DNA of 37,419 nt, from assembly GCA_002869365.1 (NCBI GenBank), contig PKTA01000096.1, forward strand, positions 2,149 through 39,567, written 5' to 3'. Position 1 is the stretch's first letter; the number at the start of each line of letters is the position of its first letter. A program made the translations under genes and the position numbers. The notes under the pieces are model-generated. The model worked only from the letters and a program-made list of their open reading frames with translations. It did not search any database and was not told where the DNA came from. Shown one piece after another: positions 1 to 37,419 of this stretch. Origin of the DNA: Marinilabiliales bacterium (lineage in GTDB: Bacteria > Bacteroidota > Bacteroidia > Bacteroidales > F082).

Positions 1-40
1 AATAATATTAAGAGATTTTTTATTTTCATTTTTCCTTTTT

Positions 41-568
41 TTACGAATTATAATTCACATCAGACTCCTTAATTTCAACGGCTCCCGATTCTTTCATTAG
101 TTTATTAATATTTTTCACATCCATATCAGTCATCTCCTCAGTTTTGCTAACTACAATTACAAATTTGTCGTTTGTAGATTCAGGGACAGGTAGTGTTACT
201 TCCTTACCGGGATACATTTTTTCGCGAATAAAATAGGTGAGGAAAGTGAATAGTGTTCCAATAAAAATGGTTAAAACAAAAATGATAATTATAAAGGACA
301 ATGTATTAAGAGGTTTACCTCCAAATTTAAGCGGATAACTAACTACTGATGTCCAATACAAAAATGCAAAAACTACAATTACCCCAAATGTACCATAAAG
401 GAAGGTTGCAAGTGGCATTCTTGTTTTTAGATTTAGTTTTTCGAATATCCCATGTATTGGGAATGGCGACATTACATCGGCAACTTTTACGCCATTATCC
501 TGAAGTTTGTCTACTGCTTTCAGTACCACATCTTCATCGTCGTATATTCCTAAAATATTAGTCCTCAT
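41..568 (-). CDS. actD: Alternative complex III subunit ActD (DUF3341 family)
   Basis: This is the small membrane subunit of alternative complex III, the quinol:electron-acceptor oxidoreductase that replaces cytochrome bc1 in many Bacteroidota. The 175-residue product has a soluble N-terminal part starting NILGIYDDEDVVLKAV, typical of ActD, and two hydrophobic segments at about residues 53-73 and 90-114. A short soluble tail follows. Its start overlaps the end of actC by 11 bases, indicating translational coupling in an actABCD operon. Only 40 bases follow its stop before the window ends. actE/actF and terminal oxidase genes often come next in this operon, but they cannot be seen here. The assignment rests on family resemblance, length and position. 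Confidence 0.9.
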   Translation of the reverse strand: MRTNILGIYDDEDVVLKAVDKLQDNGVKVADVMSPFPIHGIFEKLNLKTRMPLATFLYGTFGVIVVFAFLYWTSVVSYPLKFGGKPLNTLSFIIIIFVLTIFIGTLFTFLTYFIREKMYPGKEVTLPVPESTNDKFVIVVSKTEEMTDMDVKNINKLMKESGAVEIKESDVNYNS

Positions 569-1934
569 CGGTAAATGATTTTAATGTTGTAGTTTCTTTT
601 AATACACTTTTAACCTCGCTGATAGCAATTGTTGGAACAAAGCGGAAGAACATTAATACTCCCAGTAAGAATAGTCCTATCGTTCCTACAAATATTGCTA
701 TTTCAGTTATAGTTGGGGAGTAGGTAGCCCATGTTGCTGGAAGGAAGTCTTTTGAGAGAGAAGTAACAACAATTACGTATCTTTCAAACCACATACCTAT
801 GTTTATAAATATGGAAATTATAAATACCATGGGGATATTTTTCCTTATCTTTTTAAACCAGAATAACTGTGGAATAATTGCATTACAGGTAATCATAGTC
901 CAGTATGCAAACGTATAATCTCCTGTGACCCTGTTTTGCATAAATGTAAAGAGTTCATATTCGTTACCTGAATACCATGCCATGAACAACTCAGTTAAAT
1001 ATGCTGTGGCCATAATTAATGAGATAAAGGTTAGTATTCGCGCAACGGCATCAAAGTGCCCATCAGTAACTATATCTTTAAATCTATAAACTTTTCTAAG
1101 AATTATCATTAACGTTAATACCATTCCAAATCCTGAGAATATCGCACCTACCACAAAATATGGAGGGAAAATTGTTGTATGCCATCCTGGAATTACAGAA
1201 ACAGAAAAGTCCATTGATACAATTGAGTGAACTGAAACAACCAGAGGCGCTGCCATTCCACCAAGAAGTATGGCTGCAGTTTCGAAACGTAACCAGCCTT
1301 TTGCATTTCCTATCCATCCAAAACTCAATACTCCGTATATTTTTCTTTTTATTTTAGAAGCCGTTCTTTCTCTGATAGTTGCGAAATCAGGTATCATACC
1401 AATATACCAGAATGCGAAACTTGCCATGAAATAAGTTGAGATTGCTACAACATCCCAAAACAGTGGTGAGTTGAAGTTGTCCCAAAGCGGGCCCCTTGTA
1501 TTCCAGTAGGGAAAGATGAAAAATCCATCCCAAATTCTACCCATATGGATAAGCGGAAACAATCCTGCTGCCATTACTGCGAAAATTGTCATGGCCTCGG
1601 CAGCCCTGTTTATTGATGTACGCCATTTTTGCCTTACAATAAGCAGGAAGATAGAAAAAGCGGTTCCGGCATGACCGATACCAATCCACCAAACAAAGTT
1701 GATGATTGCCCATCCCCAGGCAACATTGTTATTTAGTCCCCAGGCACCAATACCTGTTGTGATGGTATTATAAAAACCCCATACACCCCAAAATAATGCT
1801 CCGGTAGCCAAAAATGCGGTAACCCACCACCACATTGGAGTCTTGTCGTTCATAGGACGAAGAACCTCGTGTGTGATATCACTGTACGATTTGTTACCTT
1901 TTATTAATACTCCTCTGACTCTGGTATTGTACAT
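558..1934 (-). CDS. actC: Alternative complex III subunit ActC (NrfD/PsrC-like quinol-binding membrane subunit)
   Basis: This is the integral membrane subunit of alternative complex III, homologous to NrfD/PsrC, where menaquinol is expected to bind and be oxidised. The 458-residue protein is strongly hydrophobic with about ten membrane segments. It shows family-typical stretches such as WWIGIGHAGT near residues 83-92 and HMGRIWDGFF near 130-139. The start follows actB by 34 bases and its 3' end overlaps actD. Length and membrane pattern match ActC. A second NrfD-like subunit, ActF, is usual in the complex but is not in this window. Confidence 0.93.
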   Translation of the reverse strand: MYNTRVRGVLIKGNKSYSDITHEVLRPMNDKTPMWWWVTAFLATGALFWGVWGFYNTITTGIGAWGLNNNVAWGWAIINFVWWIGIGHAGTAFSIFLLIVRQKWRTSINRAAEAMTIFAVMAAGLFPLIHMGRIWDGFFIFPYWNTRGPLWDNFNSPLFWDVVAISTYFMASFAFWYIGMIPDFATIRERTASKIKRKIYGVLSFGWIGNAKGWLRFETAAILLGGMAAPLVVSVHSIVSMDFSVSVIPGWHTTIFPPYFVVGAIFSGFGMVLTLMIILRKVYRFKDIVTDGHFDAVARILTFISLIMATAYLTELFMAWYSGNEYELFTFMQNRVTGDYTFAYWTMITCNAIIPQLFWFKKIRKNIPMVFIISIFINIGMWFERYVIVVTSLSKDFLPATWATYSPTITEIAIFVGTIGLFLLGVLMFFRFVPTIAISEVKSVLKETTTLKSFTDED

Positions 1935-1968
1935 GTTTTCAGATATTTGTCATTATAATTATCAAAAA

Positions 1969-4893
1969 TTAAACTTCTCTGTTTTTAACTTTAGTTAGAT
2001 ATGATGTTGAAGGTAAGGTGTGCAATTGCTCTAGTAAATGATACATACGGTCTTCTTTAACATTTTGGCTAACCTGACTGTTTTCGTCAAGTAAATTTCC
2101 AAAAGTTATCGCATCAGTAGGACATGATTGTGAACATGCAGTTTGAACTTCACCGTCGCGCAATTCACGGTTTTCCATTTTTGCTGTAAGTTTCTTGTCC
2201 TGTAAACGCTGCACACATAATGAACATTTTTCAACAACACCTCTCTGACGAACTATAACATCAGGGTTAAGAACCATCTTGCCCAAATCACTATTCATAT
2301 TATAATCGAACTGATTGTTATTGGAAAATTCAAACCAGTTGAAACGTCTTACTTTATATGGGCAGTTGTTTACACAATAACGAGTACCGATACAACGGTT
2401 ATAGGCCATTTGGTTAAGACCTTCATTGCTGTGATTGGTTGCTGCAACAGGACATACATTTTCACAAGGCGCATTGTCGCAATGCTGACACATTACCGGC
2501 ATATGGTAAACATCAGGATTTGCCTCTTCGGCAGAATAATATCTGTCGATACGCATCCAGTGCATTATACGTCGGTTTTTAACCTGCTCTTTTCCAATAA
2601 CGGCAACATTATTCTCCGACTGACAAGCAATAACACAGTTTGAACACCCTGTACATGTACTGAGGTCGATAGTCATTCCCCACTGAATACCATCGAAATC
2701 AATCTTACCATATAGTGTGGCATTATTTTTCTCGTCAATGAGGTGCTGCTCATTACCTGAATTAGGATTCTTTTTGTATTCAGGAAGTGTTGTCTCGCGT
2801 GCTATTGCCCTTCCTTCCATAGTATGGTGAATTTGGGTAACTGCGAGAGGATAAGTACTTCCTGTTTTTTCTATTGTAACTTCTTTTCCCAATAGGGAGA
2901 TATTTCCATTTATATTGGCAAGACTAAAAGCATTTTTACCAACTCCGTTTCCGGCTTTACCGACAGCAGTTCTTCCAAATCCTAAGGCAATACCAATTGT
3001 TCCATCGGCTTGTCCCGGCTGAACTATAACAGGAAGTTCAATACTTCCGTTTATTTTTACAACATCTTCAAATTTGAGACTGTTTTCTTCAGCATATTTT
3101 ACAGAAACAGTAACATAATTATCCCATGTTGCAGTAGTTATTGGATCAGGCATTTCGAGTAACCATGGATTGTTAGTGTATTTTCCATTTCCTATGGCAA
3201 TCTTCTCATAAAGAGCAAGTTCAATTCCGCTTGAAGGTTTGCCTGCAGCAAGTTTCTGCTCAGCAAAATTAAATTCTTTGTCTTCTATAGTGTAGGAATA
3301 AACACCATCGTGTTTTGTTTGATTCCATTTTGTTTTGAAATTTCCCTCAGCAGGTAAAATTGTTTTCCAGTTGTTTTCCAGATAATCTCTGAAAACGCCA
3401 CTTATTACTGCCCATTTCATTAAACTATCCTGAAACTGGCGTGTATTAAAAATAGGATTGATAGTTGGTTGCTGAATACTCATTTCACCTTTTATAACTT
3501 CAGCATCGTTCCATGACTCAAGATAATTATTGTCGGGTGCAATGAAATTACAAAGTTCAGCAGTTTCATCTTTTGTATCGGCAAATGAAACTTTGAATTT
3601 TACTTTGCTCATTCCATTTACAAAGGCTTTTGAATCGTAATAATCATAAGCAGGATTTACATTATAAACCATTAAACCGTGAATCTTATCATTATTCATC
3701 TGTTTAACCAATTTTGCCATCGCTTCCTCATTACCCTGCTTTAGGTTAAATGGACGACTGAGGTCAAGTGTTTGGCCATAATTGCTTAATGCATTGTTTA
3801 TTGCGTTAACAATAAGTTGTATGTTAAGATTGTTGGTTCCTGAAACAACAAGAGATTTACCTTTGTTTTTCAGAAGATCTTTTGCGGCTTTTTTTACATC
3901 AACGGGAGAGGCAGGAGCATTATAAGTTGACATTCCCGTTTCTTTTGCAACTTCATTATAAAGGTTTAATAAAACCGTTGCTTCCTGAGAGGGTTTTATT
4001 CCATATCTGTAATCGGCATTGGATCCTGTTAGGGAAAGATTGGATTCAAACTGATAGAGTCGTGACATATTTGTATTTCCCTTAAACAGTTTACGATTTT
4101 TTGAAAACTGTTTTGAGAATGAAACAGGATCGAGCCATGTTCCCAGATAGTCAGCATTAAAACCAACAACGACCTTAGCATTTTCTATCGAATAAGTTGG
4201 TATTATAGCTTCTCCAAAATTAAGTTCATGAGCTTTACGTATTGCCTCATAGCTAACAGCATCATAGGTTACCCATTCTATATTTGGATATTTGTTGATA
4301 AATTCACCGATTAGTTTTTTGGTAGAAGGACTAATGATTGTAGAAGTGAGCAAAACAACTTTTTTACCACTTAAACTTAGCGACTCAAGATTATTCATAA
4401 TCTCTTTGTCCATTGTTTCCCAATCGGTATCAGCCTTTACTTTTACAGGATTTTTCAATCTTGCATCATCATAAAGGTTTAGAACCGAAGCCTGAACTTT
4501 TGCTGAAGTACCACCCTGAGATATAGGTGACATATCGTTGCCTTCTATTTTAATGGGCCTGCTTTCTCGGGTTTTAACTAAAATGCTGCAATAGTCATTA
4601 CCATCGAAAAAAGTTGATGCGTAAAAGTTAGGAACTCCTGGTGTAAGGTCGGCCGGTTGATTTAATAATGGAATTGCTTTGCGAACCGGCATCTGGCAAC
4701 TACTTACCAATGCCACAGCACTTACCGAAAATCCAAGCATCTTAAGAAAATCTCTTCTGCTCGACTTACCTTTAATTTCTGTTTCGTCTAATCCTTCTAT
4801 TGAAAATTCAGGTTGGGGTTTGTTGTTTGCAACATTTTCACCCTTTTTAACCTCTAAATGTTCTTCAATACTTTGCCAATATTTTTTCTCCAT
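1969..4893 (-). CDS. actB: Alternative complex III subunit ActB (molybdopterin-oxidoreductase-like domain plus Fe-S domain)
   Basis: This is the large peripheral iron-sulfur subunit of alternative complex III (974 residues). A twin-arginine signal (RRDFL, residues 46-50) precedes a hydrophobic stretch and a cysteine at 66 that could be lipidated, so the protein should sit on the periplasmic side. Residues about 90-700 resemble molybdopterin oxidoreductases; in ActB of known complexes this domain holds no cofactor. Residues about 735-930 form a ferredoxin-like domain with cysteine groups CTGCSNCVIAC, CQHCDNAPCENVCP, CIGTRYCVNNCP, CSLC and CSQSCP. In CIGTRYC a threonine replaces the usual second cysteine, which fits the single [3Fe-4S] cluster beside three [4Fe-4S] clusters known for ActB. 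It lies between actA and actC. Confidence 0.95.
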   Translation of the reverse strand: MEKKYWQSIEEHLEVKKGENVANNKPQPEFSIEGLDETEIKGKSSRRDFLKMLGFSVSAVALVSSCQMPVRKAIPLLNQPADLTPGVPNFYASTFFDGNDYCSILVKTRESRPIKIEGNDMSPISQGGTSAKVQASVLNLYDDARLKNPVKVKADTDWETMDKEIMNNLESLSLSGKKVVLLTSTIISPSTKKLIGEFINKYPNIEWVTYDAVSYEAIRKAHELNFGEAIIPTYSIENAKVVVGFNADYLGTWLDPVSFSKQFSKNRKLFKGNTNMSRLYQFESNLSLTGSNADYRYGIKPSQEATVLLNLYNEVAKETGMSTYNAPASPVDVKKAAKDLLKNKGKSLVVSGTNNLNIQLIVNAINNALSNYGQTLDLSRPFNLKQGNEEAMAKLVKQMNNDKIHGLMVYNVNPAYDYYDSKAFVNGMSKVKFKVSFADTKDETAELCNFIAPDNNYLESWNDAEVIKGEMSIQQPTINPIFNTRQFQDSLMKWAVISGVFRDYLENNWKTILPAEGNFKTKWNQTKHDGVYSYTIEDKEFNFAEQKLAAGKPSSGIELALYEKIAIGNGKYTNNPWLLEMPDPITTATWDNYVTVSVKYAEENSLKFEDVVKINGSIELPVIVQPGQADGTIGIALGFGRTAVGKAGNGVGKNAFSLANINGNISLLGKEVTIEKTGSTYPLAVTQIHHTMEGRAIARETTLPEYKKNPNSGNEQHLIDEKNNATLYGKIDFDGIQWGMTIDLSTCTGCSNCVIACQSENNVAVIGKEQVKNRRIMHWMRIDRYYSAEEANPDVYHMPVMCQHCDNAPCENVCPVAATNHSNEGLNQMAYNRCIGTRYCVNNCPYKVRRFNWFEFSNNNQFDYNMNSDLGKMVLNPDVIVRQRGVVEKCSLCVQRLQDKKLTAKMENRELRDGEVQTACSQSCPTDAITFGNLLDENSQVSQNVKEDRMYHLLEQLHTLPSTSYLTKVKNREV

Positions 4894-4937
4894 GATATAT
4901 AGATCGGAATGATAAATATTCTAATTATTTCTTGATT

Positions 4938-6155
4938 TTAGTAATGACATCTTTGACATTCTTCACCACCAATGTCGATCACCTTAACAGTTTTCTTTTC
5001 ACCGTTTTTAAGTTTTTCGTGCATTTGAGCAAAGTTATCGTAGAATTTGTTGTTAGCAAACTGTACATCCTTAGTACGGTGGCACTCTATGCACCATCCC
5101 ATACTTAAATCCTTTACCTGTATTATTTCGTCCATTTTTTCAACTTCTCCATGGCATTCGGCACATGCTACTTTACCAACTGTAACATGCTGAGCATGAT
5201 TGAAGTAAACGTGGTCAGGAAGATTATGAACTTTTACCCATTCGATGGGTTTATTATTGTCGATGGCATCATAAATTTTCGCAATCTCTTTAGTACCGGT
5301 TTCCTTACCTGATTTAACCTGAGAGTGGCAATTCATACAAGTTGCTGCCGGTGGAATACCTGCATGCATACTCTTATCGGCAGTAAAATGACAGTACATA
5401 CAATCTATTTTATTCTGGCCGGCATGAACCTTATGTGAAAATGCAATGGGTTGGTCGGGTTGATAATATTGTTGACGACCCAAACCGGCAGCTTCCACAA
5501 ATAATAATTCTCCACCTATAAAAATGGAAATTAAAATTATTATAAAATGTATCCAGCGTGCTTTAATAAGTTTAGTAACAAGAAGGTCAAAAATGCTAAT
5601 AAGCATGAGTATGACAACTATGATAAAGGTATTCCTCATATTACGGAAATCTGACCTTTTCATTTCAGCAATAATCTCCTCATCCGGATCATGAATCGCT
5701 GTTTCTGTAACCTCCTGGGGCTTGGTATCACCTGTTACAGAAACTTCTCCTTCTGCAACTTTACCATCATTGGCAATATACTTAAGTACACCCCTTATCT
5801 GGTCTGGGCTAAGGTTATTAGGAGGCATGGGGATTTTGTTATATTCTTCAAAAAGCTTCACAGCTGCAGGGTCTCCTGACTCTATCATCTGAGTTGAATT
5901 CTGAATGAATTTTATCAACCACTCCTCATCATGGCGTTCATTTACGCCTTTCAGATCAGGGCCTACTAGTCTTCCGCCACCTATTGTATGACAGGCTTTG
6001 CAGACTGCAAAGTTAGCTTCGTCAGCAGCCGTTTGACTGTATGAAGTCTGTGGGAAATTAAATAATAAAAGGATAAATAATCCTATCCCGAGTATTCGGG
6101 TGAAAAAGCCCGTTGTTCGCGGTGCCTTTGGTGATACAAAACCGTTAATGATCAT
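4938..6155 (-). CDS. actA: Alternative complex III cytochrome ActA, six-haem form with an N-terminal monohaem cytochrome domain
   Basis: This is the multihaem c-type cytochrome subunit that passes electrons out of alternative complex III. The 405-residue protein has an N-terminal hydrophobic segment (about 20-40), then a monohaem class-I cytochrome domain with CKACH at 52-56 and a likely distal methionine in IPMPP (Met110). Two membrane segments lie near 176-193 and 203-220. A pentahaem region follows with CMYCH (252), CMNCH (273), CAECH (331), CIECH (355) and CQRCH (400), close to the C-terminus. In Rhodothermus-type complexes the monohaem protein is a separate subunit, ActE; here it is joined to ActA. 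It is the first gene of the operon, with a 215-base upstream region. Confidence 0.92.
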   Translation of the reverse strand: MIINGFVSPKAPRTTGFFTRILGIGLFILLLFNFPQTSYSQTAADEANFAVCKACHTIGGGRLVGPDLKGVNERHDEEWLIKFIQNSTQMIESGDPAAVKLFEEYNKIPMPPNNLSPDQIRGVLKYIANDGKVAEGEVSVTGDTKPQEVTETAIHDPDEEIIAEMKRSDFRNMRNTFIIVVILMLISIFDLLVTKLIKARWIHFIIILISIFIGGELLFVEAAGLGRQQYYQPDQPIAFSHKVHAGQNKIDCMYCHFTADKSMHAGIPPAATCMNCHSQVKSGKETGTKEIAKIYDAIDNNKPIEWVKVHNLPDHVYFNHAQHVTVGKVACAECHGEVEKMDEIIQVKDLSMGWCIECHRTKDVQFANNKFYDNFAQMHEKLKNGEKKTVKVIDIGGEECQRCHY

Positions 6156-6240
6156 GATGTAAAGATTATCAAATAAATTGTCGTTTTTGTGTTATATTTC
6201 AGATGTTAAATATAAGTTAAAATATTTAATCTGAAGCGAG

Positions 6241-6248
6241 CAAAAATA
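6241..6248 (-). promoter_or_regulatory. Candidate -7 element upstream of actABCD
   Basis: On the minus strand this reads TATTTTTG, a match to the Bacteroidota -7 consensus TAnnTTTG, about 86 bases before the actA start. No TTG/TTTG lies at the usual 19-base spacing; the nearest are at 15 and 24. The promoter may therefore be weak or depend on an activator. Such 8-mers also occur by chance in AT-rich DNA. Confidence 0.35.
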
Positions 6249-6275
6249 TTTAATTTTTTTACACAATACACCCAA

Positions 6276-6314
6276 TTAGGTAACAAAATACCTAAATAAT
6301 TTTGAATTACCTAA
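6276..6314. promoter_or_regulatory. Candidate operator: dyad of TTAGGTA half-sites plus a third half-site upstream of actA
   Basis: TTAGGTA (6276-6282) and its inverse TACCTAA (6289-6295) flank six bases. A further TTACCTAA occurs at 6307-6314. The cluster lies just upstream of the candidate actA -7 element, between that and the end of the preceding gene, where an activator or repressor would bind. The half-site resembles the TTAGGT...ACCTAA arms of DtxR/IdeR iron-regulator boxes, but the spacing is one base longer than the classic 19-bp box. The regulator is unknown. Confidence 0.35.
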
Positions 6315-6370
6315 CATTCAGTCAGATAGAGTGTTAATAAAATTTATCTGTTATTTTATAGCAGTAATAA

Positions 6371-7183
6371 TTACCAGCTTCCACCGGCGCCACCACCTCC
6401 GAAACTTCCACCTCCGAAACCTCCGAAGCCGCCGCCAAAACCGCCTCCGCCTCCGAAGCCGCCTGAGCCTCCGGAAAAATTATTCCAATTACCTGAAGAG
6501 CCGCTTCCTAAACTGCTTCCAATCCACAATGCTGTCCAAAAAGGTAAACTTCCACTTCCAACATGTCCGGATCTTGCCCGTGAAACTCTCATAATTATGA
6601 AGATAAGTATTATTACTAAAAAGGGAATTATTCCAAATAATGCACGTTTATTTAAAGCTTTATTATAGCCTTCTGCAGAAATCTCTCCAGAAGCAAATTT
6701 GCTTAAAATATCCACTGCCTGATTTATGCCGGTGTTATAATCGTTCGTTTCAAAGTAAGGAATCATTTCATTCTCCACTATGCGTTTGGCAATGGCATCG
6801 GGTATAGCACCCTCCAGTCCATAGCCTACCGCAATAAAAGCCTGACCCTTATCACGATTATTTTCTTTGGGTTTTACCAAAATTACTATGCCATTATTAA
6901 AATCTTTTTGTCCTACGCCCCACTGTTCTCCTATCATGAATGCGAAACTTGCTTTGTCGTAACCTTGTAAAGATTTTAAAGTAACCACGACAATTTGGTT
7001 GGAAGTACTATCATTTAAGGCTCGTAATTTCCATTCAAGGGATTTTTCTGTATTCGCATCCAGTACACCTGCCAGGTCGTTCACAAGTTTTGGTGGCTGG
7101 GGGCGTGGAAGAATATCCTCCGCGAAAATGTTTAGGGTAAATAAAAGTGAAAATATTACTATTGATAAACGTTTAATTAGCAT
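6371..7183 (-). CDS. Exported TPM-domain protein with membrane anchor and glycine-rich tail
   Basis: The 270-residue protein has a signal peptide (about 1-21, ending FAED). A TPM domain (TLP18.3/Psb32/MOLO-1 fold) spans about 35-165, with LVNDLAGVLDANTE, NGIVILV and AVGYGLEGAIPD as family-typical segments. A membrane segment lies at about 182-199. The tail, about 215-270, is rich in glycine, serine and phenylalanine and ends GGGGAGGSW. The TPM domain would lie in the periplasm and the tail in the cytoplasm. Some TPM proteins hydrolyse phosphate esters in vitro, others are photosystem or receptor-assembly factors, so no reaction is claimed. It is the last gene of a lemA-TPM-TPM run, 32 bases after the preceding TPM gene, and the order suggests joint work with LemA. 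Confidence 0.85.
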   Translation of the reverse strand: MLIKRLSIVIFSLLFTLNIFAEDILPRPQPPKLVNDLAGVLDANTEKSLEWKLRALNDSTSNQIVVVTLKSLQGYDKASFAFMIGEQWGVGQKDFNNGIVILVKPKENNRDKGQAFIAVGYGLEGAIPDAIAKRIVENEMIPYFETNDYNTGINQAVDILSKFASGEISAEGYNKALNKRALFGIIPFLVIILIFIIMRVSRARSGHVGSGSLPFWTALWIGSSLGSGSSGNWNNFSGGSGGFGGGGGFGGGFGGFGGGSFGGGGAGGSW

Positions 7184-7215
7184 GTGTAGTGATGTCTATT
7201 TCTTAATTCTTATTT

Positions 7216-7656
7216 TTATTCTCCGAATGAAATCTCGTCGCTTAACTCATTAATATCATCCAGATGATGTGGGAAATGACGCTTTAGTGACTTACCTGTG
7301 GTTTCTATACCTTCGGTTAAGCCACTAACATAATCGCCTTTTTTAAAGTGGGCTCTCATATTTTCTTTAATGTCTACCCAAAAGTTTTCGGGTACCGAGG
7401 CATTAATTCCCTTGTCGCCAATAATTGCAAATTTCTGGCTTTTAACAGCTATATAAAACAAAACGCCATTTCTGAGTTCTGTTTTTTCCATTCCCAGTTG
7501 TTTGAAAAGGAGGGCTGCTCTGTCGAGTACATCAGTTTTGCATGTGCTTTCTAAATGAACTCTTATTTCACCAGACGTATCCATTTCTGCATTTAGGATA
7601 GCCTTTTTTATTTCCTTTTTGTCGTTTTCCGAGAAAAAATCTTGTATTGAAGCCAT
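7216..7656 (-). CDS. Small TPM-domain protein without signal peptide
   Basis: The 146-residue product is essentially one TPM domain. It contains SGEIRVHLES, RNGVLFYIAVKSQKFAIIGDKGIN and a C-terminal histidine-rich HFPHH segment. No signal peptide or membrane segment is visible, so unlike its downstream neighbour it should be cytoplasmic. The gene lies between lemA (37 bases upstream) and the exported TPM gene (32 bases downstream) on the same strand, an arrangement seen in many Bacteroidota. The exact function is unknown; the family name TPM_phosphatase should not be read as proof of phosphatase activity here. Confidence 0.82.
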   Translation of the reverse strand: MASIQDFFSENDKKEIKKAILNAEMDTSGEIRVHLESTCKTDVLDRAALLFKQLGMEKTELRNGVLFYIAVKSQKFAIIGDKGINASVPENFWVDIKENMRAHFKKGDYVSGLTEGIETTGKSLKRHFPHHLDDINELSDEISFGE

Positions 7657-7693
7657 GGTATTTGGTATTTAATGTTTTGGTTTAATATGAAAA

Positions 7694-8284
7694 TTAAAAC
7701 TGTACTTCAGGTACTATTTCGCTACCTTGTTGCGCTTCAAAGTATGGTTTGCTCTCATATCCAAACATACCAGCAAACATTGAATTGGGGAATAATTTAA
7801 TATAAGTATTATAGTCTCTTGTTGTTTCATTAAACTTCTGTCGTTCAACGGTTATTCTGTTTTCTGTTCCTTCAAGTTGTGCCTGTAATTCCAGAAAGTT
7901 CTGATTAGCTTTTAAATCGGGATACCTTTCTACTACAACCATCAATTTCGACAAAGCGCTTGACAACCCCTGCTGCGCATTTTGAAATGCCTGCATGGAT
8001 TGTGCATTCAGATCACCGGCATTAACATTTACCGAAGTGGCTTTTGCTCTTGCTTCGATTACTCCTTCCAGAGTTTCTTTTTCGTGAGCAGCATAACCTT
8101 TAACGGTATTTACAAGGTTGGGTATCAAATCGGCTCTGCGTTGATAAACATTTTCAACCTGCGACCATTTGGCACTTACATCTTCCGATTTAGTAACCAT
8201 ATTATTATTTAGGCCTTTAACGTAACTATATCCTACAAATCCAAGGATAACTAAAACAACTATAATTATTACTGATTTTTTCAT
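7694..8284 (-). CDS. LemA family protein
   Basis: The 196-residue protein starts with a single hydrophobic segment (about 4-23) and continues as a long helical domain with LemA-typical blocks: SEDVSAKWSQVENVYQRR, ADLIPNLVNTVKGYAAHE, VVVERYPDLKANQNF, and NTYIKLFPNSMFAGMFGY. LemA proteins are membrane-anchored helical bundles with a short N-terminus on one side of the membrane; their biochemical role is not established. It is the first gene of a three-gene minus-strand run with two TPM-domain genes. Upstream is a 350-base divergent spacer shared with dnaE that contains a large palindrome. Confidence 0.92.
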   Translation of the reverse strand: MKKSVIIIVVLVILGFVGYSYVKGLNNNMVTKSEDVSAKWSQVENVYQRRADLIPNLVNTVKGYAAHEKETLEGVIEARAKATSVNVNAGDLNAQSMQAFQNAQQGLSSALSKLMVVVERYPDLKANQNFLELQAQLEGTENRITVERQKFNETTRDYNTYIKLFPNSMFAGMFGYESKPYFEAQQGSEIVPEVQF

Positions 8285-8401
8285 TTTTCTTATTATATTT
8301 AAAAGGCGAATATAATCATATTATACCTATTGTAATGTTATATATGCTTAAATCCTGATATTTATAATGCTTGTATTTGGTATTAGGATGTGTTTTTTCC
8401 C

Positions 8402-8419
8402 ATTGCAATCGATTGCAAT
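8402..8419. promoter_or_regulatory. Perfect 18-bp palindrome resembling a LacI-family operator
   Basis: The sequence ATTGCAATCGATTGCAAT is identical to its reverse complement. It has the central AAnCGnTT core and TTGnAA arms typical of LacI/GalR-family operators. Its centre is about 126 bases upstream of lemA and 224 upstream of dnaE. No LacI-family regulator gene is in the window, so the assignment is by sequence form only. Confidence 0.45.
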
Positions 8420-8522
8420 AATTTTATTATTTTGTTAATGCTTTTAAATCAAAAGATTAAAATATCACCTCATTTTAATATCCAAAGTTTTCAACATGCA
8501 GTATTTTGCTTCTCAATTTCAG

Positions 8523-8530
8523 TAATTTTG
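8523..8530 (+). promoter_or_regulatory. Candidate -7 element for dnaE
   Basis: TAATTTTG matches TAnnTTTG on the plus strand, about 105 bases before the dnaE start. A TTTG lies upstream at 8505-8508 but at only a 14-base spacing. This is a weak call. Confidence 0.25.
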
Positions 8531-8634
8531 TTTGGGACGAATCAGTATTTTTTTATTACTTTATAAGTGTAAAAAATCACTACATAAGACTTTCTAATTA
8601 TTTAATAATCAACTTCATATATATAATAGCATAA

Positions 8635-11600
8635 ATGTTTATAATTTACGATACCGAAACAACAGGGCTTCCAAAAGATTATAATGCGCCTTTAACTGAC
8701 TTTGAAAACTGGCCAAGATTAGTACAGTTAGCATGGCAAATTCACGACGAGAAAGGTAAACTTCTGGAAGTAAAAAATTTCATAGTAAAACCTGAGGGTT
8801 TTGAAATTCCTTATGGGTCGGAAAAGATACATGGTATTTCAACAGAGCGTGCTATTGCAGAAGGAGAAGACCTGATATTTGTGTTGAATGAATTCAATGA
8901 AGCATTGGCTAAGGTTAATACCGTTAGTGGTCACAATATTGAATTCGACAATAATATTATGGGTTGCGAATTTTTAAGAAAGGATGTTAAAACCAATCTC
9001 TCCGATAAAAATATCGTCGATACCAAAGAAGTTTCCACCGAATTTTGTGCTCTGCCTGGTGGCAGAGGAGGAAAATTTAAATGGCCCACATTATCTGAAC
9101 TACATAAAAAACTATTCGAATCGGGTTTCGATGAAGCTCATAATGCAGCCGCTGATGTACAGGCAACAGCCAGATGTTTTCTGGAACTTATCAGAATTGG
9201 TGTTATTAGCTCTGCCGAATTAAAAGTTGATGGTTCTGTTGTTGATGAATTCAGGGCGGTTAATAAAACTCCTTTCGAAGCGATAGGCCTAGATATAGAG
9301 TCTTTTAAAGAAGATAAGCCTGATGATGCCACCGATTTTGAGGATATGGAACATGAAATGGATGAGAAACTTTTTACTCATCTGCATGTGCATACTCAAT
9401 TTTCAGTTTTAGACGGACTATCGGATATTCCTAAAATGCTTGATAAAGCTAATGCAGATGGGATGAGGGCTTGCGCCATAACCGACCATGGTGTAATGTT
9501 TGGAGTAAAGAATTTCCATCAAAACTGTGTGGCAAGAGACATAAAACCAATTATAGGATGTGAGTTTTATATTGCACGTCGTGGTTTGGAACTCAAAGAT
9601 AATAAAACTGATGGCAGTGGATGGCATTTGGTCTTGCTGGCAAAAAATGAAAAAGGATATAAAAACCTTATGTTTTTGGTTTCCAAAGGATGGACAGAGG
9701 GTTATTATTATAAACCGCGAATTGATAAAAATATTCTAAGAGAGCATAGTGAAGGCTTAATTGCTTTATCTGCATGCCTTGGTGGCGAAGTCGCTTCTAA
9801 AATTGTTAACGAAGGTGAACAGGCAGGTGAGGAGGCTGCATTGGAATACAAGGATATTTTTGGAGAAGATTTTTATCTTGAGATGCAGCGTCATCCAACA
9901 GGAGATCCTGATAAAGACAGGGAGGTTTTTGATGATCAGGTGTTTGTAAATAGAGTGCTTGCCAAAATTTCAAAGAAACATGAAATTAAACTAGTTGCAA
10001 CCAATGACACACACTTTATAGATGCCGAAGATGCAAGTGCTCACGACAGATTAATTTGTATTGGGACTGCTAAAGATTTCGACGATCCCAACAGACTTAG
10101 GTATACCCGGCAGGAGTGGTTTAAAACTCAGGAAGAAATGAAGCAGCTTTTTGCTGATGTTCCTGAAGCCATTGAAAATACCAATGAAATTGTTGATAAA
10201 GTTGAGTTTTTTGAACTCGACCATAAACCCATTATGCCAATTTTTGAAATTCCTGATCAGTTTAAAGATGCAGATGATTACTTGCGTCATTGTACTTATG
10301 AAGGAGCAAAAATTCGTTATGATGAAATTACAGATGCTATTAGAGAACGCATTGACTTTGAATTGGATACCATTAAAAAGATGGGTTTCCCCGACTATTT
10401 TTTAATTGTTTGGGACTTTTTAAAAGCAGCCAGAGACATGGGAGTAATTGTAGGACCGGGTCGTGGTAGTGCTGCCGGATCGGTAGTTGCTTATAGTTTG
10501 AGAATTACCGAGATAGATCCTCTGGAATACAATTTACTTTTTGAACGTTTCTTAAATCCCGACAGGATTTCGATGCCTGATATTGATATCGATTTTGATG
10601 ATGACGGTAGAGAGTTGATATTAAAATGGGTTTCCGATAAATACGGGAAAAACAGAGTAGCCCACCTTATTACTTTTGGGACCATGGCTGCTAAGATGGC
10701 CATACGTGATGTTGCTCGTGTTCAAAGACTTCCATTAAATGAAGCCGACAAACTGGCAAAAATGATTCCTGATGCTCCCGGTACAACTTTACAAAAGGCT
10801 TTCGATGAGGTTCCTGAACTGAAAACTGAGTTGGAACATGGAAAAGCAGAAATTCGTGAGGTATTAAAAAATGCAATTACTCTGGAAGGTTCTGTAAGAA
10901 ATGTAGGAACTCATGCATGCGGAATTATCATTAGTAAAAAAGACCTTACCAATTATGTACCTGTTACAACTGTTAAAGAATCGGTATTGGATCTGGCTAC
11001 ACAGTATGATGGGAAATATATAGAAAGTATAGGTCTCCTTAAAATGGACTTTCTTGGGCTTAAAACCCTTTCAATCATAAAAGAAACCATAGAAAATATT
11101 AAAATTTCCAGAGGTAAAACCGTTGATATTCATAATGTTGACCTTAATGATAAGGAAACTTATGAACTCTATAGCAGGGGAGATACTTCTGCATTATTCC
11201 AGTTTGAGAGCGATGGTATGCAAAAGCATCTCAAAGATCTGAAGCCAAGCCGCTTCGAAGATTTGATAGCCATGAATGCCCTCTACCGTCCAGGACCAAT
11301 GCAGTATATTCCTGATTTTGTAGAACGTAAACATGGAAGACAGGAAATAGAATACGACTTCCCGATAATGGAAGAAATACTTAAGGAAACTTATGGAATT
11401 ACCGTTTATCAGGAGCAGGTGATGCTTCTTTCACGAAAAATGGCAGGATTTACCAGGGGTCAGTCCGACTCGTTGAGAAAGGCCATGGGAAAGAAGAAAA
11501 TTAAGGAGATGGAAAAACTCAAAGCCGAATTTGTAAAAGGCTGCGAGGCAAACGGACTGGAAACCGAAAAGGTATTAAAAGTTTGGAAAGACTGGGAGGA

Positions 11601-12855
11601 GTTTGCAAAATATGCTTTCAATAAATCGCATGCTACTTGTTATTCTTATGTTTCCTATCAAACAGCATATCTCAAAACTCATTATCCCGCAGAGTTTATG
11701 GCTGCCAACTTAAGCCGTAACTTAAATGATATCAAGAAGATAACTCAGTATATTGCTGAGGCTGAGCATATGGGATTGTCGGTTACACGACCTGATATTA
11801 ATGAAAGTTTACTTAAATTTTCGGTAACCGATGAAAAGATTATCCGTTTTGGAATGGGTGCCATAAAAGGTGTTGGTGGTGCAGCAGTTGATAATATTAT
11901 AAATGAAAGAACTGAAAACGGGCCTTTTACTTCTCCTTTCGATTTTGTGAAAAGAGTAAACCTGCGTTCTGTTAATAAAAGAAGTATAGAGGCTTTGATA
12001 ATGGCAGGTGCTTTCGATGGTTTTGAAAATAATCACCGAGCACAATATTTTCATAGGGAAAATGAAAATTCACCAACTTTTATAGAAACTCTCATCAAAC
12101 ATGGTAATAGTTTTCAGGAGCAGGCAAATAGTATGCAGCAATCACTTTTTGGTGATGCTGAGGATGTTAGTGTCAGTGACCCTGAAATGCCTGTTTGCGA
12201 GCCATGGCCAAAACCTCAAATGTTAAAGTCGGAAAAAGATGTTATTGGCTTTTATATTTCGGGCCATCCATTGGACGATTTTAAGATATGTATGGACAGG
12301 TATTGCAATGTAGAAGCAGGATATTTGAAACAAAACATTAAACAATATGAAGGTGCTGCAGTTAGTTTTGCAGGAATGATTACAAAAGCTCAACAAAGGA
12401 TGTCGAAAAAGGGAAATCCTTTTGGCATTATCACCATAGAAGATTTTTCAGGACCCTTGGATTTGATGTTGTTTTCGGAAGATTATCTAAAAAGGAAGCA
12501 TTTTTTAGAGGCCGGAAACAATGTATTTGTTCAGGCAAAAATTGAGGAAAGATACAGAGGAGGTGATCTCGACATCAAAATAAGTAATATGATGCTTCTT
12601 AGTGAGGCAATGGATAAACTAACTTCGGCTATCATAATAAATGTTGCGGTTACTGATTTAACTGACGAATTTATAGATAAAATTGTTGAAACTGTTCGCC
12701 TTAATCCCGGGACCTGTAGTTTGAAATTTAAATTTATCTCGCCTGAGCAAAATAATGGATTTGCCATGAAATCAACTTCTTATAAAGTAGAAGCACATGG
12801 GTTTGTAAATGAAATATCGAAAATCAGAGGGCTAAACTTTATGCTGGAGGCCTGA
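8635..12855 (+). CDS. dnaE: DNA polymerase III alpha subunit with fused N-terminal DnaQ-like 3'-5' exonuclease
   Basis: This is the replicative polymerase catalytic subunit (1406 residues). Residues 1-190 form a DEDDh exonuclease: Asp6 and Glu8 in DTET, Asp105 in NIEFDNN, His169 and Asp174 in AHNAAADV. This gives a built-in proofreading domain. A PHP domain starts near 248 (HLHVHTQFS, TDHG at 283-286). The polymerase core follows with GPGRGSAAGS and the catalytic aspartates in PDIDIDF (648-654). A QQSLF segment (1168-1172) looks like the sliding-clamp binding motif, and an OB-fold region follows near 1215-1290. Classical E. coli DnaE is about 1160 residues with a separate DnaQ; the exonuclease-fused form is common in Bacteroidota. 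smpB follows 49 bases after its ATG-preceding gap. Confidence 0.95.
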   Translation: MFIIYDTETTGLPKDYNAPLTDFENWPRLVQLAWQIHDEKGKLLEVKNFIVKPEGFEIPYGSEKIHGISTERAIAEGEDLIFVLNEFNEALAKVNTVSGHNIEFDNNIMGCEFLRKDVKTNLSDKNIVDTKEVSTEFCALPGGRGGKFKWPTLSELHKKLFESGFDEAHNAAADVQATARCFLELIRIGVISSAELKVDGSVVDEFRAVNKTPFEAIGLDIESFKEDKPDDATDFEDMEHEMDEKLFTHLHVHTQFSVLDGLSDIPKMLDKANADGMRACAITDHGVMFGVKNFHQNCVARDIKPIIGCEFYIARRGLELKDNKTDGSGWHLVLLAKNEKGYKNLMFLVSKGWTEGYYYKPRIDKNILREHSEGLIALSACLGGEVASKIVNEGEQAGEEAALEYKDIFGEDFYLEMQRHPTGDPDKDREVFDDQVFVNRVLAKISKKHEIKLVATNDTHFIDAEDASAHDRLICIGTAKDFDDPNRLRYTRQEWFKTQEEMKQLFADVPEAIENTNEIVDKVEFFELDHKPIMPIFEIPDQFKDADDYLRHCTYEGAKIRYDEITDAIRERIDFELDTIKKMGFPDYFLIVWDFLKAARDMGVIVGPGRGSAAGSVVAYSLRITEIDPLEYNLLFERFLNPDRISMPDIDIDFDDDGRELILKWVSDKYGKNRVAHLITFGTMAAKMAIRDVARVQRLPLNEADKLAKMIPDAPGTTLQKAFDEVPELKTELEHGKAEIREVLKNAITLEGSVRNVGTHACGIIISKKDLTNYVPVTTVKESVLDLATQYDGKYIESIGLLKMDFLGLKTLSIIKETIENIKISRGKTVDIHNVDLNDKETYELYSRGDTSALFQFESDGMQKHLKDLKPSRFEDLIAMNALYRPGPMQYIPDFVERKHGRQEIEYDFPIMEEILKETYGITVYQEQVMLLSRKMAGFTRGQSDSLRKAMGKKKIKEMEKLKAEFVKGCEANGLETEKVLKVWKDWEEFAKYAFNKSHATCYSYVSYQTAYLKTHYPAEFMAANLSRNLNDIKKITQYIAEAEHMGLSVTRPDINESLLKFSVTDEKIIRFGMGAIKGVGGAAVDNIINERTENGPFTSPFDFVKRVNLRSVNKRSIEALIMAGAFDGFENNHRAQYFHRENENSPTFIETLIKHGNSFQEQANSMQQSLFGDAEDVSVSDPEMPVCEPWPKPQMLKSEKDVIGFYISGHPLDDFKICMDRYCNVEAGYLKQNIKQYEGAAVSFAGMITKAQQRMSKKGNPFGIITIEDFSGPLDLMLFSEDYLKRKHFLEAGNNVFVQAKIEERYRGGDLDIKISNMMLLSEAMDKLTSAIIINVAVTDLTDEFIDKIVETVRLNPGTCSLKFKFISPEQNNGFAMKSTSYKVEAHGFVNEISKIRGLNFMLEA

Positions 12856-12878
12856 TTTTTATCTATGCTCAATTTGAT

Positions 12879-12886
12879 TAATTTTG
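12879..12886 (+). promoter_or_regulatory. Candidate -7 element before smpB
   Basis: TAATTTTG fits TAnnTTTG and lies 19 bases before the smpB ATG. The octamer TTTGCAAT is directly repeated here (12883-12890 and 12893-12900). No clear -33 element is seen in the end of dnaE. A short leader would be consistent with starting at the ATG rather than the upstream TTG. Confidence 0.35.
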
Positions 12887-12904
12887 CAATTCTTTGCAAT
12901 TAAT

Positions 12905-13354
12905 ATGGACAACAACATTAAAATACGTAATAAAAGAGTTTCTTTCGAGTTTTTTCTCATTGAGAAATTTACGGCAGGCATAGTCCTTACCGGAACCGAA
13001 ATAAAATCCATCCGCCATGGTAAGGCTTCTCTGGCAGATTCATATTGTTATTTCGATGGGGGAGAGTTGTTTGTGCGTAATATGCATATCGCAGAGTATA
13101 ATTATGGAACCTATAATAACCATCTCGCTAAACGCGACAGAAAACTACTTTTAAATAAGCGTGAATTAAAAAAACTCTTTCGACAGGTAAAGGAAAAAAG
13201 CATGACCATAGTTCCGGTTTTACTTTTTATTAATGGAAAGGGTTTAGCAAAACTCGAAATTTCCCTTGCGAAAGGAAAACATTATTACGATAAACGCGAT
13301 ACCCTTAAAGAAAAGGATGCCAAGAGAGATATTGAAAGGCAGTTGAAAATGTAA
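12905..13354 (+). CDS. smpB: SsrA-binding protein SmpB
   Basis: SmpB binds tmRNA and delivers it to ribosomes stalled on broken messages (trans-translation). The 149-residue protein shows the family's conserved blocks: [23 protein letters not shown] near residues 25-47, a lysine/arginine-rich helix [14 protein letters not shown], and the basic C-terminal tail [23 protein letters not shown] that enters the decoding centre. I chose the ATG at 12905; an in-frame TTG at 12884 would add seven residues unlike the family and overlaps the candidate promoter. No tmRNA gene was seen nearby. It lies downstream of dnaE and converges on tsaE. Confidence 0.95.
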
Positions 13355-13361
13355 TAATGTT

Positions 13362-13391
13362 GTTGCAAGTTGCATGTGGCATGTCGCAGGT
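13362..13391. repeat. Degenerate 7-base tandem repeat, GTTGCAA type
   Basis: Four head-to-tail heptamers can be read at 13362-13389: GTTGCAA, GTTGCAT, GTGGCAT, GTCGCAG, then a partial GTT. The array starts seven bases after the smpB stop codon. The period of exactly seven with drifting sequence suggests slippage-type growth. Function unknown. Confidence 0.6.
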
Positions 13392-13452
13392 TAATTTTGG
13401 GTTTTAACTTATAACTTTAGGCACTCAATGAAATCGAAGAACTCAAGCGCAC

Positions 13453-13510
13453 TTTAGCCTTTAGCCTTTTCAACTTTAGCCTTTAGCCTTCAAACTTTAG
13501 CCTTTTCAAC
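13453..13510. repeat. Degenerate 7-base repeat array, TTTAGCC type, overlapping the end of tsaE
   Basis: TTTAGCC occurs five times (13453, 13460, 13475, 13482, 13496), interspersed with TTTTCAAC (13467, 13503) and TTCAAAC (13489). The unit is again about seven bases but differs from the array 64 bases upstream. The last copies lie inside the tsaE coding sequence and encode its final residues and stop codon. It lacks the long conserved repeats and unique spacers of a CRISPR array. Confidence 0.65.
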
Positions 13511-13924
13511 CTCTATAATCCTATTGCCCTCATCATTTTCATGAATCTTAACGGAAACATATTTCTCCGGAAGTAAATCAGAAATAAGTTCAGGCCATTC
13601 CATAAGGCAATACGAATCACTATAGATATACTCTTCAAAGCCAATATCGTAAACTTCCTCAAGTTTTTTTATTCTGTAGAAATCGAAATGAAATATACTT
13701 TCATTATTTTCTGTAATATATTCATTTACAATTGAAAATGTAGGACTACTAGCTTCATCAATTGCATTAAGTGCAGTACATATCGAACTTATGAGTGTTG
13801 TCTTTCCTGCACCCATTTTGCCTTCGAAAGCAAAAATTCTATAGTCACCGGCAAAATCTAAAATCTTTGCAGCAGCATCCGGCAGTTCATCAATACTTTT
13901 GACTTTTATGCTGAGTTTATTCAT
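13490..13924 (-). CDS. tsaE: tRNA threonylcarbamoyladenosine biosynthesis ATPase TsaE
   Basis: TsaE is the small ATPase that supports the TsaB-TsaD complex in forming the t6A modification next to tRNA anticodons. The 144-residue protein has the Walker A motif GKMGAGKTT (about 36-44), the conserved SPTFSIVNEY segment, HFDFYRI with the catalytic acidic residue, and LMEWPE. It starts directly after the porX stop codon (no spacer), a tsaE-porX pairing recurrent in Bacteroidota. Its last residues, EVEKAKV, are encoded by the intergenic heptamer array, so the C-terminus may have been altered by repeat growth. The fold up to that point is complete. Confidence 0.94.
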   Translation of the reverse strand: MNKLSIKVKSIDELPDAAAKILDFAGDYRIFAFEGKMGAGKTTLISSICTALNAIDEASSPTFSIVNEYITENNESIFHFDFYRIKKLEEVYDIGFEEYIYSDSYCLMEWPELISDLLPEKYVSVKIHENDEGNRIIEVEKAKV

Positions 13925-15478
13925 TTATTTCGAGCTTAAAGTAATAATTGGTATCATAACTTCTTCCATGGATAATCCTCCATGCTGGAATGTGTTTTTG
14001 TAATATTTCACATAATAATTGTAATTGTTTGGATAGGCAAAAAAGTCGCCCTGACGTGCAAAAACCCATTTTGTACTAATGTTTTGTTTGGGAAGAAAGT
14101 ATTTTTCAGGATCATTCATTTCGAATACTTCCTTTTCTTTATAACCAAGGCTTTTGCCGAATTTATAGCGAAGATTAGTATTTACATTTTTGTCGCCTAC
14201 AATTTTTATAGCATCCTGAACTCTAACGGAACCATGATCGGTTGTTATAAAAAGTTTAATGTCTTTGGTTGATAAAAATTTAATTATTTCGAAAAGTGAA
14301 GAATGTTCAAACCACGATCTCATTAAGGAACGGTAGGCAGCTTCATCATCGGCAAGTTCTCTTATGATTTCCATCTCCGTACGGGCATGAGAAAGCATAT
14401 CAACGAAATTATAAACTATAATGTTGAAATCGTTAGCCATCAAGTTTGAAATATTATCACTCAATCTTTTTCCGGCATCGAGGTTCAATATTTTATTATA
14501 GGAAACTTTTAAATGCTGACCATGACGTTTTAACTGCTCTTCAAAAAGTTCTTTCTCGAATTGGTTTTTACTTCCTTCTTCATGTTCTTCTGTCCAGAAG
14601 TTTGGGTATTTCTTTCTGATTTCCAATGGCATAAGGCCTGAAAAAAGGGAGTTTCTGGCATATTGTGTGGTTGTAGGAAGTATGGAGTAATAGATGTCGT
14701 CATTATCAACCCTGAAATATTCTTCTATCATAGGTTGAATAGCTTTCCACTGATCGTAACGTAAGTTGTCGATAAGTATGAAAAAAGTCTTTTTATCTGG
14801 CGACATGGAAGGAAATATTTTTTCCTTTATGAGATTTTGCGATAGGGTAGGCCTTTCCTCGCTTTTGCCATACAGCCAATCATAATAGTTGTTTTCATAA
14901 TACTTGGTAAACAAGGCATTGGCTTCATCTTTCTGCATATTAAGCACTTGTTTTATTCCCTCATCATCCACTGTTTCCAAATCCGATTCAAACCTTATTA
15001 GTTGTTTATAAATGTCTACCCATTCTTCAGGCGATAAACGATCGTTTAACTTCATTCCAAACTCTCTGAATTGCTGTTGATAAGTTAAACTTGCCTTTTC
15101 ACCTGCTAGTTTTTTATTCTCTAAATTTCGTTTTAAGGAGAGTAATATTTGACTTGGTTTAACAGGCTTTATTAAATAATCGGCTATGTTTGAACCTATT
15201 GCGTCTTCCATTATCGACTCTTCCTCGCTTTTGGTAATCATTACCACTGCCAGGTTAGGATAAATAGCTTTTATTCTTTCCAGAGTTTCAATACCGCTTA
15301 ATCCCGGCATCTGTTCATCTAGAAAAACTATATCATAATTGTTTTGCTTAACAAGGTCGATTGCTTCATCACCGCTGTTTACAGCATCAACATCATATCC
15401 TTTTTCTGTTAGATAAATTATGTGGGCTTTGAGCATATCTATCTCATCATCTGCCCAAAGTATACGTATTTTACTCAT
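13925..15478 (-). CDS. porX: PorX: response regulator with PglZ (alkaline phosphatase-like) effector domain
   Basis: PorX is the two-component regulator tied to type IX secretion in Bacteroidota, partnered in Porphyromonas by PorY. The 517-residue protein has a receiver domain (about 1-125) with acidic pocket DDE at 10-12, phospho-acceptor Asp54 in FLDEQMPG, and Lys104 in LIKPVKP. A helical linker leads to a PglZ domain (about 225-517) of alkaline-phosphatase fold. Metal/catalytic candidates are Asp237 (LIDNLRYD), the Thr269-271 run (PTTTQYARN), Asp360 and His364, Asp414-His415 (TTDHG) and His499 (QHGG). PorX PglZ domains have been reported to cleave nucleotide phosphodiesters. It is divergent from the HD phosphohydrolase gene and abuts tsaE. 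Confidence 0.93.
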   Translation of the reverse strand: MSKIRILWADDEIDMLKAHIIYLTEKGYDVDAVNSGDEAIDLVKQNNYDIVFLDEQMPGLSGIETLERIKAIYPNLAVVMITKSEEESIMEDAIGSNIADYLIKPVKPSQILLSLKRNLENKKLAGEKASLTYQQQFREFGMKLNDRLSPEEWVDIYKQLIRFESDLETVDDEGIKQVLNMQKDEANALFTKYYENNYYDWLYGKSEERPTLSQNLIKEKIFPSMSPDKKTFFILIDNLRYDQWKAIQPMIEEYFRVDNDDIYYSILPTTTQYARNSLFSGLMPLEIRKKYPNFWTEEHEEGSKNQFEKELFEEQLKRHGQHLKVSYNKILNLDAGKRLSDNISNLMANDFNIIVYNFVDMLSHARTEMEIIRELADDEAAYRSLMRSWFEHSSLFEIIKFLSTKDIKLFITTDHGSVRVQDAIKIVGDKNVNTNLRYKFGKSLGYKEKEVFEMNDPEKYFLPKQNISTKWVFARQGDFFAYPNNYNYYVKYYKNTFQHGGLSMEEVMIPIITLSSK

Positions 15479-15591
15479 CGTTATAAATTTGTGTTTATTT
15501 TCGCATGAAATAACTAAGGTTACATCAAGAATGCAAATCTTATGATTTTATTGTCATTATGATCCTAAACAGTACAAAATTAACATAATTT

Positions 15592-16830
15592 ATGAGCGCA
15601 ATTATTCAAAACAAAAGGAAAATAATCAACGATCCGGTTTATGGTTTTGTTAGCATACACAATGATCTGTTGTTCGACATTATTGAGCATCCGTATTTCC
15701 AGAGATTAAGGAGAATAAAGCAGTTAGGATTAACCCATCTGGTTTATCCCGGGGCTTTGCACACTCGCTTCCATCACTCCATTGGAGCCATGCACTTGAT
15801 GAAAAAAGCCTTAAATGAATTGCGCTTTAAGGGAACGGAAATTAGCGATGAGGAATTTATTGCAGCACATATAGCAATCTTATTACACGATATTGGCCAT
15901 GGTCCGTATTCTCACGCTCTTGAGCATTCGATAGTTTCAGGAATTAGCCATGAGCGATTATCGGAAGTGTTCCTGTCAAAATTTAATGAAATATTTGGTG
16001 GCGAAATTGAAATGGCGATAGCAATTTTTAATGGTTCCTACCATAAAAAATATCTTCATGAGTTGGTTTCCAGTCAGTTTGACATGGATAGGCTGGATTA
16101 TTTAAAAAGAGACAGTTTTTTCTCAGGAGTATCAGAAGGTGTAATAAACTATGAACGACTTCTAAACATGATAAATGTTGTTGACGATCAGGTGGTTATT
16201 GAAGCAAAGGGGATTTATTCTGTGGAGAAATTTATTACTGCACGTAGGCTGATGTATTGGCAGGTTTATTTACATAAAACCGTTTTAGCAGCAGAGTTGA
16301 TGATAATGAAAGTGTTGAAAAGAGCGAAATATCTGAGAATGAATGGTGAGAAACTTTTTGCAAGTCCTGCACTGGATTATTTTTTGAGTAAAAATGCTAG
16401 TATCAACGATTTTTATAATGATAATACTACATTATCCAATTTCGCATCACTCGACGATTATGATGTTTTTTCGGCTTTGAAAGTTTGGGTAAACCATGAA
16501 GATAAAGTTTTATCCTTTTTAAGTAATGGATTGGTAAATCGCAAACTTTTTAAAATTGAAATGAATAAGGAAGAAATTGATGCCAGTTATTATTTTCAAA
16601 TGAAAGAAACTATAACTAAAACGATGAAACTCTCACCGGAGGAAGTTGACTATCTTGTAATTAAGGATCAAACTTCTAATTATGTTTACCATCCGGGAAG
16701 CGACAAAATAAGAATTCTTTTTAAAGATAATACCATATGTGATGTTGCCGAGGCTTCCGATCAGTTAAATATTAATTTGCTGTCGAAACCAACTACCAAG
16801 TACTTTATTTGCTATCCTAAAACAATATAA
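15592..16830 (+). CDS. HD-domain phosphohydrolase (dNTPase/YwfO-like)
   Basis: The 412-residue protein belongs to the HD superfamily, near the dGTPase/SAMHD1/YwfO group. The metal-binding signature is visible: His61/62 in TRFHHSIGAMHL, His99-Asp100 in LLHDIGHGPYSH, and a later aspartate in SSQFDMDRLDYL. The opening NDPVYGFVSIHNDLLFDIIEHPYFQRLRRI-type segment is characteristic of these proteins. Likely chemistry is hydrolysis of dNTPs or other nucleotides in the cytoplasm; the substrate cannot be read from sequence. It is divergent from porX across 113 bases and is followed by the lpxD operon after 161 bases. It has no obvious tie to lipid A synthesis beyond neighbourhood. Confidence 0.88.
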   Translation: MSAIIQNKRKIINDPVYGFVSIHNDLLFDIIEHPYFQRLRRIKQLGLTHLVYPGALHTRFHHSIGAMHLMKKALNELRFKGTEISDEEFIAAHIAILLHDIGHGPYSHALEHSIVSGISHERLSEVFLSKFNEIFGGEIEMAIAIFNGSYHKKYLHELVSSQFDMDRLDYLKRDSFFSGVSEGVINYERLLNMINVVDDQVVIEAKGIYSVEKFITARRLMYWQVYLHKTVLAAELMIMKVLKRAKYLRMNGEKLFASPALDYFLSKNASINDFYNDNTTLSNFASLDDYDVFSALKVWVNHEDKVLSFLSNGLVNRKLFKIEMNKEEIDASYYFQMKETITKTMKLSPEEVDYLVIKDQTSNYVYHPGSDKIRILFKDNTICDVAEASDQLNINLLSKPTTKYFICYPKTI

Positions 16831-16991
16831 AATATAGATTTTTTGTTATTGTTATTATTCACAATATTTTGTTTTTATCTTATCACAATTAAGAATTTTA
16901 AAATGAGCATTTTTAGTATCTTGCACCGATTTTATTTTAATCTAATTGTAAGATAAATGTTAATTAATAATTACTAATAAATTCTATAGAA

Positions 16992-18020
16992 GTGAAATTT
17001 ACAGCGCAGCAAATTGCTGAAGCACTAAGTGGAAAAGTTGATGGCGACCAAATGGCTGAAGTTGGAAACTTTGCCAAAATAGAAGATGGAAAAGCCGGAG
17101 ACATAAGTTTTCTGTCGAATCCAAAATATACAAGTTATTTATATACTACTAATGCTACCATAGTTATTGTAAGTGAGGATTTTGTGGCTGATAAAGAGAT
17201 TAATTCAACCTTAATACGGGTTAAAGATCCCTATGCTGCTTTTGCAACATTATTGGATTTTTACTATAAATCACTACCTGTACCCAAGGGAATTTCTAAG
17301 CAGGCAACAATAGCTTCTACGGCTAAAATTGGTGAGGATGTATTTATTGATGATTTTGTTGTAATTGGAGATAGTGTAATTATTGGAAACAATGCCAGAA
17401 TTTATTCGCATGTAAGCATAGCAGCAAACAGTAAAATAGGTAGCGAAACAATAATTAATTAAGGGGTTAGAATATATAGTGATACCAAAATTGGAAGTAA
17501 TTGCACTATCCATTCAGGAACAATAATTGGTTCTGATGGTTTTGGTTTTGCACCACAGGCTGGAAGCGATTACATAAAAATTCCTCAGATAGGTAATGTT
17601 ATTATTGAAGATTGGGTGGAGATTGGAGCAAATACTACCATCGACAGAGCAACAATGGGATCAACAATACTCAGGAAAGGAGTAAAAATTGATAATCTTA
17701 TACAAATTGCACATAATGTTGAGATAGGCGAGAATACAGTAATTGCAGCTCAAACGGGTATTTCAGGCTCAACCAAGATAGGCAGGAATTGTATGATAGG
17801 AGGTCAGGTTGGAATAATCGGACACCTTGTAATTGCTGATGGTGTAAAAATTGCTGCGCAATCAGGTATAGGAAAGAGTATAAAAGAAGAAAACGCAATA
17901 GTTGAAGGTTCTCCTGCTGTAAACATTAGGGATTTCCAAAGGTCTTATGTTCACTTCCGTCGCCTCGATAAATTAGTGAAGAGAATAGATGAAATTGAAA
18001 GAAGCCAAAAGAATAAATAG
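16992..18020 (+). pseudogene. lpxD: lpxD (UDP-3-O-acylglucosamine N-acyltransferase) interrupted by one in-frame TAA
   Basis: LpxD adds the second acyl chain in lipid A synthesis. From the GTG at 16992 one frame encodes a normal-length LpxD (343 codons including the stop) except for a TAA at 17460-17462 (codon 157). Before it lie the N-terminal nucleotide-binding domain and the first left-handed beta-helix coils. After it come [11 protein letters not shown], the catalytic His241 in [18 protein letters not shown] with His278, and the C-terminal helix. There is no frameshift. No ATG, GTG or TTG occurs in frame until GTG 17616, so restarted translation would miss 51 residues. Sequencing error, recent nonsense mutation or an altered gene are all possible. 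A paralogue, lpxD2, lies four genes downstream. lpxC follows after 59 bases. Confidence 0.85.
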
Positions 18021-18027
18021 AATTGCT

Positions 18028-18035
18028 TACTTTTG
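18028..18035 (+). promoter_or_regulatory. Candidate -7 element for lpxC/fabZ
   Basis: TACTTTTG matches TAnnTTTG, lies just after the lpxD stop and 45 bases before the lpxC ATG. No good -33 partner is seen. If active, it would let lpxC-lpxA-efp-lpxD2 be expressed independently of the interrupted lpxD. Confidence 0.35.
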
Positions 18036-18079
18036 CGCAAATTTTTTAATTGAAGGGTAGAAAATATACCCAGGTATTT

Positions 18080-19480
18080 ATGGCAGAAAAACAAAAGACC
18101 ATTGGGAAATCAATATCAGTTACCGGTAACGGATTGCATACCGGACAGAGTGGAACTATGACTTTTTATCCGGCTGAAGCAGACCACGGAATTAAGTTTC
18201 GCAGATCTGATCTTGAAAAAACCCCCATCATATCAGCAAATATCGATAATGTAATTGGAACCGCAAGGGGTACAACCATTGGCGAAAATGGTGCTAATGT
18301 ATTTACTATTGAACATGTTTTAGCAGCTTTTAGAGGTTTAGGAGTCGACAATGCTCTCATTGATTTAGATATGGAAGAAATTCCAATTCTGGATGGCTCT
18401 TCCCGATATTTTCTTGCAGCAATTAAAGAAGCAGGCATAGTAGACCTTGATAAAGACAGAGAGTTCATTGTTATTGATGAAGTTATAGAATATAAAGTTC
18501 CAGATAGTAAAATTGAAATAAAAATAGAACCTCACGATAGTTTTCAATTAGATGTTGAAATTGATTTTGAAAGCAGAGTGTTAGGTTATCAAAAGGCAGT
18601 TCTCAATGATATTTCATCCTTTGAGAAGGAAATATCTATGTGCCGTACATTTGTTTTTTTACATGAATTGGAGTTTTTACTTAGCAACGATCTTATAAAA
18701 GGTGGTGATTTGGCAAGTGCAATTGTTTTCGTTAACAGAGTTATTCCACAAAAGGAACTCGACAGACTTGCTAAGGTTTTTAATAAGCCAAGTGTAAAAG
18801 TTAAAAAAGAAGGTATTCTAAATAATTTAGAATTGCATTACGACAATGAGCCTGCACGACATAAACTACTGGATATTATAGGCGACCTGGCACTGTTGGG
18901 CAAGCCTATTAAGGGTAAAATAACTGCAAAACGTCCTGGTCATCAGTCGAATACGGAATTTGCAAAATTAATTAATCAACATTTAATAAAAAAAGAAGCC
19001 ATGTTAAAAGCACCCCCTTTTGATATTTATGCTAAACCATTATTTGATGTTATTCAAATACAAAAGATGTTACCTCATCGTCCTCCGTTTTTACTGGTCG
19101 ATAAAGTTCTTGAGATGAGTGATAATCATATCATTGGAATGAAGAGTGTAACAATGAATGAGCCCTTCTTTGTAGGTCACTTTCCGGAAGAACCATTAAT
19201 GCCGGGAGTATTACAAGTAGAAGCCATGGCACAAGTAGGTGGTATATTTGTACTTAATCAGGTTTCTGATCCGGAACTTTATTCAACTTATTTCCTTAAA
19301 ATAAATGATTGTAGATTCCGGGGAAAAGTAGTTCCCGGGGATGTTCTTGTATTTAGTATTGAATTAATTGCTCCAATAAAGAGAGGAATTTGTCAGATGA
19401 GGGGAAAAGCCTTTGTTGGAGAAAAACTTGTTATGGATGGAGAACTAACAGCCCAAATTGTTAAAAATAAAGAAAAGTAA
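18080..19480 (+). CDS. lpxC/fabZ: Bifunctional LpxC deacetylase / FabZ 3-hydroxyacyl-ACP dehydratase
   Basis: This is the fusion of the first committed enzyme of lipid A synthesis (LpxC, a zinc deacetylase) with the fatty acid dehydratase FabZ, characteristic of Bacteroidota. The LpxC part is residues about 1-305, with zinc ligands His79 (TIEHV), His261 and Asp265 (ARHKLLDIIGD) and His288 (PGHQS). The FabZ part runs from about 308 to 466, with catalytic His367 (GHFPEEPLMPGV) and Glu381 (QVEAMAQ). I chose ATG 18080; an upstream in-frame TTG at 18050 adds ten residues and sits close to the candidate promoter. LpxC and FabZ compete for the same hydroxyacyl-ACP pool, so the fusion fixes their ratio. 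lpxA follows after six bases. Confidence 0.96.
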   Translation: MAEKQKTIGKSISVTGNGLHTGQSGTMTFYPAEADHGIKFRRSDLEKTPIISANIDNVIGTARGTTIGENGANVFTIEHVLAAFRGLGVDNALIDLDMEEIPILDGSSRYFLAAIKEAGIVDLDKDREFIVIDEVIEYKVPDSKIEIKIEPHDSFQLDVEIDFESRVLGYQKAVLNDISSFEKEISMCRTFVFLHELEFLLSNDLIKGGDLASAIVFVNRVIPQKELDRLAKVFNKPSVKVKKEGILNNLELHYDNEPARHKLLDIIGDLALLGKPIKGKITAKRPGHQSNTEFAKLINQHLIKKEAMLKAPPFDIYAKPLFDVIQIQKMLPHRPPFLLVDKVLEMSDNHIIGMKSVTMNEPFFVGHFPEEPLMPGVLQVEAMAQVGGIFVLNQVSDPELYSTYFLKINDCRFRGKVVPGDVLVFSIELIAPIKRGICQMRGKAFVGEKLVMDGELTAQIVKNKEK

Positions 19481-19486
19481 GCTATT

Positions 19487-20296
19487 ATGAATCAACCACT
19501 AGCATATGTTCACCCACAAGCCAAAATAGCACCAAATGTTGTTATAGAGCCTTTTGTAAATATTGAAAAGAATGTGGTTATTGAGGAAGGCACTTGGATA
19601 GGATCCAGTGTCACTATTATGGAAGGTGCCCGAATTGGGAAGAATTGCAGAATTTTCCCTGGCGCAGTAATTTCTGCCATTCCTCAGGACTTAAAATTTG
19701 AAGGAGAAGAAAGTTTAGTTAAAATTGGTGATAATACCACTGTTAGAGAATTTGTTACCATTAACAGAGGTACCAAGGCAAATAATGAAACTTCAATTGG
19801 AAATAATTGTTTATTGATGGCTTATGTGCATGTTGCCCACGACTGTATTATTGGTAATAATGTTATACTTGCCAATGCCTGTAATCTGGGAGGTCATATA
19901 GAAATAGATGATTGGGCAATTGTTGGAGGTTTGTCGGCAGTACATCAGTTTGTGCATATTGGAAAACATGCCATGATTTCTGGTGGTAGTATGGTATTAA
20001 AAGATGTACCTCCGTTTTCAAAAGCAGGAAGAGATCCCCTTTCATTTATTGGAGTTAATTCCATCGGTTTGCGCCGAAGAGGTTTTACCAATGAAAGAAT
20101 AAATGAGATACAGGATATTTTCAGACACCTTTTCCTTAAGGGAAGAAATATATCACAGGCAGTAAGATTTATTGAAGCTAATCTTCCCGCAACGCCTGAT
20201 AGGGATGAGGTTCTTAGTTTTATTACAAATTCCCAAAGGGGAATTATGAAGGGGTATACTAGTATTAAAGACAAAAATGGATCCAGCGGATCATAA
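19487..20296 (+). CDS. lpxA: UDP-N-acetylglucosamine O-acyltransferase LpxA
   Basis: LpxA transfers a 3-hydroxyacyl chain from ACP to UDP-GlcNAc, the first step of lipid A synthesis, in the cytoplasm as a trimer. The 269-residue protein shows hexapeptide repeats of the left-handed beta helix from the start to about residue 190. The catalytic histidine is His118 in YVHVAHDC (equivalent to E. coli His125). NACNLGGHIEIDDWAIVGG and AVHQFVHIGKHAMISGG, typical of the family, follow. The C-terminal part (about 195-269) is the usual helical domain. It lies six bases after lpxC/fabZ and 18 before efp, clearly one operon. Confidence 0.96.
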   Translation: MNQPLAYVHPQAKIAPNVVIEPFVNIEKNVVIEEGTWIGSSVTIMEGARIGKNCRIFPGAVISAIPQDLKFEGEESLVKIGDNTTVREFVTINRGTKANNETSIGNNCLLMAYVHVAHDCIIGNNVILANACNLGGHIEIDDWAIVGGLSAVHQFVHIGKHAMISGGSMVLKDVPPFSKAGRDPLSFIGVNSIGLRRRGFTNERINEIQDIFRHLFLKGRNISQAVRFIEANLPATPDRDEVLSFITNSQRGIMKGYTSIKDKNGSSGS

Positions 20297-20314
20297 AATA
20301 TTAAAATTCAATAA

Positions 20315-20881
20315 ATGGCAACAACAGCAGATATAAGAAATGGATTATGCATTGAGCATAATGGAGAACTTTGGATAGTAGTAGAGTTTCAGCATGTTAA
20401 GCCCGGTAAAGGTCCGGCATTTATAAGAACAAAACTTAAAAATGCTATTAGTGGTAAAGTGTTATCACATACTTTTACCTCCGGATTTAAAATTAATGTC
20501 CAAAGAATAGAGAACAGAAGTTATCAGTTTTTATACAGTGAAGGTGATGTTTATCATTTCATGAATAATGAAGATTTTGAACAAACTTTTATAAATGAAT
20601 CAATGATATCGGCTCCTCAACTACTTAAAGAAGGAGAGAATGTTACCATTGGATTTCACGCTGAAAACGAATCGGCAATATTTTGCGAAATGCCTACTTA
20701 TGTTACATTGGAAATAACATATACCGAGCCAGGTGAGAAAGGTAATACTGCAACAAATGCCTTTAAAGATGCTACTGTTGAAACCGGAGCAACCGTTAAG
20801 GTTCCCTTGTTTATAAACATAGGCGACAAGATTAAAATTGATACCCGTAACGGGTCTTATTCAGAAAGAGTTAAATCTTAG
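20315..20881 (+). CDS. efp: Translation elongation factor P
   Basis: EF-P rescues ribosomes stalled at polyproline stretches. The 188-residue product has all three beta domains. The loop that reaches the peptidyl-transferase centre is HVKPGKGPAF, with Lys32 at the position modified in E. coli EF-P. The C-terminal domain contains the family-typical NATKPATLETGATVKVPLF-like segment (here KDATVETGATVKVPLF) and NIGDKIKIDTRNGSY. No modifying enzyme gene is seen. It sits inside the lpx operon, between lpxA and lpxD2 (three-base gap), an arrangement repeated in related genomes; the functional reason is unknown. Confidence 0.96.
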   Translation: MATTADIRNGLCIEHNGELWIVVEFQHVKPGKGPAFIRTKLKNAISGKVLSHTFTSGFKINVQRIENRSYQFLYSEGDVYHFMNNEDFEQTFINESMISAPQLLKEGENVTIGFHAENESAIFCEMPTYVTLEITYTEPGEKGNTATNAFKDATVETGATVKVPLFINIGDKIKIDTRNGSYSERVKS

Positions 20882-20884
20882 ATA

Positions 20885-21820
20885 ATGGATTTTCCACATA
20901 AACTTTCAGTAAAGGAGATTGCTGAAATTATCAATGGTCGTCCATTGGGCGATATTGACGTTAATGCGTTGGGGTTGAATGAATTGCATGTAGTAAGGGA
21001 GGGTGATGTAACATTTGTAGACCATCCCAAATACTATAACAAAGTTCTAAACTCAAGAGCCAGTGTAGTTATTATTAATAAGGAAGTGGATGCACCTGAG
21101 GGGAAAACTCTTATTTTGCATGATCAACCCTTTAATGCATTTAATATTCTGATAAATAAATTCAGGGCTTTTAAACCCTCAGATAAGTTTATCAGTGAAA
21201 GTGCGATAATTGGTGAGAATACTTTTATCCAGCCCGGGGCTTTTATTGGCAACAATGTCAAAATAGGTGATAACTGTATAATTCATTCAAATGTAAGCGT
21301 TTACGATAATTCTGTTATTGGGAATAATGTAATTATACATTCCGGTAGTATTATCGGAGCCGATGCTTATTACTTTCAAAAAAGAGATGGAAAATTCTCA
21401 AAATTTCATTCAGGGGGTAGAGCAGTTATTGAGGATAATGTTGAGATAGGAGCCAATTGCTGTATTGATAAAGGCGTTACCGCTGATACAATTATTGGCT
21501 GTGGAACAAAATTCGATAATCATTGTCAGGTTGGACATGATACCATAATTGGAAAAAATTGTTTGATAGGTGCCTTTGCTGCCATAGCGGGCGTAACGAA
21601 AATTGAGGATGATGTAATTATTTGGGCAAGAGTTGCAATCAATAAAGATATAGTAATAGGAAAAGGCGCCGAAATTCTTGCTACTTCAGCCATTGACAAA
21701 TCAGTTGAAGGAGGAATTACTTATATGGGTTCTCCTGCCATTGAAGTGAAGAAATATTGGCGAAACATGATATTCATGAAACAATTGCCTGACCTTATTA
21801 AGTCGTTAAGAGATAAATAA
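20885..21820 (+). CDS. LpxD paralogue (LpxD2), UDP-3-O-acylglucosamine N-acyltransferase-like
   Basis: The 311-residue protein has an N-terminal LpxD-type domain (about 1-100), a left-handed beta-helix of hexapeptide repeats (about 105-280) and a short C-terminal helix. Within the helix, IIGADAYYFQKR replaces the usual GADGFGF segment. The catalytic histidine equivalent is kept: His218 in VGHDTIIG. The second histidine conserved in LpxD (His278 in the neighbouring lpxD, E. coli His276) aligns with Asp255 here. Such a second LpxD after efp recurs in Bacteroidota. Whether it acylates the same substrate, another UDP-sugar, or uses a different acyl chain is not known. Its stop codon abuts the stop of the converging ligase gene. 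Confidence 0.88.
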   Translation: MDFPHKLSVKEIAEIINGRPLGDIDVNALGLNELHVVREGDVTFVDHPKYYNKVLNSRASVVIINKEVDAPEGKTLILHDQPFNAFNILINKFRAFKPSDKFISESAIIGENTFIQPGAFIGNNVKIGDNCIIHSNVSVYDNSVIGNNVIIHSGSIIGADAYYFQKRDGKFSKFHSGGRAVIEDNVEIGANCCIDKGVTADTIIGCGTKFDNHCQVGHDTIIGKNCLIGAFAAIAGVTKIEDDVIIWARVAINKDIVIGKGAEILATSAIDKSVEGGITYMGSPAIEVKKYWRNMIFMKQLPDLIKSLRDK

Positions 21821-23281
21821 TTAATCTTCAGGATTAGATTTTAAACCCAAATGATTGTTTTCGTTTGGGTTTTTTGTATGGAATATTTCTAATGCAACTA
21901 TTATTGCTGTAAATCCCCAAAATGGTACAGAAAGCTTATCGGTATCCAGGAAGTTGTTTAATACACCGTGAGCCATATAAGTACTTAATCCCATCAATGC
22001 CATCATGCTAAGGAATTTGACTTTTTTATTTCCTTTTTCATAGGTTTTAATGCCTGAATATAAAATAGTTGCAAACATAAGGATAACTATTATCATTCCC
22101 GGCAAACCGGTTTCAGCAAGCGGACCTAAATATTCGCTGTGTGCATTTCCCTGGTCTCCTAAATTTGTACTTATAATTGTTTTTTCTCTGGAACGCTGAA
22201 AAGGCGCATAAACAAACTGATAGGTACCGGGTCCCCAGCCGAAAACAGGACGCTCATCATATAGTCGTACTGCAGCTTGCCATCTGTTTATCCTTTCCAG
22301 ATTTGAGGCATCGGAAGAAATATTTGTTATAGATTTAACGTGCTCAGTAAAATTTGCCGATGAGTCTTGCTTGTTTTTTTCAAGTCTGTCGATAATTTGA
22401 TGTTGAAATGTAAAAAATAATCCAACAAGTAAAATAAGCACTCCCAGTACCCAATAATATCTTATCCTGAAAACAACCAGAATAAATAGTCCGGCTGAAG
22501 CTAGTATACTCAACCAGGCAGCACGGCTGTACGATAGTAATATGGCAATAATGAGTATAAATGTTGCAGTTGTAGCAACTATTCTAATCCAGTTTTTTTG
22601 TTTAGGATATACAATAAAACCTATGGCTATTGGTAAAAACATCGATAATGCTGCCCCATAAGCAGTATGATCGTTATAGAACGGATCCATAACCCAGTGT
22701 CCTGTTTCCTCATCAAAACCATATTGTGAATGTATGCTAATTGTGTATATTACAACTATCAATAAACCAACTAAATACAGCCATAGAAATTTGTGAATAT
22801 TTTCAATTTTTCTAAAGAACAGGGCAGCTACAAAGAAAAATGGAACTACAAACCATAAGCGTGAAATGAAAAACTTTATTGAAACTATTGGCAACTCACT
22901 GGTAAATGTAGTTATGAGTATCCAGAACAAATTCATGTAAATGAGATATGAAACTGGATGTTTTGATATTTTTTTATCGTAATTGTTTTGATAAATGACG
23001 TTAATAAGGAATATTATCAGAACACCAAACATCAGAGGTTCTGTGGGTAATGAAATGCCAAGCCCAGCCTCTAAATCACTAATATTTACAGCAAGTGGTG
23101 TAGCAAAGGTTATTAATAACAGAATTTTATCATAGGCAGTTAAATAGTAGTACATTACTATTAATACTACGGGAAGCAGAAACAACCAGTAAACATCTTT
23201 TTGTACTACCAAATACAGATTGACAAGCAAAAACACTGAAGTCAACCCATAAACCCATCCTATCTTAAGTTTTTCGTTCAA
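21821..23281 (-). CDS. O-antigen ligase/polymerase family membrane protein (Wzy_C domain)
   Basis: The 486-residue protein is highly hydrophobic, with about a dozen membrane segments and a large periplasmic loop between about residues 305 and 390. That loop carries the Wzy_C-type sequence RINRWQAAVRLYDERPVFGWGPG and the later GNAHSEYLGPLAETGLPG with a conserved histidine. Such proteins either join O-antigen to lipid A core (WaaL-like) or polymerise O-units (Wzy-like); sequence alone does not decide. It starts nine bases after the double-Wzz gene, so both are probably one operon for surface polysaccharide assembly. Its last codons contain a hairpin that should act as terminator for the converging lpx operon. 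Confidence 0.88.
   Translation of the reverse strand: MNEKLKIGWVYGLTSVFLLVNLYLVVQKDVYWLFLLPVVLIVMYYYLTAYDKILLLITFATPLAVNISDLEAGLGISLPTEPLMFGVLIIFLINVIYQNNYDKKISKHPVSYLIYMNLFWILITTFTSELPIVSIKFFISRLWFVVPFFFVAALFFRKIENIHKFLWLYLVGLLIVVIYTISIHSQYGFDEETGHWVMDPFYNDHTAYGAALSMFLPIAIGFIVYPKQKNWIRIVATTATFILIIAILLSYSRAAWLSILASAGLFILVVFRIRYYWVLGVLILLVGLFFTFQHQIIDRLEKNKQDSSANFTEHVKSITNISSDASNLERINRWQAAVRLYDERPVFGWGPGTYQFVYAPFQRSREKTIISTNLGDQGNAHSEYLGPLAETGLPGMIIVILMFATILYSGIKTYEKGNKKVKFLSMMALMGLSTYMAHGVLNNFLDTDKLSVPFWGFTAIIVALEIFHTKNPNENNHLGLKSNPED
21843..21875 (+). terminator. Rho-independent terminator for the lpx-efp-lpxD2 operon, inside the converging ligase gene
   Basis: AAACCCAAA (21843-21851) pairs with TTTGGGTTT (21864-21872) around a 12-base loop and is followed by further Ts on the plus strand. 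It lies 23 bases after the lpxD2 stop. On the minus strand the stem is followed by few Ts, so it works best for plus-strand transcripts. It is located entirely within the 3' coding end of the ligase gene. Confidence 0.7.
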
Positions 23282-23290
23282 AAGTAAATT

Positions 23291-25453
23291 CTATTTCTTA
23301 CGGTTCTCGATGAACATTATGATAAATGAAGAAAACATTAAAGCAGCAAGTGCTGCAAGACCAACAATAATCCAACGTACCGGATATTCTTTCCTGTCGC
23401 TAACATAAGGTGCAGATACGATGTTGCTATATGTCATATGTGAATCTATAAAACGAACAGCCAGTTCGTAATCCAGTTTTACCTGCACGTACGTACGAGC
23501 TTCATTTTGAATCATCTCAGTAACTTCCAGTAGTTGACCACTATATTTTTCCATGTTTTTCTTTAGCCTTTCAACTTCTTTCTTATTAATTTTGCCAATG
23601 TTTCCATCGTAAGTTCCCAATAAACCTCTGAAAATTTCCTGTGATTGATTACTATACTCAATAATACCGTAATCTTCTCCCAATTCCTGAAGGATTGTTT
23701 TTAGCGAATCAATAGTATTTCTTTTTTTCTGTAACTGAAGTCGGTACATATCCGCAACCTCTATATATTTTGTTTTATGAAGGCGAGCCATTTTTTTATC
23801 GTAAAAATGAATTAGTGAGTTTACAATCATAGCAGCGGTATCAGGATTTTTATCTAATACATCTATTGAAACTGCCTCATAAGGAGTTTTTCCTATTTTT
23901 ATTTTCTCGCTATATTCATTATATAAAACCGATTTATAGTATTTATAGTTCTTGTCGATATTATAATGTTCGTCAAGTTTAAATTTATTAATAATACTAT
24001 CTTTAATGTCTTGAGAATTAAATATTTGCAACATCTGTTCTGTTTCACTTTCCTCTGAATAGGAATCAGTATTTGCAGGATATAAAACAGCATGTGATTT
24101 ATAAAGTGGTGTAATAAATGCAGGACCTGAAAAAATTCCTCCCAAAACCGCAGCAATAATTACAATCACCGTTAAATGCACTTTCCATTTATCCAATAAA
24201 CTCAATAATTCTGAACTGTTAAAAAATTTAGCCATCTCTATGTCGTTAATTTCGGTAATTACATAATCTTTATTTTCCTTTTGTTTATCTCTTTCTTCTT
24301 CATCTTTTTCCCCTAAATTTTCATTAGATAAAGTGTCGTCGAGTTTAATATTTTTCTGACTTTTTATATTTTGATCACCCTTATTATAATTAATATAATC
24401 AGGGATACTAATTTTTAGTCTTTTTTTTTTAATCTTGACTTCTATTCCACCGGAAAAAACCTCAATAAAACCCAATATTAACAATGCCAGCATAAAACTT
24501 GCAATTGTTGATATTAGTACTATTAACCATCTAATAGGATAGGTTTTTTTCTCGGCCTTATATGCGCTACTCACAATAAATTTATGTGGAAGACTCTCCG
24601 TTGCGTCAACTTTGGCCTCCTCGTATTTAGATCGTAATGCACTCAACTTTTTCTTGTCATGCTCAAGAGCATCTCTAATGGAAACATAAGGCCCTCCATA
24701 TTTGGCAAGCATATCAAGTTTCTTTTGAAGACGATTAACGCCCGCTTGATTACCTTTTGCCATTTCAATGGCCAACTGCCGGTTAAACATTTCCGATTGA
24801 CTCTCGTAATCATTAACTCCTAATCCACGTAAAACAGTTAGTGAATCTTCCTGAAGCCTTACCTGATTTTTTAGGTTTAAATATTCTTCTTCTACTATTT
24901 TAAATGCTCTAACAGCGATCTCCTTCTGCATATTGTTGATGGTAGAATCTACCAGTTCAGCAATGTCGTTTGCCATATCAGCAGCGAACTTTGGATTTTT
25001 GTCCAGCACAGAAATCTTTACTGCCATATATTCTGTACGTCTGAATTTGAATTTATCCTCATATTCATTATACAGATGTGTCATCTTATATTTGTCACCT
25101 TGCTTGATACCATAATGATCAAGTAAGTTATATTTATTGATAATTCTATCACGTATTTTATTAGAATTTAAAACCTGCAGCATTTGCTCAGTTTGCTCGT
25201 CTTCTCCAAATTCTAATATGTCTTTACTATTAACAAATGTTTCACTCAACAACACCTTTGAAATTGAATTGCTGGCTGTTGGATAAAGAATAACAGTTGA
25301 TTGATAAAGAGGTGTGATAAAATATGATGACGAAAATATTGACGAAAGAACTATAACAATTAAGGTAATGATGCTTAACTGTTTGTAGTATTTAAGCAGA
25401 ACTTGTAATAATATACCTGAAAAAAATGGTTTTTCTATCTGGTTTTTACCCAC
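23291..25453 (-). CDS. Tandem double Wzz-type polysaccharide chain-length determinant
   Basis: The 720-residue inner-membrane protein contains two complete Wzz/FepE-type units. Unit 1 has membrane segments near 28-48 and 309-333; unit 2 has them near 425-447 and 693-714, each with a coiled-coil periplasmic region between. The units align along their length: FITPLYQSTVILYP with FITPLYKSHAVLYP, EQTEQMLQVLNS with ESETEQMLQIFNS, and YPIRWLIV with YPVRWIIV. A charged cytoplasmic linker of about 70 residues (338-406) joins them. Met407 (ATG at 24235) opens unit 2 like an old start codon. Wzz proteins are normally single units forming rings. The ligase/polymerase gene follows after nine bases, and a good promoter lies upstream. 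No cytoplasmic kinase domain is present. Confidence 0.9.
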   Translation of the reverse strand: MGKNQIEKPFFSGILLQVLLKYYKQLSIITLIVIVLSSIFSSSYFITPLYQSTVILYPTASNSISKVLLSETFVNSKDILEFGEDEQTEQMLQVLNSNKIRDRIINKYNLLDHYGIKQGDKYKMTHLYNEYEDKFKFRRTEYMAVKISVLDKNPKFAADMANDIAELVDSTINNMQKEIAVRAFKIVEEEYLNLKNQVRLQEDSLTVLRGLGVNDYESQSEMFNRQLAIEMAKGNQAGVNRLQKKLDMLAKYGGPYVSIRDALEHDKKKLSALRSKYEEAKVDATESLPHKFIVSSAYKAEKKTYPIRWLIVLISTIASFMLALLILGFIEVFSGGIEVKIKKKRLKISIPDYINYNKGDQNIKSQKNIKLDDTLSNENLGEKDEEERDKQKENKDYVITEINDIEMAKFFNSSELLSLLDKWKVHLTVIVIIAAVLGGIFSGPAFITPLYKSHAVLYPANTDSYSEESETEQMLQIFNSQDIKDSIINKFKLDEHYNIDKNYKYYKSVLYNEYSEKIKIGKTPYEAVSIDVLDKNPDTAAMIVNSLIHFYDKKMARLHKTKYIEVADMYRLQLQKKRNTIDSLKTILQELGEDYGIIEYSNQSQEIFRGLLGTYDGNIGKINKKEVERLKKNMEKYSGQLLEVTEMIQNEARTYVQVKLDYELAVRFIDSHMTYSNIVSAPYVSDRKEYPVRWIIVGLAALAALMFSSFIIMFIENRKK

Positions 25454-25477
25454 GTTACTTAATTTTTAATAGAAAGG

Positions 25478-25507
25478 CAAAAATAGGAATTTTTATAATT
25501 GATACAA
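25478..25507 (-). promoter_or_regulatory. Promoter of the wzz-ligase operon, complete -33/-7 match
   Basis: Read on the minus strand, TTG (25507-25505) is followed after exactly 19 bases by TATTTTTG (25485-25478), the Bacteroidota consensus TTG-N19-TAnnTTTG. The -7 element ends 25 bases before the start of the double-Wzz gene. Confidence 0.65.
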
Positions 25508-25614
25508 CATCCATTTTCCTTTGTAAATGATACATAAATAATTTGATAAATACTAAATTGTGATCAAAAATAAAACGCTTAACGATTACAAAATCAATAT
25601 ATTACTTTAGATAT

Positions 25615-26325
25615 TTATTGTTGACTTTCAATATTATCGTTGTCAGCCTGAAATTTAAAGCCTATTCTTTTTCCTGTTTTTATTGAAATAGTGTCGAGAG
25701 TGTTTTTAATAAGGTGTACTGAAATCTCTTGTTGAGTTTCGTAAGGAGGACAAAGTAAGTCGAAGTTTAATGTATAGTCGATTGCTGCTGCAGCTATTTC
25801 AGTAATACTCTTTTCGGTAATAATATTCTCTCCAAAGTTATTGTAAATGAAACCCAACTCTTTCTTGCCTTCTACAAAATAGTGTTTTTCATTATTTATG
25901 AAAACTCTGCCTATTAAATAGCCTAAATCATTAACTCTGTTGTATTTAAATGAGTCGGCAAGGAAATTGTAAATATAAATTACACCACAATATGATCGAT
26001 TCGGATTATCCTTAATATATGATGTGTGCATAACCGAATGTTTTCGAGGAAATTCAAACACATTGGTATGCATCATAAAAAGCAATATGTCGCCACCAAA
26101 CTTAACTTCCAATTCAAATTTTCCGTTTTGCTTAAATTCAAAGTTTAATTCTTCTTTGTTTTCAAGTTTCTGAGTAGATTTTTTATAATTACTTTCGATA
26201 TTCTCAAGTACATTTTTAAGTATTTGAAAAGCATCAAAAGTATTACTATAAACTTCTTGCTTTAGTTTTGATTTGGAATAAATCCTTGAAAAAAGATCCT
26301 GTTGTTCCGAATTTGATTTTGCCAT
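25615..26325 (-). CDS. Unrecognised cytoplasmic protein, 236 residues, next to porT
   Basis: I do not recognise this protein. It has no signal peptide or membrane segment. It starts with a hydrophilic helical region (about 1-65, rich in lysine, glutamate and asparagine). A mixed region of predicted strands follows, including FELEVKFGGDILLFMMHTNVF and YCGVIYIYNFLADSF, and a more helical part ITEKSITEIAAAAIDYTLNFD. The C-terminal 13 residues are acidic and polar. It begins nine bases after porT on the same strand, so it is probably co-transcribed. Codon use looks like that of its neighbours. A role connected with envelope biogenesis or type IX secretion would be guilt by association only. Confidence 0.75.
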   Translation of the reverse strand: MAKSNSEQQDLFSRIYSKSKLKQEVYSNTFDAFQILKNVLENIESNYKKSTQKLENKEELNFEFKQNGKFELEVKFGGDILLFMMHTNVFEFPRKHSVMHTSYIKDNPNRSYCGVIYIYNFLADSFKYNRVNDLGYLIGRVFINNEKHYFVEGKKELGFIYNNFGENIITEKSITEIAAAAIDYTLNFDLLCPPYETQQEISVHLIKNTLDTISIKTGKRIGFKFQADNDNIESQQ

Positions 26326-26334
26326 ATTATAGTC

Positions 26335-27105
26335 TTATTCAAAAGTAAACGAAAGTAGGAAAATTTTAGAATTTAAATGATCAATAGAATCCGTATATAA
26401 ATTTCCTTCTCTCTTTATCAAATCGAATAAACCATAACCCATGCGTATTTCTGTTCCAAATTTAAAATAATTGGTATAAAAATCAACACCTACCCCAACC
26501 TCAGCAAGCATATCATGTTTGTTAATTTTTACAGAAACATCATTCAGGTTCTTTTCTGCTTTTTTCTGTGATGCTAAATCCAAAGTATATTTCATGCCAC
26601 CGGTAACGTAGGCAGCGAAATTATTCAGCCTGTGTGAACGGTATTTTACAAATAATGGGAATTCAATAAGTGTGGAGGTAATGCTTTTTTGTACTTCCAA
26701 ATATGTGGATTCCCCATCTTTATATGATAAAATTCCATAATTTATCATTCTTTCTCCAAAAGAAAGCGATGGCACAAACCTTAAATCAAAATGTTTCGAT
26801 AATCTTAAATTACCTAATATACCAATGGTAAATCCCGGAGTACCTTCAGATGTAACATTATATACATAAAGTGAGTCGGCAAAAATATCGGGGCTTTGTT
26901 CTTTGTTCCATTTAATAAACGATAGGTTGTCGACTGGTTTTATGTTGAAAACCAGGTTGTTAGCCGCTAAGATAAAACCAAAATGATAAGGTGACTGATC
27001 GTAATTTGGCAGGTTTAACACTTTTCTTTTTTGAGAATAGGCATTAAACCCGATGAATATCGTTAAACTTAAAATTAAAACTTTACGTATTATTGATTTC
27101 TTCAA
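26335..27105 (-). CDS. porT: PorT, type IX secretion system outer-membrane beta-barrel protein
   Basis: The 256-residue protein has a signal peptide (about 1-24, ending AYSQ) followed by alternating strands typical of an eight-stranded outer-membrane barrel (outer-membrane-beta-barrel_2 type). It ends with the aromatic strand KIFLLSFTFE. PorT (SprT in gliding Flavobacteria) is needed for type IX secretion. The call is supported by its place directly downstream of ubiE/menG, the same pairing seen in other Bacteroidota. It is separated from ubiE by 82 bases containing its own candidate -7 element. The alternative is a generic PorT-family barrel with another role. Together with PorX in this window it suggests an active type IX secretion system. 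Confidence 0.82.
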   Translation of the reverse strand: MKKSIIRKVLILSLTIFIGFNAYSQKRKVLNLPNYDQSPYHFGFILAANNLVFNIKPVDNLSFIKWNKEQSPDIFADSLYVYNVTSEGTPGFTIGILGNLRLSKHFDLRFVPSLSFGERMINYGILSYKDGESTYLEVQKSITSTLIEFPLFVKYRSHRLNNFAAYVTGGMKYTLDLASQKKAEKNLNDVSVKINKHDMLAEVGVGVDFYTNYFKFGTEIRMGYGLFDLIKREGNLYTDSIDHLNSKIFLLSFTFE

Positions 27106-27154
27106 TTTCTTATTTTTTTAGTTAACGGTTTAAATTGAATCTTATTACGGCCGG

Positions 27155-27162
27155 CAAAAATA
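27155..27162 (-). promoter_or_regulatory. Candidate -7 element for porT
   Basis: TATTTTTG on the minus strand matches TAnnTTTG about 50 bases before the porT start, in the 82-base gap after ubiE. No clear -33 partner is seen at 19 bases. Confidence 0.35.
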
Positions 27163-27187
27163 ATTTTTTTATTGAATAAACATAAAA

Positions 27188-27898
27188 TTATGCCAGAGCA
27201 GTATATAAAGTGGCTATGCCAAATGTTAATCTTTTCTGAGCAGTATTTTTGAAACTTGCTTTTTTTAATTCGTTTAAAAATTCCTCTCCTTCAGCAAACT
27301 TCTGAACCGATTCGGGTAAATATGTATAAGCAGAATCGTGGCTCGAAACTACTTTCCCAAATAATGGTAGGATAGATTTAAAATAGAAATTATATAAGTT
27401 TTTGAAAGGGAATTTGTTAGGTTTTGAAAATTCAAGAACTGCCAGCATTCCTCCAGGTTTTAAAACCCTGTTCATCTCCTTTAATCCGGCTTGCAGGTTT
27501 TCATAATTTCTAACACCAAAGGCAACGGTAACAGCATCAAATGTTTGACTGTCAAATCTTAGATTTTCAGAATCGCCAACCTCAAGTTGAATGATATTAT
27601 TCAATTTTTTCTTTTTAATCTTCTCTTTTCCAATGTTTAACATCCCTTCAGCAATGTCTACGCCAATTATGGAATCGGGATTTAACGAGGCTAATTCAAT
27701 AGCAAGATCAGCAGTTCCGGTGGCCACATCCAGAATTTTTTTAGGCTTCGCGGCAGCCAATGTTCGCCTGAGTTTTTTTCTCCATATAATATCAATACCC
27801 ATGGAGAGAAAATGATTTAAAAAATCGTATTTGTGAGCAATGTCGTTAAACATCTTCTCAACCTTTACTTTTTTGCCTTTATTGCTTTCTTGCTCCAT
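27188..27898 (-). CDS. ubiE: Demethylmenaquinone methyltransferase UbiE/MenG
   Basis: This is an S-adenosylmethionine-dependent methyltransferase that makes menaquinone from demethylmenaquinone, the last step of the pathway. In Bacteroidota, which lack ubiquinone, only the menaquinone reaction matters. The 236-residue protein has the UbiE opening FNDIAHKYDFLNHFLSMGID, the SAM-binding motif LDVATGTADLAIELA (56-70), GVDIAEGML, and the family signature VAFGVRNYENLQAGLKEMNRVLKPGG. It starts two bases after the heptose kinase gene and precedes porT. Its product quinol would be the substrate of the ActABCD complex encoded at the left end of the window. Confidence 0.95.
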   Translation of the reverse strand: MEQESNKGKKVKVEKMFNDIAHKYDFLNHFLSMGIDIIWRKKLRRTLAAAKPKKILDVATGTADLAIELASLNPDSIIGVDIAEGMLNIGKEKIKKKKLNNIIQLEVGDSENLRFDSQTFDAVTVAFGVRNYENLQAGLKEMNRVLKPGGMLAVLEFSKPNKFPFKNLYNFYFKSILPLFGKVVSSHDSAYTYLPESVQKFAEGEEFLNELKKASFKNTAQKRLTFGIATLYTALA

Positions 27899-27900
27899 AA

Positions 27901-28917
27901 CTATCTGGTAAGTAAATTTATTACCTCACTTTGTAATTTGCTTTTGTCAATAGGCACTACGCCAACTTCTTCACAAACCAAACCTCCTGCAAGATTTGAA
28001 ATTGCAGCCATTTCTACTACTTCTGTCTGGCATGCTAAACATAATGAGGCAACACTAATTACTGTATCGCCTGCTCCCGACACATCGGTTATATTTCTGT
28101 AATGTGCTCCTAAAGTGGTTGATTCATAATTTAAATCCTCTTTTTCCCATCTTACAAAAACACCTTTTTCCGACAATGTGTTTAATATAATTTTTGCACT
28201 TAGTTTTTGCTGTAGTATTGCTACTGCCTCCTCAATTTCAAGTTTATTATTTAAATTTATATCAATGTTCAGCCCTTCTTTAATTTCCTTTAAATTTGGT
28301 TTGAAGAGATTTACATTCTTGTAGTCGAGAAAGTTGTTTTTCTTCGGATCAACAACAACCGGAATATTAACTGAAATTGCCAGTTCAACAACTTTGCTTA
28401 TAAGTTCTTTATCAATAACTCCTTTATCGTAGTCTTGAAAAATTATCACGTCAATACCCTCATTATTAATTATTTGAGTAATTATTTCAAGGAGTTTTAG
28501 ATGATCTTCTTCATCTAGTGACGACTTAATTTCTTCGTCAACTCTAAGCATTTGAGTATTATTGCCAATAACTCTGAATTTGGTGGTTGTAAGCCTTTTG
28601 TTGCTTTTAATTATGCCCGTTGTTGGCAACTTTTGATTAATCATTAAATTCAGATAATCATCGCCTTTTTTGTCATTGCCAATTACTGAACACAAATATG
28701 GCTCAGCACCCAGGGCTTTTATATTTAATCCTACGTTTGCGGCACCACCCAATCGGTCTTCTCTTTTTGATACTTCAACAACAGGAACAGGAGCCTCCGG
28801 TGAAATTCTATTTACTTTGCCCCAAATATAAGAGTCAACCATTACATCACCGATAATAATAACTTTTTTATCGTTGAACTCATTAAATAAATGTGAAACT
28901 GATTCAGTTGTTAGCAT
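27901..28917 (-). CDS. D-glycero-beta-D-manno-heptose-7-phosphate kinase (HldE/RfaE domain I)
   Basis: This PfkB-family sugar kinase phosphorylates heptose-7-phosphate at C1 for the ADP-heptose used in LPS core. From the ATG at 28917 it has 338 residues, with IIGDVMVDSYIWG, RISPEAPVPVVEV and GGAANVGLNIKALG near the N-terminus. DPKKNNF and the catalytic SGAGDT (Asp284 in this numbering) follow. It lacks the nucleotidyltransferase domain of E. coli HldE, so that activity must be encoded elsewhere. An in-frame ATG at 28965 would add 16 residues, but a TACATTTG promoter element at 28943-28950 lies inside that extension, favouring the shorter start. The next gene, ubiE, starts two bases after its stop. 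Confidence 0.9.
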   Translation of the reverse strand: MLTTESVSHLFNEFNDKKVIIIGDVMVDSYIWGKVNRISPEAPVPVVEVSKREDRLGGAANVGLNIKALGAEPYLCSVIGNDKKGDDYLNLMINQKLPTTGIIKSNKRLTTTKFRVIGNNTQMLRVDEEIKSSLDEEDHLKLLEIITQIINNEGIDVIIFQDYDKGVIDKELISKVVELAISVNIPVVVDPKKNNFLDYKNVNLFKPNLKEIKEGLNIDINLNNKLEIEEAVAILQQKLSAKIILNTLSEKGVFVRWEKEDLNYESTTLGAHYRNITDVSGAGDTVISVASLCLACQTEVVEMAAISNLAGGLVCEEVGVVPIDKSKLQSEVINLLTR

Positions 28918-28942
28918 TTTTATCTTTTCAATTTTTCGAATG

Positions 28943-28950
28943 CAAATGTA
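28943..28950 (-). promoter_or_regulatory. Candidate -7 element for the heptose kinase-ubiE operon
   Basis: TACATTTG on the minus strand matches TAnnTTTG, 25 bases before the ATG at 28917. It lies downstream of the alternative ATG at 28965, so transcripts from here could use only the shorter start. The -33 element is not obvious. Confidence 0.4.
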
Positions 28951-29006
28951 ATAAACCTGATTCAATCAGGAACCTAAGTTAAGATAGTTTACATTTTTAT
29001 TTTGAA

Positions 29007-30968
29007 TTAATGTTTTGTTGTCAAGTTGTTAGTCCGCATTCGTTGGCTGTATTCCTGAATATACGCTTTTAAAATATTCTCAAGTTCGCTGGCAATTTCA
29101 GGTTTTTCTTCTAGCAGATTAGTTTTATGCTCCAAATCATGTTTTTCGTAAATAGCAGTAGGGTTTTCTCCGTTAAATAACAGGCAGTAATTTCCTTTTG
29201 TGATTTGAAAAAGGCCATTAACATAATGAAAGGCAGCATGCACTGCAGTTGAATCAAATGCACTATTTCCAAATGCGAGATAATTATCATCATAATTTAA
29301 AAGATCCAAAAGGCTTGGCATAATATCCGATTGATGAAATGTGTTGCTGTAAACACCTGTAAGAGATGTGTCGCCTGGAGCATAAAACAATATGGGAATT
29401 GCATAACGGCCTGATGTATTTTTATAATATTTCAATAAATCACTATCAGGAAGATTTCCTTTCTCTTCAATATTATTATTGTCTGTTGGAATTACCGACT
29501 GAGCTGGGTGATCAGCGGAGATCACAAAAATTGTATTCTTATACCAGTCTTTTTTTGACGCCTCCTTAAAGAAATTTCTTAAGGCATTATCGGTATATCT
29601 GACAACTCTGTGAATGCGAAGGGGACCTTCATCAAAAATGGTATCATATTTTGGAGGTAGAGAATAGGGGTAATGCGAACTCAACGTAAATTCCATTGCG
29701 AAAAAAGGTTGTTGCATTTCATCAACTTTAGAAATCATAAACTGAAGGAATGGCTCATCGTATATTCCCCAATAACCGTCATAGTCAAAGTCGTTATCAT
29801 ATTCGGTACGCCCATAATATTTGTCGAAACCTAAGAAAGTAACAAAACCGTCAAGCCCGAGTGTTCCGTTTGTACCTCCATGAAAAAATGCAGTTTCATA
29901 AGATTTTTTCTCCAGCAAATCGGCAAGAGAAGTGTATTTGTTATTTCCATAAACAGAAGTAATTATCGGGTCGTCGATTAGACAAGGTATTGAGGTTACT
30001 GCACTTGGAATGGCGTCCATTGATCGATATCCACTTGAAAAAGCATTTGTAAACACTAAAGAATTCCCTATTAAAGAATCAAGAAAGGGGGTATATCCTT
30101 TATAGTTATTTAAACTTCCTACATATTCTTTGGAGAAACTCTCCAGCAATATTATAACAATGTTTTTGTTTTGGAAGGTTTTATCGGGTTCGCCGTCTTT
30201 CTTTAGTTTATAGTAATCGGTTAGTTTCTTATTATCGAAATATTTTAAATCTTTTACCTCATTATGACCATATGTCGTCATCAGAGTAAAAGGTGTATTT
30301 AATATTAAAGGAACCTTTTTGGCATCGCTATATTTTGTGGCGTGCATTATTGATAGAGGTCGTAGTTGAAAACCTCCACGTGCACCTATGAGGCTGATCC
30401 CTAATATTAACGACATCAAAAGAAATTTATAAATGAAGTTCTTAAAATTCAGTTTATACTGTGGCTTTTCAAGTTTTTTAAACCTTTTGTAGGGAATATT
30501 TAGTATGAAAACAATTGGAATAATTAGAATTGGAACAAACCAATAATCAATAGCAAACTTTGGTAGTAGTTTTAAAACATCATCACTGATAAAAATAAAC
30601 TTTACCACATCGATTGTGGATCTTTTTTGTGTGAAATGGAAAAATATAGAGTCGCCCAGGTTTATGCTTATCAAGAGAGTATTTATGATTATATAAAGTA
30701 TACTGATTGATAGTTGCAAATATCTATTGTAATACAGTTTTCCCAAAGGTAAAGTATGGGCAAGAATTATTATGAGGTTAAAATATATAATTACCGATAT
30801 ATCAAATCGTATTCCTATAAAAAACAGGCGTGCAATTTCAATAATCGAAACATCAGAAAATAGTGAGTAATTATAAATGTAAAAAAATAATCTGCTTAAG
30901 CTGAAGAGAATCAGCAGTAGTCCTAGTTTTTCTAATAGTCTGAGTATTCTAAATCTGTATTCTCTCAA
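29007..30968 (-). CDS. LtaS-like membrane phosphotransferase (alkaline phosphatase/sulfatase superfamily)
   Basis: The 653-residue protein has five membrane segments in about the first 200 residues, then an extracytoplasmic sulfatase-fold domain (about 265-600), like lipoteichoic acid synthase and OpgB. Metal and active-site candidates are Glu276 (LLESFSKEY), Asp486-His487 (VISADHP) and His432 (SSHYPY). The nucleophile position, threonine in Gram-positive LtaS, appears to be Ser316 in SSGYRSMDAIPS. Gram-negatives make no classical lipoteichoic acid, so the likely role is transfer of phosphoglycerol, phosphoethanolamine or a similar group to an envelope glycan or lipid. It starts three bases after the aminotransferase gene, so the two form an operon. 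Confidence 0.87.
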   Translation of the reverse strand: MREYRFRILRLLEKLGLLLILFSLSRLFFYIYNYSLFSDVSIIEIARLFFIGIRFDISVIIYFNLIIILAHTLPLGKLYYNRYLQLSISILYIIINTLLISINLGDSIFFHFTQKRSTIDVVKFIFISDDVLKLLPKFAIDYWFVPILIIPIVFILNIPYKRFKKLEKPQYKLNFKNFIYKFLLMSLILGISLIGARGGFQLRPLSIMHATKYSDAKKVPLILNTPFTLMTTYGHNEVKDLKYFDNKKLTDYYKLKKDGEPDKTFQNKNIVIILLESFSKEYVGSLNNYKGYTPFLDSLIGNSLVFTNAFSSGYRSMDAIPSAVTSIPCLIDDPIITSVYGNNKYTSLADLLEKKSYETAFFHGGTNGTLGLDGFVTFLGFDKYYGRTEYDNDFDYDGYWGIYDEPFLQFMISKVDEMQQPFFAMEFTLSSHYPYSLPPKYDTIFDEGPLRIHRVVRYTDNALRNFFKEASKKDWYKNTIFVISADHPAQSVIPTDNNNIEEKGNLPDSDLLKYYKNTSGRYAIPILFYAPGDTSLTGVYSNTFHQSDIMPSLLDLLNYDDNYLAFGNSAFDSTAVHAAFHYVNGLFQITKGNYCLLFNGENPTAIYEKHDLEHKTNLLEEKPEIASELENILKAYIQEYSQRMRTNNLTTKH

Positions 30969-30971
30969 TAT

Positions 30972-32180
30972 TTATTTCAATTTTTCCAATGAGTTTTTAA
31001 TTCTGATTACGGCTTCTTTAATATTATCGATAGATGTTGCATAAGAAATGCGGATACATTCAGGACTTCCAAAAGCATCACCGGCAACCAATGCAACATG
31101 AGCTTCTTCTAACAAATACAAACACATATCGCTACTATCTTTAATTAATCTGTCACCAAATGATTTCCCAAAGTAACTGCTTACATCCGGGAAGAGGTAA
31201 AAGGCGCCACCAGGAACATTTGTTGTTACACCAGGAATTTCTCTTAATAAATCAACTAATAAATCACGTCGTTTTTTAAACTGACTAAGCATAGTTTTTA
31301 ACTCTTCAGAGCCCTCAGGGTTTGTGCTAATGGCTTCTGCTGCAGCTGCTTGCGAAATGGTTGATGCGCCTGATGTGAATTGACCCTGAAGTTTAGTACA
31401 TGCTTTTGCTATCTCCAATGGAGCTGCCATATATCCTATTCTCCAGCCTGTCATGGCAAATCCTTTAGATACACCATTTATCAAAACTACTCTGTCTTTT
31501 AAACTTTCAAATGATGCAAAACTAAAATGACCTCCTTCAAAATTTATCAATTCATAAATTTCATCTGTAATTATTAAAATATCGGGATATTTCTCTAAAA
31601 CTTTAGCGAGATTGTTTATTTCTTCAAATGTATAAACGGCCCCTGTAGGATTGCTTGGAGAGTTAAATAAAAATGCCTTAGTATTATTTGTTATTGCCTT
31701 CTCAAGCTGTTCAGGACTCATTTTAAAGCCATCATCAATTGTTGTAGGAATACTAATCATTTTTCCGCCGGCCAACTGTATCATTTCGGGATACGATACC
31801 CAATAAGGCGAAGGCACTATAACCTCGTCACCATCATTTAAAATGCTCATAAAGATATTTGCCAGTGAATGCTTAGCACCTGTGGAGACTACAATCTGGT
31901 TAACATTATAATCAAGATTGTTGTCTCTTTTTAACTTTTTGCAAATGGCTTCCCGTAATACCGGTAAACCGGGAACAGGCGGATAGTGCGTTAAATTGTT
32001 GTCGATGGCCAATTTTGCAGCTTCTTTAACATTTTCAGGTGTGTTAAAATCAGGCTCACCTATACTAAGAGGTATTATATCAATTCCTTTTTCCTTTAGT
32101 TCGCGGCTCATCTCAGTCATTTTTAATGTTGCCGAGACAGACATTTTTAGAACTCTATCAGATAATAAGTTTTTTACCAT
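30972..32180 (-). CDS. Class I/II pyridoxal-phosphate aminotransferase (aspartate aminotransferase type)
   Basis: This is a fold-type I aminotransferase of 402 residues, the AspC/PatA-like subgroup Igamma found in Bacteroidota. It shows LSIGEPDFNTP (38-48), the STGAKHSLANIF cofactor-binding segment, SPSNPTG (174-180), TDEIYE (205-210) with the cofactor-binding aspartate, the Schiff-base Lys239 in NGVSKGFAMTGWRIGY, and ECIRISYA near the C-terminus with the substrate-binding arginine. Aspartate/2-oxoglutarate is the most likely substrate pair, but specificity cannot be fixed from motifs. Start ATG 32180 has a -7 element 26 bases upstream. The LtaS-like gene follows after three bases. Confidence 0.92.
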   Translation of the reverse strand: MVKNLLSDRVLKMSVSATLKMTEMSRELKEKGIDIIPLSIGEPDFNTPENVKEAAKLAIDNNLTHYPPVPGLPVLREAICKKLKRDNNLDYNVNQIVVSTGAKHSLANIFMSILNDGDEVIVPSPYWVSYPEMIQLAGGKMISIPTTIDDGFKMSPEQLEKAITNNTKAFLFNSPSNPTGAVYTFEEINNLAKVLEKYPDILIITDEIYELINFEGGHFSFASFESLKDRVVLINGVSKGFAMTGWRIGYMAAPLEIAKACTKLQGQFTSGASTISQAAAAEAISTNPEGSEELKTMLSQFKKRRDLLVDLLREIPGVTTNVPGGAFYLFPDVSSYFGKSFGDRLIKDSSDMCLYLLEEAHVALVAGDAFGSPECIRISYATSIDNIKEAVIRIKNSLEKLK

Positions 32181-32205
32181 TTCAAATCCTTTTTTAAAGA
32201 GTTGG

Positions 32206-32213
32206 CAAATATA
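32206..32213 (-). promoter_or_regulatory. Candidate -7 element for the aminotransferase-LtaS operon
   Basis: TATATTTG on the minus strand matches TAnnTTTG, 25 bases before the aminotransferase ATG. No clear -33 partner is seen. The remaining bases to 32397 are AT-rich and show no further feature. Confidence 0.4.
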
Positions 32214-32397
32214 AAGGAAATAATACTTTGTGAAATACTTAACACACTTAAGTTTTTGAACAATCTTATTGTCAGTGATTGTTATAAGTTTTACAACAAA
32301 ATAATGTATAGTTGATTAATTATTGTGATTAGCATAATAAACAGATAAATGGTTTATAAGGTATATTATTGAATATTAGCATATTAAATATTATTCA

Positions 32398-32424
32398 CAT
32401 TGTTGTGATCAATTATTAACAATG
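32398..32424. promoter_or_regulatory. Inverted repeat just upstream of the alpha-oxoamine synthase promoter
   Basis: CATTGTT (32398-32404) and AACAATG (32418-32424) form a 7-base inverted repeat around 13 bases that include TGATCA. It ends one base before the TTTG of the downstream promoter, a usual place for a regulator site. A chance occurrence in AT-rich DNA is possible. Confidence 0.25.
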
Positions 32425-32425
32425 G

Positions 32426-32456
32426 TTTGATGGATAGGATAATAATCATATTTTTG
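32426..32456 (+). promoter_or_regulatory. Promoter of the alpha-oxoamine synthase gene, complete -33/-7 match
   Basis: TTTG (32426-32429), exactly 19 bases, then TATTTTTG (32449-32456) match the Bacteroidota promoter consensus. The -7 element ends 24 bases before the ATG at 32481. Confidence 0.7.
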
Positions 32457-32480
32457 CGCTTTAATTCTAAATAGATAAAA

Positions 32481-33728
32481 ATGGATATTTTTGATAAGTG
32501 CGAAAACGCAATGGGCCCATTAGGAAAATATGCCAATCAGGCGGAGGGTTATTATGTTTTTCCAAAACTTGAAGGAGAAATTTCAAACAAAATGATGTTT
32601 CAGGGCAAGGAGCGTCTCGTTTGGAGTTTAAATAACTATCTTGGTTTAGCAAACAATCCTGAAGTTAGAAAGGCTGATGCACAGGGTGCTGCCGACTGGG
32701 GGATGGCATATCCAATGGGAGCAAGGATGATGTCGGGTCATACAAAATACCATGAAGAACTTGAAGAAAAATTAGCCTCATTTGTTGGACGTGAATCAGC
32801 ATATCTGCTAAATTATGGTTATCAGGGAATGGTCTCCATTATTAATGCTATGGTCGACAGAAAGGACGTTATCGTATACGATTCAGAAGCACATGCTTGT
32901 ATTATCGACGGTATGCGTTTGCATTTTGGTAAACGATTCGTTTATCCACACAACAATATGGAAAACCTTGAAAAAGAATTGCAAAGAGCAACCAAAATTG
33001 TTGAAAAAACAGGTGGAGGAATTCTTGTAATTACTGAAGGTGTTTACGGAATGGCAGGTGATTTAGGGAAACTTGATAAAATAATAGCTTTAAAAGATAA
33101 ATATAAATTCCGCCTGTTTATCGATGATGCTCACGGTTTTGGTACTATGGGACCTACAGGAGCAGGTACTGATGAGCATTTTGGAATTCAGGATGAAGTG
33201 GATATCTATTTCGGAACATTCGCCAAATCGATGGCAGGAATTGGAGGCTTTGTGGCTTCAAACAAAAGTGTTATAAAATATTTGAGATATAATATGCGCT
33301 CTCAAATTTATGCTAAATCGTTGCCAATGCCTATGGTTATTGGAGCCTTGAAACGTCTTGATATGCTTATTAATGAACCAGAGCACAGAGAAAATCTATG
33401 GAAAATTGTAAATGCATTACAATCAGGGCTTCGTAAAAATGGATTAAATCTTGGTAATGCCGAATCGCCGGTAACACCTGTATTTTTAAATGGTGGAGTA
33501 AGTGAAGCAACACAAATTACCTACGACTTGAGAGAAAATTACAATATATTCTGTTCTATAGTTGTATATCCTGTTATTCCTAAAGGGATGATAATGTTGA
33601 GGTTAATTCCAACTGCTGTTCATACTTTAGAAGATGTTGATTATACAATAAAGGCATTTACTGAAATTAAAAACAAGCTCGACAATAACGAGTATGCTCA
33701 TGAATTCAAAGTTCAAACAGCAGATTAA
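32481..33728 (+). CDS. Alpha-oxoamine synthase, serine palmitoyltransferase-like
   Basis: This is a pyridoxal-phosphate enzyme of the alpha-oxoamine synthase group, which condenses an amino acid with an acyl-CoA or acyl-ACP. The 415-residue protein shows NNYLGLANNPEV, PMGARMMSGHTKYHEELE, the ring-stacking His138 in DSEAHACIIDG, IDDAHGFGTMG (214-224) and the Schiff-base Lys249 in GTFAKSMAGIGG. In Bacteroidota such enzymes include serine palmitoyltransferase for sphingolipids, cysteate acyltransferases for sulfonolipids (capnine), and 2-amino-3-ketobutyrate CoA ligase (Kbl). I prefer lipid synthesis because no threonine dehydrogenase is adjacent, but the substrate is not fixed by sequence. It has its own strong promoter, and a membrane protein gene follows after 42 bases. 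Confidence 0.85.
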   Translation: MDIFDKCENAMGPLGKYANQAEGYYVFPKLEGEISNKMMFQGKERLVWSLNNYLGLANNPEVRKADAQGAADWGMAYPMGARMMSGHTKYHEELEEKLASFVGRESAYLLNYGYQGMVSIINAMVDRKDVIVYDSEAHACIIDGMRLHFGKRFVYPHNNMENLEKELQRATKIVEKTGGGILVITEGVYGMAGDLGKLDKIIALKDKYKFRLFIDDAHGFGTMGPTGAGTDEHFGIQDEVDIYFGTFAKSMAGIGGFVASNKSVIKYLRYNMRSQIYAKSLPMPMVIGALKRLDMLINEPEHRENLWKIVNALQSGLRKNGLNLGNAESPVTPVFLNGGVSEATQITYDLRENYNIFCSIVVYPVIPKGMIMLRLIPTAVHTLEDVDYTIKAFTEIKNKLDNNEYAHEFKVQTAD

Positions 33729-33770
33729 ATCTTAACTAAGCCTTACAATAAAATGAGAGTTGGTTGTTAA

Positions 33771-34604
33771 ATGGTAACTAATCAATCTAAATTAAGCAGA
33801 TCTAACTTTTGGATAATTGTTGTTAATTCAACAGCCTCTTTTGTTGTTGCCTATTTAATAGTGTTTTATGTGAATATGGGAACTACTTTGTTGTCAACAG
33901 CAATGTTCAACTTTAATGTTAGTTTCAACTACAGTGTTGTTTATTACCAGATTCAGGATTATCAATGGACACATGATGCCGTAAAACTTATTTTTAGTTC
34001 GGGGCCTATTATGGTTTTTATATTGGGCATACTCTCATTAGTTGGTTTTTTTGGTTTATTGGAAGAAGTGTCCAGATTAAAACTTTTATTTTTATGGATT
34101 AGCTTAATATCTTTTAATCAAACATTTGGTAACCTTATGATTGGCAACCTTTTTAAAACAGGTGTCGGGCATGTTTTTAACTGGATGTATTTTAGCGATA
34201 CAGCTAAAATGGTAGTAGCGCTTATAGGTTTCTTCGGACTAATAACCACTGCTTTTATTATGAGACAACCTGTTGGTATTTCTGCTAATACATACTTCAA
34301 TAAACTAGGAAGTAAGAACTTCCCGTTTTTTATTACTGCCCAGTTAATACTGCCTTTTATCTGTGGCTATGGTTTAATATTCGCTTACTTTTCACAGAAC
34401 CTGTTTTTTCAGGAGAAATATGCTTGGATTAGTTTAGGGATAATGTTGTTGTTTATTTTCATTAGTTTGAGTAAAAGTGAGGATATGTATTTCGATGAAG
34501 AGGAGAGAACAATAAGCCTTTCTAATTTTCTGATAGTATTTGCTATAGTGATGTATGTAGGATTAAGATATTTCCTTAGAGATCAAATTTATATTAATTG
34601 GTAA
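33771..34604 (+). CDS. Unknown polytopic membrane protein
   Basis: I do not recognise this family. The 277-residue protein has about seven hydrophobic segments, near 13-36, 71-97, 103-123, 145-164, 184-206, 215-232 and 247-268. A polar, aromatic segment at about 46-68 lies between the first two. Notable polar residues in or beside membrane segments are GLLEEVSR (about 95-102) and NQTFGNLMIGN (about 115-125). A short acidic loop, KSEDMYFDEEERT, precedes the last segment. It follows the alpha-oxoamine synthase by 42 bases on the same strand with no clear promoter between, so a role in handling the lipid product is possible but unproven. Confidence 0.8.
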   Translation: MVTNQSKLSRSNFWIIVVNSTASFVVAYLIVFYVNMGTTLLSTAMFNFNVSFNYSVVYYQIQDYQWTHDAVKLIFSSGPIMVFILGILSLVGFFGLLEEVSRLKLLFLWISLISFNQTFGNLMIGNLFKTGVGHVFNWMYFSDTAKMVVALIGFFGLITTAFIMRQPVGISANTYFNKLGSKNFPFFITAQLILPFICGYGLIFAYFSQNLFFQEKYAWISLGIMLLFIFISLSKSEDMYFDEEERTISLSNFLIVFAIVMYVGLRYFLRDQIYINW

Positions 34605-34695
34605 ATTTCATGAATTACGAATTTTTATGAAATAAATTAACGCAATTTATCATATCACAACTACGCTTTAGTTTCTAATTTAGAATGAATTTAAT

Positions 34696-34703
34696 TACCT
34701 TTG
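34696..34703 (+). promoter_or_regulatory. Candidate -7 element for the E1 dehydrogenase gene
   Basis: TACCTTTG matches TAnnTTTG, 21 bases before the ATG at 34725, and is followed by GCC, as often seen in this phylum. The -33 region is not clear. Confidence 0.4.
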
Positions 34704-34724
34704 CCACCTTAAAAATTGTACCAG

Positions 34725-37148
34725 ATGTCAGTAAAAGCAAAAGATATTTTAAAAAAATTAGGTTTAAGTAAGGAAGAAATTCTTAATGATTTTAGAATAG
34801 CCAATGAAAGTCGTCAGGCTAGTTTAATGGGTAGGAGAGAGGTACTTACCGGAAAAGCCAAGTTCGGTATTTTTGGTGATGGTAAAGAAGTACCACAACT
34901 TGCTATGTCTCACTTTTTTGAGGATGGTGACTGGAGATCAGGATATTATCGTGATCAAACGTTTATGCTGGCATCCGGAATGATGAGGTTGGAAGAAATA
35001 TTTTCCATGCTTTATGGTGATACCGATATAAATGCCAACCCTGGAAATGGGGGGCGATTAATGAATAATCACTTTGCAAGCAGGAGTCTTGATGAAAAAG
35101 GCAATTGGAAAAATCTTGTAGAACAAAAAAATTCATCCTCCGATAGTTCTCCAACTGCTAGCCAAATGCCGCGATTATTGGGGCTTGCTCTTGCTTCAAA
35201 GTTCTATCGTGAAAATAAAGAACTTCATAAATTCAAAAATTTCTCAAAAAAAGGAAATGAAGTTGCATTTGGAACTATTGGTGATGCTTCTACTTCAGAA
35301 GGGCATTTTTTCGAAACCATAAATGCTGCAGGAGTTATGCAGGTTCCAATGGCAATGTCGGTTTGGGATGATCAGTGGGGTATTTCGGTCCCTAACAAAT
35401 TTCAAACTGTGAAGGAAAGTATTTCTGAAATTCTTAAAGGATTTGAGAAAACAAAAGATAGTAACGGATTACATATTTTTAAGGCCAGCGCATATAACTA
35501 TCCGGAACTTATCGAAACCTACAGAAAAGGTGTAAAAGTTTGTCGTGAGAAACAAATTCCGGTTTTATTTCATATTACCGATTGTACTCAACCACAAGGT
35601 CATTCTACCTCGGGCTCGCACGAAAGGTATAAGTCGGATGAACAAATGAAACGTGAGGTGGAACTTGATGGAATTATCCATATGAAGAACTGGATAATTG
35701 ATAGTGGAATAGCAAGTTCTGAAGAACTAGAAACGATAGAAGCAGAGTCGATAGCAAGAGTTAAACAAGCCAGAAAACAGGCCTGGAATAATTTTCAAAA
35801 GCCAATCCAGGTTCGTCAAAAGGAGTTTTTGAATGTAGTAGACGTAACTACTTGTAATTGCGCTAAAACCGATGCTATAGAAAAAATTAAAAAGGATTTG
35901 GGACGAATTGGTGAGCCAATAACCAAAGATCTGGTTTCTTCAGGCAAGAAAATTCTTCGATTAATTTGTGATAATTGTTCCAACCCAAATAATTCATTAA
36001 AAAAGAATGTTACTAAATGGCTTGAGGCAGAAATGAAAGATAATGCTGAAAGGTATAATTCTCATTTGTATAGCAACACCGAAAATTCTGCCCTCAATGT
36101 AAAACATATACCTCCTGTTTATAGCGATAAACCTAAATCTGTCCCCGGCAGGGAAATATTAAGAGATAATTTTGATTTAATTTTTGAAAGAGATCCTTTG
36201 GTTTTAGCATTCGGAGAGGATGTTGGAAATATTGGCGGTGTTAATCAAACCTATGAAGGGCTTCAGGAAAAATATGGGGCTTCCAGAATTTTCGATACCG
36301 GAATTCGTGAAGCTACAATAATTGGTCAGGGATTAGGCATGGCAATGAGAGGATTAAGGCCTATAGCAGAAATTCAGTATTTCGACTATTTACTTTACGG
36401 ATTGCAAGTATTGAGTGACGACCTGGCAACACTTCATTATCGTACTAAAGGAGGGCAAAAAGCACCTCTAATAGTTAGTACACGTGGCCATCGTCTCGAA
36501 GGTATATGGCATTCAGGTTCTCCCTTAAGCATGGTAATAAATTCCATTAGAGGTGTACATGTTGCAGTTCCAAGAAATATGACGCAGGCAGCAGGATTTT
36601 ATAATACTTATCTAAAATCAGATCAACCGGCATTAATTATTGAACCATTAAATGCATACAGGCTGAGGGAAAATGTGCCTGAAAATATGGATGAATTTAA
36701 TACTGCAGTTGGTATTCCAGAGGTGTTAAAGGAAGGAAAAGACGTAACCATTGTTACTTATGGATCTTGTGTTAGAATTGCTGAAGATGCGGTAAAGCAG
36801 TTGAAAGACTTTAAAATTGATGTAGAGCTTATAGATGTTCAGTCGCTTATACCTTTTGATTTAAATCATATTATTGCTGAATCTTTGAAAAAAACCAATA
36901 AGGTGTTATTCTTCGACGAAGATGTTCCGGGAGGGGCTACGGCTTATATGATGCAGAAAGTTATGGAAGAACAGGGAGCGTTTTATAGTTTGGATATGGA
37001 TCCCAGAACTTTAACTGCGCAAGCACACCGAGCTGCTTATAGCACTGATGGGGATTATTTTTCCAACCCAAATGCTGAGGACGTATTCGATGTAGTGTAC
37101 AATATGATGCATGAGTATAATCCGAAAACTTATCCAAAGATATTCTAA
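34725..37148 (+). CDS. 2-oxoacid dehydrogenase E1, fused alpha and beta subunits (thiamine diphosphate-dependent)
   Basis: This is the E1 component of a pyruvate or branched-chain 2-oxoacid dehydrogenase, with alpha and beta parts in one chain of 807 residues. The alpha part (about 1-385) carries RDQTFMLASGM and the thiamine diphosphate motif starting GDASTSEG (186-193) and ending DDQWGIS; the usual GDG is GDA here. A linker with CNC and CDNC pairs (about 380-425) joins the beta part (about 465-807), which has FGEDVGNIGGVNQTYEGL, DTGIREATIIGQGLGMAMRG and the catalytic-histidine region THYRT-like LHYRTKGG. I chose ATG 34725; an upstream TTG at 34716 adds three residues. E2 and E3 genes are not adjacent, so the substrate is open. 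Confidence 0.9.
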   Translation: MSVKAKDILKKLGLSKEEILNDFRIANESRQASLMGRREVLTGKAKFGIFGDGKEVPQLAMSHFFEDGDWRSGYYRDQTFMLASGMMRLEEIFSMLYGDTDINANPGNGGRLMNNHFASRSLDEKGNWKNLVEQKNSSSDSSPTASQMPRLLGLALASKFYRENKELHKFKNFSKKGNEVAFGTIGDASTSEGHFFETINAAGVMQVPMAMSVWDDQWGISVPNKFQTVKESISEILKGFEKTKDSNGLHIFKASAYNYPELIETYRKGVKVCREKQIPVLFHITDCTQPQGHSTSGSHERYKSDEQMKREVELDGIIHMKNWIIDSGIASSEELETIEAESIARVKQARKQAWNNFQKPIQVRQKEFLNVVDVTTCNCAKTDAIEKIKKDLGRIGEPITKDLVSSGKKILRLICDNCSNPNNSLKKNVTKWLEAEMKDNAERYNSHLYSNTENSALNVKHIPPVYSDKPKSVPGREILRDNFDLIFERDPLVLAFGEDVGNIGGVNQTYEGLQEKYGASRIFDTGIREATIIGQGLGMAMRGLRPIAEIQYFDYLLYGLQVLSDDLATLHYRTKGGQKAPLIVSTRGHRLEGIWHSGSPLSMVINSIRGVHVAVPRNMTQAAGFYNTYLKSDQPALIIEPLNAYRLRENVPENMDEFNTAVGIPEVLKEGKDVTIVTYGSCVRIAEDAVKQLKDFKIDVELIDVQSLIPFDLNHIIAESLKKTNKVLFFDEDVPGGATAYMMQKVMEEQGAFYSLDMDPRTLTAQAHRAAYSTDGDYFSNPNAEDVFDVVYNMMHEYNPKTYPKIF

Positions 37149-37169
37149 AGGCTTTTTTCAAATATCTAG

Positions 37170-37177
37170 TATCTTTG
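37170..37177 (+). promoter_or_regulatory. Candidate -7 element before the partial gene at the right edge
   Basis: TATCTTTG matches TAnnTTTG, nine bases before the ATG at 37187 and 12 before the next ATG at 37190. The short distance would make a very short leader. No -33 partner is clear. Confidence 0.35.
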
Positions 37178-37186
37178 CATTTTATA

Positions 37187-37419
37187 ATGATGCACGGAAT
37201 ATCTAAATATATCTTAATAATACTCTTATTGCTAATTGCTTTTAAGACTACAAGGCATGAGTCTGTGCTTAGTGATCAGCGAAAAAAAGTAGAGATTTCA
37301 TTTGTCGATTCAATTAAATCATTACAACTAACTGATAATAAATTAATTCCTGAGTATATTTCCCGTAAGGGAGAAATAGATAATTCGCAGGAGCTGGATG
37401 TTCCAATGGAATTATTAGC
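37187..37419 (+). CDS. Partial gene: N-terminus of an unknown exported or membrane-anchored protein
   Basis: An open frame runs from ATG 37187 (or the next codon, ATG 37190) to the window end, giving 77 codons without a stop. The product begins MMHGISKYILIILLLLIAFK, a short basic start followed by a hydrophobic segment, that is, a signal peptide or anchor. A polar region follows with DQRKKVEISFVDSIKSLQ and NKLIPEYISRKGEI. Family cannot be told from this fragment. It lies 38 bases after the E1 gene on the same strand. Confidence 0.6.
   Translation, partial: MMHGISKYILIILLLLIAFKTTRHESVLSDQRKKVEISFVDSIKSLQLTDNKLIPEYISRKGEIDNSQELDVPMELL

Follow-up and report, generated by a model that had tools for sequence, protein, structure and literature searches.

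An isolated in-frame stop codon in lpxD1 of a draft Marinilabiliales genome probably belongs to the sequence record rather than to the organism

We analyzed a 37,419-nucleotide stretch of DNA (the window) from the draft genome of a Marinilabiliales bacterium (G000; 223 contigs, 88.84% complete). The window carries a lipid A cluster in which lpxD1 is followed by an lpxC-fabZ fusion, lpxA, efp and a second lpxD-like gene, LpxD2, each of them intact (Table 1). The lpxD1 frame is interrupted by a TAA at codon 157. With X in place of the stop, the 342-residue product scored 366.2 bits against TIGR01853 (lipid_A_lpxD; cut-off 242.5), and the match runs over residues 7-331 and profile positions 1-324 of 325, nearly the entire profile. 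The site of the TAA is gap-free in the alignment to 29 relatives, ruling out an indel, and the catalytic His241 and the second active-site histidine, His278, align with the histidines of the relatives. Since LpxD-like sequence flanks the stop on both sides (156 and 185 codons), the interrupted frame is not a chance open frame. In profile coverage and in both histidines lpxD1 resembles known LpxD (TIGR01853; PDB 3eh0, 4ihg, 4e75), and its downstream half matches solved LpxD chains; it differs from them in that its record lacks an uninterrupted frame. The base directly 3' of the TAA is G, and the earliest in-frame ATG, GTG or TTG past it is the GTG at 17616, 51 codons on. The position of the stop, the intact LpxD-like sequence around it, the two histidines, the following G and the 51 codons free of a start had all been reported in a preliminary description of this DNA, and our profile matches and alignments bear them out. 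Restart at the GTG was set aside, as it would omit the 51 post-stop residues, the DGFG motif included. The assembly yielded no other intact copy of lpxD1 at the DNA level; the matches were lpxD1 itself and 68% over 192 bases in a further paralogue, LpxD3.

Table 1. Features of the lpxD1 locus, the LpxD paralogues and the other isolated in-frame stops of the same genome (plain numbers are window positions; other positions carry the handle of their stretch)
Feature	Position	Strand	Description
lpxD1 frame	16992..18020	+	GTG start at 16992, TAG end at 18018-18020; 342 codons, single internal stop
Isolated TAA, codon 157	17460..17462	+	In frame within lpxD1
lpxD1 upstream half	16992..17459	+	156 aa; LpxD N-terminal domain and first hexapeptide coils; PF04613 88.6 bits, Hexapep
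lpxD1 downstream half	17463..18017	+	185 codons; remaining left-handed beta-helix, more hexapeptide coils, both active-site histidines
lpxC-fabZ fusion	18050..19480	+	Next gene of lipid A cluster, intact; NF009667 657.5 bits, cut-off 465
lpxA	19487..20296	+	Intact; TIGR01852 317.7 bits, cut-off 231.05
efp (elongation factor P)	20315..20881	+	Intact; TIGR00038 223.6 bits, cut-off 185.8
LpxD2 paralogue	20885..21820	+	Intact frame, 311 aa, adjoins efp; Asp replaces second active-site His
LpxD3	L050:5196-6185, contig C148		Full-length open frame; TIGR01853 328.6 bits, cut-off 242.5
Hybrid histidine kinase, isolated stop	L169:17622		Scan of G000
CHU_C surface protein, isolated TGA	L179:12506		Scan of G000; 258 + 1 + 966 codons
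Outer-membrane barrel protein, isolated stop	L181:7663		Scan of G000; supported by spanning Pfam match only
CotH/beta-helix protein, isolated TGA	L237:11378		Scan of G000
2-oxoglutarate dehydrogenase E1, isolated TAA	L246:16516		Scan of G000
Radical SAM gene, isolated TGA	L248:18967		Scan of G000

The codon was compared in relatives, as the preliminary description had proposed. In 39 of 40 relatives the N-terminal half of LpxD1 matches without a stop inside an open frame 341 to 401 codons long. The fortieth, the congener G004, holds just the 3' part of the gene. A loss shared with G004, whose N-terminal half is seemingly missing, was rejected because its contig begins within lpxD1 and is uninformative on the site. 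All 29 aligned relatives have a sense codon at the position of the TAA (Ala in 12, Pro in 10, Ser in 6 and Tyr in 1); this alignment leaves out the window's own copy (L004), G004 and ten further relatives with an LpxD1 match but no locus. Of the 80 database loci fetched, the best 80 of 561, 79 extend across the site and all 79 likewise have a sense codon; these loci overlap with the 29 aligned relatives, apparently including G001, G003 and G004, so that the two counts are not independent. Among the best 80 of 561 loci, the closest relative with a complete lpxD1 shares about 70% of residues and is therefore too distant to date the change, and the nearest named records are metagenome bins, which carry the labels Chlorobiota, Bacteroidales and Bacteroidetes, with G004 labelled Marinilabiliales. 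By its relatives, the organism belongs to the uncultured Bacteroidota.

We evaluated the age of the change from the selection acting on lpxD1. Over the 145 of the 185 downstream residues that are present in G004, the window and G004 differ by a pN of 0.034 and a pS of 0.742, the latter saturated, and 139 of the 145 residues are identical. The downstream half of lpxD1 shows strong purifying selection, which implies that the stop is either very recent or absent from the organism. In relative-rate counts of the downstream half, window-only changes exceeded congener-only changes in seven of eight overlapping comparisons and tied in the eighth, with small margins throughout (from 9 vs 9 to 14 vs 8). 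The upstream half gave a window-branch excess with G001 as the ingroup (25 vs 13 and 28 vs 15) and none with G002 or G003 (19 to 23 vs 20 to 22). An old pseudogene was rejected, as the contrast between pN and pS and the counts of relative rate are far from what long decay would leave. Judging from these substitutions, the whole of lpxD1 was under selection until very recently, or is so still.

To place the TAA against the background of its own genome, we scanned for coding frames interrupted by a single stop, with coding sequence before and after the stop and at least 25 codons free of a start following it. The thresholds were our own and were revised between the initial and the reported run, and the frameshift part of the scan is uncalibrated. 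In G000 the scan covered 734,210 bases and brought up seven isolated in-frame stops, namely three TAA, three TGA and one TAG. The stretches were chosen non-randomly through tRNA and kinase or surface-protein matches, and they include the window on account of its stop; leaving out the window, the count is six in 696,791 bases. Frameshift-like breaks numbered zero in the same 734,210 bases. If random substitutions lay behind all seven stops, the rate would be about 2.3e-4 per base, given that 4.8% of substitutions make a stop in this codon usage. Another in-frame stop lies inside a homology match near a contig end of G000 (L165:250).

The genes split by the other six stops were compared with their counterparts in the genus (Table 1). 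2-Oxoglutarate dehydrogenase E1 forms a single uninterrupted frame in all four congeners, at 953-954 aa, and the CotH/beta-helix protein is likewise one frame, of 1004-1015 aa, in all four. The CHU_C surface protein is a single 1225-aa frame in G004, the same total length as in G000; in G002 and G003 the relatives reach a greater length, 3265 codons. The radical SAM gene found its sole match among the four congeners in G004, where it is open across the site before the contig breaks off. For the histidine kinase, a G004 frame aligns across the stop of G000, and the same contig carries a paralogue that is a single frame of about 1,100 codons, in which the sole stop within the match is its own end.

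The same scan was applied to two congeners, in stretches chosen mostly through kinase or surface-protein matches. The 411,366 bases of G003 yielded no isolated stop and no frameshift, and the 330,603 bases of G004 yielded three isolated stops and one frameshift. The stops of G004 lie at L230:1667, L225:12654 and L233:14226, and one of them splits monomeric isocitrate dehydrogenase. Had G003 the rate of G000, its sample should contain 3.9 stops, with a chance of 0.020 of finding none; with the window excluded the expectation is 3.5 and the chance 0.029. G003 is thus cleaner than G000, and G004 is about equally noisy. A separate homology search covered 146,818 bases of G000 without a frameshift pair and returned three such pairs from G003 and two from G004. 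The same search gave one isolated-stop candidate in G003, 18 stop rows in G004, which are unsorted, and 16 stop rows in G000, of which 11, from two queries with several stops per match, were discounted as probably antisense frames.

We infer that the cause of the interruption lies in the sequence record rather than in the cell, and that the TAA of lpxD1 probably stands in the record but not in the organism. The TAA would have been created by the erroneous substitution of one base in the consensus of the draft assembly, which is probably a metagenome bin like its named relatives, and lpxD1 in the organism would most likely be intact and encode an ordinary LpxD. We favor this reading because the stop is isolated, the relatives are intact, the downstream half has evolved under purifying selection and like stops are present in other conserved genes of G000. 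Isolated premature stops can arise from consensus errors in draft assemblies, and stops of this origin resemble that of lpxD1 in being one substitution-type break, free of further decay, that recurs in several unrelated genes with mixed stop types. They also go with a raised background of isolated breaks in the assembly, which G000 displays (seven in 734 kb as against none in 411 kb of G003). The finding that enzymes of lipid A synthesis and of central carbon metabolism are both hit, through substitutions alone and by stops of all three types, suggests noise in the record. Among the four options that the preliminary description had listed (an assembly or read error, a very recent nonsense mutation, suppression, and dependence on LpxD2), the first is best supported, given six more stops in 734 kb and no frameshift-like break. 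A search of open-licence literature in which all terms were required found no paper on premature stops or errors in metagenome-assembled genomes.

Several results nevertheless weigh against an error of the record. In principle, all seven stops of G000 might exist as real alleles in the population that was sampled, and the relatives are too distant to give the change a date. The comparison with G003 draws on the non-random samples described above, and the homology search raised a candidate stop in G003 as well. The slight window-branch excess in the downstream half also points away from an error.

A genuine and very recent nonsense allele, carried by part or all of the sampled population and unfixed in the species, is the second of the listed options and is unlikely, albeit worth weighing. 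The stop is clean and the rest of lpxD1 undamaged, and a second gene above the equivalog cut-off, LpxD3, could make the loss survivable. Against this, real gene decay usually also brings indels, and the six other isolated stops of the G000 sample, unaccompanied by any frameshift-like break, resemble base errors.

A real and fixed loss of lpxD1, with N-acylation of lipid A taken over by LpxD3, appears very doubtful. Three genes of G000 match the LpxD domain family (lpxD1, LpxD2 and LpxD3), and LpxD3 is the first candidate for a replacement if lpxD1 is truly lost, because it passes the equivalog cut-off and keeps both histidines and LpxD2 does neither. Both histidines are kept in all five aligned LpxD3 copies; the gene is carried by all five genomes of the genus that were compared, and the copies of the four congeners are full-length and 77-85% identical. 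However, lpxD1 stays open beside LpxD3 in all three congeners in which lpxD1 is fully assembled, and the downstream half of the interrupted gene is still conserved. The C-terminal end of LpxD3 is also shorter in the alignment, and it is mainly at the C-terminal domain that ACP binds in E. coli LpxD, according to PMC6286764. A lineage that is now losing LpxD1, with LpxD3 in its place, would represent a natural swap of an essential acyltransferase for a paralogue, a scenario to which we give little credence.

Dependence on LpxD2 alone, which the preliminary description had raised, is highly improbable. LpxD2 is intact, belongs to the same cluster, keeps the catalytic histidine and clears the threshold of NF002060, a broader subfamily model (254.3 vs 207), but it reaches just 223.8 bits against TIGR01853, under the equivalog cut-off of 242.5. 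It is without a coil stretch, its DGFG region is altered in all four aligned copies, and all four have Asp at the position of His278. Among papers bearing on the LpxD histidines (PMC3087551, PMC6820557 and PMC6286764), the last reports for the E. coli enzyme that H276A cuts kcat 32-fold and that the catalytic H239 contributes almost three orders of magnitude to kcat. LpxD2 may have a substrate different from that of LpxD. The preliminary description had allowed that a normal LpxD elsewhere in the genome would remove the dependence on LpxD2, and the intact LpxD above the equivalog cut-off on contig C148 does so. Nothing relevant to LpxD2 in Bacteroidetes, or to multiple lpxD copies in Bacteroides, was among the matches listed in an open-licence literature search.

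Translational readthrough, suppression or code reassignment at the TAA is scarcely credible: the frame is intact and conserved on either side of the stop, but TAA terminates 22 of the 28 ORFs of the window (23 of 29 with the internal stop of lpxD1 included), the isolated stops of the G000 sample include all three types, the relatives examined show no stop at the site, and a stop-reading anticodon is absent from the 31 tRNAs found in G000, a count in which one could be missed, given the incomplete genome and the scoring of 150 of 266 first-look candidates. Code reassignment and a suppressor tRNA were set aside on these results, and the suppression suggested in the preliminary description is accordingly unlikely.

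If the TAA is an error of the record, as we think probable, little biology follows from it. In practice, a lone stop in a draft genome needs to be weighed against the stop background of its own assembly before the gene is taken as lost. Should the stop prove real, the genus would provide a setting in which to ask if a divergent paralogue of LpxD is able to stand in for the standard enzyme.

Elsewhere in the window, positions 23291-25453 encode in a single frame a 720-aa protein that by eye consists of two similar halves. Its counterpart in G004 (L044, near 6841) has a frameshift-like break between its two parts.
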